A stretch of 64,000 nt of DNA, from assembly GCF_009617575.1 (NCBI RefSeq), contig NZ_WIXJ01000005.1:124001-188000 (forward strand). Direction: 5' to 3'. Shown piece by piece: positions 1 to 64,000 of the stretch. The stretch is from Rhodocyclus gracilis. GTDB taxonomy: Bacteria > Pseudomonadota > Gammaproteobacteria > Burkholderiales > Rhodocyclaceae. A program made the position numbers and the translations under genes. Position 1 is the first letter of the stretch. The number at the start of each line of letters is the position of its first letter. A model generated the notes under the pieces. That model searched no databases. It was not told the DNA's origin and saw only the letters and a program-made list of their open reading frames with translations.

Positions 1-2824
1 AGAATGGCCTGGACGATGAGGGCATCGCTGCCCTGCTCGTCCAGATGGCGGACAAAGGACTGGTCGATCTTGAGCTTGTCGAGCGGGAACTGCTTGAGAT
101 AGGCGAGACTGGAATAGCCGGTGCCAAAGTCGTCAATCGACAGGCGGACGCCCATGGCGTGGAACTGCTGCATGAGCGAAAGCGACTTGCCGACGTTGCG
201 CATCAGGGAGCTTTCGGTGAACTCAAGCTCCAGGTAGCGGCCGTCGAGGCGATGGCCGGCCAGCGTGCGGGCGACGATCTCCGGTAGATCGCCGCGCGCC
301 ATCTGGTGTGCCGATACGTTCACGGCGACGACGAAGTCGTCGAAGCCGGCATCGAGCCAGCGCCGGCGCTGCCGGCAGGCTTCGTCGAGCGCCCATTCGC
401 CGAGCGTGAAGATCATGCCGTTCTCTTCGGCCACGGAGATGAACTCGCCCGGCGGAATCAGGCCGCGCTGCGGATGGTCGATGCGGATCAGCGCTTCGAC
501 ACCGACCACCTTGCCGCTGCCGAGATCGACCTGCGGCTGGTAGTGCAGCGTCAGCCAGCGCTCGGCGACGGCGCGCCGCAGGTCGTCGCCGATGGTCAGC
601 AGACGTTGCGAGTGCTCGTTCATGCGCTTGGTGAAAAAGCGGAAGCTGTTCTTGCCGCCGACCTTGGCATTGAGCAGGGCCGAGTCGGCGTTCTTCATCA
701 GGGTGGCGAAGTCCTTGCCATCGTTGGGGAAGACGGCGATGCCGATACGCGCCGAGAGATTGATCAGCTGGCCGCTGACGGCGTAGGGCTCGGCGATGCT
801 GGCGAGCAGGGCCGAGGCGACGGGATTGATGGCGCTGGCGGCGTTGAGGTCGGGCAAGGCGACAACGAAGAAATCGCCCGAGAAGCGCGAAACCGTTCCC
901 TGCGCGCCAACGACATCGAGCAGGCGTCGCGCGCTCTGGTTGAGTACCTGATCGCCGGCGACGTGACCGAAGAGGTCGTTGACCATGTGGAAGTGGTCGA
1001 GGTTGATGAAGAGCACGCCGACGTGCCGGTCGTGCTGCGTGGCGTGGATGATGGCCTCGCCGACGCGGTCTTCCATCATCAGCTGATTGGGCAGCCCGGT
1101 CAGCGCGTCGAAGCGCTTCAGGCGGTGCAGCTCTTCCGCCGCTTTCTTCTGCATCAGATCGCTGAAGACGGCGAAGTGGTTGCTGACGCGGCCCGCTGTG
1201 TCGCGGACGAGGTTGATCGTCACCCAGGCCGGATAGATGTCGCCATTCTTGCGCCGGTTCCACAGTTCGCCCTGCCAGGCACCCTGCGCGCTGAGCGTCG
1301 CCCAGAGATCCTGATAAAACTGTCGGTCGTGCCGGTCAGATTTGAGCAGTCGCGGGTTCTGGCCGAGCACTTCGGCGGCCGTGTAGCCGGTAATGTCGAC
1401 GAAGGAGGCATTGACCGCGACGATGTTGTTCGCGGCGTCGGTGATGATCATGCCGTCGCTGCTGTTGGCGAAAACCTGGGCGTAGAGGGCGACCTGGCTT
1501 TCCGCGTAGAGGCGCTGTTCGGTGTCGGCCATTTTCGCCAGAGCAAACGAAATATCGCCGGCGACTTCTTCGAGCAGCGCGACGACGTCTTCGTCGAAAT
1601 AGCTCTCCTCTTCGGCGTACACGGTGAAGGCGCCGCGAAAGCTGCCGCCGCCGATGGGCAGCGCCATGCTCGAGCGCAGGCCACAGCGCCGCATTTCCGC
1701 ATGCCACGGTTCCGATTCGTCGCGCGTTTGCAGATGCTCCATGATCACCGGCCGCCCTTCGCGGATGGCGGTGCCGGTCGCACCGCGGCCAGTCGCCAGC
1801 TCGGGAGAGGTGTGGATGACGAGCGTTTCGAGATAGGACTGGTGCTTGGCATCGCCGCTGCAGGCGAGGACGTGTACGCGGCCATTCTCGGAGCGTCCTT
1901 TCGCCTCTTCGCCGATCCAGGCGAGGACGAAGCCGCCGTAACGGGTGGCAATGTCGCAAACCTCGGTGAACAGGGCCTGCCGGTCCGTCAGTTTGACGAT
2001 CGCTCCGTTGATGCGACTGAGCATGGCGTAGATGGCGGTCTTGTGCGCCAGCGCGAGCTCAATGCGCTGGCGCGCGCTGATATCGTGGACGAAGGCAAAA
2101 AACCGCATGCCGCCGCCGTCGTCGAGCAGGCGCACGCTGACTTCGACGGCGATGCGGTGCCCGTCACGGTGACGCCACTGCGTCTCGAAGAAGCCGCCAC
2201 CGTCGCGGCTCAGCCGTTGCATGTTCTCGGCGATTTCCGCCGGCCCTTGCTGCCCCTCGATTTCGCTCAAATGCATGCCGAGCAGTTCGTCGCGCGTGTA
2301 GCCGACAAGCTGACAGCAGGCTTCGTTCACGTCGCACAACTCACCTTCGCTGCCAACAATGACGAAGGCGTCACGCGAGGTCTGGATGATCGTGCCGTAG
2401 CGTGCTTCGGCGCGTTTGTGCGGGGTGATGTCGGCGAAGAAGCCAAGGATGCCGCCCACCTCGCCGTCGGCGGTGTACCAGGGCGTTTTGGTGGTGAGAA
2501 TCCAGCCCTCGCCGTCGTGCGTGCGAAACGGCTCTTCGTACGAGAGGGTCAGCTTTTCTTCGCGCACGCGCCGGTCGTCTTCGCGGTAGCGTAGCGCCAG
2601 TTCGGCGGGGAAGAAATCGAGATCGTTGCGGCCGATCAGCGCTTCGGGGGCAACGCCAAGGTCTTCGGCCATCTTCCGGTTGAAGAAGAGGTAGGTCGAA
2701 TCACGATCCTTGACGAAGACGCGCAAGGGCAGGCAGTTGAGCACCGCGCGCAGCAGTTCTTCGTCATCGATACGGGTTGCGGCCGCGCGCGGCGGGAGGG
2801 GGGAACCGGGTAGGGCGGAGGTCA
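1..2824 (-). CDS. PAS-PAS-GAF-PAS-GGDEF-EAL cyclic-di-GMP protein, C-terminus cut by window edge
   Basis: The minus-strand frame starts at an ATG at 2824 and stays open to the window edge, giving about 941 residues. I read two PAS domains (roughly 20-250), a GAF domain (265-430), a third PAS (435-550), a GGDEF domain (about 565-735) and most of an EAL domain (from about 755). The GGDEF signature reads S-G-D-F-F near residue 648, so the catalytic Glu is missing and no RxxD inhibitory site precedes it; cyclase activity is unlikely. The EAL side keeps E-A-L-I-R near 776 and DDFGTGYSSL near 898, so phosphodiesterase activity is plausible. No transmembrane segment is seen, so it is probably a cytoplasmic sensor. 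The ligand of the GAF/PAS array is unknown. Confidence 0.9.
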
Positions 2825-3029
2825 TGGTCTGCTGCCAGTAACGAAGGGCGTTTCGACGGCACAGCGACAATCATCAGCAAAAATGCTTTTTGCATTGTAG
2901 GGCAGTATTTCCGCCGCGCAACAACGGTCAGATGCTCCGGCGCGAGATCGGTTGCAAATTATTGCGTCTGGCGGTCGCCGAGCGTGTCCGCGCATAGAAT
3001 GCTGCGCATCGTCGCGGGCGCCGTTGTGC

Positions 3030-3102
3030 CCGTGACGGGCGGACGTTGCCGGCGGTCAGGGCGTCCGCCTGGGCGTTGCCGACCGCGTACGCCCCGTCAC
3101 GG
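3030..3102. promoter_or_regulatory. Nested inverted repeats upstream of the response regulator gene
   Basis: CCGTGACGGG (3030-3039) is an exact reverse complement of CCCGTCACGG (3093-3102). Inside it GGCGGACG (3038-3045) matches CGTCCGCC (3062-3069). The outer arm ends 11 bases before the ATG at 3114, so in RNA this would form a structured leader, while in DNA it could be an operator. Which of the two applies is not decidable from sequence. Confidence 0.4.
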
Positions 3103-3113
3103 ACTATTGCGCC

Positions 3114-3845
3114 ATGAAGAAAATCCTCATCGTCGACGACGACCCCGAACTGCGTCAGCTGCTGGCGACCTATCTGGCGCGCCACGGCTTTGACGCCCTC
3201 CTCCTGCCTGATACGCGCAAGCTCGACGAGTATCTTGACCGCTACCAGCCGCAACTCGTCGTGCTCGATCTGATGATGCCGGGCGAAGACGGTCTGGCCG
3301 CCTGTCGCCGCCTGCGCGCGCGTGGCGAGACGCGTCCCGTCATCATGCTGACGGCGCGCGACGAGCCGGTCGATCGCGTGTTGGGGCTGGAAATGGGGGC
3401 CGACGACTACGTCGGCAAGCCCTTCGATCCGCGCGAGCTGGTGGCGCGCATCGACGCCGTGCTGCGGCGGGGCGCGCGTCTGCCGGCGGCGCCGGACCCG
3501 GCGGGTGGTGTGGTCTGCTTCGGGCGCTGGCGTTTCGACCGGGGCGCGCGTCGCCTGCTCTGCAACGGTCAGGAAGTGGCGCTGACCAGCGGCGAATTCG
3601 CCCTGCTCAATGCGCTGGTCGGCAATGCCCACCAGCCGATGCGGCGTGAGCGTCTGCTCGAATTGACGCGCGGTGAGGACAGCGAATCCTACGACCGCTC
3701 CGTCGACGTGCAGATGCATCGCCTGCGCCGGCTGATCGAGGACGATCCGGCGCACCCGCGCTACTTGCAGACCGTCTGGGGGATCGGCTACGTCTTTGTC
3801 GGTGACGCGGCAGGGCTCGCGCCGGTAGCGGCATCGGCGCCATGA
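3114..3845 (+). CDS. OmpR-family response regulator
   Basis: This 243-residue transcription factor has an N-terminal receiver and a C-terminal winged helix of the OmpR/PhoB class. The acidic pocket is D8-D9-D10, the phospho-acceptor is D52, and the conserved switch residues T80 and K102 are in place. The DNA-binding part lies roughly at 140-230. The gene overlaps the following histidine kinase by four bases (ATGA), so the two are co-translated and are a cognate pair. The kinase has an EnvZ-like H-box, so the pair resembles OmpR/EnvZ or related betaproteobacterial systems, but the regulon cannot be read from the sequence. A structured inverted-repeat region lies just upstream. Confidence 0.93.
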   Translation: MKKILIVDDDPELRQLLATYLARHGFDALLLPDTRKLDEYLDRYQPQLVVLDLMMPGEDGLAACRRLRARGETRPVIMLTARDEPVDRVLGLEMGADDYVGKPFDPRELVARIDAVLRRGARLPAAPDPAGGVVCFGRWRFDRGARRLLCNGQEVALTSGEFALLNALVGNAHQPMRRERLLELTRGEDSESYDRSVDVQMHRLRRLIEDDPAHPRYLQTVWGIGYVFVGDAAGLAPVAASAP

Positions 3846-5323
3846 GACTGCTGCCGGCCGCTCTGGCGGCGCGTACCGTGCTGCTGATCGTCGCCGCCAT
3901 CGTCGTCGCCGAGATGGCGACGTTCTGGATACTCGGCGAGGTGCGCCGTTCGGCGCACGTCTCGCAGACGACGCAACTCATCGCCGCGCAAGTGCGGCTC
4001 CTGCAGGCGGTGCTGCCGGGGCTTGACGATGCCGGACGTGCACGACTGGCGGAGGCGTGCCCGGTGGGCTCGACGCCGCAACTGCAACTGCTGCCGGACG
4101 GCCCCGGTGTGCCGACGCATGCGCCGGATTTCGGCTTTGGCCAGCATCTCGCGGTGGCGTTGACCGAGCAACTGGGCGAGCCCGTCCTGCTGCGTTACGC
4201 CGGCGGGCATGGCTTTCATCACGATTCAATCTGGCATCACGCGCCGCCGCCGGAGCGCGAGAGTGAGCGTGGGTCGGGCGAGCCGCCCGACGCCGCGCTT
4301 AGCGACCGTCAGCGCGACGGCGCCACGGCTTCACGACGGGCGCACGGCGCACTCTGGATCGGCTTCATGGCCGGTCAGGAACGCTGGTGGCTGGTCTTGC
4401 CACCGCTACGTTTCGAGCCGCCGGAGTTGCCGCCGCAAATGTGGGTGGCGCTGGCCTTGGCGCTGGCGGCGCTGGTCGCCCTCGCCTCGTTTTTTGTGCG
4501 CGGCATCGTCGGGCCGCTGGCGCGCCTTGGCGAAGCGGTGGCGGCGACGGGCGACGGCGCACGACAGCCGGTGCAGCCGGAAGGGCCGACCGAGGTGCGC
4601 CGTCTCGCCGAGCAGCACAACACGATGCTCGGGCAACTCCAGGCCGCCGAAACCGAACGGCGCGAAATGCTGGCCGGCCTGACGCACGATCTGCGGGCGC
4701 CACTGGCGCGTCTGCGTCTGCGCGTCGCCCTGCTTGAGGACGATGCGGCCGAGGTGCGCGACGGCCTTTCCCGCGACGTCGACGCGATGGATCGCATCGT
4801 CAGCCAATGTCTGGCCTTCCTGCGCAGCGAGCCGGCGGGTAATCGGCCAACGGCACCGCTGGCGATCGGCGAAGTGCTCGCCGAGGCGGTGGCGCGGCAG
4901 CGCGAACTGGGGCGTCCGGTCCAGTGGACGGAAGCTCCCGAGGCGGCGGGCTGCCGCGTCGCCATCGAGGCGGCCGCTTTGCAGCGCGTCGTCGACAACC
5001 TCATCGACAACGCCTTGCAGTACGGCGCGCCGCCCGTCGAATTGCAGCTGTCCTGCCCGGAAATTGGCACTCCGGCGACTCCCGGCACAGCGCGCCACGT
5101 GTGCCTGTCGCTACGCGATCACGGGCCGGGGATTCCCGCCAGCGAGCGGGCGCGGGCGCTCGAACCCTTCACGCAGATCGAACCAGCGCGGGCGACGGGC
5201 GGCAGTTGCGGCCTTGGCCTCGCCATCGTGCGGCGCATCGTTGAAGGTTCGGGCGGCGAGTTGTCGCTCGCCGAGGCCGAGGGCGGCGGCTTGCTGATCC
5301 TGATGCGCTGGCCCTGCGCGTGA
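3842..5323 (+). CDS. EnvZ-type sensor histidine kinase with histidine-rich periplasmic domain
   Basis: The 493-residue inner-membrane kinase phosphorylates the regulator encoded just before it. A first membrane helix (about 10-32) is followed by a periplasmic region to about 199, a second helix (200-222), a HAMP domain, and a dimerisation helix with the phospho-histidine H282 in a THDLRAPLARLRL H-box like that of EnvZ. The ATPase domain shows an N box (VDNLIDNALQYG), DHGPGIP and GLGLAIV. The sensor carries an unusual cluster of six histidines near residues 122-134, followed by a charged Pro/Arg/Glu-rich stretch. This suggests, but does not show, metal or pH sensing. Confidence 0.93.
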   Translation: MRLLPAALAARTVLLIVAAIVVAEMATFWILGEVRRSAHVSQTTQLIAAQVRLLQAVLPGLDDAGRARLAEACPVGSTPQLQLLPDGPGVPTHAPDFGFGQHLAVALTEQLGEPVLLRYAGGHGFHHDSIWHHAPPPERESERGSGEPPDAALSDRQRDGATASRRAHGALWIGFMAGQERWWLVLPPLRFEPPELPPQMWVALALALAALVALASFFVRGIVGPLARLGEAVAATGDGARQPVQPEGPTEVRRLAEQHNTMLGQLQAAETERREMLAGLTHDLRAPLARLRLRVALLEDDAAEVRDGLSRDVDAMDRIVSQCLAFLRSEPAGNRPTAPLAIGEVLAEAVARQRELGRPVQWTEAPEAAGCRVAIEAAALQRVVDNLIDNALQYGAPPVELQLSCPEIGTPATPGTARHVCLSLRDHGPGIPASERARALEPFTQIEPARATGGSCGLGLAIVRRIVEGSGGELSLAEAEGGGLLILMRWPCA

Positions 5324-5474
5324 GACGCGCGGCAGCGAGCGGAAAGCAGTAAGGACAAAGAACGAAGAGGCAAAAAGCCGGAACAAGCCCGAACAAGCCG
5401 GGAAAATCAGCAAGCAGATCGGCAGGAAGCAGATCGCCGGACGTTGTAGCAAGACCTCGGCGCCGGGCCGCGCG

Positions 5475-7337
5475 TTAGCGCGGTGCCGGCCCGACGCGGT
5501 CGAGCGTCCTCAGGAAGGTCGGCGCGTCCTGATAGCCGACGACGCGGCCGCCGGCGATCTCCTGACCCGCGGTGTTGAAGAAGATCGTCCCCGGCGGGCC
5601 GTAGAGGTGAAAGCGCTGCAAGAGCGCCTTGTCGTCCGTGTTGTTGGCGGTGACATCGGCCTGGAGCAGCGTCCAGCCGGCGAGGCGGGCACGGATGCGG
5701 GCGTCGGCGAAGGTATCGCGTTCCATTTCCTTGCAGACGACGCACCAGTCGGCATAGAAATCGAGCATCACCGGCCGGCCGTGCGCCGCAGCGTCGGCAA
5801 TCTGCGCGTCGAGTTCGCTGACGGAAGCGACGCGCACGAAGGGCAGCGTCGCCGAGGCGCTTTCGCCGCGCAGTCCGGCCAGCGGTTGCAGGGGATCGCG
5901 GGCGCCGGACCATGCGCCGACCAGCAGCGCCACGCCGTATAGCAGCGCTACCAGCGCCAGTCCCTTGGCCAGCCGGCGTCCGCCTTTGGCGTGCGGCGGC
6001 AGCGGGTCGAGTGCGTGCAGATACACCGCCGGCACGATCAGCAAGATCCCCCAGGCGGCGAGCAAGGCGGCAGCGGGCAGCAGCGGTGACACCAGCCACG
6101 CTGCAACCGCCAGCAGGATGATGCCGAAGGCCTTGTTGACCAACTGCATCCACGGGCCGGCTTTCGGCAGCAGGGCGCCGGCCGAGGCGCCGACGACGAG
6201 AAGCGGCACGCCCATGCCGAGGGCCATGGCAAAGAGCGCGGCACCGCCGAGCGCGGCATCGCCGGTCTGGCCGATGTAGAGCAGCGCGCCAGCCAATGGC
6301 GCGGCGACGCAGGGGCCGACGATGACAGCAGAGAGCGCGCCCATCAGCGCGACGCCGGGTAACGAGCCGCCGCGCACGCGGTCGGCGCTCGCCGAAGCGC
6401 GGCTTTGCAGGGCGCTCGGCAGTTGCAGCTCATAGAAGCCGAACATGGCACCGGCGAGAACGACAAACACCAGCGCGAATCCGCCCAAGGCCCACGGGGT
6501 TTGCAGGGCCGATGAGAGCAAAGTGCCGGTGAGCCCGGCGGCGACACCAGCGACGGCGTAGGTCAGCGCCATGCCAAAAACGTAGGCGAGCGACAGCGCC
6601 AGTGCTCGCCCTCGACCTGGAGTCTGCGTCTGATCCTGCGCGCCGCGACTGCCGACGATGATGCCGGAAAGAATCGGCAGCATCGGCAGCATGCAGGGCG
6701 TCAGCGACAGGAGGAGGCCAAAGCCGAAGAAGCTGGCGAGTACGCCGAAAAACGAGGCGTCCTTGAGGAGTCGGGCGATCCGCCCGGATTCATCGCTACC
6801 GTCGACGCGGGGGCTGTCGTCGGCGAGTGCCGCACCGTCCGTCGCGGCGGGGGGCGGCAGTTGCAGCGTGAGGGTTTGCTGTTGCGGGGGATAGCAGATG
6901 CCGGCCTCGGCGCAGCCTTGCGAGGTGACGGTCAGACTCAGCGGTGTCGACGCGCTGGCGTCGGTGCCAGCCTCGCGGCTGACCGGCAGGCGGATCGTCG
7001 CGTCATTGAAGTACACGACGACGCGGCCGAAGGTGTCGTCGACCTTTTCCTTGCCCGGCGGCAGACGTGGCGCGCCGAACGAAAGGCCGCTGTCGGGCGG
7101 CGTGGCGAAACGCAGTTTGTCGCGGTAGAGGTAGTAGCCACGCGCGATTGTGAAATGGATTTCGACCGTGCTGCCGTCGAGAGCGCGTGCGCTCGCCTTG
7201 AAGGCAACGGCCGGGTCGAGGAACTCCTGCGTACTGCCGGCCGTTGGCAAGGCCAGCAGTGCCAGTAGTGACAATGGCGCCAGCGCTCGCCGCAGCTGGC
7301 GCCAGCCCGCCTTCAGACGGCGCAGGAAGGCGGCCAT
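5475..7337 (-). CDS. dsbD: Thiol:disulfide interchange protein DsbD
   Basis: DsbD moves electrons from cytoplasmic thioredoxin across the inner membrane to periplasmic thiol reductants such as DsbC and CcmG. The 620-residue protein has the full three-part layout: a signal peptide, an N-terminal periplasmic domain with the redox pair C142/C148, a central eight-helix membrane domain with cysteines in LTPCMLP and VGPCVAAP, and a C-terminal thioredoxin domain with the C532-V-V-C535 active site. The start codon shares one base with the stop of the upstream cutA gene (TGATG), so the two are co-transcribed. This cutA-dsbD pairing is common in proteobacteria. Confidence 0.96.
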   Translation of the reverse strand: MAAFLRRLKAGWRQLRRALAPLSLLALLALPTAGSTQEFLDPAVAFKASARALDGSTVEIHFTIARGYYLYRDKLRFATPPDSGLSFGAPRLPPGKEKVDDTFGRVVVYFNDATIRLPVSREAGTDASASTPLSLTVTSQGCAEAGICYPPQQQTLTLQLPPPAATDGAALADDSPRVDGSDESGRIARLLKDASFFGVLASFFGFGLLLSLTPCMLPMLPILSGIIVGSRGAQDQTQTPGRGRALALSLAYVFGMALTYAVAGVAAGLTGTLLSSALQTPWALGGFALVFVVLAGAMFGFYELQLPSALQSRASASADRVRGGSLPGVALMGALSAVIVGPCVAAPLAGALLYIGQTGDAALGGAALFAMALGMGVPLLVVGASAGALLPKAGPWMQLVNKAFGIILLAVAAWLVSPLLPAAALLAAWGILLIVPAVYLHALDPLPPHAKGGRRLAKGLALVALLYGVALLVGAWSGARDPLQPLAGLRGESASATLPFVRVASVSELDAQIADAAAHGRPVMLDFYADWCVVCKEMERDTFADARIRARLAGWTLLQADVTANNTDDKALLQRFHLYGPPGTIFFNTAGQEIAGGRVVGYQDAPTFLRTLDRVGPAPR

Positions 7338-7675
7338 CAGCTTTCCTCCGGTGACGCGTCGTCGCGCGTTTCGCTGGCGATCCAGTCAAGATAGGGCGGA
7401 TGGCCGGCGCTGATGGGCACGGCGATCAGCTCAGGAACGGCGTACGGATGGCGCTCAATGATTGCCGCCGCCAGAGCGTCGTAGCGCTCGTTGCTCGTCT
7501 TGATGATGAGCGGTGTTTCCTCGCCGCGCTCGACGGCGCCCTGCCACTGGTAGATCGAGGTGCACGGCGCCTGAATGCTGACGCAGGCCGCGAGGCGCGC
7601 GGCGACGAGGTGACTGGCCAGCGCTTCGGCGCTGGCGCGGTCGGGCAGTGTCGTGAAGACGAGTATGGCGGACAT
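7337..7675 (-). CDS. cutA: Divalent cation tolerance protein CutA
   Basis: A 112-residue CutA family protein. These are small cytoplasmic trimers with a ferredoxin-like fold similar to PII proteins, linked genetically to copper tolerance but with an unclear biochemical role. The conserved beginning with a TTLPD-like stretch, a C-V-S-I core and the Y-Q-W-x-G region followed by the KTS...Y/L motif are visible. Length is normal for the family. It is the first gene of a two-gene unit with dsbD, separated by a one-base overlap. Confidence 0.93.
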   Translation of the reverse strand: MSAILVFTTLPDRASAEALASHLVAARLAACVSIQAPCTSIYQWQGAVERGEETPLIIKTSNERYDALAAAIIERHPYAVPELIAVPISAGHPPYLDWIASETRDDASPEES

Positions 7676-7758
7676 GCGGCGATTCTACCCTGCTCCCGGC
7701 CTCCTCTTCGGCGGCATCTGCCGTCCGTGGCGGCGCCGGCGGCGGGCCTCGGTGTGCC

Positions 7759-9402
7759 TTAATGGGCGTCGCCGATATAGCGGAAGTTCTGCATCAGGGC
7801 GCGCAGTTGCTCGGCCTTGGCTTGCAGGCGGGCCGTCTGTTCCTGCGTTTGCGCGATGATGCCGACGCTGGCTTCCACGGCGGCGGCAATGTCGCCGATG
7901 CTGCGCGAAATACCGTCGCTGGCTTGCGACTGCTGCGCCGAGGCGTCGGCGATGTGGCGCGCCATGTCGTTGATCTGGCCGGTCTGGCGGGCGGCGTGCA
8001 GTAGCCCCTCCTCGGTGCGGTCCATCTCGCCGTCGGTGCGGGTGACGTTCGCGCCAGCGGCCTGCATGCTGCCGAGCGCTTCGTCGGCGTCGCGCTGGAC
8101 GGTACTGACCGTCGAGGCGATCTCTTCCGTTTGCCGGCTGACCCGTTCGGCGAGCTTGCGCACTTCGTCGGCGACGACGGCGAAACCGCGCCCGGATTCG
8201 CCGGCACGCGCCGCTTCGATAGCGGCGTTGAGCGCTAGCAGATTGGTTTGGTCGGCGATTTCGCGAATGGCGTGCGTGATGGTGGCGATCTGCTGGATCG
8301 ACTGCGACAGATTGTGCATCGTCGCGCTGGCGGTGCTGACCGATTCGACGACCTGGCGCGAGGCCTCGCGGTTGGCGTGCATCTGCGTCGACACGACATC
8401 CAGCTCGCTGCGCGCGGCGACGACCGCCTCGGCGGTGCCCTTGGCCGATTCGGCAACGTCACGCACCGTGCTGCTCACCTGACTCATGGCGCTGGCGATT
8501 TCGGAGACGGCTCCGGCCTGGCGCTCCGATTGCTGATGCACGCTCAGCATCTTGTCGTTGACCTGATGCGCGCCGTCGCCGACGGTGCCGGCGACTTCGC
8601 CGATCTCGGCCAGCATCACCTTGAGGTGCGTCTGCATGATCAGCAGGCCGTGGTTGAGCCGTCCGAGTTCGTCACGGCGCTGGAAGGGAATGCTGTCGGT
8701 CAGGTTGCCCTGCGTGATGTGGTCGAGACGTTCGGTGATCCGCCGCAAGGTCGCCAGCGCGCTGCGTTGCGTGGCATAGAGCGCGCCGCCGGCGGCCACG
8801 CCGAGCGCCGCCAGTACGGCGATGGCGGTGTCGATCGCCGCCAGCGGCCAGCCCGTGGCCTGGACAATGGCAGGGCCACCCAGCGCGACGCCGGCGCTGG
8901 CGACGATGGCGGCGAGCATGAGCAGCGTCAGCGTGGCAAAGCGTGTGCGCAGGCTGGCGTGGGCGAAGCGAGCCGCGCGGGCCGGCTTGACACTGCCGGC
9001 GTTCAATCGCCGGTAGAGCGCTTCGGCGTCGGCGATCTGCTGACGCGTCGGCTCGGTGCGTACCGACATGAAGCCGGTGGTCTGGTTGTTGTTGCGTACC
9101 GGCACGACGAGCGCGTCGACCCAGTAGAAATCGCCGTTTTTGCAGCGGTTCTTGACGATGCCGCGCCAGGGGCGACCGTCCTTGACCGTGCCCCAGAGGT
9201 CGGCGAAGGCCGCCGGCGGCATATCGGGGTGGCGCACGACATTGTGGTTCTTGCCGATCAGTTCGTCGCGGGTAAATCCGCTCAACTCGACGAAGGCGTC
9301 ATTGGCGTAGGTGATGGCGCCTTTGAGATCGGTTTTTGAAACGATGTAGTGGCCCTTGGGGAAGGGCAATTCATGCTGCGTGACCGGCAAATTCTTCTTC
9401 AA
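7759..9402 (-). CDS. Aer-like methyl-accepting chemotaxis protein with N-terminal PAS domain
   Basis: The 547-residue receptor opens with a PAS domain (about 10-120) of the Aer type, which in relatives binds FAD and senses redox state for aerotaxis. Two closely spaced hydrophobic helices (about 155-210) anchor it with almost no periplasmic loop, as in Aer. A HAMP segment follows, then the long MCP signalling coiled coil with the conserved hairpin tip (ANQ-type [17 protein letters not shown]). No che gene lies nearby, so it must feed a chemotaxis pathway encoded elsewhere. FAD binding is inferred from architecture only. Confidence 0.92.
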
Positions 9403-9477
9403 GACCTACTCCGTTACAGATGCGTCTGAATATCTGAATCAGTGCCGTGGCCGCAAGGTGCGCCGCGACGGGGTGCC

Positions 9478-10119
9478 TCAATCACGCCAGGCGCGCATCA
9501 GCAGATCGCGGATGAGCGGCAGGCGGCGGTGAAAGAAGTGGTCGGCGCCGGGGATGACGACGACCGGCAGATCGAGGGGCTCGGCCCAGGCGAGAACGTT
9601 GGCGAGCGGCACCGTTTCGTCGCGGGCGCCGTGGATGATCAGCGTCGTCGCCGGCACAGCAGCGGTTTCGTAATGGCGGGCGCCTTCGACGTAGCCGGCG
9701 GCCGTGCCGACCAGCGCCATGCGCCGCGCGGGATGGCCGGCTTCGGCGAGCGCCTGCGCCACGCGGGTCTGCACGTAGGCGCCGAAGGAGAAACCCGCCA
9801 GCGACACCGGCAGATCGCCCCAGCGCTGCCGCGCCCAGGCGAGAACCGTCAGCATGTCGTCCGTCTCACCCGCGCCGTCGGCGTGTGTGCCGGCACTGTC
9901 GCCGACGCCGCGGAAATTCGGGCGCAGGGCGATGTCGCCAAGCTTCAGGGCCGCCCGCGCCAGCGTGTGCGTCACCTTGTTGCTGTTGGCGCCGCCAAAC
10001 AGCGGGTGCGGATGGCACACCAGCGTGATGCCGCGCGGCGCGGCTTCGGGAAGCTCGACGATGGTCTCGATCGCGCCGGTTGCGCCGGCGATCAGGACGG
10101 TTTCCGCGCGTGCGTTCAT
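9478..10119 (-). CDS. Alpha/beta hydrolase of the dienelactone hydrolase-like superfamily
   Basis: A 213-residue cytoplasmic hydrolase. The oxyanion region HPHPLFGG near residue 37 and the nucleophile elbow GFSFGAY are typical of the small YcjY-type/dienelactone-hydrolase-like group. A catalytic Asp in GARDETVP and a His in [10 protein letters not shown] complete the triad. The start is the ATG at 10119, which overlaps the stop of the preceding ferredoxin gene by four bases (ATGA). The natural substrate is unknown; an ester or thioester is the family expectation. Confidence 0.88.
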
Positions 10120-10427
10120 TCGCGGCGCAGGCGTTCGACCGGGCGTCCGCCGATCAGGTGTTCCTGGATGATTTCTTCGAGGTCTTCCTGATCGACGTAG
10201 GTGTACCAGACCGCCTCGGGATAGACGACGAGCGTCGGGCCAATGTCGCAGCGGCCAAGACAGCCCGCCTTGCTGACACGAATGGCGCCAGCGCCGGAAC
10301 GGCCGAGGCTGGCGATGCGTTCCTTGGTCCACGCGAAGGCGGTACTCGCGCCCATGGCGTTGCAGCAATCCTGTCCGCCGTCGCGCTGGTTGCAGCAGAA
10401 GAAAACGTGATGCTTGAAGTAACTCAT
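10116..10427 (-). CDS. Thioredoxin-like [2Fe-2S] ferredoxin
   Basis: A 103-residue protein from the preferred ATG at 10427; a longer reading from 10466 adds 13 residues with no family support. It has cysteines in FFCCNQ, QDCC and the [12 protein letters not shown] loop, the pattern of thioredoxin-fold 2Fe-2S ferredoxins related to the NuoE-type domain. It likely serves as a small electron carrier, but its partner is unknown. Translation is coupled by an ATGA overlap to the alpha/beta hydrolase downstream, an arrangement also seen in other betaproteobacteria. Confidence 0.88.
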
Positions 10428-10478
10428 GGCGAAAACCTGAAAGAAAAGTGACACGAAGCCTGCCAATTATCGCCGAAA

Positions 10479-11633
10479 TCAGCGCGCCCGCCGGCCGGCG
10501 GTGAGGACGAGATAGGGGAGCGCGACATACGGCCAGAGGCTCGCGGCGACGCGCGTCAGGCCGTTGAAATTGAGGAAGTGCCCTTGTCGCCAGGTCGCCA
10601 GCGCCTCGGTCGAGTAGGGATTGGCGGGGGACAGGTTGATCAGCGTGGCGCCGCCGAGCAGGGCGAGGATGCCGAGTGCCAGACGCAGCCATCCCGGCAG
10701 CAGGAGCGCCAGCGCCAGCGCCGCGCCGCCCGCTGCCAGACCGAGTGCGGCGCCCGGCGTAAGCCAGGCCAGCGCGTCCTGCGGTGGTGCCAGCACGCCG
10801 GCGGCCAGTGTGCGTACCAGCAGGGCGAGGACGACGAAGCCGACGATCAGCGGCGCTGGTGCGGCCCGTGGCGCCAGCAGGCTGCGCGCAAACAGGCCGA
10901 TCGCCAGCAGATACAGGGCCGTGATGGCCGCTTCGATGAGGAAATACGAGTGCGCAGCGTAGGCGACGGCAGGCGTCAACGGCAGCAGCGGGCGCAGGTC
11001 GCCGGTGCCGAACAGCTGGTTTTCCGGCGACAGTTGCGTGATCAGCCAGACGCCGAGCAGGACGACGCCGAGTTCGGCATGCGCGCCTTCGTCGAGGAGG
11101 TGGCGCCAGGCGGCTGCCCGGCGGGCGATGTGCTCACCAATGATCAGCGCGCTCAGCGCGCCCAGGGCCGCTCCCGCGCTGTTGCACGCGAGGTCGAGAT
11201 TCGATGGCACACGTGCCGGCAGCCAGCTCTGCGTGCTTTCCAGTGCGAAGCTCAGCGCAGCGCCGGCCAGCGTGGCCAGCAGCGCCGCCAGCCATAGCCC
11301 GCAACGGCGCCGCCAGGCGAGCGTCAGGAGAAAACCGAGCGGCAGATAGGCGAGGACGTTGATGGCAAGATCGAAGCCGGTCCAGTAGCGCGGCCAGCCG
11401 CCGTCGAGGAAGGCAAAGGGCGAGAGCCCGAGATCGCGCCAGTCGGTGAAGGGATGGAGGCTGGCGTAGACGATCAGCAGCAGGTAGGCCAGCGCCAGAT
11501 AGCGCGGCAAGGCGCCACTGCGCGCCCACGCCGAGTGCTGGCCTGAATGCTGGCCGGAGCGGCTGGCGGACGGGCGGCGCGGGCGGGCGCTGCGCGTGGC
11601 GCCGGGGCTGGAACGTGCGGGGCGGGGACTCAT
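10479..11633 (-). CDS. VanZ-like family membrane protein
   Basis: A polytopic membrane protein of about 384 residues with nine or ten hydrophobic helices. The N-terminal third carries the VanZ-like signature, with a YASLHPF stretch in the first helix, LAINVLAYLPLGFLL in the second and the SFALESTQSWLP loop. VanZ-domain proteins are named after a glycopeptide-resistance accessory gene, but most have no proven role. Two in-frame ATGs lie at 11645 and 11633. The first overlaps a TAGAAT sequence that looks like a -10 box, so I prefer the second; the transcript would then have almost no leader. Confidence 0.85.
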   Translation of the reverse strand: MSPRPARSSPGATRSARPRRPSASRSGQHSGQHSAWARSGALPRYLALAYLLLIVYASLHPFTDWRDLGLSPFAFLDGGWPRYWTGFDLAINVLAYLPLGFLLTLAWRRRCGLWLAALLATLAGAALSFALESTQSWLPARVPSNLDLACNSAGAALGALSALIIGEHIARRAAAWRHLLDEGAHAELGVVLLGVWLITQLSPENQLFGTGDLRPLLPLTPAVAYAAHSYFLIEAAITALYLLAIGLFARSLLAPRAAPAPLIVGFVVLALLVRTLAAGVLAPPQDALAWLTPGAALGLAAGGAALALALLLPGWLRLALGILALLGGATLINLSPANPYSTEALATWRQGHFLNFNGLTRVAASLWPYVALPYLVLTAGRRAR

Positions 11634-11698
11634 GGCGTGGCCCATTCTACCAGCCCACGTCGCCCGTCCCCGAACGCGGCGGCGGGCGATGCGGTGCT

Positions 11699-12586
11699 CT
11701 ACTCTTCGTGCGGCCGGTAGGGAATGCGCAGCACGCGCTCGAACAGTTCGGCGGCGGCAGGCTTCGGCAGCGGCGAGGACTTGAGGATGGCGCGCTCGAT
11801 GGCGGCGTCGAGCGCCGGATTGCCACTGGAGCTGCGCAGGCGCACCGAGATGATGTCGCCGGAGGGCAGTTGCGTGACTTCGAACACCGCTTCCGGATTG
11901 CCGGCAATCGCCGGTGGCAGGACGATGTTGTTGCGAATCTTGGTGCGTACCTTGGCCGCGTAGTCGGCGAGGCCGCGCGAGCGCGAAGCGGAGGACTGTT
12001 CGGCGTTCAGTTGCGCCATCTGGCGCGCCTCGGCGTCGGCGCGGTCACGCTGGCGCTGGTTGTCCTGTTGCTTGCTCAGTGCCTTGGTTTCGCGGGCGAG
12101 TTCGTCGGCGAAGGGGTCGGGGCGTGGGGCCGGTTTCGGCTCGACCTTCGGCGGCTCCGGTTTTTTTGCCTCTTCCTGCTTTGGTTCCGGCTTCTTCTTT
12201 TCTTCTTTCTTCGGTTCCGGTTTGGGCTCGACCTTGGGTGGCGTCTTTTCCTCGGGCTTCGCTTTCTTCTCTTCCTTGATCGCGATATCCGGCTTGGCGA
12301 CGGGCTTTTGCTCGACGCGGGGTTCCGGCTTGACCTCCGGCTTCGGCGGTTCGGGCGTCGGGGTGGGTTTGGGCTCGACGGGCGGCGTCACTGGCGGCGG
12401 GGGCGAGGCGCTGCGCCAGACTTCCACCTCGACGGCGGCGGGCGGCTGGCTTTTCCAGTGCATGCCGAGGACGAGCGCGCCGATAAGCGCAAGATGCACG
12501 GCGATGGCGAGCACCAGCGATTTGCCCTTGCCCGGTTCGCGGCGTTCCGCGTCGAGGTGGGGATCGGTGAAATTATCGGCGGTCAC
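11699..12586 (-). CDS. tolA: TolA cell envelope protein (TonB/TolA family)
   Basis: TolA links the TolQR proton-driven motor in the inner membrane to Pal/TolB at the outer membrane and supports envelope constriction. The 295-residue protein has a short cytoplasmic tail, one membrane helix (about 24-42), a long Pro/Lys/Glu-rich spacer with repeated KPEP units (about 60-165), a short helical part, and a C-terminal TolA/TonB-like domain ending in LRIPYRPHEE. It follows tolR after 60 bases. The usual next genes tolB and pal are absent here; a VanZ gene follows instead. Confidence 0.93.
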   Translation of the reverse strand: MTADNFTDPHLDAERREPGKGKSLVLAIAVHLALIGALVLGMHWKSQPPAAVEVEVWRSASPPPPVTPPVEPKPTPTPEPPKPEVKPEPRVEQKPVAKPDIAIKEEKKAKPEEKTPPKVEPKPEPKKEEKKKPEPKQEEAKKPEPPKVEPKPAPRPDPFADELARETKALSKQQDNQRQRDRADAEARQMAQLNAEQSSASRSRGLADYAAKVRTKIRNNIVLPPAIAGNPEAVFEVTQLPSGDIISVRLRSSSGNPALDAAIERAILKSSPLPKPAAAELFERVLRIPYRPHEE

Positions 12587-12646
12587 AGTGGGTCGATGCG
12601 TGGGTCGGAGCGTGATTCTGTGCGCAAGCGGTCGCGGGCTGCGCCA

Positions 12647-13057
12647 TCATTTGCCGGTCGGCTGGACGAGCAGGCCGATGCGCTTGACCTCGCGCCGCTG
12701 CAGTTCGTCCATGACGCCGAGCACCGCTTCGTATTTGACGCTCTTGTCGCCGGCGATGAGTACCGGCTGATCCGGCCGCGTCGATTGTGCATCGAGAACG
12801 GCGGCGGCGAGTTCGTCGCGCGCCAGCGTGCGATCGGCGGTGCCGCTGGCGCGGTCGCGCAGGCTCAGCGAACCATCGGCGCGGATGGTGATTTCGAGAG
12901 GCTGTGCCGGAGGCTGTGCCGCCTGGCCGACCGAGGGCAGGTCGATGCTGGCGGTGGTCATCATTGGCGCGGTGACCATGAAGATCACCAGCAGGACGAG
13001 CATGACGTCGATGTAGGGGACGACGTTGATCTCGTTTTTCAGGCGGCGCGGACGCAT
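12647..13057 (-). CDS. tolR: TolR biopolymer transport protein
   Basis: A 136-residue ExbD/TolR protein with one N-terminal membrane helix (about 13-33) and a periplasmic domain. D17 in PYIDVMLVLLVIF is the membrane aspartate known in the family as the proton-path residue. TolR forms the stator complex with TolQ and acts on TolA. The gene lies 15 bases after tolQ, consistent with one operon ybgC-tolQ-tolR-tolA. Confidence 0.95.
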   Translation of the reverse strand: MRPRRLKNEINVVPYIDVMLVLLVIFMVTAPMMTTASIDLPSVGQAAQPPAQPLEITIRADGSLSLRDRASGTADRTLARDELAAAVLDAQSTRPDQPVLIAGDKSVKYEAVLGVMDELQRREVKRIGLLVQPTGK

Positions 13058-13072
13058 GCTCGGCTCCGGTCC

Positions 13073-13750
13073 TCAGCGCAACTGGCGTTGCAGGATGTTC
13101 GAGAACTCTTCCATGAACGACTCGAAGCGCGACGACAGGCGGTCGATGTCGTGCGCGAAGCGGTTGTAGGCGAGCACCGCCGGAATCGCCGCAAAGAGGC
13201 CGATGGCGGTGGCGACCAGCGCTTCGGCGATGCCCGGGGCGACCGAGGCGAGCGTCGCCTGCCCGACGTTCGACAAGCCGCGGAAAGCATGCATGATCCC
13301 CCACACCGTGCCGAAGAGGCCGACGTAGGGGCTGACCGAACCGACCGAGGCGAGGAAGGAGAGGTGGGCGTCGATGGCGTCGATCTCGCGCTGGAAGGTG
13401 GCGCGCATGGCGCGGCGCGAGCCGTCGATGACGTCTTTCGGGTCGAGGTTCTTCTGGCTTTTCAGTTTGGTGAATTCGCGGAAGCCCGCCTCGAAGATGC
13501 GTTCGAGCGCGCCGCTGTCGTGGCGGTTGCTGACGGCGCTCTGGTAGAGCGCGTTGAGGTCGCCACCGCTCCAGAAGTCGCGTTCGAAGGACTCGCTTTG
13601 CTGGCGCGCCGTCTTCACGGCAAACCACTTGCGGAAGATGTAGTACCAGGACATGAAGGAGACGCCGCCGAGCAGCAGCATCACGACCTGAACGACGGCA
13701 CTGGCGTTGAGGATCAGGCTGAAAATCGAGAGGTCTTGCGTAACGTTCAT
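13073..13750 (-). CDS. tolQ: TolQ proton channel subunit
   Basis: A 225-residue MotA/TolQ/ExbB family protein with three membrane helices: one near the N-terminus (about 15-38) and two after the cytoplasmic domain, including the conserved [15 protein letters not shown] and [22 protein letters not shown] segments. The start is the ATG at 13750, which overlaps the ybgC stop by four bases (ATGA). Longer upstream readings lack family similarity. With TolR it makes the proton-powered motor that energises TolA. Confidence 0.95.
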
Positions 13751-14190
13751 TGCAGCATTTCCAGTTTGCCGCGCAATACGGCGGGAATCGGCGTCGACTT
13801 CATCTGCGCGAGATTGACGCAGACGATCTGTACGACGGCGGTCGCGAGTTCTTCCCATTGCTCCGGCGCCGTGGGGTTGGCGCGACGGGCATGTTGGCGA
13901 AAGACGATCTGGGCGCGTCCGACCTTTTCGACTTCGAGGCCGATGACGAGCGCGTCGTCGAGGCGGGCGGGCTTGAGGTAGTCCACGTTCACCGAACGCA
14001 CGACGAACGCGATGCCCGGATCGCGCAGCAAGTCGCCTTGTTCGTGGCCGATGGCGCGCAGCCATTCGGTGCGGCAACGCTCGAAAAACTTGAGGTAATT
14101 GGCGTAGTACACGACGCCGCCGGCATCGGTGTCCTCGTAGTAAATACGAACAGGAAAGGTGAACGCGTTGGGCTTTTGTTCGTGTTTCAT
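13747..14190 (-). CDS. ybgC: Tol-Pal system-associated acyl-CoA thioesterase YbgC
   Basis: A 147-residue hot-dog-fold thioesterase. The [28 protein letters not shown] region holds the catalytic Asp and is diagnostic of the 4-hydroxybenzoyl-CoA thioesterase/YbgC group. The protein hydrolyses short-chain acyl-CoA and in E. coli associates with lipid-synthesis enzymes. It begins the tol operon and overlaps tolQ by four bases. Confidence 0.94.
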
Positions 14191-14199
14191 GGGCGGATT

Positions 14200-15670
<1,471 letters not shown>

Positions 15671-15684
<14 letters not shown>

Positions 15685-17158
15685 TGGATGTCTCCGGCAG
15701 GCGGCGTTCGCTCGGGGTGAGGGGGGAGGCGTCGTTACCGTTCACGCTGGCGGTGTCGGGGATGAAGATGCTGAAGCGGCAGCCGCGTCCCTGGGTGCTG
15801 TCGACGCTGATGGTGCCGCCGTGTCGTGCGACGATTTCGTGCACGACGAAAAGGCCAAGGCCGACGCCCTTGCCGACCGGTTTGGTCGAGAAGAAGGGGT
15901 CGAAGACGCGCGGCAGATCTTCGGTGGCGATGCCCTGCCCGTCGTCTTCGATGGTGATCAGTGTGCCCGGTCGCGCATCGGCTTCGGCCGCCTCGACGCG
16001 GGCGCCCAGACGGATGCGGCCGCCCGGCGCGATGGCTTCGGCGGCATTCTTCAGCAGATTGAGCAGGACTTGCTGAAAGCGCTGCCGGTCGACTTCGACG
16101 ATCAGCGCTGCGTCGACGTCGACATCGATGCGCGGCTGCCGGCCCAGCTGGTTGTAGAGCAGCGGCAGCGTGTCGCCGATCAGCGTGCGTAGCGGTTCCG
16201 GGCGACGGGCAAAGCGGCGGTCACGGGCGAAATCGAGCAGGTCGCCGACGATGCGTTGCGCGCGCAGCGCCTGCTCGTCGATCTGGTTGAGCAGACGGCG
16301 GGCGGCGTCAGGGTCGGTTTCCTCGATTTCTTCGAGCAGGATCTGGCAGGAGGTGGAGATGTTCGAGAGCGGGTTGTTGAGCTCGTGGGCGACCCCCGAC
16401 AGCATGCCGCCGAGGGCGACGAGGCGGGACGAGCGGGCAACGGCCTTCTCGCGTTTTTCGAGTTCGCCGAGGGCACGGTTGATGGCGTCGGTCAGCGAGG
16501 CGACTTCGCGGTCTTCGGAGATCAGATCGATGCGCCCGCCTTCGCCGGCTGCGATACGTTCCAGTCGCTCTTCGACACGGCGCAACGGGCGGGCGACGCT
16601 GCGCGCTACGGCGGCGCCCGAGACGAGGGCGAGGACGATGGCGACGGCGATGGCGCGCAGGAGGTCGCGGTGGTGGGCGGCAATGGCGTCGTCGAGGCGT
16701 TGGCGCGCCAGCGCGTCGAGTTGTTCGCCGACACTGAGCAAGTCGCTTCCGACATCGGCGAGCGCCTCGACGGTTTCCGGCGACGGGCGGGCGCGCCGGT
16801 TGGCGGCGTCGAGTTCAGCGAGCAGTTGCCGGTACTGGCGCAGCAGTTCGCCCTCCTGCGGCTGCGCGCGTCCGGCGAGCGGGATCGGCGGCAGTTCGGC
16901 AAACAATGCGGCGGCGCGGTCGGCACGGTCGATGGCTTCGGCGAGATCGGCCTTCTTGCGGTAGAGCAGGAAGTTCTTTTCCATGCGCCGCGCGTAGCGG
17001 ATCGAATCGTGAACCGCCGTTACGCGCTGCTGGTCGGCGATCTGGTCTTCCAGCCCGCGAAAGTGCAGCAGCGCTGAGAGCGCCAGGCCGACAAAGAGCA
17101 GGCCAGGGATGCCAAAGCCGAAGAGGATTTTGGCGTGCAGGGACTGGAAGCGTTTCAT
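15671..17158 (-). CDS. Membrane sensor histidine kinase partner of the NtrC-family regulator
   Basis: A 495-residue inner-membrane kinase. One N-terminal helix (about 10-30), a mostly helical periplasmic sensor with a MEKNFLLY segment near 60, a second helix (about 170-190), a HAMP domain and a short coiled coil lead to the H-box GVAHELNNPLSN with H258. The ATPase domain shows NLLKNAAEAI, EDDGQGI and GVGLGLFVV. The start is ATG 17158; an extended reading to 17266 would run through the operator-like repeats and has no family support. No Shine-Dalgarno is seen. A 17-base palindrome sits one nucleotide upstream of the ATG, so the regulator could block its own operon. Confidence 0.92.
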
Positions 17159-17159
17159 T

Positions 17160-17217
17160 GTTGAATTATTCAACAGTGGGTTGCACTTCGCAACGACGGA
17201 TCGTTGTGTGCGGCAAC
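17160..17217. promoter_or_regulatory. Three tandem 15-bp dyads (GTTG-N7-CAAC), candidate upstream activator sites
   Basis: Three inverted repeats of equal length lie side by side: GTTGAATTATTCAAC (17160-17174), GTTGCACTTCGCAAC (17180-17194) and GTTGTGTGCGGCAAC (17203-17217). Their starts are 20 and 23 bases apart. They lie about 116 to 173 bases upstream of the predicted sigma54 start site at 17333, the usual range for NtrC-family activators, and directly beside the start of the cognate two-component operon. A related shorter palindrome, GTTGCGCAAC, is at 17258-17267. Confidence 0.7.
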
Positions 17218-17263
17218 GCTCGCACGGGATGAGGATTTTCCCTGGTGGCGCGCGAATGTTGCG

Positions 17264-17276
17264 CAACGCCTTGTTT
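17264..17276 (-). promoter_or_regulatory. IHF-like site
   Basis: Read against YAANNNNTTGATW, the sequence CAACGCCTTGTTT agrees at 12 of 13 positions. It lies between the activator dyads and the sigma54 promoter, centred about 63 bases before the predicted start site. IHF commonly bends DNA at that place in sigma54 promoters. The consensus is short, so position is the main support. Confidence 0.45.
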
Positions 17277-17306
17277 ATAAGACGATGTGCGGCGAATTTC
17301 GTTGGT

Positions 17307-17322
17307 TGGCACGACTCGTGCT
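17307..17322 (+). promoter_or_regulatory. Sigma54 (-24/-12) promoter of the predicted small RNA
   Basis: TGGCACGACTCGTGCT matches the sigma54 consensus TGGCACG-N4-TTGCW at all fixed positions except one T in the -12 element. GG and GC have the required spacing, placing the transcription start near 17333. The same sequence with one base changed occurs at 25228-25243 in front of the glnK-amtB operon, which supports both calls. No protein gene lies downstream on this strand before a terminator. Confidence 0.75.
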
Positions 17323-17332
17323 AATTGTGTTG

Positions 17333-17406
17333 CAGTGCGCACTGACATTCTTCTCGGTGCGGACAACCAGGAGATTCGGGCTCGACGATTGTCGGGCCTT
17401 TTTTTT
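17333..17406 (+). ncRNA. Predicted sigma54-dependent small RNA of about 74 nt
   Basis: The transcript is bounded by a sigma54 promoter (start near 17333) and a rho-independent terminator ending near 17406. No ATG-led reading frame with a ribosome site fits inside. It starts with the self-complementary sequence CAGTGCGCACTG, followed by a pyrimidine-rich single-stranded stretch and the purine-rich ACCAGGAGATT before the terminator stem. All neighbouring protein genes are on the other strand, so the plus-strand promoter and terminator have no other evident purpose. I know of no named RNA family that matches it. Function is unknown; base-pairing regulation under the adjacent two-component system is an inference. 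Confidence 0.65.
17379..17406 (+). terminator. Rho-independent terminator of the predicted small RNA
   Basis: The arms GGCTCGAC (17379-17386) and GTCGGGCC (17391-17398) pair over eight bases with one G-U pair around a GATT loop, followed by eight T residues (17399-17406). Reading in the other direction the hairpin is not followed by T, so it acts on plus-strand transcripts only. Confidence 0.8.
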
Positions 17407-17423
17407 GTCTGCGATTTTGTCGA

Positions 17424-17453
17424 CGATTCTGTTGCCGATTCTGTTGCCGATTC
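17424..17453. repeat. Short tandem repeat, 12-bp unit, 2.5 copies
   Basis: The unit CGATTCTGTTGC occurs at 17424-17435 and 17436-17447, followed by a half unit CGATTC. It lies between the small-RNA terminator and the ruvB stop codon. No function is evident, and it may vary in copy number between strains. Confidence 0.6.
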
Positions 17454-17497
17454 CGCCGTCGGCACGGCGGGGCGCACCGGTCGGCGTGAGGAGGCGT

Positions 17498-18556
17498 TCA
17501 GGCGTCGCGCTCCAGCGCGCGCGTGTCGGCGGGGGCCGGCAGGCCAAGATGGTGGTAGATCGCGGCGGTGGCGACGCGGCCGCGCGGCGTGCGTTGCAGG
17601 TAGCCTTGCTGGATGAGGTAGGGCTCGAGCACGTCTTCGATGGTGTCGCGCGCTTCGCCAATGGCGGCGGCGAGGTTGTCGACGCCCACCGGGCCACCGC
17701 CGAACTTGTCGATAACGGCCGAGAGCAGCTTGCGGTCCATCAGGTCGAGTCCGCCGTGGTCGACGTCGAGCATCGACAGCGCCTGATCGGCGACGTCGCG
17801 GGTGATGCGGCCATCGGCGCGGACTTCGGCGAAGTCGCGCACCCGGCGCAGCAGGCGATTGGCGATGCGGGGCGTGCCGCGCGAGCGACGGGCGATTTCC
17901 AGCGAGCCGTGCGCTTCAATCGGCACGTTGAGCAGCTGTGCCGAGCGCGTGACGATCTGCGTCAGTTCGTCGGCGTTGTAAAACTCGAGGCGGGCGACGA
18001 TGCCGAAGCGGTCGCGCAGCGGGTTGGTCAGCATGCCGGCGCGCGTCGTTGCGCCGACCAGCGTGAACGGCGGCAGGTCGAGCTTCACCGAGCGCGCCGC
18101 CGGCCCTTCGCCGATCATGATGTCGATCTGGAAGTCTTCCAGCGCCGGGTAGAGGATTTCCTCGACCACGGGCGAGAGACGGTGGATTTCGTCGATGAAC
18201 AGCACGTCGTGCGGTTCGAGGTTGGTCAGGATCGCGGCGAGGTCGCCGGCGCGTTCGAGCACCGGGCCGGAGGTCTGCCGCAGGCCGACGCCCATTTCGG
18301 CGGCAACGATATGCGCCAGCGTGGTTTTACCGAGCCCCGGCGGGCCGAACAGCAGGACGTGGTCGAGCGAATCCTGGCGGCGCGTCGCCGCCTCAATGAA
18401 GATCGACAGCTGTTCGCGGATCTTGGCCTGGCCGACGTAATCGGTCAGTCGCTTCGGGCGCAGCGCGCGCTCGATGGCGTCTTCCTGCGCCGATTTGGAT
18501 TCCGGAGCAATCAGGCGTTGGGCCGGGGTGGGGGCAAGGTCGTCTGTTTCGATCAT
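17498..18556 (-). CDS. ruvB: Holliday junction branch migration helicase RuvB
   Basis: RuvB is the hexameric AAA+ motor that, guided by RuvA, drives branch migration of Holliday junctions. The 352-residue protein starts at ATG 18556 with MIETDDL; longer readings are antisense to the permease. Walker A GPPGLGKT, Walker [11 protein letters not shown], sensor region GATTRAGML and the C-terminal winged-helix domain are intact. The start codon overlaps the stop of the AI-2E permease gene by four bases. Confidence 0.97.
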
Positions 18557-19611
18557 CGAGGTGTCGTTTCCGGCGTGTCTGCGCCGGTCCAGTGCTGGAC
18601 CAGCATCAAGCCGAGCGCCAGCAGGGTGGGTCCGAGGAATACGCCGATCAGCCCGAACGACAGGGCGCCGCCGAACACGCCGAGAGCAATGAGCAGAAGC
18701 GGCAGACTGGCGGTCTTGCTGATGAGGAAGGGCTTGAGGAAGTTGTCGATGCTGCTGATCACCAGCGTGCCCCACAGCACCATGAAAATCGCCCAGCCCG
18801 TTTCGCCTTGATCATAGAGCCACCAGGCGGCGCCGCCCCAGAGCAGCGGCGGGCCGATAGGCACCATCGACAGGAAGAAGGTGCCGGCGGCGAGCAGCAG
18901 CGCGCCGGGAACGCCGGCGATGAGAAAGCCGATCAGCGCCACCAGCGCCTGTCCGGCGGCGGTGCCGACGATGCCGACCATGACGCCCATGACGGTGCTG
19001 CGCGAGGCAGTGAGCAGGTGTTCGCCCAGATCGCCGCCCAGTCGTCGCGCGCCGATCCGCAACATGGCAGCGATGCCTTCGCCGTCACGGTAGAAGAAGA
19101 ACGCGATGAAAACGACCAGGCCGAGCTGGATGAGCGCATTGCCGATCAGGCCGCCGGTCTGAAAGAGCAGACCGCGCGCCGGATCGAAGGCCTGCCGCAG
19201 CAGGCGGGAGATTTCTTCGCGGCTGCTGGCGATGCGGACCCAGTAGTCGTCGGCGTGGCTGCCGACGAAGGGAATGGCGCGCAGTATCTCCGGCGGATGC
19301 GCGGGCAAGCCCTGTTCGAACAGCGGTTTCGTCATCGCGACGGCGAGCGAGACGCCCTCGGCGAGGCTGAGCGTGAGCAGCGTCAGCGGCGCCACGAAAA
19401 CAATGGTGAGCGCCAGTGTCATCAGGCTGGAGGCCAGCGCGTGGCGCTGATTGAGGCGCTCCAGCAGGCGCGCGTACACCGGCCAGGTGGTGATGCAGAT
19501 GACCGCCGCGAAGAGGATGGCCGCAACAAAGCCGCGCAGCACCAGCGCACACCCCAGCAGCAGCAGCGTGACGAGTGCGATCTGGGCAAACTGCTTCGGC
19601 GTGTTGTTCAT
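18553..19611 (-). CDS. AI-2E family (PerM/YdiK-type) transporter
   Basis: A 352-residue polytopic membrane protein with about eight hydrophobic helices. Paired helices near the N-terminus, a soluble segment around 60-150, and the late [18 protein letters not shown] segment are typical of the AI-2E transporter/PerM superfamily, whose members include proposed autoinducer-2 exporters and sodium/proton antiporters. Substrate cannot be assigned. It sits between ruvA and ruvB and overlaps ruvB by four bases, so it has been drawn into the ruv operon. Confidence 0.9.
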
Positions 19612-19626
19612 GCGGGCGGGGGCGAT

Positions 19627-20202
19627 CTACAGACGCGACAATTGTTTCAGTGCGAGACGGATGCCGTCGGCGGTGGCGACACCGGCCGGCAGCAGCTTGA
19701 CGGCGCCAGCGGCTTCGCGGTCATTGTAACCGAGTGCCAGCAGGGCATTGAGGATGTCATGCGAGACGTCGCTGGCGATGGAGATGGCGTGTGGCAGTGC
19801 TTCGGCGAGCTTGCCCTTGAGTTCGAGGAGCAGGCGTTCGGCGGTCTTCTTGCCGATCCCCGGGACTTTGACGAGACGTCCGCTTTCCTGTCGCGCCACG
19901 GCATCGGCGAGGTCGTCGACCGACATGCCGGAGAGGACCGACAGCGCGGTACGTGCGCCAACGCCGGAGATCTTGAGCAGTTGGCGAAACGCGAAGCGCT
20001 CGCCTTCGCTGCCGAAGCCGTAGAGGAAATGACCATCTTCGCGTACTGCGTGATGAATCAGCAGCGTCGCTTTTTCGCCGGTGGCCGGCAGGTGGTAGAA
20101 GGTGCTCATCGGCACATCGACTTCGTAGCCGATGCCGCCGATGTCGATGAGTACCTGTGGCGGATTCTTGCTCAGCAGGGTGCCGGAGAGGCGGCCGATC
20201 AT
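19627..20202 (-). CDS. ruvA: Holliday junction DNA-binding protein RuvA
   Basis: RuvA is the tetrameric subunit that holds four-way junctions flat and loads RuvB. The 191-residue protein shows the N-terminal OB fold beginning MIGRLSGTL with the GIGYEVDVP motif, two helix-hairpin-helix motifs including the [18 protein letters not shown] stretch, and the C-terminal RuvB-contacting domain. It follows ruvC by 54 bases. Confidence 0.96.
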
Positions 20203-20256
20203 GGGGTGTCCTTTTGGGTCGGGGAGTAAGAGAGGGGGCGGTATGTCGCGCAGGGG

Positions 20257-20832
20257 CTAGGCCAGTCGTCCGTGGCGCATGCGCAGACCTTTCGTGGCGA
20301 AGGCGCCGAGGCCCTGGCCGCCGTGGGCATGGGCAATGGCACAGGCGAGTGCGTCAGCGGCGTCTGGGCTCGGATCGCCGGGCAGCGCCAACAGGCGGCG
20401 AACCATGTGCTGCACCTGCACCTTGTCGGCGTGACCGTTACCGACGACCGCCTGTTTGACCTGCAAGGCCGTGTATTCGGCAACGTCGATGCCGGCGGCG
20501 ACCAGCGCGGCAATGCCGGCGCCGCGCGCCTGTCCGAGCAGCAGCGTCGATTGCGAGTTGACGTTGACGAAGACGATTTCGACGGCCGCCTGTTGCGGCT
20601 GATAGTGCTCGGCGAGTTCGCGCAGCCCGCTGAAGATCGTTCCCAGACGTTGCGGCAGCGTTTCCTTTTCGTTGCTACGGATGCAGCCGCTGGCAACGTA
20701 AGTGAGCGACTGGCCGCACTGGTCGATGACACCGAATCCGGTAATGCGCAGCCCCGGATCGACGCCAAGAATGCGCACGACGCCGGGGGTGGCGCGGGCG
20801 GGAGGTGTCGGTGAAGTCGTATCGGTGGGCAT
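20257..20832 (-). CDS. ruvC: Crossover junction endodeoxyribonuclease RuvC
   Basis: RuvC cuts Holliday junctions symmetrically. The start used is ATG 20832, giving 191 residues with a short Pro/Thr-rich N-terminal extension before the conserved [16 protein letters not shown] strand carrying the first catalytic Asp. The second acidic residue lies in AVEIVFVN, and the pair near the C-terminus is in [12 protein letters not shown]. It heads the ruvC-ruvA-permease-ruvB unit. Confidence 0.95.
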
Positions 20833-20917
20833 GGATGGGATCAAAGGAGGCGCCGGGGGCGAGGATGGCAGACGGGGCGCATGCCGGCAAATGCTGACAC
20901 ATAGCCGCAGCGTCAGT

Positions 20918-21784
20918 TTACCGGCTTGTCTGGCGGGCCAGATAGACACCGCCGGCTGTCAGTAACATGCCGCAAAGCGCGGCGAGGTTGAGTCGTTCGT
21001 CAAAGAGCAGCCAGGCGAAGACGGCGGTGATGGGCGGCGTCAGGTAAAACAGGCTGGCGACGTTGACGGCGCTGCCTCGGCGGATCAGCACGTTGAGCAA
21101 GCTGATCGCCCCCACCGAGAGGGCGACGACGAGCCAGCCGAGGGCAAACGTGAACTCCGGCGTCCAGTCGATGACCATGCTCTCGCTGGCGGCCGCGCCG
21201 ATGGCCATGAGAGCCGCCGCCGCCGCGAACTGGATCGCCGATCCGGTTCGCAGATCGAAGTGCGGGCAAAAGCGCTTCTGGTAGAGCGTGCCGGCCGTTA
21301 TGGCGAAGAGAGCGATCAGTGCCGGCACGAGCATCACGTCAAAGGAGGCGCTGGCGCCCAGTTTGCTCGACAGCACCAGCGTCACGCCGATGAAGCCTGC
21401 CGCCAGCCCCAGCCATTGCCTTGCGCTGACGCGTTCTTGCCGTAACAGGAAGGCGCTGACAGCGGTGAGCAAGGGCTGTACGCCGACGACCAGCGCCGTG
21501 ACGCCAGCGGGCAAGCCGTGGCCAATGGCAGCGAAGACGCCACCGAGATAGACGCCGTGCAGCAGCATGCCGGCGACGGCGAGATGGGCGATCAGGCGCA
21601 GGTCCTTCGGCCAGGGCGCGCGCGCCAGCACGGCGATGCCGCCAAGCAGCAGCATCGCCAGAAGAAAACGCACGAGCAGGAAGGTCAGCGGTTCAGCATG
21701 CGGCAGGCCAAAGCGCGCGCCAATGAAACCGGTACTCCACAGTACGACAAAGAAATAAGGCAGCAGGGGCTGCAAAGCGGACAT
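20918..21784 (-). CDS. EamA/DMT-family inner-membrane exporter
   Basis: A 288-residue protein with ten hydrophobic helices arranged as two EamA repeats, the layout of the drug/metabolite transporter superfamily. The first repeat begins [22 protein letters not shown], and a second helix pair ends in [27 protein letters not shown], both typical of RhaT/YdcZ-like members. Substrate is unknown. A run of nine G residues lies 25 bases before the start codon on the plus strand, a possible slippage site. Confidence 0.9.
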
Positions 21785-21946
21785 GGGCGGCGCTCGGCGA
21801 GTGTGGGCGGGGGGGGGCAATAGGGCACAAATGGGGCGCGAATGCGGCACTGCGTGCTGGTGGGCACTATATGCCACGCGATGGTTCCGCTGGCGGCCTC
21901 CCGGGCCTTGCCTGCGGGACGCCGGGCACCGTGTCTTCAGCGTGCT

Positions 21947-23182
21947 TCAGCGCGCCGCGCGGTTCAGACGCCAGTGCAGCCAGGCAGCAGCGCCGCCGAG
22001 CAGCATCAGTCCGCCCATGCCGAAGGCGAGGCTCAGCGTTGTTCCCCAGAGTGCCGGCGCGATGATGCTGGCAGCGAAGGCGTTACAGCCGGATTGCAAA
22101 AAAGTCTGGCACGACGCGGCGAGGCCGCGTTTCTCCGGATAGGGGTCGAGCGCTACCAGCGTCAGGATCGGCATCGCCAGCGACATGCCGAAGGTGTAGA
22201 CGAAGATCGGCGCGACGCTCCACGGTACGCCGGGTGGCAGCGAGAGGCAGAGCACGAGGTTGCTGAGCGCGGCGACGCTCATCACGGCGTAGGCGAGGCG
22301 GACGGTGGCGGTCGGCGCCAGACGGCCAGCGAGTCGCCCCGACAGCCAGGAGCCGCCCATCAGTCCGGCCATCGCCGGGCCAAAAAGCCAGAGGAAGGCC
22401 GTTTCCGGCAACTGCAAATGGCGCATCACAAAGACTGGCGCCGAGAGCACGTAGACGAAAAAACCGAGGAAGTTGAGCGAGATGGCGAAACAGGCGGCGA
22501 GGAAAGGCGGTGCGCTCAGCACGCTGCGATAGCTTTGCCAGAGATAGCGTGGGCGCAGCGACTGTCGGCGCTCGGGCGGCAGCGTCTCCGGCAGGAGGTG
22601 CCAGCAGACGGCGCCGAGCAGCACCGTCATGACGACGAGAAAGCCGAAAATCGAGCGCCAGCCCAGCCACGCCTCCAGCCAGCCGCCGATGACGGGTGCG
22701 ACGGCCGGTGCGAGGGCAAACATCATGGTGATGCGCGACATCAGCCGCTGCGCCTGTGCGCCGTCGTAGAGATCGCGGACGATGGCGCGGCTGACGACAA
22801 TGCCCGCCCCGGCGGTGACGCCCTGCAGGGCGCGCAGCGCCCACAGTGCTTCGATGCGCGTCACCAGCATGCAGCCGGCGGACGCGAGGGCGAAGAGGGC
22901 GAGAGCGGCGAGGATGACGCGGCGGCGGCCGAGCGCATCGGCAATCGCGCCGTGCCATAGCGTCATCAGCGAGAAGGGCAGCAGATAGGCCGTCAGGGTT
23001 TGTTGCACCTCCAGCGGCGTTGCCGCCAGCGATGCACCAATATCGTGAAACGACGGCAGGTAAGCGTCGATGGAGAACGGGCCGAGTGCAGAAAGCGCCG
23101 CCAGCAGCAGCGCCAGACTGCGCGGCGGCGCCTTGCCGTTGGCCGGGTGGTAGTGGATCGTCGAGGCGGTGGATGCGGTCAA
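21947..23182 (-). CDS. Bcr/CflA-family multidrug efflux MFS transporter
   Basis: A 411-residue major facilitator transporter with twelve helices. The opening helix LAALSALGPFSIDAYLPSFHDI is the Bcr/CflA signature of drug:proton antiporters, and the A motif appears as GAIADALGRRRVIL between helices 2 and 3. It probably exports small hydrophobic compounds; Bcr relatives handle bicyclomycin, sulfonamides or chloramphenicol, but specificity cannot be predicted. It is not overlapped with neighbours. Confidence 0.92.
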   Translation of the reverse strand: MTASTASTIHYHPANGKAPPRSLALLLAALSALGPFSIDAYLPSFHDIGASLAATPLEVQQTLTAYLLPFSLMTLWHGAIADALGRRRVILAALALFALASAGCMLVTRIEALWALRALQGVTAGAGIVVSRAIVRDLYDGAQAQRLMSRITMMFALAPAVAPVIGGWLEAWLGWRSIFGFLVVMTVLLGAVCWHLLPETLPPERRQSLRPRYLWQSYRSVLSAPPFLAACFAISLNFLGFFVYVLSAPVFVMRHLQLPETAFLWLFGPAMAGLMGGSWLSGRLAGRLAPTATVRLAYAVMSVAALSNLVLCLSLPPGVPWSVAPIFVYTFGMSLAMPILTLVALDPYPEKRGLAASCQTFLQSGCNAFAASIIAPALWGTTLSLAFGMGGLMLLGGAAAWLHWRLNRAAR

Positions 23183-23265
23183 TGCGTTCTCAGGAGTCGA
23201 TGGCCGTTATGACGACGGGCGCCGGCCGTAGCGTGGCGGCCGGCGTGGCGCCACCGAAAGAAAGC

Positions 23266-24759
23266 TCATGCGCCGGCAAAGCGGCGGTATTGCACGGCTT
23301 CGCCGACCTGATCCTCGCCGATGCACGGCAGATCAGCGAGATCGGCAATTGTCCGCGCCACACGCAGAATGCGGTGATAGGCACGCGCCGAGAGGCGCAG
23401 ACGGTCGATGGCGTGGCGTGCCAGCGTGCTGCCCGCTGCGTCGGGGGTACACAGGCGATCGATCTCGGCGGTGCTGAGGGCGGTATTGAGTTTGCCTTGG
23501 CGGGCCAGTTGCCGTTCGCGCGCCGCGATGACGCGTGCGCGAACGGTGGCGGAAGATTCGCCGTCGGGCAGGCGCTGCAGGTCCGCGGCGTCGAGTGAGG
23601 GGACTTCAATCTGCAGATCGATACGGTCGAGCAGCGGACCGGAGAGGCGTCCGCGATAGCGCGCGACCTGCTCCGGCGTACATCGGCAGCGTCCGCTGCG
23701 GTCGCCGGCGAAGCCGCAGGGGCAAGGGTTCATCGCCGCGACGAGCTGGAAGCGGGCGGGAAACTCGGCTTGCCGCGCCGCGCGCGAGATGTGGATGCGC
23801 CCGCTTTCGAGCGGCTCGCGCAGCGCCTCAAGAACGCGCCGCTCGAACTCGGGAAGCTCATCGAGAAACAAAATTCCACAATGAGCTAGGGAAATTTCGC
23901 CGGGGCGTGGCGTGCTGCCTCCGCCGACCAGTGCAACCGCCGACGCAGAGTGATGCGGTTGGCGTAACGGTGGCGCACCAAACGCTTCGGGCCGGAACTG
24001 TCCGGCGAGCGAAAGGATGGCGGCCGATTCGAGCGCTTCGTCGCGCGCCAGCGGCGGCAACAGCCCCGGTAGGCGCGCAGCGAGCATCGATTTGCCGGCG
24101 CCCGGCGGGCCTGCGAGGAGCAGCGAATGTCCGCCCGCTGCCGCGATTTCGAGAACGCGTTTGGCCTGCGTCTGGCCGCGCACGTCGGCGAGGTCGGCAA
24201 GCGTCTGCGGCGGTGGCGTTGCGGCGTCTGCGTGCAGCACCGCGAGTGCTTCCTGCCCGGCGAGGTGCGAGCAGACGGCCAGAAGGGTTTCGGCGGCCAA
24301 TACGGGGGCGCCTGCCAGCGCGGCTTCGCGGGCGCTCTCGGCGGGGAGGACGAAGCGTCGGCCACGGCGATCCGCTGCCAGCGTCATGGCGAGTGCGCCG
24401 CGAATCGGGCGCAGCGCGCCGGTGAGCGAGAGTTCGCCGGCGAATTCGTAGTCGCCGAGCGCGTTGGCGGGCAACTGGCCGGAGGCGGCGAGGATGCCGA
24501 GCGCGATGGGGAGGTCGAAGCGGCCGGATTCCTTCGGCAGATCGGCCGGCGCCAGATTGACGGTGACGCGCTTGTCGGGGAATTTGAAGCCGGAGTTTTG
24601 CAGCGCGGCCCGTACGCGGTCGCGGGCTTCGCGCACTTCGGCATCCGCCAAACCGACCAGCGTGAAGCCGGGCAGTCCGCCCGCCAGATGCACCTCGACG
24701 CTGACTTCCGGGGCGGAGAGTCCGTCGAGGCCGCGGCTATGGACGATGGCGAGCGACAC
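23266..24759 (-). CDS. comM: YifB/ComM-family Mg-chelatase-like AAA+ helicase
   Basis: The 497-residue protein starts MSLAIVHSRGLDGL with the N-terminal Lon-protease-like/ChlI domain, then an AAA+ module with Walker A GPPGAGKSMLA, Walker B ILFLDELPEF and a C-terminal Mg-chelatase subdomain containing the CPCGFAGD and CRCTPEQVARYRGRLSGPLLDRIDL motifs. In Vibrio cholerae ComM is a hexameric branch-migration helicase that helps integrate DNA during natural transformation. It is also widespread in non-competent species. It follows ubiK by 29 bases. Confidence 0.93.
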   Translation of the reverse strand: MSLAIVHSRGLDGLSAPEVSVEVHLAGGLPGFTLVGLADAEVREARDRVRAALQNSGFKFPDKRVTVNLAPADLPKESGRFDLPIALGILAASGQLPANALGDYEFAGELSLTGALRPIRGALAMTLAADRRGRRFVLPAESAREAALAGAPVLAAETLLAVCSHLAGQEALAVLHADAATPPPQTLADLADVRGQTQAKRVLEIAAAGGHSLLLAGPPGAGKSMLAARLPGLLPPLARDEALESAAILSLAGQFRPEAFGAPPLRQPHHSASAVALVGGGSTPRPGEISLAHCGILFLDELPEFERRVLEALREPLESGRIHISRAARQAEFPARFQLVAAMNPCPCGFAGDRSGRCRCTPEQVARYRGRLSGPLLDRIDLQIEVPSLDAADLQRLPDGESSATVRARVIAARERQLARQGKLNTALSTAEIDRLCTPDAAGSTLARHAIDRLRLSARAYHRILRVARTIADLADLPCIGEDQVGEAVQYRRFAGA

Positions 24760-24788
24760 GGTAGCGCTGGTTCCGTGCCGGGTGACGG

Positions 24789-25034
24789 TCAGGGCTGGCC
24801 GGCAGGCGGCTTTTCCAGCGCGTCGATACGCGCTTCGAGCGCCTTCAGCTTCTCGCGCGTACGCGCCAGTACTTGCGCCTGGATGTCGAATTCTTCGCGG
24901 GTAACGAGGTCGAGGCGGGCGAAAAAGCCGCCGAGCATGGCGCGCGCGTTCTTTTCGATATCGGCCGCCGGGCTGGCGGCGAGCGCGGCGCTCAGGCGCG
25001 CGCCGAAGTCTTCGAATTTTTTCGGATCAATCAT
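24789..25034 (-). CDS. ubiK: Ubiquinone biosynthesis accessory factor UbiK (BMFP family)
   Basis: An 81-residue protein starting at ATG 25034 (MIDPKKFEDFG). It has the two-part layout of the family: an amphipathic N-terminal segment and a C-terminal coiled coil (about 47-75) that trimerises. UbiK helps UbiJ and the Ubi enzyme complex in aerobic ubiquinone synthesis. A longer reading from 25082 would run into the divergent promoter region and is not preferred. Confidence 0.88.
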   Translation of the reverse strand: MIDPKKFEDFGARLSAALAASPAADIEKNARAMLGGFFARLDLVTREEFDIQAQVLARTREKLKALEARIDALEKPPAGQP

Positions 25035-25116
25035 GACGTTGGCCTCGTTTGCCTTGCTTCGGGAAGGCGCGAATTTTAGCACAGGGGCCGTCGCCGTCCT
25101 CGTCCCGCACGCACTG

Positions 25117-25164
25117 CCGCACCGGCGTGGTGCGGTATGCCCACGGCTTGCGCTATCGGGGTGC
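25117..25164. promoter_or_regulatory. Two NtrC-type binding sites upstream of the glnK-amtB operon
   Basis: CCGCACC-GGCGT-GGTGCGG (25117-25135) is a perfect dyad containing the NtrC core GCACC-N5-GGTGC. A second, half-degenerate copy GCGCT-ATCGG-GGTGC lies at 25150-25164. The cores start exactly 31 bases apart, about three helical turns, as at known NtrC enhancers. They lie roughly 90 to 135 bases upstream of the predicted sigma54 start site. Confidence 0.75.
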
Positions 25165-25171
25165 GGAATCG

Positions 25172-25188
25172 TTATGAGTTTTTCATAA
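25172..25188. promoter_or_regulatory. AT-rich inverted repeat TTATGA-N5-TCATAA
   Basis: A perfect 6-bp dyad with a five-base spacer lies between the NtrC-type sites and the sigma54 promoter. An IHF-like sequence (25197-25209, 11 of 13 positions) follows. The binding protein, if any, is unknown. Confidence 0.35.
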
Positions 25189-25227
25189 AGTGCGGCAAAC
25201 TCATTGATGCTGCGCGGAATTTTTTTC

Positions 25228-25243
25228 TGGCACGGCTCGTGCT
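25228..25243 (+). promoter_or_regulatory. Sigma54 promoter of the outer membrane protein-glnK-amtB operon
   Basis: TGGCACGGCTCGTGCT fits the -24/-12 consensus with one mismatch in the -12 box, predicting a start near 25254 and a 50-base leader. With the NtrC-type sites upstream it indicates induction under nitrogen limitation. It differs by one base from the small-RNA promoter at 17307-17322. Confidence 0.82.
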
Positions 25244-25303
25244 AAACCCTCTGCGCAGAGCTTTGTTATTTCCTTCAATCCCGTTCTGTTTGAGGAGTGT
25301 CAG

Positions 25304-26143
25304 ATGAAAAAAACCGTTCTCTTCGGCGCACTGTGTGCCGCCTTTATCGCGCCCGCTGCGATGGTGCAATCGGCCCACGCCGAAGAAGCTGCCGCCGATG
25401 CCGCTGCTGCTCCGGCCCTGACCGCGAACATCAGCGCCGTCACCAGCTACCGCTTCCGTGGCATCGACCAGACCTTTGGCAAGCCGGCCCTGCAAGGTGG
25501 CTTTGACTACGCGCATTCGAGCGGCTTCTACGTCGGTAACTGGAACTCGAACGTCAGCTCCGGCGCCGGCTACCCCGACGGCAACCTCGAGATGGACTTC
25601 TACGGCGGCTACAAGCAAGCCTTCGGTGATTTCGGTATCGACGTTGGCGCGATCTACTACTACTACCCGGGCAGCGAGATCCGCGGCGCCACGGGCGGCC
25701 GTAACAACGGCGTCGCCGACAACAAGGAAGTCTATATCGGCGGTTCGTGGAAGTTCCTCTCCCTCAAGTACTCGTACGCGGTCGATGACTACTTCGGCGC
25801 GCGTGGCGACAACGGCGCCCGTACGCGAGGCAGCAACTACCTCGATCTGTCCGCTAACTACGATCTCGGCGACGGCTGGGGCGTCAATGGGCACGTTGGC
25901 CGTTTTGACTACAAAGACGTAACCAACGGCGACTACACCGACTGGAAGCTCGGTGTGACCAAGGACATCAGCGGGTGGGTTGTCGGTGCGTCGTACGTCG
26001 GTACCAACGCCAAGGGCGACGTCGGTCAGCCGTACCGCTTCTCCAACTCGCTGTCGGACGCCGGCAATACGACGACCAGCGGTTCCAAGAGCAAGGACGC
26101 TGGCCGCGGTATCGCCATCCTGTCGGTCAGCCGCACCTTCTAA
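25304..26143 (+). CDS. Outer membrane beta-barrel protein of the TIGR02001 type
   Basis: A 279-residue exported protein. A signal peptide ends near SAHA/EEAAA (about residue 30) and is followed by a short Ala-rich segment and repeated amphipathic beta strands rich in Tyr and Gly, ending in an aromatic C-terminal strand (SVSRTF) as expected for BAM recognition. This family occurs next to glnK-amtB in many betaproteobacteria and is presumed to serve nitrogen-compound entry, which is unproven. A good ribosome site (GAGGAG) precedes the ATG. It is the first gene after the sigma54 promoter. Confidence 0.85.
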   Translation: MKKTVLFGALCAAFIAPAAMVQSAHAEEAAADAAAAPALTANISAVTSYRFRGIDQTFGKPALQGGFDYAHSSGFYVGNWNSNVSSGAGYPDGNLEMDFYGGYKQAFGDFGIDVGAIYYYYPGSEIRGATGGRNNGVADNKEVYIGGSWKFLSLKYSYAVDDYFGARGDNGARTRGSNYLDLSANYDLGDGWGVNGHVGRFDYKDVTNGDYTDWKLGVTKDISGWVVGASYVGTNAKGDVGQPYRFSNSLSDAGNTTTSGSKSKDAGRGIAILSVSRTF

Positions 26144-26536
<393 letters not shown>

Positions 26537-26546
26537 GGAGCGAACC

Positions 26547-28088
26547 ATGAGACGCCTCATTGCACTGGTAGCCCTGTTGGGCGCCTTGGGCCTCAGCGGT
26601 CTGGGCGCACCCGCCTGGGCCGACGATACGCCGGCGCCGGCCGCCGCAGCCGCCACGACGACCGCGGCTACGCCGGCCCCCGCTGCGGCTGCCCCGGCCG
26701 CGCCCGCCGCCCCCGCTTCTGCCGACGCTGCGCCGGCGGCGGCTGAAGCAGCTCCCGCGGCGGATGCGCCGCCCCCGCCGACCGTCAATAAGGGCGACAA
26801 CGCCTGGGTGATGCTCTGCGCCGTGCTGGTGATTCTGATGACGATTCCCGGTGTCGCGCTGTTCTACGGCGGTCTGGTCCGCTCGAAGAACATGCTGTCG
26901 GTGCTGATGCAATCCTTCGTCACCTTCGCGCTGGTCACCGTCCTCTGGGCGATCTACGGCTACTCGGTGGCCTTCACCGAAGGCTCGGCGTTCTTCGGAT
27001 CGCTCGACAAGATCCTGCTGAAAGGCATCACCGTTGATTCGATCGCGGCGACCTTCAGCAAGGGCGTCGGCATCTCCGAGCTGGCCTACGTCGTCTTCCA
27101 GGGCGCTTTTGCGGCGATTACCTGCGCGCTGATCGTCGGCTCCTTCGCCGAACGCGCCAAGTTCGCTGCCGTGCTGGCGTTCATGGTGATCTGGTTCTCC
27201 TTCTCCTACCTGCCGATGGCGCACATGGTCTGGTATTGGGCGGGCCCGGATGCCTACATCAACGCTGCCGCCGGTGACGCCGCTGGTGCGACGGCCGGCT
27301 TCCTCTTCCAGAAGGGCGTGCTCGACTTCGCTGGCGGTACGGTGGTGCACATCAACGCGGCGGTCGCAGGTCTCGTCGGTGCCTTCCTGATCGGCAAGCG
27401 CATCGGCTACGGTCGCGAATCGATGGCGCCGCACAGCCTTACCTTCACCATGATCGGCGCCTCGCTGCTGTGGTTCGGCTGGTTTGGCTTCAACGCCGGT
27501 TCGGCGCTCGAAGCTTCCGGTGGCGCTGCGCTCGCGCTGACCAACACCTGGGTCGCTACGGCGGGTGCAACCCTGTCGTGGATGTTTGCCGAGTGGATGC
27601 TCAAGGGCAAGCCGTCGATGCTCGGTGCAGCTTCCGGTGCGGTGGCTGGTCTGGTGGCGATCACGCCGGCGGCGGGCTTCGTCGGTGTCGGTGGCGGCCT
27701 CGTCATCGGTCTGGCGGCGGGCGTTGTCTGCCTCTGGGGTGTCAATGGCCTGAAGCGCCTGATCGGCGCGGACGACTCGCTCGACGTCTTCGGCGTCCAT
27801 GGCATCGGCGGCATCCTCGGTGCCATCCTCACCGGCGTCTTTGCCGACCCGGCGCTCGGCGGCACGGGGGTCTATGACTACGTCGCCAACGCCGTTGCCC
27901 CGTACGACATGGGCGCGCAACTGGTGAGCCAATGCTGGGGTGTCGGAACGTCGATCCTCTGGTCTGGCATCGTCGCCCTGGTGGCCTACAAGATCGTCGA
28001 TCTGCTGATCGGTCTGCGCGTGCCGGAAGATCAGGAACGCGAAGGTCTCGACATCACCTCGCACGGTGAAACGGCCTACCACCACTGA
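26547..28088 (+). CDS. amtB: Ammonium transporter AmtB with Ala/Pro-rich N-terminal linker
   Basis: A 513-residue ammonium channel from ATG 26547, which has an AAGGAG ribosome site. A signal peptide (about 1-25) is followed by an Ala/Pro/Thr-rich low-complexity stretch to about residue 80, absent from E. coli AmtB, then eleven membrane helices. The pore twin histidines are in MAPHSLTFTMIG and VFGVHGIGGILG. The trimer conducts ammonia and is gated by GlnK. A strong terminator follows the stop codon, closing the operon. Confidence 0.95.
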   Translation: MRRLIALVALLGALGLSGLGAPAWADDTPAPAAAAATTTAATPAPAAAAPAAPAAPASADAAPAAAEAAPAADAPPPPTVNKGDNAWVMLCAVLVILMTIPGVALFYGGLVRSKNMLSVLMQSFVTFALVTVLWAIYGYSVAFTEGSAFFGSLDKILLKGITVDSIAATFSKGVGISELAYVVFQGAFAAITCALIVGSFAERAKFAAVLAFMVIWFSFSYLPMAHMVWYWAGPDAYINAAAGDAAGATAGFLFQKGVLDFAGGTVVHINAAVAGLVGAFLIGKRIGYGRESMAPHSLTFTMIGASLLWFGWFGFNAGSALEASGGAALALTNTWVATAGATLSWMFAEWMLKGKPSMLGAASGAVAGLVAITPAAGFVGVGGGLVIGLAAGVVCLWGVNGLKRLIGADDSLDVFGVHGIGGILGAILTGVFADPALGGTGVYDYVANAVAPYDMGAQLVSQCWGVGTSILWSGIVALVAYKIVDLLIGLRVPEDQEREGLDITSHGETAYHH

Positions 28089-28118
28089 GTTTCTGTCCTC
28101 CTCTAGTGTCATCCTCTT

Positions 28119-28146
28119 CGGGCGCCTGCGGGCGCCCGTTTTTTTT
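28119..28146 (+). terminator. Rho-independent terminator after amtB
   Basis: CGGGCGCC (28119-28126) and GGCGCCCG (28131-28138) pair perfectly around a TGCG loop, followed by eight T residues. Confidence 0.9.
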
Positions 28147-28265
28147 GTGCCTGGCGAGGTGGAAGGGGAGCGCCTCGCGCGCGCTGACCGCTCGCCGCCC
28201 CGTTGCCGGTTGCCTCGTGTACAATACCGGCCCTTCATAAACGCTGTCCTTTCCGGGGTTTAACC

Positions 28266-29888
28266 GTGCTCGTCGCCAACAACATCACCATGCAGTTCGG
28301 GGCCAAGCCCCTGTTCGAGAATGTCTCGATCAAGTTTGGCGAGGGCTACCGTTACGGTTTGATCGGCGCCAACGGTGCCGGCAAGTCGACGTTCATGAAG
28401 ATCCTCGCCGGTGTGCTTGAGCAGAGCGCGGGCAACGTCAGCAAAGATGCGCACGAGCGCATGGCCTACCTGCGGCAGGACCAGTTCGCCTACGAAGATC
28501 AGCGCGTCATCGACGTCGTCCTCATGGGGCACGAGGAAATGTGGGCGTGCATGACCGAAAAGGACGCCATCTACGCCAACCCCGAGGCGAGCGAAGACGA
28601 CTACATGCACGCCGCCGAACTCGAAGCGAAGTTCGCCGAGTACGACGGCTACACTGCCGAGGCGCGCGCCGGCGAACTGCTGCTCGGTATCGGCATTCCC
28701 GCCGCCCAGCACTTCGGCCCGATGAGCGAAGTGGCGCCCGGCTGGAAGCTGCGCGTGCTGCTGGCGCAGGCACTCTTTGCCAATCCCGACATCCTGCTGC
28801 TCGACGAACCGACCAACAACCTCGACATCGATACCATCCGCTGGCTCGAAGACATCCTCAACGAGCGCAACAGCACGATGATCATCATCAGCCACGACCG
28901 TCACTTCCTGAATCAGGTGTGCACGCACATGGCCGACCTCGACTACGGCAAGATCAGCGTCTATCCGGGCAACTACGACGACTTCATGGAAGCGTCGACG
29001 CAGGCGCGCGAACGGCAGCAGAACGCCAACGCCAAGGCCAAGGAGCGCATCGCCGACCTGCAGGACTTCGTGCGCCGCTTCTCGGCCAACAAGTCCAAGG
29101 CCAAGCAGGCCACCTCGCGCCTGAAGCTGATCGACAAGTTGAAGCCCGAGGACGTCAAGCCCTCGTCGCGCCAGTACCCGTGGATCCGCTTCGACTACGA
29201 CGAGAAGGACAAGCTGCACCGTCAGGCCGCCGAAGTCGAGAACCTCACCTTTGCCTACCCGGGCAGCGAGCGCCAGCTGTTCAACAGCTTCAACTTCACG
29301 CTCAATGCCGGCGACCGCGTCGCCGTCATCGGCGAGAACGGCGTCGGCAAGACCACCTTCCTCAAGTTGCTGATGGGTCAGCTGCAGCCGCAGTTCGGCA
29401 GCATCAAGTGGACCGAGAAGGCCAAGTGCGGCTACTACGCGCAGGACCACGCCGACGACTTCAAGAGCGAGCAGAGCCTGACCGACTGGGTTGCCGGCCA
29501 TGCACGTGCCAACGCTGCCGAAGGCGAAGACCTCGAAACGCTGATCCGTGGCACGCTCGGCCGTCTGCTCTTCTCCGGCGACGACGTGAAGAAGCCGGTC
29601 AACGTCATCTCCGGTGGCGAGCAGGGGCGGATGATCTTCGGCAGGCTGATGCTGACCAAGAACAACGTGCTGGTCCTCGACGAACCGACCAACCACCTCG
29701 ACATGGAATCGATCGAGTCGCTCAACACCGCGCTCGACAAGTTCAAGGGCACGCTGGTGTTCGTCTCGCACGACCGCGAGTTCGTCTCCTCGCTGGCGAC
29801 GCGCATCCTCGAAGTGCGCATGGACGGCAAGCACGTGAACTACCCCGGCAGCTACGAAGACTACCTGTCCAGCCGCGGCATCGACTAA
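28266..29888 (+). CDS. ybiT: ABC-F family ATPase (YbiT type)
   Basis: A 540-residue soluble protein with two ABC ATPase domains and no membrane segment. Walker A motifs are GANGAGKST near residue 37 and GENGVGKTT near 358, and each domain has an LDEPTN Walker B. The connecting helical linker (about 240-300) is the ribosome-contacting arm of ABC-F proteins. The sequence matches the YbiT group, thought to aid stalled translation at the ribosomal E site. The GTG at 28266 gives the family start [12 protein letters not shown] -10-like TACAAT lies at 28220-28225. Confidence 0.93.
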
Positions 29889-29896
29889 GAGGTTTC

Positions 29897-30454
29897 ATGC
29901 TTGCTCGTCTTTGCGCGCTGGCCCTGCGCCTGCTCGGTTGGCGTGCCGTATTCACGCCGCCGCCAGGGCCGAAATCGGTCGTCATCGTCTACCCGCACAC
30001 TTCCAACTGGGATTTCCCGGTAGGGCTGCTGTTTCGCATCCGCTCCGGCGTCTTCATGCACTGGGCGGGCAAGGACACGCTCTTTCGCTGGCCCTTGCGG
30101 CGCTTCTTCCTGCGCGTCGGCGGCGTGCCGATCAACCGGCGCGAACACACGGGAATGACCGCCCAGCTGCTGGCCGCCTTCGCCAGCAAGCCCGAGTTCC
30201 ACATGGTGATCACGCCGGAAGGCACGCGCAGCTACAGCGATCACTGGAAGTCCGGCTTCTACCGTCTGGCGCTGGCGGCACAGGTGCCGCTGGGCCTCGG
30301 CTTCATCGACTTTGGCCGGCGTCAGGTCGGCATCGAGCGCTGGATCACGCTCACCGGTGACCAAGAGAGCGATCTCGCGCTCATCCGCGATTACTACGCC
30401 GGCAAGCGCGCGCTCTACCCGGAAAAAGCCGGGCCGATTCGCTTCAAGTCTTAA
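29897..30454 (+). CDS. PlsC-like 1-acylglycerol-3-phosphate acyltransferase family protein
   Basis: A 185-residue acyltransferase. The H-x4-D catalytic motif is HTSNWD near residue 34, and the glycerol-phosphate binding motif TPEGTRS lies near 108. At under 190 residues it is a short family member resembling those that acylate lysophospholipids or lipid precursors, with one N-terminal hydrophobic segment for membrane contact. It begins eight bases after the ABC-F gene, so the two are probably co-transcribed. Exact acceptor is unknown. Confidence 0.85.
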   Translation: MLARLCALALRLLGWRAVFTPPPGPKSVVIVYPHTSNWDFPVGLLFRIRSGVFMHWAGKDTLFRWPLRRFFLRVGGVPINRREHTGMTAQLLAAFASKPEFHMVITPEGTRSYSDHWKSGFYRLALAAQVPLGLGFIDFGRRQVGIERWITLTGDQESDLALIRDYYAGKRALYPEKAGPIRFKS

Positions 30455-30463
30455 GCGGCGCGC

Positions 30464-31162
30464 TTACGGCGCGCCCTCGGCCTTTTTGGCCTCGCGCTCG
30501 GCGCGGTGCCTGGCGCGTTCGGCGTCGCGCTCGCGCCGGTCGGCTTCTTCGGCGAGTGTCTTGCGGCGGCCTTCTTCGGCTTGCGCGGCTTTTTCGGCCA
30601 GATGCTGTTCGCGCTCGGCGGCCCGTCGCGCTTCTTCGGCGCGGTAACGCGCTGCCTGTTCGCGTTCATCGACGGCACGCCGTTCGGCGTCCTGCGCGCG
30701 CTGTGCGTCCTTGGCCTGAATTTCGGCGCGGCGATGTTCCCGTTCGAAGTCGCGCGCCATCTGGTCGAGCGGGCGGATGGCGATGGACGCCGCCGTGAAC
30801 GCCTTTTTGGCATCTTCAAGGCAGGCGTTCATCAGGAACCTGCTGTAGCACGCGTCCTTCTCCGCCGCGTAACGGCGCTCGTTTTCGCTACGCAGCGCTT
30901 CGGCGCGCTGGTGCATTGCCTGGGCGTCTTCCATCGATTGCGGCGGCGTGATCGGTCCGACGACCAGTTCGGCGGCGGCGGCAGTCGGCACGGAAAAGAC
31001 GTTGGTGAGGTTCGTTCCTCGTGTGGCGCTGCCCGTGTCGGGCGAATGCGCACCCGGCAGCGCGTTGGCACCCAGACCGACCCAGCAGGCCGCGCCGAGT
31101 AGGCCAACGAGGCCGAGGCGCCAAGCGGGGCGGCGGAGCGGCGCGTTTTCCGTGTGTCTCAT
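30464..31162 (-). CDS. Hypothetical exported or membrane-anchored coiled-coil protein
   Basis: I do not recognise a named family. The 232-residue product from ATG 31162 has one N-terminal hydrophobic helix (about 15-34) that may be an uncleaved signal or anchor. A short ordered part holds two cysteines (ACYSRFLMNACLED), and a long charged Ala/Arg/Glu-rich stretch (about 120-225) forms a predicted coiled coil. Composition is strongly biased but codon use is like its neighbours. It converges on the acyltransferase gene, with a GC-rich hairpin spanning both stops. Confidence 0.7.
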   Translation of the reverse strand: MRHTENAPLRRPAWRLGLVGLLGAACWVGLGANALPGAHSPDTGSATRGTNLTNVFSVPTAAAAELVVGPITPPQSMEDAQAMHQRAEALRSENERRYAAEKDACYSRFLMNACLEDAKKAFTAASIAIRPLDQMARDFEREHRRAEIQAKDAQRAQDAERRAVDEREQAARYRAEEARRAAEREQHLAEKAAQAEEGRRKTLAEEADRRERDAERARHRAEREAKKAEGAP

Positions 31163-31357
31163 GAATGTTCTCTCTTTCGTTGCCGCGCCACGAGCGGCGG
31201 TGTCCGATCGGCGAGGCCGTAAAATAGCCACTTTCACCAGACGACGCCAGCGTGGCCGCGGTGATTTCCCTGCTGTTTTGCCAGCGTGCCGCCGTCCTTG
31301 CTGCCCGGCTGTTCCGGCGCCACAGCGTCTGCCCCATTTCTCCGTGATCGCTCAATC

Positions 31358-33325
<1,968 letters not shown>

Positions 33326-33448
33326 ACGACACGCCAGCCAAACGACGGCTAAAGCCGGCTCTCCGTGCGCGCCGCCGGCCCGGCCGCCCCGTTTTGCTAG
33401 AATTCGCCCTGCCCGGCGGCGCGCCCGGCACAACATCAGGGAGCCATA

Positions 33449-34078
33449 ATGAAAATCGTCTGCCTCGACCTCGAAGGTGTTCTCGTCCCCGAGATCTGGA
33501 TCGAATTTGCCGAACGCACCGGTATCGCCGAACTGCGTCGCACCACCCGTGACGAGCCGAACTACGACACGCTGATGCAGTACCGTCTCGGCATCCTCGC
33601 CCAGCACGGCCTCGGCCTGCCCGACATCCAGAAGGTCATCGCCGAGATGGGGCCGATGCCCGGCGCGCGCGAATTCCTCGATGCGCTGCGCGAGGACTAC
33701 CAGCTGGTGATCCTCTCCGACACCTTCTACGAGTTCGCGCACCCGCTGATGCGCCAGCTTGGCTGGCCGACGCTTTTCTGTCACCGCCTGGAGGCCGACG
33801 CCAACGGCATTCTGGTCAACTACCACCTGCGCATGCCCGACCAGAAGCGCGAGGCGGTCAAACGCTTCAAGGAACTCAATTTCACCGTCGTCGCTGCCGG
33901 CGACTCGTACAACGACACCGCCATGCTCGGCGAAGCGCACGGTGGCATCCTCTTCCACCCGCCGGAAAACGTCATCCGCGAATTCCCGCAATACCCGGTC
34001 GTGCGCGACTACGCTGCCTTGCGCGCCGAAATCGACGCCGCCTTCGTCCGCGCCGCCGACCTTAACCCCACCCGCTGA
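33449..34078 (+). CDS. thrH: ThrH: phosphoserine phosphatase / phosphoserine:homoserine phosphotransferase
   Basis: A 209-residue HAD-superfamily enzyme. The nucleophile motif is CLDLEGVLVPEIW with D7 and E9; the D-x-E form with VPEIW is typical of ThrH. Motif II lies in LILSDTF-like VILSDTFYEF and motif III in GDSYNDTAML. In Pseudomonas the enzyme can move phosphate from phosphoserine to homoserine, bypassing ThrB, or act as a serine-forming phosphatase. A TAGAAT box at 33398-33403 and a GGGAG ribosome site precede it. Confidence 0.92.
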   Translation: MKIVCLDLEGVLVPEIWIEFAERTGIAELRRTTRDEPNYDTLMQYRLGILAQHGLGLPDIQKVIAEMGPMPGAREFLDALREDYQLVILSDTFYEFAHPLMRQLGWPTLFCHRLEADANGILVNYHLRMPDQKREAVKRFKELNFTVVAAGDSYNDTAMLGEAHGGILFHPPENVIREFPQYPVVRDYAALRAEIDAAFVRAADLNPTR

Positions 34079-34089
34079 AAGTCCCGCTC

Positions 34090-34977
34090 ATGCATCCGCA
34101 CCGTTTCTTCACGCTGACCGCTTCCTGCCCCGACCGCTCCGGCATCATCGCCCGCGTCGCCGGTTTCATCGCCGAGCACCGCGGCTGGATTCTCGAATCC
34201 AGCTACCACGCCGATGCCGCCGTCGAGCCCGTAGCGACGCGCGACGAAGCGGGGCGTTACTACATGCGCATCGAGATCCGCGCCGACTCGCTGCCCTTCC
34301 ACCTCGCCGAATTCCGCGAGCGCTTCCGGCCGGTCGCCGAAGAGCTGGAGATGACGTGGAAGATCACCGATTCAGCGGTGAAAAAGCGTGTCGTCCTGCT
34401 CGTCAGCAAGCAGGAGCACTGCCTCTACGATCTGCTGGCGCGCTGGCAGTCGAAGGAACTCGACATCGAGATTCCCTGCATCATCTCGAACCACGACACC
34501 TTCCGGGGGTTCGTCGAGTGGCACGGCATCCCCTTTCACCACGTGCCCGTCGACGCGTCGAACAAGGCAGCCGCCTTCGCCGAGATCCGTCGCATCTTTG
34601 ACGAAGTGCGCGGCGACACCATGGTGCTGGCCCGCTACATGCAGATCCTGCCGCCCGAGTTATGCGCGGCGTATCCGGGGCGCGTCCTCAATATTCACCA
34701 CTCCTTCCTGCCCAGCTTCGTCGGCGCGCGGCCCTACCATCAGGCCTACCAGCGCGGCGTCAAACTGATCGGCGCCACCTGCCACTACGTTACCGCCGAT
34801 CTCGATCAGGGGCCGATCATCGAGCAGGACGTCATCCGCATCGACCACTCAGACTCCGCCGACGACATGGTGCGCTACGGCAAGGACATCGAAAAAGCCG
34901 TTCTCGCCCGTGGCTTGCGCTACCACCTCGAAGACCGCGTGCTGGTTCACGGCAACAAAACCATCGTCTTCCGCTGA
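34090..34977 (+). CDS. purU: Formyltetrahydrofolate deformylase PurU
   Basis: A 295-residue enzyme that hydrolyses 10-formyl-tetrahydrofolate to formate and tetrahydrofolate, balancing one-carbon pools and supplying formate to PurT. An N-terminal ACT domain (about 5-85, starting HRFFTLTASCPDRSGI) is followed by a formyltransferase fold with NIHHSFLPSF and the catalytic Asp in DLDQGPIIEQD. It follows thrH after 11 bases; both connect to serine/one-carbon metabolism. Confidence 0.96.
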   Translation: MHPHRFFTLTASCPDRSGIIARVAGFIAEHRGWILESSYHADAAVEPVATRDEAGRYYMRIEIRADSLPFHLAEFRERFRPVAEELEMTWKITDSAVKKRVVLLVSKQEHCLYDLLARWQSKELDIEIPCIISNHDTFRGFVEWHGIPFHHVPVDASNKAAAFAEIRRIFDEVRGDTMVLARYMQILPPELCAAYPGRVLNIHHSFLPSFVGARPYHQAYQRGVKLIGATCHYVTADLDQGPIIEQDVIRIDHSDSADDMVRYGKDIEKAVLARGLRYHLEDRVLVHGNKTIVFR

Positions 34978-34999
34978 GCGAGGCGAGTTGCAAAAAAAC

Positions 35000-35016
35000 A
35001 ACACGCGAACCGTGTT
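35000..35016. promoter_or_regulatory. Inverted repeat AACACG-N5-CGTGTT upstream of the porin gene
   Basis: A perfect 6-bp dyad lies about 140 bases before the porin start. Downstream, TTGCCA (35061-35066) and TATAGA (35086-35091) are promoter-like but 19 bases apart. The dyad is a candidate operator for the porin; the regulator is unknown. Confidence 0.35.
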
Positions 35017-35156
35017 ACGACACTTAAAGCTGTTTCGAGGTTGCCGCGCCCTGCCCCCGTTTGCCAGAATCGCCCCAACTTCTCGTATAGAGAGGTAAGA
35101 CCCGGCGGCAGGAAGCTCATTCCTGTCTTCGATCTCAAACCTAGAGGAGATTCACA

Positions 35157-36323
35157 ATGCAGAAGAAACTCATCGCACTGGCCGTTGCTGGCCTCGTTTC
35201 CGGCGGCGCCTTCGCGCAGTCGAACGTCACGATCTACGGCGTTGCTGACGCAACGTTCGACAACGTTAACGCCTCCAAGCAAACCGCTGCGACGCACTTC
35301 GACCGTCTGAACCGCGTCTCCGCCAACTCCTCCTACATCGGCTTCAAGGGCGAAGAAGCTCTGGGCAACGGCCTGAAGGCTGTTTTCCAACTCGAAGGTG
35401 GTCTGAACAACGACGCCGGCGCTTCCGGCCAATTCGGCTTCAGCCGTGACACGTTCGTTGGCCTGGCCAGCGACAGCTACGGTAAGGTTGTTCTCGGCAC
35501 GCTGACCGGCCCGACCCGCGCTCTCGGTTCGGCTGTCGACGTCTTCGCTGGCGCGACCGGCATCGGCGCCAATACCGGCGTGATCGGCAAGCTCGGCAAT
35601 ACGCTGGTTGGCACGACTGATGCCAACGGTGCGTACAGCGCCACGACCGTTGCTCGTTCGTCGACCCAGTCGTCGGTCTTCGATACGCGCTGGAAGAACG
35701 CCATTGCCTACGTGTCGCCGACGCTTGCCGGCTTCCAAGGTACGGCGGCTTACGTCGCCAACGAGAACAAGTCCGAAGGTCAGTTCGGCATCAACACGTC
35801 TGGCTATGACCTCGGCCTGACCTACACGAATGGCCCGATCTTCGGTGGTATCACCTACAACGCCGTTCAATTCAACAACGGTTCGCTCAACAACCCGGTG
35901 GTTGGTCTGCCTGGCCTGAACACCAAGGTCAGCGATTTCCGCGTCGCCGGTATCTATGACTTCGGCGTGGCTTCGGTTCGTGCCCTGTACGAACAAACCA
36001 AGCTGACGGCCGATGGCATCAGCGACCTCAAGCAAAACGTCTGGGGTCTGGGCGGCACGTTCAACGTGACGGCGGCTGGCAAGATCGTTGGTCAGTTCTA
36101 CAAGGCTAACGACGTTGAAAACCTCGCTGGTCCGAACGGCGCCCGTCTGTGGGCCGTTGGTTACGAGCACAGCCTGTCCAAGCGTACCCTGCTGAAGGCG
36201 ACCTACGCCAACCTGAAGAGCGACTCCGGCAGCGCCTACGACTTCGGTGTCAACGCCACCGGCGGTGCAGCGGCTGGCGGCACGGTTTCCGGCTTCCAGT
36301 TCGGCGTGCGTCACTCCTTCTAA
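35157..36323 (+). CDS. Gram-negative trimeric porin (Omp32/GBP type)
   Basis: A 388-residue general porin with a 20-residue signal peptide ending in GGAFA, then QSNVTIYGVADATFD, the characteristic first strand of betaproteobacterial porins. The expected sixteen-strand barrel ends in FQFGVRHSF with the terminal Phe. Acidic and basic residues around 95-125 fit loop 3 and the constriction zone. Codon choice is narrow and different from its neighbours (many GCT, AAC and GGT), as in highly expressed genes. It has a GGAG ribosome site and its own terminator. Confidence 0.95.
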   Translation: MQKKLIALAVAGLVSGGAFAQSNVTIYGVADATFDNVNASKQTAATHFDRLNRVSANSSYIGFKGEEALGNGLKAVFQLEGGLNNDAGASGQFGFSRDTFVGLASDSYGKVVLGTLTGPTRALGSAVDVFAGATGIGANTGVIGKLGNTLVGTTDANGAYSATTVARSSTQSSVFDTRWKNAIAYVSPTLAGFQGTAAYVANENKSEGQFGINTSGYDLGLTYTNGPIFGGITYNAVQFNNGSLNNPVVGLPGLNTKVSDFRVAGIYDFGVASVRALYEQTKLTADGISDLKQNVWGLGGTFNVTAAGKIVGQFYKANDVENLAGPNGARLWAVGYEHSLSKRTLLKATYANLKSDSGSAYDFGVNATGGAAAGGTVSGFQFGVRHSF

Positions 36324-36350
36324 TATCGTCTAACCACGATATCGGAATTA

Positions 36351-36377
36351 AAACGGGCGCTTCGGCGCCCGTTTTTT
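36351..36377 (+). terminator. Rho-independent terminator after the porin gene
   Basis: AAACGGGCGC (36351-36360) and GCGCCCGTTT (36365-36374) pair perfectly around a TTCG tetraloop, followed by T residues to 36377. A weaker stem, ATATCGT-CTAACC-ACGATAT (36323-36342), starts at the stop codon. Confidence 0.92.
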
Positions 36378-36500
36378 CGTTGACGCGCCGGTGTTCAATG
36401 TGCGCCGTGCGTGTGGTCAACCGACAGCCGGTTTGGTGTCGCGGCGGTGGGCGGGGTATGCTTCGGCTCCTCTGTTTCGTCGATTCGCCGGAGTGTCCGC

Positions 36501-36929
36501 ATGAAGAAGCTCGCCTGGGGTTTGGCTATCCTCCTTGCCTTGGTGGCGCTGGATTGGTTCATCCGCGCGCCGGATTCGCGCTCGCGGGATCTGACGCGGG
36601 TCATCGCCGAGCAGGGGAGCGCCGAGTTGAAGGCGTATCCGTATTCCTTCCGCGTGCTGAAGGTTGAGGGCAATGTGGCGTTTTTGTCGACGCCGCGCAG
36701 TTTTGACGTGCCCGCCGCACGGCTGATTGCCGTGCTCTACCCCGATATCAACACCAAGAACGCCAACGATCCGGCCTTCGTCACCGCGCAGCAGACGCTG
36801 GCGCGCATTCAGGGCGAGGCGCAGGAGATCGTTGCTGCGCAGCCCGGCATCACCGCCGTGCGTTGGAAGCTCGACCGCGACTGGCTGGTGGGTCACCACA
36901 TCGAAGTCCCCGATGGTGCGGGCCCGTAA
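36501..36929 (+). CDS. Hypothetical protein with one N-terminal membrane helix
   Basis: No family recognised. From ATG 36501 the product is 142 residues. It has a lysine-led hydrophobic helix (about 3-22) that is a signal or anchor, followed by a soluble periplasmic domain of about 115 residues with no cysteines and a conserved-looking LKVEGNVAFLSTPRSFDVPAARLIAVLYPD core. Third-position GC bias fits a real gene. It stands alone between the porin terminator and the small Cys/His protein upstream of the metal-transport genes. Confidence 0.65.
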   Translation: MKKLAWGLAILLALVALDWFIRAPDSRSRDLTRVIAEQGSAELKAYPYSFRVLKVEGNVAFLSTPRSFDVPAARLIAVLYPDINTKNANDPAFVTAQQTLARIQGEAQEIVAAQPGITAVRWKLDRDWLVGHHIEVPDGAGP

Positions 36930-37131
36930 CGTCGGCGTCACGGCGACTGGCTATGATCCGCGAGTCGTTGAGCGCTAAAGTGCCGTCCCTCGCCGTCGCC
37001 TTGCCGACATGCCGCCGCCTGAGTTTTGCATGCGGCCGCCGGAGTGCCGGCGTCCCTCGCCCTTGTCGCCGAGTGCCAAGGCCGACTCCTTCCTCTTTCA
37101 AACACCACTGATCCTTTCGAGCGATCTGCCC

Positions 37132-37572
37132 ATGCGTCTCCTGTCCCGTTTCCTTGCGCGCTTCCGCCTGCCGGCGGCGCGTCGGGGCGTTGACCGGCAG
37201 GTCGCGTCTGCGGCGTCGCATGGGGGACGCGGGCAGGTGCACGGCGGGCCTTTCGCCGGCGCGTCGCTAGCGAGCGGCTGGGCTGCCATTGCGCCGCGTG
37301 CGCTGCTGACCTTGCTGCTGGCGCTGACGCTCGTTAGCGCGCAGTGTCATGCGCTCAGCCACGAGTTCGCCCACTGGCAGGGCAAGGCAGCGCCGGCGGA
37401 GGCGCAGTATTGCCCGGAATGTCTGCTGGGGCATGCGCTCGATACACCGCTGGCCTCGACGCCGGTGTTCCTGCCGGGCGCCCTGCCCGCGCCCTTACCC
37501 CGGCCGGCGTTTGCCGTCGCCGAATTCTCCGCGCCGCCTGCGGCGGCGTGCGCGCGCGGTCCCCCTCGCTAG
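37132..37572 (+). CDS. Small Cys/His-containing membrane protein upstream of a metal uptake operon
   Basis: The 146-residue product from ATG 37132 begins with a basic region, has one hydrophobic helix (about 45-65), then a compact set of potential metal ligands (SAQCHALSHEFAHWQ and YCPECLLGHALD), and ends in a Pro/Ala-rich tail. It resembles DUF2946-type proteins found beside zinc or copper transport genes. It lies 294 bases before the outer membrane gene of the metal operon, in the same direction. A role in metal handling is inferred from position and ligands only; the exact start is uncertain. Confidence 0.6.
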   Translation: MRLLSRFLARFRLPAARRGVDRQVASAASHGGRGQVHGGPFAGASLASGWAAIAPRALLTLLLALTLVSAQCHALSHEFAHWQGKAAPAEAQYCPECLLGHALDTPLASTPVFLPGALPAPLPRPAFAVAEFSAPPAAACARGPPR

Positions 37573-37866
37573 CGCGGCGTGACCGGTGAGGCACTCCCCG
37601 CCGGATAGTTCCTGTTCTCCCTGTTGTGCGGTAGCAACACAGCGCTTGCGCGATTGGCGTGGCGATCACGTCTCCGTGCGCGCTCGCCGTCGGCGCTTGT
37701 GAGTGCGCTCTGCCTTGTAGACGATACGCGAGCCTACGTGCCCACCCGGCGCGAGTCGTTCACATCGCCCGTCGCTCGCCAACAGAAACGAGACAGCCCT
37801 TGGCATCCCGAATTTGCAGACCCGGCGCACGCGCTATGGGCGCGCCAGCCGGGCAAAGGAGCATTC
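37573..37866 (+). other. Intergenic region before the metal uptake operon, with one inverted repeat
   Basis: Apart from the dyad TGTTG-N8-CAACA (37622-37639) I see no recognisable operator; it does not match the Zur boxes I know. The region contains an open frame in phase with the next gene from 37624, but its composition does not look like protein. The next gene has an AAAGGAG ribosome site just before its ATG at 37867. Confidence 0.4.
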
Positions 37867-39432
37867 ATGCAGAGCCCTTTTTCTTCTACGTCCTCGCTGC
37901 GAGTCAGTCGCCGTGCCAGTCACCGTGTTGATGCACCGCGCGGCGGGCTTGCTGGCGCCTACGCCGCTGTATTCGCAACGCCGCCGCGATTGATCGGCCG
38001 CCGCTTTTCGTCCTCGTCGCTGGCCTTGGCGGTGAGCGGTGCGTTTCTCTTCTCACCCTTCGCCGCTCTGCCGGCGCATGCCGCGGGTGATGCCGATCTG
38101 GCGGCGATCCGTGCGCAGATTGCCGAGATGAAGTCAGCGTACGAGCAGCGCATCAGCGCGCTGGAGTCGCGCCTGCAGGAGGCGGAGCGCAGCGCCAGTC
38201 GCGCCGAGCAGCGTGCGGGCGACGCCGAAAGCGGCGCGGCGCAGGCGACGGCGGTGGCGCAGCAGGCGGCGCAGCGGCCCGAGTCGGCGGCGGCGTTCAA
38301 CCCGGAAATCTCGCTGATCCTCAGCGGCAACTACAGCAATCTCTCGCAGAATCCGGCCAATCGACGGCTGCAAGGTTTTCTGCCGTCGAATGGCGAAAAG
38401 ATGCCGGAGACACGCAGCTTCAATCTTGGCGAATCGGAGCTCGCGGTGTCGGCGAATGTCGATCACCTCTTCCGGGGCAATTTCCGTCTGTCGCTGGCGC
38501 AGGACAACAGCGTCAGCGTCGAGGAGGCGAGCGTGCAGACGCTCGGCATGGGCGGCGGCGCGAATCTCAAGTTCGGCCGCTTCCTTTCGGGTGTCGGCTA
38601 TCTGAACGAGCAGCACGCGCACGAGTGGGATTTCTCGGACGCGCCGCTGCCGTATCAGGCGTTTTTTGGCAACGCCCTCGGCATGGACGGTGTGCAGGCG
38701 CGCTGGCTGGCGCCGACGCCGATGTTCCTCGAAATCGGCGCCGAAGCGGCGCGCGCGCAGAGCTTCCCGACGACCGACAGCACGCGCAGCAAGAACGGCA
38801 TGATGTCCGGCGCGCTCTTCGCCCACATCGGCGACGAACTCGGCACCGACAACAACTGGCGTGCCGGTCTCTCCTACTTCCAGTCGAAGCCGCAAGATCG
38901 CCGCTATGACGATCCGCTCGTCGGCAATGACGCGTTGCACAATAGCTTCAGTGGCGACAGCAAGACCTGGATCGCCGACGTTCTCTGGAAATGGGCGCCG
39001 AATGGCAACGCCAGCCAACAGAACCTCAAGGTGCAGGGCGAGTATTTCCGCCGTAGCGAAGACGGCACCCTCGCCTACGACACCGGCAACGTGAGCAACG
39101 CCGCCGCCAGCGGCGGCTACCGCAATACGCAGTCGGGGTTCTACGCGCAGACGGTCTGGCAGTTCATGCCGCGCTGGCGCGTCGGCTACCGCTATGACCG
39201 GCTCGATTCTGGCTCGCCGGTTCTCGGCTCCTCGCTGGCGGCGGCGAATTTGCCCTTGCTGGCGAGCTTCACGCCGACGCGCAACACGCTGATGGTCGAC
39301 TGGAGCGCCAGCGAGTTCTCCCGCATCCGCCTGCAAGTGGCCGAAGACAAGACGCGGCCTGACGCGACCGACCACCAGATCTGGCTGCAATACGTCATGA
39401 GCCTGGGCGCGCATGGCGCGCACAAGTTCTGA
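37867..39432 (+). CDS. Putative outer membrane porin of the metal uptake operon, with N-terminal coiled coil
   Basis: A 521-residue exported protein. The signal region is long: about 45 polar or basic residues precede the hydrophobic core, which ends in ALPAHA near residue 75. A heptad-rich coiled coil follows (about 80-140), then a beta-rich barrel-like domain with many Asn, Tyr and Gly to the end (LGAHGAHKF). The architecture recalls OprP/OprO-type porins, where a coiled coil projects into the periplasm. Its place 20 bases before a metal-binding protein gene suggests that it admits metal ions or metal complexes. No TonB box or plug domain is seen. Confidence 0.75.
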   Translation: MQSPFSSTSSLRVSRRASHRVDAPRGGLAGAYAAVFATPPRLIGRRFSSSSLALAVSGAFLFSPFAALPAHAAGDADLAAIRAQIAEMKSAYEQRISALESRLQEAERSASRAEQRAGDAESGAAQATAVAQQAAQRPESAAAFNPEISLILSGNYSNLSQNPANRRLQGFLPSNGEKMPETRSFNLGESELAVSANVDHLFRGNFRLSLAQDNSVSVEEASVQTLGMGGGANLKFGRFLSGVGYLNEQHAHEWDFSDAPLPYQAFFGNALGMDGVQARWLAPTPMFLEIGAEAARAQSFPTTDSTRSKNGMMSGALFAHIGDELGTDNNWRAGLSYFQSKPQDRRYDDPLVGNDALHNSFSGDSKTWIADVLWKWAPNGNASQQNLKVQGEYFRRSEDGTLAYDTGNVSNAAASGGYRNTQSGFYAQTVWQFMPRWRVGYRYDRLDSGSPVLGSSLAAANLPLLASFTPTRNTLMVDWSASEFSRIRLQVAEDKTRPDATDHQIWLQYVMSLGAHGAHKF

Positions 39433-39452
39433 TTTCCTTCAGGAGCACATCA

Positions 39453-40370
39453 ATGAACGTTCTGAAAAAACTCGTCGCGCTCTCGGCGCTGACACTACTC
39501 ACCGTGCTGGCCGTGCCCGCCGAGGCAGCGATCAAGGTATTTGCCAGCGTGCCGGAATGGGCCGCACTGGCGCGCGAAATCGGCGGCGAGCACGTCGATG
39601 TCTACGCGGCGACGAATGGCCTGCAAGACCCCCATCGCGTCGAAGCCAAGCCCTCGCTGATCGCCCGCGCGCGCAACGCCGATCTGGTGATTGCCACCGG
39701 CGGTGAGCTGGAGATCGGTTGGCTGCCGCTGGTGCTGCGCGAATCCGGCAACGAGCGTGTGCAGCCGGGGCAGCCCGGCTATTTCGAGGCGGCGCGCTAT
39801 GTGAGCTTGCGCGAAGTGCCGGCCGTGCTCGACCGCGCGCAGGGCGACGTGCACGCCGCCGGCAACCCGCACATCCAGACCGACCCCCGCAATCTGCTGA
39901 AAATCGGCGAGGCGCTGACGTTGCGTCTTGCCGAGATCGACCCGGCCAACGCGGCGGCGTATCAGGCGGCGGGCAAATCCTTCAACGAGCGCCTGCGCGC
40001 CGCCATCTCCCGCTGGGAGAAGCTCGCCGCGCCGCTCGCCGGCGTGCCGATCCTCGTTCAGCACAAGGCTTTCCCCTATCTCATCGCCTGGCTTGGCATG
40101 AAGGAGGTGGGCAGCCTTGAGCCGAAGCCCGGCGTCGAGCCGACGAGCGCGCAACTTGCCGCCATCGTCGCGCGTCAGGCGAGCACGCCGGCACGGATGG
40201 TCATTCGCCCCGCTTACCAGTACGACGCGCCGTCGCGCTGGGTTTCGGCGCAGGCAAAAATTCCGGCGATAGCCCTGCCCTTCACGGTCGGCGGCACGGC
40301 AGAGGCGAAGGATCTCTTCTCGCTTTATGAGGACACCATCCGGCGTCTTTTGCAGGGGCTGAAAGAGTGA
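39453..40370 (+). CDS. ZnuA-like metal ABC transporter substrate-binding protein
   Basis: A 305-residue periplasmic protein of the cluster A-I (ZnuA/MntC/TroA) family. A 26-residue signal peptide ends in AEAA. Metal ligands include H61 in GLQDPHRVEAKP, a His in AGNPHIQTDP near 137, and a His in LVQHKAFPYLIAWLG near 208. The His-rich acidic loop of enterobacterial ZnuA is absent, so zinc is likely from context but manganese or iron cannot be excluded. The stop overlaps the GTG start of the ATPase gene. Confidence 0.88.
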   Translation: MNVLKKLVALSALTLLTVLAVPAEAAIKVFASVPEWAALAREIGGEHVDVYAATNGLQDPHRVEAKPSLIARARNADLVIATGGELEIGWLPLVLRESGNERVQPGQPGYFEAARYVSLREVPAVLDRAQGDVHAAGNPHIQTDPRNLLKIGEALTLRLAEIDPANAAAYQAAGKSFNERLRAAISRWEKLAAPLAGVPILVQHKAFPYLIAWLGMKEVGSLEPKPGVEPTSAQLAAIVARQASTPARMVIRPAYQYDAPSRWVSAQAKIPAIALPFTVGGTAEAKDLFSLYEDTIRRLLQGLKE

Positions 40371-41200
40371 CTCCGGCGCCGTTATTAAGCGTCTCCGCGC
40401 TCAGTGCCGGCTGGACTCGCCCGGTATGCCAGCCGATCAGCTTCACGCTGGCGGCCGGCGTGCCGGTGGAGGCTCTTCCGGTAAGCGAGGCGGATGCAGT
40501 GGCGAGTGAGGGCGCTGACGCGCCGGTAGTGAACACCCCGCGTTGGCGCGGCGAGATCGTCGGTATCGGCGGCCCGAATGGCGCGGGCAAGTCGACGCTG
40601 CTGGCAGCCATTGCCGGCAGTGCCCACGTCTTCGCCGGGGGCGTCGAGCGCCGCCCCGGTCTGCGTCTGGCGCACCAGACGCAGATGTCGCCCGCGTTCG
40701 CAGGCGTGCCGTTCAGTGGCGCCGATCTGCTGGCGTTGAGCGGCGCCAGCGCCGACGGCTTGCCGCCGTGGCTGGCGCCGCTCCTCAGAAAACGGCTCGA
40801 TCAGCTCTCGGGCGGGCAGCGGCAGTTCCTGCATCTGTGGGCGTGTCTGCACGCGCCGGCCGACCTCGTCATGCTCGACGAGCCGACCAATAACCTCGAC
40901 CCGGCCGGCGTTGCCGCGCTGGAGTTGGCCTTGCACCGCCGCGCCGCCGAGGGGGTCGGTCTGCTCGTCGTCAGCCACGACGCGCGCTTCATCGCTGCGG
41001 TGTGCGACCGCGTGCTGACGCTGGAGCCGCTGCCCGAAGGCGCAACGGAGGAGGCCGGCGCGATGCAAGCGCAGAGGGAGGCGATGGCGCCGAAGACGCC
41101 TTCGCCCGTCAGCGATGACGCACTCGCTCGCACTGCGCGGCCGCCTGCCGTGGTTCGCAGCGAACCGCCGGCGCGCGGAACCGCGGGAGACGTGTCATGA
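40367..41200 (+). CDS. ZnuC-like metal ABC transporter ATPase with two extra segments
   Basis: A 277-residue ABC ATPase starting at GTG 40367, which shares bases with the upstream stop. Walker A is GGPNGAGKST near residue 69, the signature is LSGGQRQ, Walker B is [12 protein letters not shown] and the H-loop is VVSHD. A Val/Glu/Ala-rich insertion of about 31 residues (32-62) separates the first beta strands from the Walker A strand, and a disordered tail of about 50 residues follows the domain. Both segments are outside the catalytic motifs, so activity should be kept. Confidence 0.88.
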   Translation: MTPAPLLSVSALSAGWTRPVCQPISFTLAAGVPVEALPVSEADAVASEGADAPVVNTPRWRGEIVGIGGPNGAGKSTLLAAIAGSAHVFAGGVERRPGLRLAHQTQMSPAFAGVPFSGADLLALSGASADGLPPWLAPLLRKRLDQLSGGQRQFLHLWACLHAPADLVMLDEPTNNLDPAGVAALELALHRRAAEGVGLLVVSHDARFIAAVCDRVLTLEPLPEGATEEAGAMQAQREAMAPKTPSPVSDDALARTARPPAVVRSEPPARGTAGDVS

Positions 41201-42009
41201 GCCTGCCCGAGTTCTTTGACCCGGCGCTCTTTGGCGGGCCGTTCGCGACCGGTCTGTGCTTCGCCGTTGCCTTGCCGCTACTGGGGACGTATTTGCGGCT
41301 GCGCGACGAATGGCTGGCGGCGCTGGCGTTTGCGCAAACGGCGGCGGCCGGCGCTCTCCTGGCGATGCTCGCTGGCGTGCCACTGGCGCTCGGCGGCGCC
41401 GGAGTAGCCGTGCTGGCAGCGACGGCCAAGCATTTCTTCGAGGGCGCGGTACGGGGCGCGCAAGGTGTCTTCTTCGCCTTGCTACTGGTACTGGCCTGGG
41501 CCGCGTCGGTGCTGCTGGCGGCGAATCTGCCGCTCGCGGAGCGCATGGCGCACGCCTTGTTCGACGGTCAACTCTACTTCAGCGATACTGCCCAACTGGT
41601 CGAGGGAGCACTGTGCGCCCTGGCGGCGATGATCGTCCTCCGGCTGCTCTCGCGGCGCCTGCTGCTGGCGCATTTCTTCCCGGAGATGTTGCGTGCCAGC
41701 GGGCAGCGCCCGGAGCGGGCGCGCCTTGTCTTCGATCTGCTGGTCGCCGCGACGCTGGCCTTGGCGACGATGAGCATTGGCGTCATGGCGGCGTTCGCGC
41801 TGATCTTCGTGCCGCCGCTGGTCGCCGGGCGCTGGGCCGGCCACTGGCGGCGGGCGCTGATCGTGGCGGTGGTCTGCGGCATCGCTGCCTACACCGTCGC
41901 GTTCGTTCTCGCGCTGGCCCTCGATCAGCCATTCGGGCCGCTGCTCGGCGGCTTGCTCGTCGTCGTCGCTGCTCTGGCGCTGCTTATGCCCATGCGCGCG
42001 GCAAGGTAG
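41197..42009 (+). CDS. ZnuB-like metal ABC transporter permease
   Basis: A 270-residue inner-membrane permease of the ABC-3 family with eight or nine helices. It overlaps the ATPase gene by four bases (ATGA). The conserved ABC-3 region [25 protein letters not shown] with its coupling segment lies near residues 187-212. It completes an outer membrane protein-binding protein-ATPase-permease uptake system. Confidence 0.9.
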
Positions 42010-42048
42010 TGAGCGGCGAGGACGGAGGCCGTTGCCGGGTAAATTGCC

Positions 42049-42147
42049 GGGGCGATATCGATGTGCTAAAACGGCCGCTCGTGACCGGCGCCTTGAGCGC
42101 CGGCGCGGGTGGGGCCGGATTCTTCCGGCGCCGTTTTCGATATCCCC
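42049..42147 (+). promoter_or_regulatory. Three-way-junction-like inverted repeats in the hslVU upstream region
   Basis: An outer stem pairs GATATCG (42054-42060) with CGATATC (42138-42144) and AAAACGGC (42068-42075) with GCCGTTTT (42130-42137), leaving a seven-base bulge. Inside it are two perfect hairpins: CCGGCGC/GCGCCGG (42085-42103) and GCCGGA/TCCGGC (42114-42129), the latter abutting the outer stem. A sigma70-like promoter may overlap the left arm (TTGCCG 42044-42049, N17, TAAAAC 42067-42072). If so, the outer pairing matters as DNA, and only the inner hairpins are in the transcript. Confidence 0.5.
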
Positions 42148-42169
42148 ACGAGTTCGAGAGTTCGTCCGC

Positions 42170-42772
42170 ATGGAGCAATACCACGGCACCACCATCCTTT
42201 CGGTTCGTCGCGGCACGCAGGTGGCCATGGGCGGCGATGGTCAGGTCACGCTGGGAAACATTGTCGTCAAGGCCGGCGCGCGCAAGGTGCGGCGCATTCA
42301 CCACGGCAAGATTCTGGTCGGCTTCGCCGGCGGTACGGCCGATGCCTTTACCCTCTTCGAGCGGCTGGAAGCCCGTCTCGACAAGCATCAGGGCATCCTG
42401 CTGCGTGCCGCGGTCGAGTTGGCGCGCGAATGGCGCAGCGACCGCGCCCTGCGTCGTCTGGAGGCCATGCTGGCCGTCGCCGACCGCGATCATTCGCTGA
42501 TCATTACGGGCAATGGCGACGTGCTTGAGCCGGAGCTTGGCATCGTTGCCATCGGTTCCGGCGGCGCTTACGCGCAGGCCGCCGCGCGCGGGCTGTGGGA
42601 GAACACGCCGCTGCCCGCCATCGAGGTGGTGCGCAAGTCGCTGGAGATCGCGGCTGACCTGTGCATTTACACCAACCGCAACTTCACGCTCGAAAGCCTC
42701 GACGAGACGGCCGAGAGCGCCCGGCAGAGGGGCGCCGCTGACGAGGCCACACCGCCCGCTGCTGCCGACTGA
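42170..42772 (+). CDS. hslV: ATP-dependent protease peptidase subunit HslV
   Basis: A 200-residue proteasome-like threonine protease. The start at ATG 42170 gives [15 protein letters not shown], so a six-residue propeptide is removed to expose catalytic T7. The conserved GDGQVTLG and [16 protein letters not shown] segments are present. It forms dodecamers capped by HslU hexamers, whose gene follows after 115 bases. HslVU is normally part of the heat-shock response; the structured upstream region may contribute to its control. Confidence 0.96.
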
Positions 42773-42887
42773 GGTGCGCTGCACCGCCCTGACGTAGACG
42801 GCCTCGCCGTCGTCGCCACCGCTTCGCTCTTTACCCAGATATCACGCTACTTCGGGCCGGTTGCCCGGTACTTCGCACAGGTACGCC

Positions 42888-44219
42888 ATGAGCCAGATGA
42901 CTCCGCAGGAAATCGTCCACGAACTCGACAAGCACATCGTCGGGCAGGCCGCCGCCAAGCGGGCGGTCGCCATCGCGTTGCGCAATCGCTGGCGCCGCTC
43001 GCAGGTCGCCGAGCCGCTGCGGCAGGAGATCACGCCGAAAAACATCCTGATGATCGGCCCGACCGGCGTCGGCAAGACGGAAATCGCGCGCCGGCTGGCG
43101 CGGCTGGCGAATGCGCCGTTCATCAAGATCGAAGCCACCAAGTTCACCGAGGTCGGCTACGTCGGTCGCGATGTCGACACGATCATCCGTGACCTCGTCG
43201 AGATCGCCATCAAGAATGGCCGCGAACAGGCGACGAAGAGCGTGCGCGCACGCGCCGAGGACGCCGCCGAAGATCGCCTGCTCGACGCCCTGCTGCCAGG
43301 GCCGCGGCCGGGCTTTGGCGAGGAGCCCGCGGCGTCGGCGGATAGTCCGACGCGGCAGAAATTCCGCAAGCGTTTGCGCGAAGGCGAACTCGACACGCGC
43401 GAGATCGACATCGAGCTGGCCGCCGCGCCGATGCGTGCTGACATCGTCGCGCCGCCGGGAATGGAGGATCTCTCCGCGCAGTTGCAGGGAATGTTCCAGA
43501 ACCTTGGCGCCGGTCGGCGCAGCACGCGCAAGCTGACGATCGCCGAAGCGCGTCGCCTGCTGATCGACGAAGAGGCGGCGAAACTCGTGAACGACGAGGA
43601 AGTGAAGCTCGCGGCGGTCAAAAACGTCGAGCAGAACGGTATCGTTTTCCTCGACGAGATCGACAAGATTGCCACGCGCAGCGACGCGCAAGGTGCCGAC
43701 GTCTCACGTCAGGGGGTGCAGCGCGATCTCCTGCCGCTCGTCGAAGGCACCAGCGTCAGCACCAAGTACGGCATGATCCGCACCGATCACATCCTGTTCA
43801 TCGCCTCCGGCGCCTTTCATCTCGCCAAGCCGTCGGACCTCATTCCCGAATTGCAGGGGCGACTGCCGATCCGCGTCGAACTCGATTCGCTGTCGGTCGC
43901 CGACTTCGAGCGCATCCTGACGCAGACCGATGCCTGCCTGACCATGCAGTACGCCGCGCTGCTGGCCACCGAGGGCGTGACGCTGGAGTTCGCTGCCGAC
44001 GGCATCGCGCGTCTGGCCGAGATCGCCTGGTCGGTCAACGAGAAAACCGAAAACATCGGTGCGCGCCGCCTGCACACGGTGATGGAGCGGTTGCTCGAAG
44101 AGGTGTCGTTTACCGGCGGTCGCCACGGCGCCGAGACATTGCGCGTTGACGCGGCCTACGTCGACGCGCGTCTGGGCGAAGTGGCGAAGGACGAGGACTT
44201 GTCGCGCTACGTGCTGTAG
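42888..44219 (+). CDS. hslU: HslU protease ATPase subunit
   Basis: A 443-residue Clp/Hsp100 unfoldase that feeds HslV. Walker [10 protein letters not shown] (near residue 57), the pore motif region GYVGRD, a variable I-domain (about 110-230), Walker [12 protein letters not shown] and the C-terminal EDLSRYVL tail that docks into HslV are all visible. The start is ATG 42888. Confidence 0.97.
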
Positions 44220-44323
44220 CCGGCATTTCCCGGCGGGCGAAGGAGTCGGCGGCGGGGAATGCCGGCGCGAAGATGACCTGCGCGGGGGAAGGACGGCGCG
44301 TTCGCCCCGCGCTCCTTCCCGCG
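44219..44323. promoter_or_regulatory. Two adjacent hairpins in the convergent hslU/lysA gap
   Basis: GCCGGCATTTCCC (44219-44231) pairs with GGGGAATGCCGGC (44254-44266) over 13 bases with one G-U. CGCGGGGGAAGGA (44281-44293) pairs with TCCTTCCCGCG (44312-44322) with a two-base bulge. Neither is followed by a T run. They fill the gap between two convergent genes and may end or protect transcripts from both sides. Confidence 0.5.
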
Positions 44324-44338
44324 TGAAGCGCTCGCCGA

Positions 44339-45586
44339 CTAGCCGATCAGCGTTTCGCCGGCAAACAGCTCGGCGATGGTTTCGCGGCGGCGCACGAGGT
44401 GGGCGTGCGTGCCGTCCACGATGACTTCGGCGGCGCGCGGACGGCTGTTGTAGTTCGAGCTCATGCTCATGCCGTAGGCGCCAGCCGACAGGAGGGCCAG
44501 CAGGTCGCCTTGCGCCAGCGCCAGCGTGCGCTCGCGGCCAAGGAAATCGCCCGATTCGCAGACCGGTCCGACGACATCCCACGCCTGCGCCGGCACGTCG
44601 CTGTGCGGCGCGACCGGCACGATGTCGTGCCAGGCGTCGTACAGCGCCGGCCGCGCGAGGTCGTTCATTGCGGCGTCGACGATGGCGAAGTTCTTCACTT
44701 CGCCGGGCTTCAGGTACTCGACGCGGGTGAGCAGCGCGCCAGCTTCGCCGACCAGACGCCGGCCGGGTTCGAGCAGCACCTTGAGGCCACGGCCGGCGAG
44801 CTTGGCGAGCAGCGGGCGCAGGTAGGCGGCGACGGAGGGCGGCGTTTCGTCGTTGTAGCGGATGCCGAGGCCGCCGCCAAGGTCGATATGGTGCAGGGCG
44901 ATGCCATCGGTGGCCAGCGCATCGACCAGCGTCAGCAGGCGGTCGAGCGCTTCGGCGAAAGGCACCGGATCGAGCAGTTGCGATCCGATGTGACAGTCGA
45001 TGCCGGTGACGGCAAGGTGCGGCAGGGCGGCGGCATGGCGATAGACGGCCAGTGCTTCGTCGTGGGCGACGCCGAACTTGTTTTCCTTCAGGCCGGTCGA
45101 GATGTAGGGGTGCGTCTTCGCGTCGACGTCCGGATTGACGCGCAGGCTGATCGGCGCGACGAGGCCGAGGCGAGCGGCGACTTCATTCAAGCGTTCGAGT
45201 TCGGGCGCCGATTCGACGTTGAAACAGAGAATGCCGGCGCGCAGCGCCATCTCCATCTCTGCCGCCGTCTTGCCGACGCCCGAGAAGACGATCTTGCGCG
45301 GATCGCCGCCAGCCGCGATCACCCGCTGCAATTCGCCGCCGGAGACGATGTCGAAGCCGGCGCCGAGGCGGGCGAAGAGGTTGAGGATGGCGAGATTGCC
45401 ATTCGCCTTGACGGCGTAGCAGACGAGCGCGTCGAGATCGCCAAGTTCGCGCTGGAAATCGGCAAAGGAGGATTCCAGTGCCGCCCGCGAGTAGACGTAG
45501 CACGGCGTGCCAAAAGTCTCGGCGATGCGCGTCAGCGGCAGGTTTTCGACGTGCAGGACGCCATCGGTCAGGGTGAAGGGATTCAT
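44339..45586 (-). CDS. lysA: Diaminopimelate decarboxylase LysA
   Basis: A 415-residue PLP enzyme making L-lysine from meso-diaminopimelate. The PLP lysine is K60 in CYAVKANGNLAIL. The HIGSQL segment, the GGGLGIRY loop and the C-terminal CESGDFLGRER motif with its catalytic Cys are intact. It overlaps the upstream lptM gene by four bases (ATGA), a pairing conserved in proteobacteria. Confidence 0.97.
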   Translation of the reverse strand: MNPFTLTDGVLHVENLPLTRIAETFGTPCYVYSRAALESSFADFQRELGDLDALVCYAVKANGNLAILNLFARLGAGFDIVSGGELQRVIAAGGDPRKIVFSGVGKTAAEMEMALRAGILCFNVESAPELERLNEVAARLGLVAPISLRVNPDVDAKTHPYISTGLKENKFGVAHDEALAVYRHAAALPHLAVTGIDCHIGSQLLDPVPFAEALDRLLTLVDALATDGIALHHIDLGGGLGIRYNDETPPSVAAYLRPLLAKLAGRGLKVLLEPGRRLVGEAGALLTRVEYLKPGEVKNFAIVDAAMNDLARPALYDAWHDIVPVAPHSDVPAQAWDVVGPVCESGDFLGRERTLALAQGDLLALLSAGAYGMSMSSNYNSRPRAAEVIVDGTHAHLVRRRETIAELFAGETLIG

Positions 45587-45861
45587 CGGGGGGCTTCCGT
45601 CGTCGTGCTAGGATTGGCCGGCGTTTGCGCGTCAGCCGGAGGGCGTTGGGTCGTCTCGCCTGCCGTGGCAGGAGCGGCCGCTTTCAGGGCGGCGCTCGCT
45701 GCGCCGGGTTTGGGCGGCAGCGTCAGCGGCCCGCGCGTGCCACAGGCGGTCAGCAGCACGAGGCAGGCGCAAACGAGACAAAGGGGTGCGGCGGCCGGTG
45801 TCCGGCGCGATTCGCGTAGCGAGTCGGCGTGTAGCACGGAACGCAAAACTGGGCGGCGCAT
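45583..45861 (-). CDS. lptM: LptM (YifL-like) lipoprotein
   Basis: A 92-residue lipoprotein. After a basic N-terminal region a hydrophobic stretch ends in the lipobox LTAC, and the mature part begins CGTRGPLTLPP, the LptM signature. The rest is Pro/Ala/Thr-rich. In E. coli LptM assists oxidative maturation of the LPS translocon LptD. A shorter start may be correct, since the basic N-terminal region is long. It is divergent from cyaY across 38 bases. Confidence 0.85.
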   Translation of the reverse strand: MRRPVLRSVLHADSLRESRRTPAAAPLCLVCACLVLLTACGTRGPLTLPPKPGAASAALKAAAPATAGETTQRPPADAQTPANPSTTTEAPR

Positions 45862-45899
45862 CGATGGGTAACCCGAAAAGGAAAAAATGGTAGCACAGG

Positions 45900-46238
45900 A
45901 TGAACGAGAGCGAATTTGACACCCTGGCCGAAGCGACGCTGACGCGCATCGAAGCCGCCTTCGAGGCGGCGCTGGACGATTCTGCGGCGGAACTCGATTT
46001 CGAGACTCCTTCGCCCGGCGTCATCGATGTGAGTTTCGCCGATGGCAGCCACATCATCATCAATCGCCATGCTGCGGCTCAGGAAATCTGGGTGGCGGCG
46101 CGCTCTGGCGGCTTTCATTTCCGCTGGGACGGCAGCGTCTGGCGCGATACGCGTGACGGCGCCGAACTGATGACGGCGCTGTCGCGGCTGGTGTCGGCGC
46201 AGGCCGGCGCCGCCGTGCTGCTCGACGGCGCCGACTGA
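45900..46238 (+). CDS. cyaY: CyaY frataxin-like iron donor
   Basis: A 112-residue bacterial frataxin. The acidic first helix with many Glu/Asp residues (NESEFDTLAEATLTRIEAAFEAAL) and the later HIIINRHAAAQEIWVAARSGGFHF strand region are diagnostic. It binds iron and tunes IscS-dependent Fe-S cluster assembly. The lptM-lysA pair on one side and mrcA on the other is a common betaproteobacterial arrangement. Confidence 0.95.
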   Translation: MNESEFDTLAEATLTRIEAAFEAALDDSAAELDFETPSPGVIDVSFADGSHIIINRHAAAQEIWVAARSGGFHFRWDGSVWRDTRDGAELMTALSRLVSAQAGAAVLLDGAD

Positions 46239-46272
46239 GCGCTGCGCGGGAACCTGGCAGCGCTTCTGGCGC

Positions 46273-48567
46273 CTAGTCGACGGCCGGCGAGTTGTCGCCC
46301 GTCGGCGCGTCCGTCGGCGGTGCGGCCGGGACGTTCTCCTTGTAGAAGAATTCCTTGGCCGGGCCTTTGCCGCGTCCCGGTGTGTCGACGGCAACGAGGC
46401 CGTCCGGCTGCGACATGAACGACTCGGGGACGTTCTTCAGTACCCGGCTCATGTAGTTGATCCAGGCCGGCAAGGCGGCGGTGCCGCCGGTTTCGTTGTT
46501 GCCGAGGTTCTTCGGCTGGTCGAAGCCGATCCACGAGCAGCCGACGACGGTGTGCTGGTAGCCGCAGAACCACGAGTCGACGTGCTCGTTCGTCGTGCCG
46601 GTCTTGCCCGCCAGGTCGTGCCGCTTGAGGGTGGCCGAGGCGCGCGCCGCCGTACCGTAGATGGTGACGTCGCGTAGCAGGCTGTCCATCACGTAGGCGT
46701 TGCGGGCGTCGATGGCGCGCTTGTCATCGTTGCCGGCGACCGTCGGCTGCGCTTGCGCCAGCACGTGATTTTTCTCGTCGCGGATTTCGCTGACGATGAA
46801 GGGCGTCACGCGATAGCCGCCGTTGGCGAAGATGGCGTAGCCGCTCACCATCTGCCAGGGCGTGACGGAGCCGGCACCGAGCGCCATTGTCAGGTAGGGC
46901 GGGTGCTTGTCGGCGTCGAAGCCGAAGCGCGTGATGTAGTCCTGCGCGTATTGCACGCCAATGGCCTGCAGGACGCGGATCGACACCATGTTCTTCGACT
47001 TGGCAAGGCCGGTGCGCAGCGTCATCGGGCCTTCGTATTTGCCGTCGTAGTTCTTTGGCTCCCACGCCTGGCTGCCGGTGACGGAAGCCGGGAAGACCAG
47101 CGGCGCGTCGTCGACGATGGTTGCCGGCGTGAAGCCTTTCTCCAGCGACGCCGAGTAGATGAAGGGCTTGAAGCTCGACCCCGGCTGCCGCCAGGCTTGC
47201 GTCACGTGATTGAATTTGCTGCGGTTGAAGTCGACGCCGCCGACCAGTGCGCGGATGGCGCCGGTTTGCGGGTCGGCGGAGAGGAGGGCCGATTCCACTT
47301 CGGGCATCTGCGCGATCTGCCAACCTCCCTTGTCGTCTTGCAGGACGCGAATCAGTGCGCCGCGCTTCAGGCTCTTGTTCGGCGGTGCCTTGTCGTCGAG
47401 CATGCGGGCGGCGAACTTCAGCCCGTCGCCGGCGATGCTGACGATTTCACCGCCGCGTCGGTAGGCGCGAACGAGCTTCGGCGAGGCTTCGAGGACGATG
47501 GCCGGATGCAGGTCATCGGCGTCGGAGACGTCTTGCAGCAGTTCGTCGAGCAGTTCGTCCTGATCGCTCTTTACTTCGCGCATGTCGACGTAGGACTCGG
47601 CGCCACGGTAGCCGTGCCGACGGTCGTAGTCGAAGACGTTGCGGCGCACGGCGTTCCAGGCAGCGTCCTGGTCGGCCTTGAGGATCGTCGTGTAGACGCG
47701 CAGACCACGCGTGTAAGCGTCTTGCGGGAAGCGCTCGACCGCCATCTGCCGCGCCATTTCGGCGACGTACTCGGCGTGCACCGAGAATTCGCTGGCGTCG
47801 CGCTTGACCACCAGCGGCTGCTTGAGCGCCGCTTCGTACTGGGCGTCGTCGAGGTAGTTCAGTTCGTGCATGCGGCGCAGCACGTATTGCTGGCGCAGGC
47901 GGGCGCGCTTCGGGTTGATCACCGGGTTGTAGGCCGACGGCGCTTTCGGCAGTCCGGCCAGCATCGCCGCTTCGGCGGCGGTCAGCGACTTGAGCGGTTT
48001 GCCGAAGTAAATCTGCGACGCGGCGGCGAAACCGTAAGCGCGCTGACCGAGGAATATCTGGTTCAGGTAGAGCTCAAGGATCTGGTCTTTCGAGAGATTG
48101 GCTTCGATCTTGAACGAGAGCAGGACTTCGTACAGCTTGCGCGTGTAGGTCTTTTCGGCCGAGAGGAAGAAATTGCGCGCCACCTGCTGGGTGATTGTCG
48201 ACGCCCCTTGGCGTTTGCCGCCGCCGATGATGTTGGAGTACGCCGCGCGCAGCACGCCGAGCGTGTCGATGCCGCCGTGCTGATAGAAGCGTTCGTCTTC
48301 GGCGGAGAGGATGGCCTGCTTCATGACGTCGGGGACGTCGGCGATGTGCACGACGGCACGGCGTTCTTCGCCGAATTCACCGATCAGCGCACCGTCAGCG
48401 GAAAAGACACGCAGCGGAATCTTCGGCTGGTAGTCGGTCAGGGCTTCCAGCGAGGGGAGGTTGGGGTAAGCAAGTGCGAGGACGATCGCGACCAGGGCGA
48501 TGCCAATCCCGGCAAGGCCCGCGATGAGCAGCAGCGGGTAGAGAATCCAGCGGAGAGCGGAGGGCAA
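46273..48567 (-). CDS. mrcA: Penicillin-binding protein 1A
   Basis: A 764-residue bifunctional peptidoglycan synthase. One N-terminal membrane helix (about 9-30), a GT51 transglycosylase domain with the catalytic Glu in SAEDERFYQHGGID, an OB-like insert (about 300-400) and a transpeptidase domain follow in order. Active-site motifs are PGSSFKPF (Ser nucleophile), SKN and KTGT. Length and order match class A PBP1a. Confidence 0.96.
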   Translation of the reverse strand: MPSALRWILYPLLLIAGLAGIGIALVAIVLALAYPNLPSLEALTDYQPKIPLRVFSADGALIGEFGEERRAVVHIADVPDVMKQAILSAEDERFYQHGGIDTLGVLRAAYSNIIGGGKRQGASTITQQVARNFFLSAEKTYTRKLYEVLLSFKIEANLSKDQILELYLNQIFLGQRAYGFAAASQIYFGKPLKSLTAAEAAMLAGLPKAPSAYNPVINPKRARLRQQYVLRRMHELNYLDDAQYEAALKQPLVVKRDASEFSVHAEYVAEMARQMAVERFPQDAYTRGLRVYTTILKADQDAAWNAVRRNVFDYDRRHGYRGAESYVDMREVKSDQDELLDELLQDVSDADDLHPAIVLEASPKLVRAYRRGGEIVSIAGDGLKFAARMLDDKAPPNKSLKRGALIRVLQDDKGGWQIAQMPEVESALLSADPQTGAIRALVGGVDFNRSKFNHVTQAWRQPGSSFKPFIYSASLEKGFTPATIVDDAPLVFPASVTGSQAWEPKNYDGKYEGPMTLRTGLAKSKNMVSIRVLQAIGVQYAQDYITRFGFDADKHPPYLTMALGAGSVTPWQMVSGYAIFANGGYRVTPFIVSEIRDEKNHVLAQAQPTVAGNDDKRAIDARNAYVMDSLLRDVTIYGTAARASATLKRHDLAGKTGTTNEHVDSWFCGYQHTVVGCSWIGFDQPKNLGNNETGGTAALPAWINYMSRVLKNVPESFMSQPDGLVAVDTPGRGKGPAKEFFYKENVPAAPPTDAPTGDNSPAVD

Positions 48568-48738
48568 GATATTTCCCGAGTGGGGAGGTGGGCCGCCATT
48601 ATATGCGCCCCGTCCGCGCCCCGAAAATCGGCGTGCCGTGAGCAGTTGTTGCGGCGCATCGCGAGGTGCCGTGCGAACGCCGCAGGGCGCCGGTGGGGCG
48701 TCGTCGTGCTGGGCGGCGTTCCGGCACGAAGCTTGCGA

Positions 48739-48744
48739 TAGAAT
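48739..48744 (+). promoter_or_regulatory. -10-like TAGAAT directly before aroK
   Basis: TAGAAT ends seven bases before the GTG start codon of aroK, so a transcript from it would begin at or next to the start codon. The first TAG is also the in-frame stop that forces the aroK start to lie downstream. No clear -35 hexamer is seen. Confidence 0.45.
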
Positions 48745-48750
48745 GCCGGC

Positions 48751-49281
48751 GTGCCAACCTCAACTCCCAACATCTACCTCGTCGGCCTGATGGGCGCCGG
48801 CAAGACGACGATCGGTCGCGCGCTGGCGCGACGCATCGGCTATGGTTTTGTCGACTCGGACCACGAGATCGTCGCCCGCACCGGTGTACCGATTCCGACG
48901 ATCTTCGAGATCGAGGGAGAAGAAGGCTTCCGCCGGCGTGAGGCGCAGGTCATCGCCGAACTGGCGGGTGATCACGGTCGTGTCGTCGCCACCGGCGGCG
49001 GCGTCGTCTTGCAGCAGGCGAATCGCGATCACCTGCGTTCGGGCGGCATGGTTGCCTATCTGCGGGTGCCGCCGCGCATTCTCTTCGAGCGTACGCGCAG
49101 TGATCGCAACCGGCCGCTCTTGCGCGTCGCCGACCCGTTGGCCCGGCTCGAAGCGCTGCATGCCGAGCGCGATCCTCTGTATCGTGAGGTGGCCGATATC
49201 GTCGTTGAAGGCGGGCGTGGCAACGCCCAGTCGATTACCCAGTTGCTGGCGCGGGAGGCGTGTTTGCGATGGAAACTCTAG
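48751..49281 (+). CDS. aroK: Shikimate kinase AroK
   Basis: A 176-residue kinase for the fifth step of the shikimate pathway. The P-loop is [12 protein letters not shown] near residue 12, the shikimate-binding Asp lies in DSDHEI, and the ATGGG motif is present. An in-frame TAG at 48739 means that GTG 48751 is the first usable start. No ribosome-binding sequence precedes it, so the mRNA may be leaderless. In most relatives pilMNOPQ lies between mrcA and aroK; here it is absent. Confidence 0.95.
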
Positions 49282-50387
49282 AGGTCGATCTCGCGGAGCG
49301 TAGCTATCCGATCTTCATCGGGCAGGGGCTGCTTGAGCGTGCCGACCTGCTGGCGGCCGGCTTGCCACAGCCGCGCGTCCTCATCGTCAGCAACGAAACC
49401 GTCGCGCCCCTGTATCTGATGCGCGTGCGCGCCGCGTTTGCCGCCGCCGGTGTCGAGGCGCTCGACGTCGTTCTCCCCGACGGCGAGCACTTCAAGGACT
49501 GGCCGACGCTCAACCGCATTTTCGACGCGCTGCTCGGCCACCGCTGCGAACGCGCGACGACTCTGGTGGCGCTCGGCGGTGGCGTCATCGGCGACATGAC
49601 GGGTTTTGCGGCGGCGTGCTATCAGCGTGGCGTGCCGTTCATTCAGGTGCCGACGACCTTGCTCGCGCAGGTGGATTCGTCGGTGGGGGGCAAGACGGCG
49701 ATCAATCACCCGCAAGGCAAGAACATGATCGGCGCCTTTCATCAGCCGCAGCGCGTGCTGATCGATACCGATTCACTGGCGACGCTGCCGGCGCGCGAGT
49801 TCCGCTCGGGGCTGGCGGAAGTGATCAAGTACGGCCTGATCCGCGATCTGCCTTTTCTCGAGTGGCTGGAGGTCAATCTCGACGCCCTGCTGGCGCGTTC
49901 GCCGGCGGCGCTGGCCGAGGCGATTTTGCGCTCCTGTCGCAATAAGGCCGAGGTGGTGGCGGCGGACGAGCGCGAGAGTGGTGAGCGCGCCCTGCTCAAT
50001 CTCGGTCACACCTTCGGCCATGCCATTGAGACCGGAGCCGGGTATGGCGTCTGGCTGCACGGCGAGGCGGTCGCCGCCGGGACGATGATGGCCGCCGAGC
50101 TGTCGCAGCGTCTAGGCTGGATCGATGCTTCGCTCGTCGCACGGATCGGGCGCCTGTTTGAGCGTTGTTCTCTGCCGGTCGTGGGTCCGGCATTGGGCGA
50201 GGAGCGCTATCTCGAGCTGATGGCGCACGACAAGAAAGTGCAGGGCGGGCGGTTGCGCTTGGTATTGCTGCGTGCGGCGGGCCGTGCGGTGGTGAGCGCC
50301 GACGCCCCGGTTGCCGACGTGGCGGCGGCGATCGCCGCGCGTTGTCGCGCGGGCGCGGTGCCTTTCCTTGAGTCTGCTCATGGCTGA
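49269..50387 (+). CDS. aroB: 3-dehydroquinate synthase AroB
   Basis: A 372-residue NAD- and zinc-dependent enzyme that closes 3-dehydroquinate from DAHP. The NAD-binding [14 protein letters not shown] segment, the [19 protein letters not shown] motif and the metal ligands in the [12 protein letters not shown] region are present. ATG 49269 overlaps the end of aroK; a GTG nine bases upstream is the alternative. aroK and aroB are co-transcribed. Confidence 0.96.
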
Positions 50388-51546
50388 ATTGCCAGCCTGG
50401 CGTGACGGACTGCCGCCGCCGGTTGAGGCGGCGCTGGCACCGTGCGCGGCGCACGCCTCGGCCACGCGCGGTCGGCAGCACGCCGAGCCGGGGCCGCAGG
50501 GGCGCAGCGAGTTTCAGCGAGACCGCGACCGCATCATTCATTCGACGGCCTTTCGTCGCCTCGAATACAAGACGCAGGTCTTCGTCAATCACGAAGGCGA
50601 CCTCTTTCGCACGCGGCTGACGCATAGTCTGGAAGTGGCGCAGATCGCGCGCGGTATCGCCCGCGCGCTGGCGCTTAACGAAGATCTCGCCGAGGCTATC
50701 GCCCTGGCGCACGATCTTGGGCACACCCCCTTCGGCCACGCCGGGCAGGACGCGCTCAATGTCTGCATGCGCGAGTTCGGCGGCTTTGAGCACAATCTGC
50801 AAAGCCTGCGCACGGTCGATCTGCTGGAAGAGCATTACGCCGCCTTTGACGGCCTCAACCTGTGTTTCGAGACGCGTGAAGGCATCATCAAGCACTGTTC
50901 GCAGGAGAATGCCCGTCGCCTCGGCGATCTTGGTGAGCGCTTTCTGTCGGGCGGGCAGCCGTCGCTCGAGGCGCAGATCTGCAATCTGGCCGACGAGATC
51001 GCTTACAACAATCACGATGTCGACGACGGCCTGCGTTCCGGCTTGATCACGCTCGAGCAGCTGGAAGAGGTGAGTCTCTTCGCGACGCATGTGGCGCTCG
51101 TGCGGCAGACGTATCCCGGCCTCGCCGGGCGGCGGCTGGTGCACGAAACGGTGCGCCGCATGATCAATACGCTGGTGTGTGATCTGGTGGCGACGTCGGC
51201 GGCAAATCTCGCAGCAGCGGCGCCAGACAGTCTCGACGCGGTGCGGCGCGCGCCGGCCCTGATCGCCTTTTCGCCCGCGGTCGCTGCCGCGCAGCGCGAG
51301 ATGAAGCAGTTCCTGCGTCATGCGCTGTATCAGCACTACCTCGTGCTACGCATGACGAACAAGGCGCAGCGCATCATCGGCGATCTTTTTGGCGCCTTCC
51401 TTGGCGATCCAAGGCTGCTGCCGCCGCGCTACCAGAGCCCGCCGGACGGCGATCACCATCGCGCCATTGCCGATTACATCGCCGGCATGACCGACCGCTA
51501 CGCCATGAAGGAGCATCGGCGCCTGTTTGCGGTCGGCGAAATCTGA
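50380..51546 (+). CDS. dgt: dGTP triphosphohydrolase-like HD protein
   Basis: A 388-residue HD-domain phosphohydrolase of the Dgt type-2 group. The metal-binding set is visible as THSLEV, then [13 protein letters not shown], then [14 protein letters not shown]. Family members cleave dNTPs to nucleoside plus triphosphate and influence dNTP pools. The ATG at 50380 overlaps the aroB stop by eight bases. The order aroK-aroB-dgt-gltB-gltD is a familiar betaproteobacterial arrangement. Confidence 0.93.
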
Positions 51547-51724
51547 CGCTTTTCTGGCGCGCGGGTGCGGCTTGCCCGCGTCTCGAGGTGGGCGATTCAG
51601 CCGCAATGGCGCATCTTGGTCCCAGTGCTTGGCGGCGTCATCCCGCGAACGATTCGCACCTGCTGGCGGCCTTGAATCCCCTAGGTTTTCCGGGTATATT
51701 CCGCAGTCGCCCCCCTATTTCCGC

Positions 51725-51749
51725 AAGCCGGCTCTGCGCCGGCTTTTTT
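51725..51749 (+). terminator. Rho-independent terminator between dgt and gltB
   Basis: AGCCGGC (51726-51732) and GCCGGCT (51738-51744) pair around TCTGC, with an A-rich 5' side and six T residues to 51749. It separates the aroKB-dgt unit from gltBD. Confidence 0.85.
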
Positions 51750-51817
51750 GACGTTTGGCGCGTCCATCCGCTGGGTGGGGCACGGTGCGCCGCGGCAAGT
51801 CTTGTGAGGATTCGAGC

Positions 51818-56478
<4,661 letters not shown>

Positions 56479-56479
<1 letters not shown>

Positions 56480-57921
56480 TGGGCAAGCCGACTGGGTTCC
56501 TTGAGTTTGAGCGGCTCACCGAGGCCGCCGAGCCGGCGACAAGCCGGGTCAAGCACTATCACGAGTTCGTTTCGCATCTCTCGCCGGACGAGGCGAAGAC
56601 GCAAGCCGCGCGTTGCATGGACTGCGGTATTCCGTTCTGCAACAACGGCTGTCCGGTGAACAACATCATTCCGGACTGGAACGATCTCGTTTATCGCGGC
56701 AAGGCGCGCGAGGCGCTGGCGGTGCTGCATTCGACCAACAACTTTCCGGACTTCACTGGCCGCATCTGCCCGGCGCCGTGCGAGGCGGCGTGCACGCTGA
56801 ACATCAATGTGGGGGCGGTCGGCATCAAGTCGATCGAGCACTTCATTGTCGATCAGGGCTGGGAAAACGGCTGGATCGTGCCGCAACCGGCGGCGGTGAA
56901 GACCGGCAAGCGCGTGGCTATCGTTGGCGGTGGCCCGGCCGGTCTGGCGGCGGCGCAGCAACTGGCACGCGCCGGTCACGCCGTGGTCGTCTTCGAGAAG
57001 AACGAACGCGTCGGTGGCCTTTTGCGTTACGGTATTCCTGACTTCAAGTTCGACAAGTCGCACATTGACCGTCGTGTTGCGCAGATGGAGGCAGAGGGTG
57101 TCGAGTTCCGCACTGGCCGCCCGGTGGGCGGCGACGCTGCCAACGCGATTCCCGTGGCGGATCTCGTCGCCGAATTCGACGCCATCGTCCTTTCCGGTGG
57201 CGCTGAAAAGCCGCGCGATCTGCCCGTGCCCGGGCGTGAGCTTGGCGGTGTGCACTTTGCGATGGAATTCCTCGCGCAGCAGAACCGCGTCGTCGCGGGT
57301 GCCGCTGTGCCCGGACAGATTCTCGCCACCGGCAAGAAGGTTGTCGTCATCGGTGGCGGCGATACCGGCTCCGACTGCGTCGGTACGAGCAATCGTCAGG
57401 GCGCGGCGTCGGTCGTGCAGCTGGAGTTGATGCCGCAGCCGCCGGAGAGCGAAAACAAGCCGCTGACGTGGCCGTACTGGCCGCTGAAGATGCGTACCTC
57501 GTCGTCGCACGAAGAGGGCTGCCAGCGCGAATTCGCCGTCGGGACGCAGGAAATTCTCGGCAAGGACGGTCGTGTGAATGCCTTGCGCGTGGCCCGTATC
57601 GAGATGGTTGGTGGGGTGCCGACGCCGGTTGCCGGTAGCGAGTTCGAGATCGAGGCTGACCTCGTGCTGCTGGCGATGGGATTTGTCTCGCCCGTCAAAA
57701 ATGGTCTGCTGGAAGAGCTTGGTGTGGCCCTCGATGCGCGCGGCGCCGTTCGTGCGACGACCGAAGGCGCCGGCGCTTACGCGACCAGTGTGCCGAAGGT
57801 GTTCGCCGCAGGCGATATGCGGCGCGGTCAGTCGCTCGTCGTCTGGGCGATTCGCGAGGGGCGTCAGTGCGCCCGCGAAGTCGACGCTTTCCTCATGGGA
57901 AGCAGCACGCTGCCGCGTTAA
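56479..57921 (+). CDS. gltD: Glutamate synthase small subunit GltD
   Basis: A 480-residue flavoprotein that passes NADPH electrons to GltB. N-terminal cysteine clusters [14 protein letters not shown] and CPAPCEAAC bind two 4Fe-4S centres. The FAD motif [12 protein letters not shown] lies near residue 150 and the NADPH motif GGGDTGSDC near 292. A final [18 protein letters not shown] segment closes the FAD site. It shares one base with the gltB stop. Confidence 0.97.
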
Positions 57922-57944
57922 GGCGCGGACAGCGGGGAGTGTGC

Positions 57945-58018
57945 GGGTCATCCCGGTTTCGGCCGGCGGTGACCCGTTGCTTTTCGGAGTCCTCCTGCCG
58001 CACGCTCCGTGCGGCAGG
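57945..58018. repeat. Two strong inverted repeats between gltD and glmU
   Basis: GGGTCA (57945-57950) and TGACCC (57970-57975) enclose CCGG-N6-CCGG. Beyond it CCTGCCGCACG (57994-58004) and CGTGCGGCAGG (58008-58018) form a perfect 11-bp stem with a CTC loop. No T run follows, so these are not standard terminators. They resemble dispersed intergenic palindromes, but no second copy is visible in this window. Confidence 0.5.
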
Positions 58019-58113
58019 CAAAGACTTCCGGGGCAGAGTATCCGGGGCGCGGAGTAGTTTCCGCTGCCAGTAAGGCGGTCAGCCTGACGTCGTTTTCTAC
58101 TGATCTTCGAGCC

Positions 58114-59478
58114 ATGAATATCGTCATACTCGCCGCCGGTCAGGGCAAACGGATGAATTCCGCGCTGCCCAAGGTGCTGCACCCTCTGGGCGGCAAAGCC
58201 CTCCTGGCCCACGTGCTGACGGCCGCCCGCCACTTACAGCCGCAGCGCTTGTGCGTTGTGCATGGGCATGGCGGCGAGGTGGTACGCGCTGCACTCGACG
58301 CGCCGGACCTCGTCTGGGCATTGCAGGAACCACAGTTGGGTACCGGCCATGCCGTGCAGCAAGCGCTGCCGGCGCTGGACGCCTCTGCCGCGGCGACCCT
58401 CGTCCTGTATGGCGACGTTCCCCTGATCAAGGTCGAGACCTTGTCGAGCCTTGTCGCTGCCGCGGGCGACGGCATGGCGCTGCTTACCGCCGAACTCGCG
58501 GACCCGACCGGTTACGGGCGGATCGTGCGCGACGCGCACGGAACTGTGCAGCGTATCGTCGAGCAGAAGGATGCCGATGCGCGCGAGCAGGCGATCCGTG
58601 AAATCAACACCGGCATCGTGGTTCTGCCGACGGCGCATCTCGCCGCCTGGCTGGGCGCGCTTTCCAACAACAACGCGCAGGGCGAGTACTACCTGACCGA
58701 CCTCGTCGCGCAGGCCGTGGCGCATGGGGTCGCGGTGCGCACAGTCACCGTCGGCGACGTCTGGGAGACGGCGGGTGTTAACAGCAAGACCCAACTGGCG
58801 GAACTGGAGCGTGTGTTGCAACGGCGTATTGCCGACTCGCTGATGGCCGAGGGCGTGCGCCTCGCCGATCCGGCGCGGCTCGATGTACGGGGGGATTTGC
58901 GCTGCGGTCGCGATGTGTTCATCGACGTGAATTGCGTCTTTGAAGGCGATGTCGTCCTGGGCGAGGGCGTCGAGATCGGGCCGAATTGCGTCGTCAAGGA
59001 CGCGCAGATCGGCGCCGGAACGAAGGTCGCCGCCTTCTCGCACCTTGACCGCGCGACGGTCGGCTGCGCGGCCGCCATTGGCCCCTACGCCCGCCTGCGG
59101 CCGGGCAGCGAGCTGGGTAACGACGTGCACATCGGCAACTTCGTCGAGATCAAGAACACGCGCATCGCCGATCATTCCAAAGCCAATCATCTGGCGTATG
59201 TCGGCGATGCCATCATCGGCCAGCGCGTCAATATCGGCGCCGGCACGATCACCTGTAACTATGACGGCGTAAACAAGCACCAGACCATCATCGAGGACGA
59301 CGCCTTCATCGGCTCGGATACGCAACTGGTGGCGCCTGTGACCGTCGGTCGCGGCGCAACACTCGGCGCCGGCACAACGCTGACGCACGATGCACCCGCG
59401 GAGGCCCTGACGCTGTCGCGCGTCCGCCAGACAACCCTCAGCGGCTGGAAGAGGCCACAGAAAAAGTCCGTAAAATAA
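58114..59478 (+). CDS. glmU: Bifunctional GlmU: GlcNAc-1-P uridyltransferase / GlcN-1-P acetyltransferase
   Basis: A 454-residue enzyme making UDP-GlcNAc for peptidoglycan and LPS. The N-terminal nucleotidyltransferase starts [20 protein letters not shown] with GXGXRM-type binding. The C-terminal left-handed beta helix (from about 250) has hexapeptide repeats and the acetyltransferase residues in [11 protein letters not shown] and [11 protein letters not shown]. The start is ATG 58114. glmS follows after 65 bases. Confidence 0.97.
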
Positions 59479-59543
59479 GGCGGCACGCCGAGCCCCTGAC
59501 GCTCCCGGCTGCCCCTGACGCCTAACCGAAAGCGAGTTAATCC

Positions 59544-61403
59544 ATGTGTGGCATCGTTGCCGCGGTCGCTGACCGCAACGTCGTTTCCGTTCTGCTCGAA
59601 GGACTGCGCAAGCTCGAATACCGTGGCTACGATTCGGCCGGTCTGGCGCTCGTCTCTGTCGCCGGCCTGACGCGGCTGCGTTCCGTTGGCCGCGTCGCCG
59701 AGCTGTCCGCGCAGGCGGCACAGGTGGAGGCGGCCGGTACGAGCGGCATCGCGCACACGCGCTGGGCGACGCACGGTGCGCCCTGCGAGCGCAATGCTCA
59801 CCCGCACGTTTCCGGCGGTCTCGCCATCGTGCACAACGGCATCATCGAAAACCATGAAGCGCTGCGCAGCGAGCTGGGTGCGGCGGGCTACACTTTCATT
59901 TCCGATACCGACACCGAGGTCGTTGCGCACCTCATCGCGCATGAGCTGAAAACCGGCGCCGATCTTTTCGTGGCGGTGCGTTCCGCCATCGCCCGTCTGC
60001 AAGGGGCGTTCGCGCTGGCGGTGCTCGACGAGGCGCAGCCCGGTCGCGTCATCGTCGCGCGTGAGGGCGCTCCGCTGCTCCTCGGCATCTGCGACGCCGA
60101 TGATGCGGCGAACGCCGAGACGCCGCGTGGCACCTTCGCCGCTTCCGACGCGTCGGCCCTGCTGCAAGTGACGCGGCGCATGATCTGCCTCGAAAACGGC
60201 GATTGCGCCGAGCTTGCTCAGGACGGCTACCGTATTACGCGTGTCGACGGCACGCCGGTCGAACGCGCCGAGTTCGTTTCGCAACTGTCGGCCGACGCGA
60301 TTGAGTTGGGCGCGTATCAGCACTACATGCAGAAAGAGATTTTCGAGCAGCCGGCGGCTCTGTCGACGACACTCGAAATGCTCGGCGGTGCGCGCAGCGT
60401 GCAGCCGGGACTCTTCGGCGCGCAGTCCGAAGCCATTTTCGCCGAGGTCCGGCAGGTCCTGATCCTCGCCTGCGGCACCAGCTATCACGCCGGTCTTGTC
60501 GCCCGCTACTGGATCGAGGCATTGGCAGGGATTCCGTGCAACGTCGAGATCGCCAGCGAATACCGCTACCGCGCCTCCGTCGCCGATCCGGCGACGCTTG
60601 TCGTCGCGATCTCCCAGTCGGGCGAGACGGCTGATACGCTGGCCGCACTGCAACACGCGCGCGCACATGGTATGCCGCACACGCTGGCGATTTGCAACGC
60701 GCCCGAATCCTCGCTGGTGCGCGAAACCGCGCTGCGTTTCATCACCCGCGCCGGCCCGGAGATCGGCGTCGCGTCGACCAAGGCGTTCACGACGCAACTT
60801 GCCGCGCTCTACCTGCTGACGCTGACGCTCGCCAAACAGAATGGCCGCCTCGATGCCACGCGCGAAGCCAATGAACTGCAAGCCCTGCGCCACCTGCCCA
60901 TCGCCGTCGGTCGCGTTCTCGAACTGGAACCGGAGATTCGTGCCTGGGCCGAGCGTTTCGCCGACAGTCAGCACGCGCTCTTCCTCGGTCGCGGCCGGCA
61001 TTACCCCATTGCCCTCGAAGGCGCCTTGAAGCTCAAGGAAATTTCTTACATCCACGCCGAAGGCTATCCTGCCGGCGAGCTCAAGCACGGCCCCCTGGCG
61101 CTGGTCGATCACAACATGCCGGTCGTCGCCGTGGCGCCGAATGACGTCCTGCTGGAAAAGCTCAAATCCAACCTGCAGGAAGTCCGTGCGCGGGGCGGCG
61201 AGCTGTACGTCTTTGCCGATGCCGACAGCGAAATCACTGCCTCCGAAGGCGTGCACATCCTGCGCCTGCCCGAACATTACGGGCCGCTCTCGGCGCTGCT
61301 GCACGTTGTCCCCTTGCAACTCCTCGCGTATCACGTCGCTCTGGTGCGCGGCACCGACGTCGACAAGCCGCGCAATCTTGCGAAATCGGTGACGGTCGAA
61401 TAG
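59544..61403 (+). CDS. glmS: Glutamine-fructose-6-phosphate aminotransferase GlmS
   Basis: A 619-residue enzyme that makes glucosamine-6-phosphate. C2 is the glutaminase nucleophile (MCGIVA). An N-terminal amidotransferase is followed by two SIS sugar-isomerase domains with CGTSYHAG and STKAFTTQ. The C-terminal [11 protein letters not shown] tail is the highly conserved stretch whose DNA is recognised by Tn7 TnsD. A Tn7-like element lies 25 bases past the stop, leaving glmS intact. Confidence 0.98.
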
Positions 61404-61428
61404 TGGTTTCTGCGTATGCTGTGACCAT
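61404..61428 (+). other. Tn7-type attachment site (glmS-proximal side) with candidate 5-bp target duplication
   Basis: Exactly 25 bases separate the glmS stop from the TGTGGG transposon end, the classical Tn7 insertion distance. The five bases ACCAT (61424-61428) before the end are the expected target duplication; the second copy would lie beyond the window. Confidence 0.8.
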
Positions 61429-61438
61429 TGTGGGATCC

Positions 61439-61493
61439 AAATAAAGTTTCATCCGTTTAAATAAAGTATCATCTGTACAAATAAAGTTTCATC
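61439..61493 (+). repeat. Three direct repeats with 20-bp period, TnsB-binding-site type
   Basis: AAATAAAGTTTCATC (61439-61453), AAATAAAGTATCATC (61459-61473) and AAATAAAGTTTCATC (61479-61493) are spaced exactly 20 bases. The AATAAAGT core is shared with TnsB sites of Tn7 itself. Closely packed copies are the hallmark of the right end. Confidence 0.88.
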
Positions 61494-61496
61494 CTG

Positions 61497-61543
61497 AGCC
61501 AGCATCCGCTATCTTGAAGTCATCGATACAACGGGTGCTGGCT
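61497..61543. promoter_or_regulatory. Inverted repeat in the tnsA leader
   Basis: AGCCAGCATCC (61497-61507) is matched by GGGTGCTGGCT (61533-61543) with one mismatch that is a wobble pair in RNA. The right arm ends five bases before the tnsA ATG, where the ribosome site should be, so the structure could hold down tnsA translation or serve as an operator. Confidence 0.45.
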
Positions 61544-61548
61544 TTCTC

Positions 61549-62376
61549 ATGTCTGGAACATTCAAGGGCCTGACCCAGGCCCAGATCGACAGAAGGCTCA
61601 AGGAGGGCCGCGGCCAAGGCCAGGGACCGGACTACAAGCCGTTCATCTACACCAGGGATGTGTCCTCGCTGGGCCGTTCCCACCGGCTGCCCGGCAGCAA
61701 AACCCGACGCCTGCACCATCTTCTATCCGATCTTGAACTGGCCATCTTTCTGACCTTGGACCGGTCTCCCCATGTCACCGATATCCGTGAACAGTTTCCG
61801 ATGCGGATCGAAGATACGGTGCGCATCGCCGAGGAGTTCGGCCTTCCCCATGGTCGCTACCAGAGCACCCCGCAGGTTCTGAGCAGCGATTTCCTGGTGG
61901 ATTTCGATGACCCCCAGCGCCCGACCATCGCGATCCAGGCCAAGTACAGTGTCGACCTGCAGAAGCCTGAAGTCATTGAGAGGCTTGAGCTTGAAAGGCG
62001 CTACTGGCAGGAAAAAGGCATTCCCTGGGTCATCGTCACAGAACGTGAGGTATCCAGGGAGGCATTTGCCAATATCCAATGGCTCTATCCTGCCCATGCT
62101 GAAGACGACATCGCACAGGACGATCTCGCACACTACAAGCAGCAGTTTTTGCTTGAATTTCAGCGTCACCCTGATCGGAAGTTGACCGCTATTGCCCAAG
62201 GACTGGATACCTCCGGTCAGTTGGAGGCCGGTCAGGCGCTCTATTGGCTACGCCAGTTGTTGGCCCGGCACTATTTCCTTTTCGACCTTGACACCCCTTA
62301 CCGGGAGTTGAAGCCGAAAGATCTAGCTGCCAACCTTCATCAAATGCACCAGGAACTGAGCAGTGTTGCCCGTTAA
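61549..62376 (+). CDS. tnsA: TnsA endonuclease of a Tn7-like transposon
   Basis: A 275-residue restriction-enzyme-like nuclease that cuts the 5' ends of the element, enabling cut-and-paste movement. The catalytic residues fall at E63, D114, Q130 and K132, the same numbering known for Tn7 TnsA, in DLELAIF, SSDFLVDF and AIQAKYS. The C-terminal winged-helix region (about 170-270) contacts TnsB/TnsC in Tn7. It is the first gene of the element and overlaps tnsB. Confidence 0.95.
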   Translation: MSGTFKGLTQAQIDRRLKEGRGQGQGPDYKPFIYTRDVSSLGRSHRLPGSKTRRLHHLLSDLELAIFLTLDRSPHVTDIREQFPMRIEDTVRIAEEFGLPHGRYQSTPQVLSSDFLVDFDDPQRPTIAIQAKYSVDLQKPEVIERLELERRYWQEKGIPWVIVTEREVSREAFANIQWLYPAHAEDDIAQDDLAHYKQQFLLEFQRHPDRKLTAIAQGLDTSGQLEAGQALYWLRQLLARHYFLFDLDTPYRELKPKDLAANLHQMHQELSSVAR

Positions 62377-64000
62377 TCAGGTTTTCCGGATGGGGGAACT
62401 GCGAAAGCGGCTGCTCTGGTCCGGTACCGAGCAGGCAGTCTGGATCGATATCGATTTGGACACGGCGCTTCCCGAACCGATATCGGTTGCAGAGCTGGAG
62501 CGTCTGCTCATGGAGAGGGAACTAGAGAGCATTGCCGATCCCTTCGAGGAGATGGTCCTACGGGAGGCGGAGGAAGGTTCCCTTGATCAGCAGAAGCGTG
62601 ATGAAGCCTGGGCAATGCTGGCGGATTTTGTAGACGATCCCCTGCTTTTCGTGCGGCGCCCCAGAGGGCTCATTGTCAGAGGCATCATGGAACGCCATGG
62701 TGTTACCAATCAGACGGTGTACAGGTTACTGAGGCGCTACTGGCAGCGGGGCATGTGCAGGAACGCCCTCTTGCCGGACTATATCAACTCGGGCGCTCGG
62801 GGCAAGCGGCGAAAGCCGAACCAGGCCAAGCTGGGCAGGCCCAGGGTGGTGAGGGAGGGGCAAGGGAGCAATATCACGCCGGACATCGAGCGCATTTTTC
62901 GCCGGGTCATCGAGGAGCGTTTGCTCAAGGAAAAACATCCGTCCATTCCTGATGCCTACGCCTCCGGGCTGAACCTGCTCCGTGTCGTTCTACCGGAGTT
63001 GCCAACCACCGAACTGCCTACATTAGCGCAGTTCCGTTACTTCTATGGGCGCGAATATCACTTTACCGAAACCTTGCCGCGCAGGATGTCCGCGGTGGAT
63101 TTTGCCAAGGACTTCCGGCCGATCAGCAGCACATCGACGACCGAAACACTGGGGCCCGGATACCGCTACCAGATAGATGCCACCATCGCCGATATTTATC
63201 TGGTTTCAGAGCATGATCGTAGCCTTATAGTCGGCAGGCCTGTCGTTTACATGGTGATCGACGTGTTCAGCCGCATGGTCGTTGGTATGTACGTCGGATT
63301 CGAGGGGCCTTCCTGGGGCAGTGCCATGGTGGCATTGACCAACACAGTTGCCGACAAGGTCGAGTATTGCCGCCAGTATGGTGTAGAAATCGATGCTAGC
63401 GACTGGCCGGTCAAAGGCTTACCGGATGTGGTGCTAGCCGATAAGGGCGAACTGAACGGCACCAAGGTGGAAGCATTTTCTCAAGCCTTCGGCGTCCGCA
63501 TCGAGAACGCACCGGCCAGACGCGGAGATGCCAAAGGCATCGTTGAGCGCTATTTCCGGACGGTGCAGGAACGCTTCAAACCCTACGCCAGCGGTGTGGT
63601 CGAAGACACCACAAGCCGGAAGCGGGGTGGCCACGACTACCGGCTTGATGCCAGTCTGGCCTTGCCCGAGTTCACGCGGATCATCATCGCCGGCATTCTC
63701 TTCCACAACAACTTCCACACCTTGAGCAAATACGACAGGGCCGCGGGGATGCCGGGCGATCTGCCGGCCATCCCGGTCATGCTGTGGAACTGGGGCTTGG
63801 CTAACCTGACCGGTCGGTTGCGTACTGCACCCGAGGAACTGGTGCGTATCAATCTCTTGCCCCATGAGTCGGCGACGGTTTCGGAGCTGGGAATCAGGCT
63901 GTTCGGCTGCTTCTACACCTGCCAGGAAGCGATCAAGGAGGGTTGGTTTCACCGAGGCCAAGGGCGCCGGCCGACAGGGGTAACGGTCGCATACGATCCG
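62363..64000 (+). CDS. tnsB: TnsB transposase of a Tn7-like transposon, cut by window edge
   Basis: A DDE-family transposase open to the window end (546 codons from GTG 62363). With that start the catalytic triad is D272 (YQIDATIADIYL), D360 (VLADKGELNG) and E395 (AKGIVERYF), one less than the Tn7 TnsB numbers D273, D361 and E396, which supports the GTG over TTG 62366 or ATG 62390. N-terminal helix-turn-helix segments (about 110-150) should read the 20-bp repeats. It overlaps tnsA by 14 bases. Confidence 0.94.
   Translation, partial: MLPVNQVFRMGELRKRLLWSGTEQAVWIDIDLDTALPEPISVAELERLLMERELESIADPFEEMVLREAEEGSLDQQKRDEAWAMLADFVDDPLLFVRRPRGLIVRGIMERHGVTNQTVYRLLRRYWQRGMCRNALLPDYINSGARGKRRKPNQAKLGRPRVVREGQGSNITPDIERIFRRVIEERLLKEKHPSIPDAYASGLNLLRVVLPELPTTELPTLAQFRYFYGREYHFTETLPRRMSAVDFAKDFRPISSTSTTETLGPGYRYQIDATIADIYLVSEHDRSLIVGRPVVYMVIDVFSRMVVGMYVGFEGPSWGSAMVALTNTVADKVEYCRQYGVEIDASDWPVKGLPDVVLADKGELNGTKVEAFSQAFGVRIENAPARRGDAKGIVERYFRTVQERFKPYASGVVEDTTSRKRGGHDYRLDASLALPEFTRIIIAGILFHNNFHTLSKYDRAAGMPGDLPAIPVMLWNWGLANLTGRLRTAPEELVRINLLPHESATVSELGIRLFGCFYTCQEAIKEGWFHRGQGRRPTGVTVAYDP

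Follow-up and report, generated by a model that had tools for sequence, protein, structure and literature searches.

A canonical tnsABCDE-type Tn7 element past glmS in Rhodocyclus gracilis, with a predicted restriction-modification cargo and an insertion sequence in tnsC

Introduction

In Rhodocyclus gracilis, a TGTGGG terminus followed by tnsA- and tnsB-like frames lies a few bases downstream of glmS, which raises the questions of what inserted there, how much of it is present, what it carries, and whether it can still move. The window, i.e., the whole stretch of DNA that was analyzed, comprises 64,000 nucleotides (C23:124001-188000) of a genome of 27 contigs and 2.93 Mb. Contig C23 terminates at 189116, 1,116 bp past the window, within an insertion sequence (IS).

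A sequence-only reading of this DNA had placed a Tn7-like transposon 25 bp downstream of glmS, and the placement holds, since the ends, two copies of ACCAT, and five tns genes agree with it. We give a probability of about 0.96 to the reading that this is a canonical tnsABCDE Tn7 element that used the TnsD pathway to enter attTn7 25 bp past glmS, bears a predicted restriction-modification cargo, and later received an IS in tnsC. Window positions 61429-64000 form the glmS-proximal portion of the element; the window boundary truncates it inside tnsB, and the remainder lies beyond this boundary, in part on another contig of the assembly, C5.

Results

We looked into the positioning of the element relative to glmS. 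The gene occupies 59544..61403 on the + strand (TIGR01135 glmS, 814 bits), with its TAG stop at 61401-61403, and exactly 25 bp of host spacer (61404..61428) separate the stop from the TGTGGG at 61429. The sequence-only reading had the spacing and the boundary region right; the range that it gave, from 61404, includes these 25 bp, and the element itself starts at 61429. The spacer ends in ACCAT (61424-61428), which constitutes the target-site duplication, the second ACCAT adjoining the distal end on C5. Since 23 bp separate the middle base of the duplication from the final base of glmS, the geometry of the target site fits attTn7 in the numbering of PMC2918618, where the available part of the text gives the TnsD site as +23 to +58. 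The 3' end of glmS is the predicted attTn7/TnsD binding site, and the final ten residues of GlmS are identical in all of the aligned loci from relatives (29/29).

The glmS-proximal end (61429..61494, + strand) is composed of the TGTGGG terminus and three AAATAAAGT(T/A)TCATC repeats, which are putative TnsB sites. These AAATAAAGTNTCATC repeats start at 61439, 61459, and 61479, hence with the spacing of exactly 20 bp that had been noticed earlier, and all three are within 66 bp of the terminus. The repeat pattern occurs three times in the window versus a mean of 0.00 over 100 shuffles of the window. By Tn7 convention, the end that carries tnsA and adjoins glmS is the right end.

We then analyzed the sequences of the proteins encoded next to this end. 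tnsA (61549..62376, + strand) is an open frame for a protein of 275 aa with Pfam domains PF08721 and PF08722, which matches Tn7 TnsA (PDB 1f1z) with an E value of 7.7e-59. tnsB (62363..64000 in the window, + strand) runs 450 bp past the window, to L002:3450; its full product of 695 aa contains Mu-transpos_C and matches Tn7 TnsB (PDB 7pik) over residues 4-691 (E=3.8e-184). The catalytic residues of Tn7 TnsA are numbered E63, D114, and K132, and those of the protein studied here align with them at identical numbers. In Tn7 TnsB, the acidic residues are numbered 273, 361, and 396, and the corresponding residues here (272, 360, and 395) align with this triad at numbers one lower. The earlier assertion of Tn7 numbering in both proteins holds exactly for TnsA, whereas the numbers in TnsB differ by one, with the alignment of the residues preserved.

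tnsC begins at L002:3443 and extends over 151 codons to just past the Walker A motif (GCSGCGKT, identified by eye), where the IS starts. On C5, the reverse strand presents, in this order, the other end of the IS, the remainder of tnsC, tnsD, tnsE, four cargo genes, and the distal end. The remaining frame of tnsC on C5 has 386 codons, and this 3' part matches the solved Tn7 TnsC with an E value of 2.6e-86. Two observations link C5 to C23. When placed on the unbroken tnsC of relatives, the two gene pieces abut at one and the same codon, with a 3-bp TGG overlap, and the ACCAT duplications at both ends of the element match. The join would span the unassembled interior of the IS. A larger insertion between the two IS ends is compatible with the assembly, but the single 3-bp duplication speaks against it. 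C9, which shares the IS end, was rejected as the continuation of C23, because there the IS end adjoins other genes, which look by eye like polysaccharide genes, and not tnsC. With C23 and C5 joined, the element measures ∼14.7 kb excluding the IS (3,468 + 11,280 bp minus the duplicated bases), and all five tns genes, the distal end, and the matching 5-bp duplication are recovered.

The interruption of tnsC is a point beyond the sequence-only reading. TnsC is 94 to 95% identical to that of an unbroken relative, yet the gene is cut by the IS directly after the Walker A motif. In comparison to unbroken tnsC from close relatives (e.g., L015), the left piece extends through the third base of TGG and the right piece begins at the first, which leaves a 3-bp TGG duplication on either side of the IS; an exact duplication requires one extra base beyond the symmetric ends at the right end of the IS. 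Incomplete frames at the two ends of the IS gave matches to HTH_Tnp_1 and rve_3. The IS3 model of NCBIfam came top for the right-end fragment and second, behind an IS66 accessory model, for the left-end fragment. The IS probably belongs to the IS3 family, a label that is likely rather than firm because all NCBIfam scores of these fragments (51 and 44 residues) fall below the cut-offs. The same IS end is found at seven contig edges (C9, C11, both edges of C20, C21, and both edges of C23), with 98 to 100% identity and flanks that are all different. Such a multicopy and nearly uniform IS suggests a recent spread in the genome. An eighth copy, partial and 93% identical, is located near the end of C22.

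No close second tnsC was found in the genome, where the sole other match (E=4e-4, 25% identity) is the TniB of an unrelated element on contig C10. With tnsC split by the IS and no other close tnsC found in the genome, autonomous transposition has probably been lost, although a different element might provide TnsC. The element could still be mobile if two separate chains (one of 151 aa that contains Walker A, the other of 386 aa) together did the work of TnsC or if a foreign TnsC stepped in, and we consider this improbable. The 3' piece is open and an ATG was created directly at the IS junction, but the ATP site would have to be divided between two chains; as for a foreign TnsC, the second Tn7-like core on C10 has its own TniB, but this protein is a very weak match and from another lineage.

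The sequence-only reading had directed attention to the neighboring sequence for tnsC, tnsD/tniQ, and a distal inverted end with a second ACCAT. Besides the split tnsC, C5 provided both tnsD and tnsE as well as that end. TnsD is full length (500 aa), contains both the TniQ and the TnsD domains, and matches the solved Tn7 protein with an E value of 2.4e-46. TnsE has 536 aa, with an E value of 2.5e-12 for the solved Tn7 protein and of 6.3e-44 for Pfam TnsE_C. The genome harbors two TniQ-family genes, and the one on C5 was assigned to the glmS-adjacent element; the TniQ on C10 was rejected as its TnsD, being part of a separate core.

The distal end on C5 terminates in CCCACA followed by ACCAT, equal to the five bases on the glmS side, and therefore has the same TGTGGG terminus as the proximal end, together with AAATAAAGTTTCATC repeats. 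Read inward from the outside, the distal end starts with TGTGGGATTGAAATAAAGTTTCATCC and the proximal end with TGTGGGATCCAAATAAAGTTTCATCC. Three repeats are distributed across 216 bp at the distal end, and one of these deviates at 4 of its 15 positions, so that the element has inverted ends with several TnsB-type repeats, i.e., putative sites, at each. The spread of the proximal and distal repeats resembles the lengths of Tn7R (90 bp) and Tn7L (166 bp) given in the available text of PMC2918618.

The locus thus displays a TnsA-TnsB pair, a (split) TnsC, TnsD and TnsE in an operon, and a 5-bp target-site duplication, at an insertion ∼25 bp past glmS with the tnsA end beside glmS, as in tnsABCDE-type Tn7. 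A degenerate Tn7 remnant, with one end and some tns genes but neither distal end nor cargo, is very unlikely: tnsC is split and the contig stops in the IS 1.1 kb past the window, but tnsD, tnsE, four cargo genes, the distal end, and a perfect second ACCAT are all present, and the genes are open.

We also compared the locus with relatives in which the site might be empty. glmS was matched in 58 other genomes, and 30 glmS 3' flanks were compared, our own and those of 29 loci from relatives, with a length of ∼1.5 kb in most loci, two being shorter (465 and 769 bp). The flank of the window was the only one with a match to TnsA or TnsB (1/30). The two genomes of the same genus (G001 and G002) have neither the repeats nor a TnsA match in the glmS 3' flank. 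The 3 kb of host DNA past the distal end gave no significant match in the 30 glmS loci (best E=0.075), which reach at most ∼1.5 kb past glmS, and synteny therefore adds no extra support. As the empty site gave no direct match, the claim of an insertion rests on the ends and the duplication. Other genomes of the family contain AATAAAG repeats just past the glmS stop, two or three in L089, L092, and L094 and one each in L078 and L082; the ∼1.5-kb glmS flank of these five matched neither the TnsA nor the TnsB query. These repeats are possibly ends or remnants of other Tn7-like elements.

The cargo consists of one operon of four consecutive genes on C5, all with open frames. They encode a cytosine-5 (Dcm-type) methylase (PF00145), a GHKL ATPase of the MORC/paraMORC-like type (PF13589), a Z1 protein (PF10593), and a PD-(D/E)XK protein (DUF4420, PF14390). 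This row of GHKL ATPase, Z1/helicase, methylase, and restriction-fold protein genes is that of MORC/paraMORC-type restriction-modification neighborhoods. The best PADLOC models were a type II methylase for the methylase and a type II helicase for the Z1 protein; the GHKL ATPase had a weak MzaB match and the PD-(D/E)XK protein had none. We rejected the name MZA system, because the NCBIfam scores are far under the cut-offs (21.4 bits versus 850 for MzaB, 134.9 versus 1500 for MzaC, and 19.4 versus 420 for MzaD). Neither MzaA nor MzaE had an NCBIfam match among the four cargo proteins, and the weak PADLOC matches to MzaB and MzaC scored below those of the type II methylase and helicase models.

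Based on family membership, we predict that the cargo is a restriction-modification defense cassette, which would methylate host DNA and restrict unmethylated incoming DNA. Defense was among the cargo types that had been envisaged from the window. According to the available parts of the literature, MORC/paraMORC ATPases occur in restriction-modification neighborhoods with helicases, methylases, and restriction-fold nucleases (PMC2292703), a putative defense system groups Z1, PD-(D/E)XK, and cytosine methylase genes in association with MORC (PMC9523054), and restriction-modification modules are the commonest and most widespread innate immune cargo of Tn7-like transposons (PMC8649781). Like the systems in the available texts of PMC2292703 and PMC9523054, the cargo combines a GHKL ATPase, a Z1 protein, a PD-(D/E)XK protein, and a cytosine methylase, and unlike them, it is limited to these four genes, with neither an AIPR protein nor any additional gene. 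An RNA-guided Tn7-like transposon at glmS, whether CRISPR-associated (CAST) or of another type, would share the Tn7-like core, CASTs being related elements (PMC10293859, available text), but the large frames between the ends are tnsABCDE and the four cargo genes, family scans of which returned no cas family, and TnsD is full length with both of its domains, so we give this reading next to no credence.

Among the 297 sampled genomes of the family, 7 were found to have the GHKL gene, our own included. The four-gene set is complete in each of the other family GHKL loci that were retrieved (4/4), two weak matches (L104 and L105) having been excluded. In two of these four, the cassette is directly downstream of gyrB (G022, L107 6720-18312; G128, L110 3421-12531). 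The cassette proteins of G022 are 73 to 86% identical to those studied here. Past the G022 cassette comes another type of Tn7-like core, which comprises a TnsA-like N-terminal domain, a TnsB-like protein whose rve match is subthreshold, a TniB-like ATPase, and a TniQ-like frame. A repeat search in L107 yielded no convincing terminal repeats for this element, so the G022 cassette is only candidate cargo. It is doubtful, if conceivable, that unrelated Tn7-type cores have repeatedly taken up this cassette and that, through the IS in tnsC, its vehicle became a fixed defense locus in R. gracilis. The GHKL ATPase had no match in phage records, and plasmid records gave partial matches to the Z1 protein (<60% identity, 49 records, none covering 80%). 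Among 39 tnsB-relative loci, with DNA reaching at most ∼5.5 kb past tnsE, there was no match to the Z1, GHKL, or PD-(D/E)XK protein at E <= 1e-8 and a single match to the methylase (29%, in L030).

Discussion

The preferred reading, a canonical Tn7 element that entered attTn7, implies the following sequence of events. TnsD would have bound the 3' end of glmS, TnsC would then have been recruited, and cutting and joining of the element by TnsA and TnsB would have given rise to the 5-bp ACCAT duplication, while TnsE would offer an alternative route to conjugating plasmids. TnsD targeting of the glmS 3' end and joining by TnsA and TnsB with TnsC are described in the available texts of PMC2918618 and PMC10293859. 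Later, an IS, probably of the IS3 family, would have entered tnsC directly after the Walker A motif. Separation of Walker A from the rest of the ATPase would block transposition, and because the IS splits this regulator, the element can most likely no longer leave its site. One plausible route is the delivery of a defense cassette to a safe chromosomal site, where the IS would subsequently have locked it.

The closest known elements come from enterobacteria. GlmS ends <160 bp before tnsA in 24 of the 39 tnsB-relative loci; in the remaining 15, either the stretch is too short or GlmS is missing from it or lies further away. The DNA of window positions 61404-64000 was matched with at least 80% coverage in 34 of 5,426 E. 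coli genomes (37 records, 36 at 90 to 95% identity and 1 at 80 to 90%). Among the eight E. coli matches listed, identity is ∼92% and the match starts at 61427-61428, no more than two bases from where the element is predicted to end. One E. coli copy is at glmS with clpK and heat-resistance genes. The heat-resistance elements of E. coli and Klebsiella (NZ_CP123310.1 and NZ_CP026186.1) have the same tnsABCDE order and end repeats as the element studied here, and the E. coli chromosome copy also shares the glmS site. Compared to the Klebsiella plasmid copy, identity is 94% for TnsA, 93% for TnsB, 95% for the 3' part of TnsC, and 83% for both TnsD and TnsE. The differences lie in the cargo, which comprises clpK, hsp20-GI, yfdX, and hdeD-GI in these two records instead of restriction-modification genes, and in tnsC, annotated there as one frame and split here. 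In a further close relative, on the E. coli plasmid NZ_CP061750.1 (L116 17016-18495), tnsC is annotated as two overlapping frames and may also be broken; this copy has heat-resistance-type cargo, like the E. coli copy at glmS.

With canonical Tn7, the element shares five proteins that match the solved ones, the 5-bp duplication, the glmS site, and the TnsA catalytic residue numbers. It is more distant from canonical Tn7 than from the heat-resistance element, and the split of tnsC by an IS is a further difference; the cargo of canonical Tn7 also differs from the one described here. The kind of element, its site, and the class of cargo are all already described, and none of the records examined, within a limited literature search, showed this restriction-modification cargo combined with an IS-split tnsC in this host family. 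tnsE was found in only 1 of the 297 sampled genomes of the host family, our own, so the element extends the Tn7 lineage, of which the enterobacterial copies examined have heat-resistance cargo, to a family otherwise without a tnsE match among the sampled genomes.

The genome contains a second, unrelated Tn7-like core on C10 (L061 3331-7806), which encodes a TnsA-like protein of 217 aa, a TniA-like protein of 628 aa, a TniB of 320 aa, and a TniQ of 341 aa. A protein with an autotransporter domain is encoded on the same contig, and a second copy of the TniQ C terminus, 84% identical over 112 residues, is located at C10 76-411.
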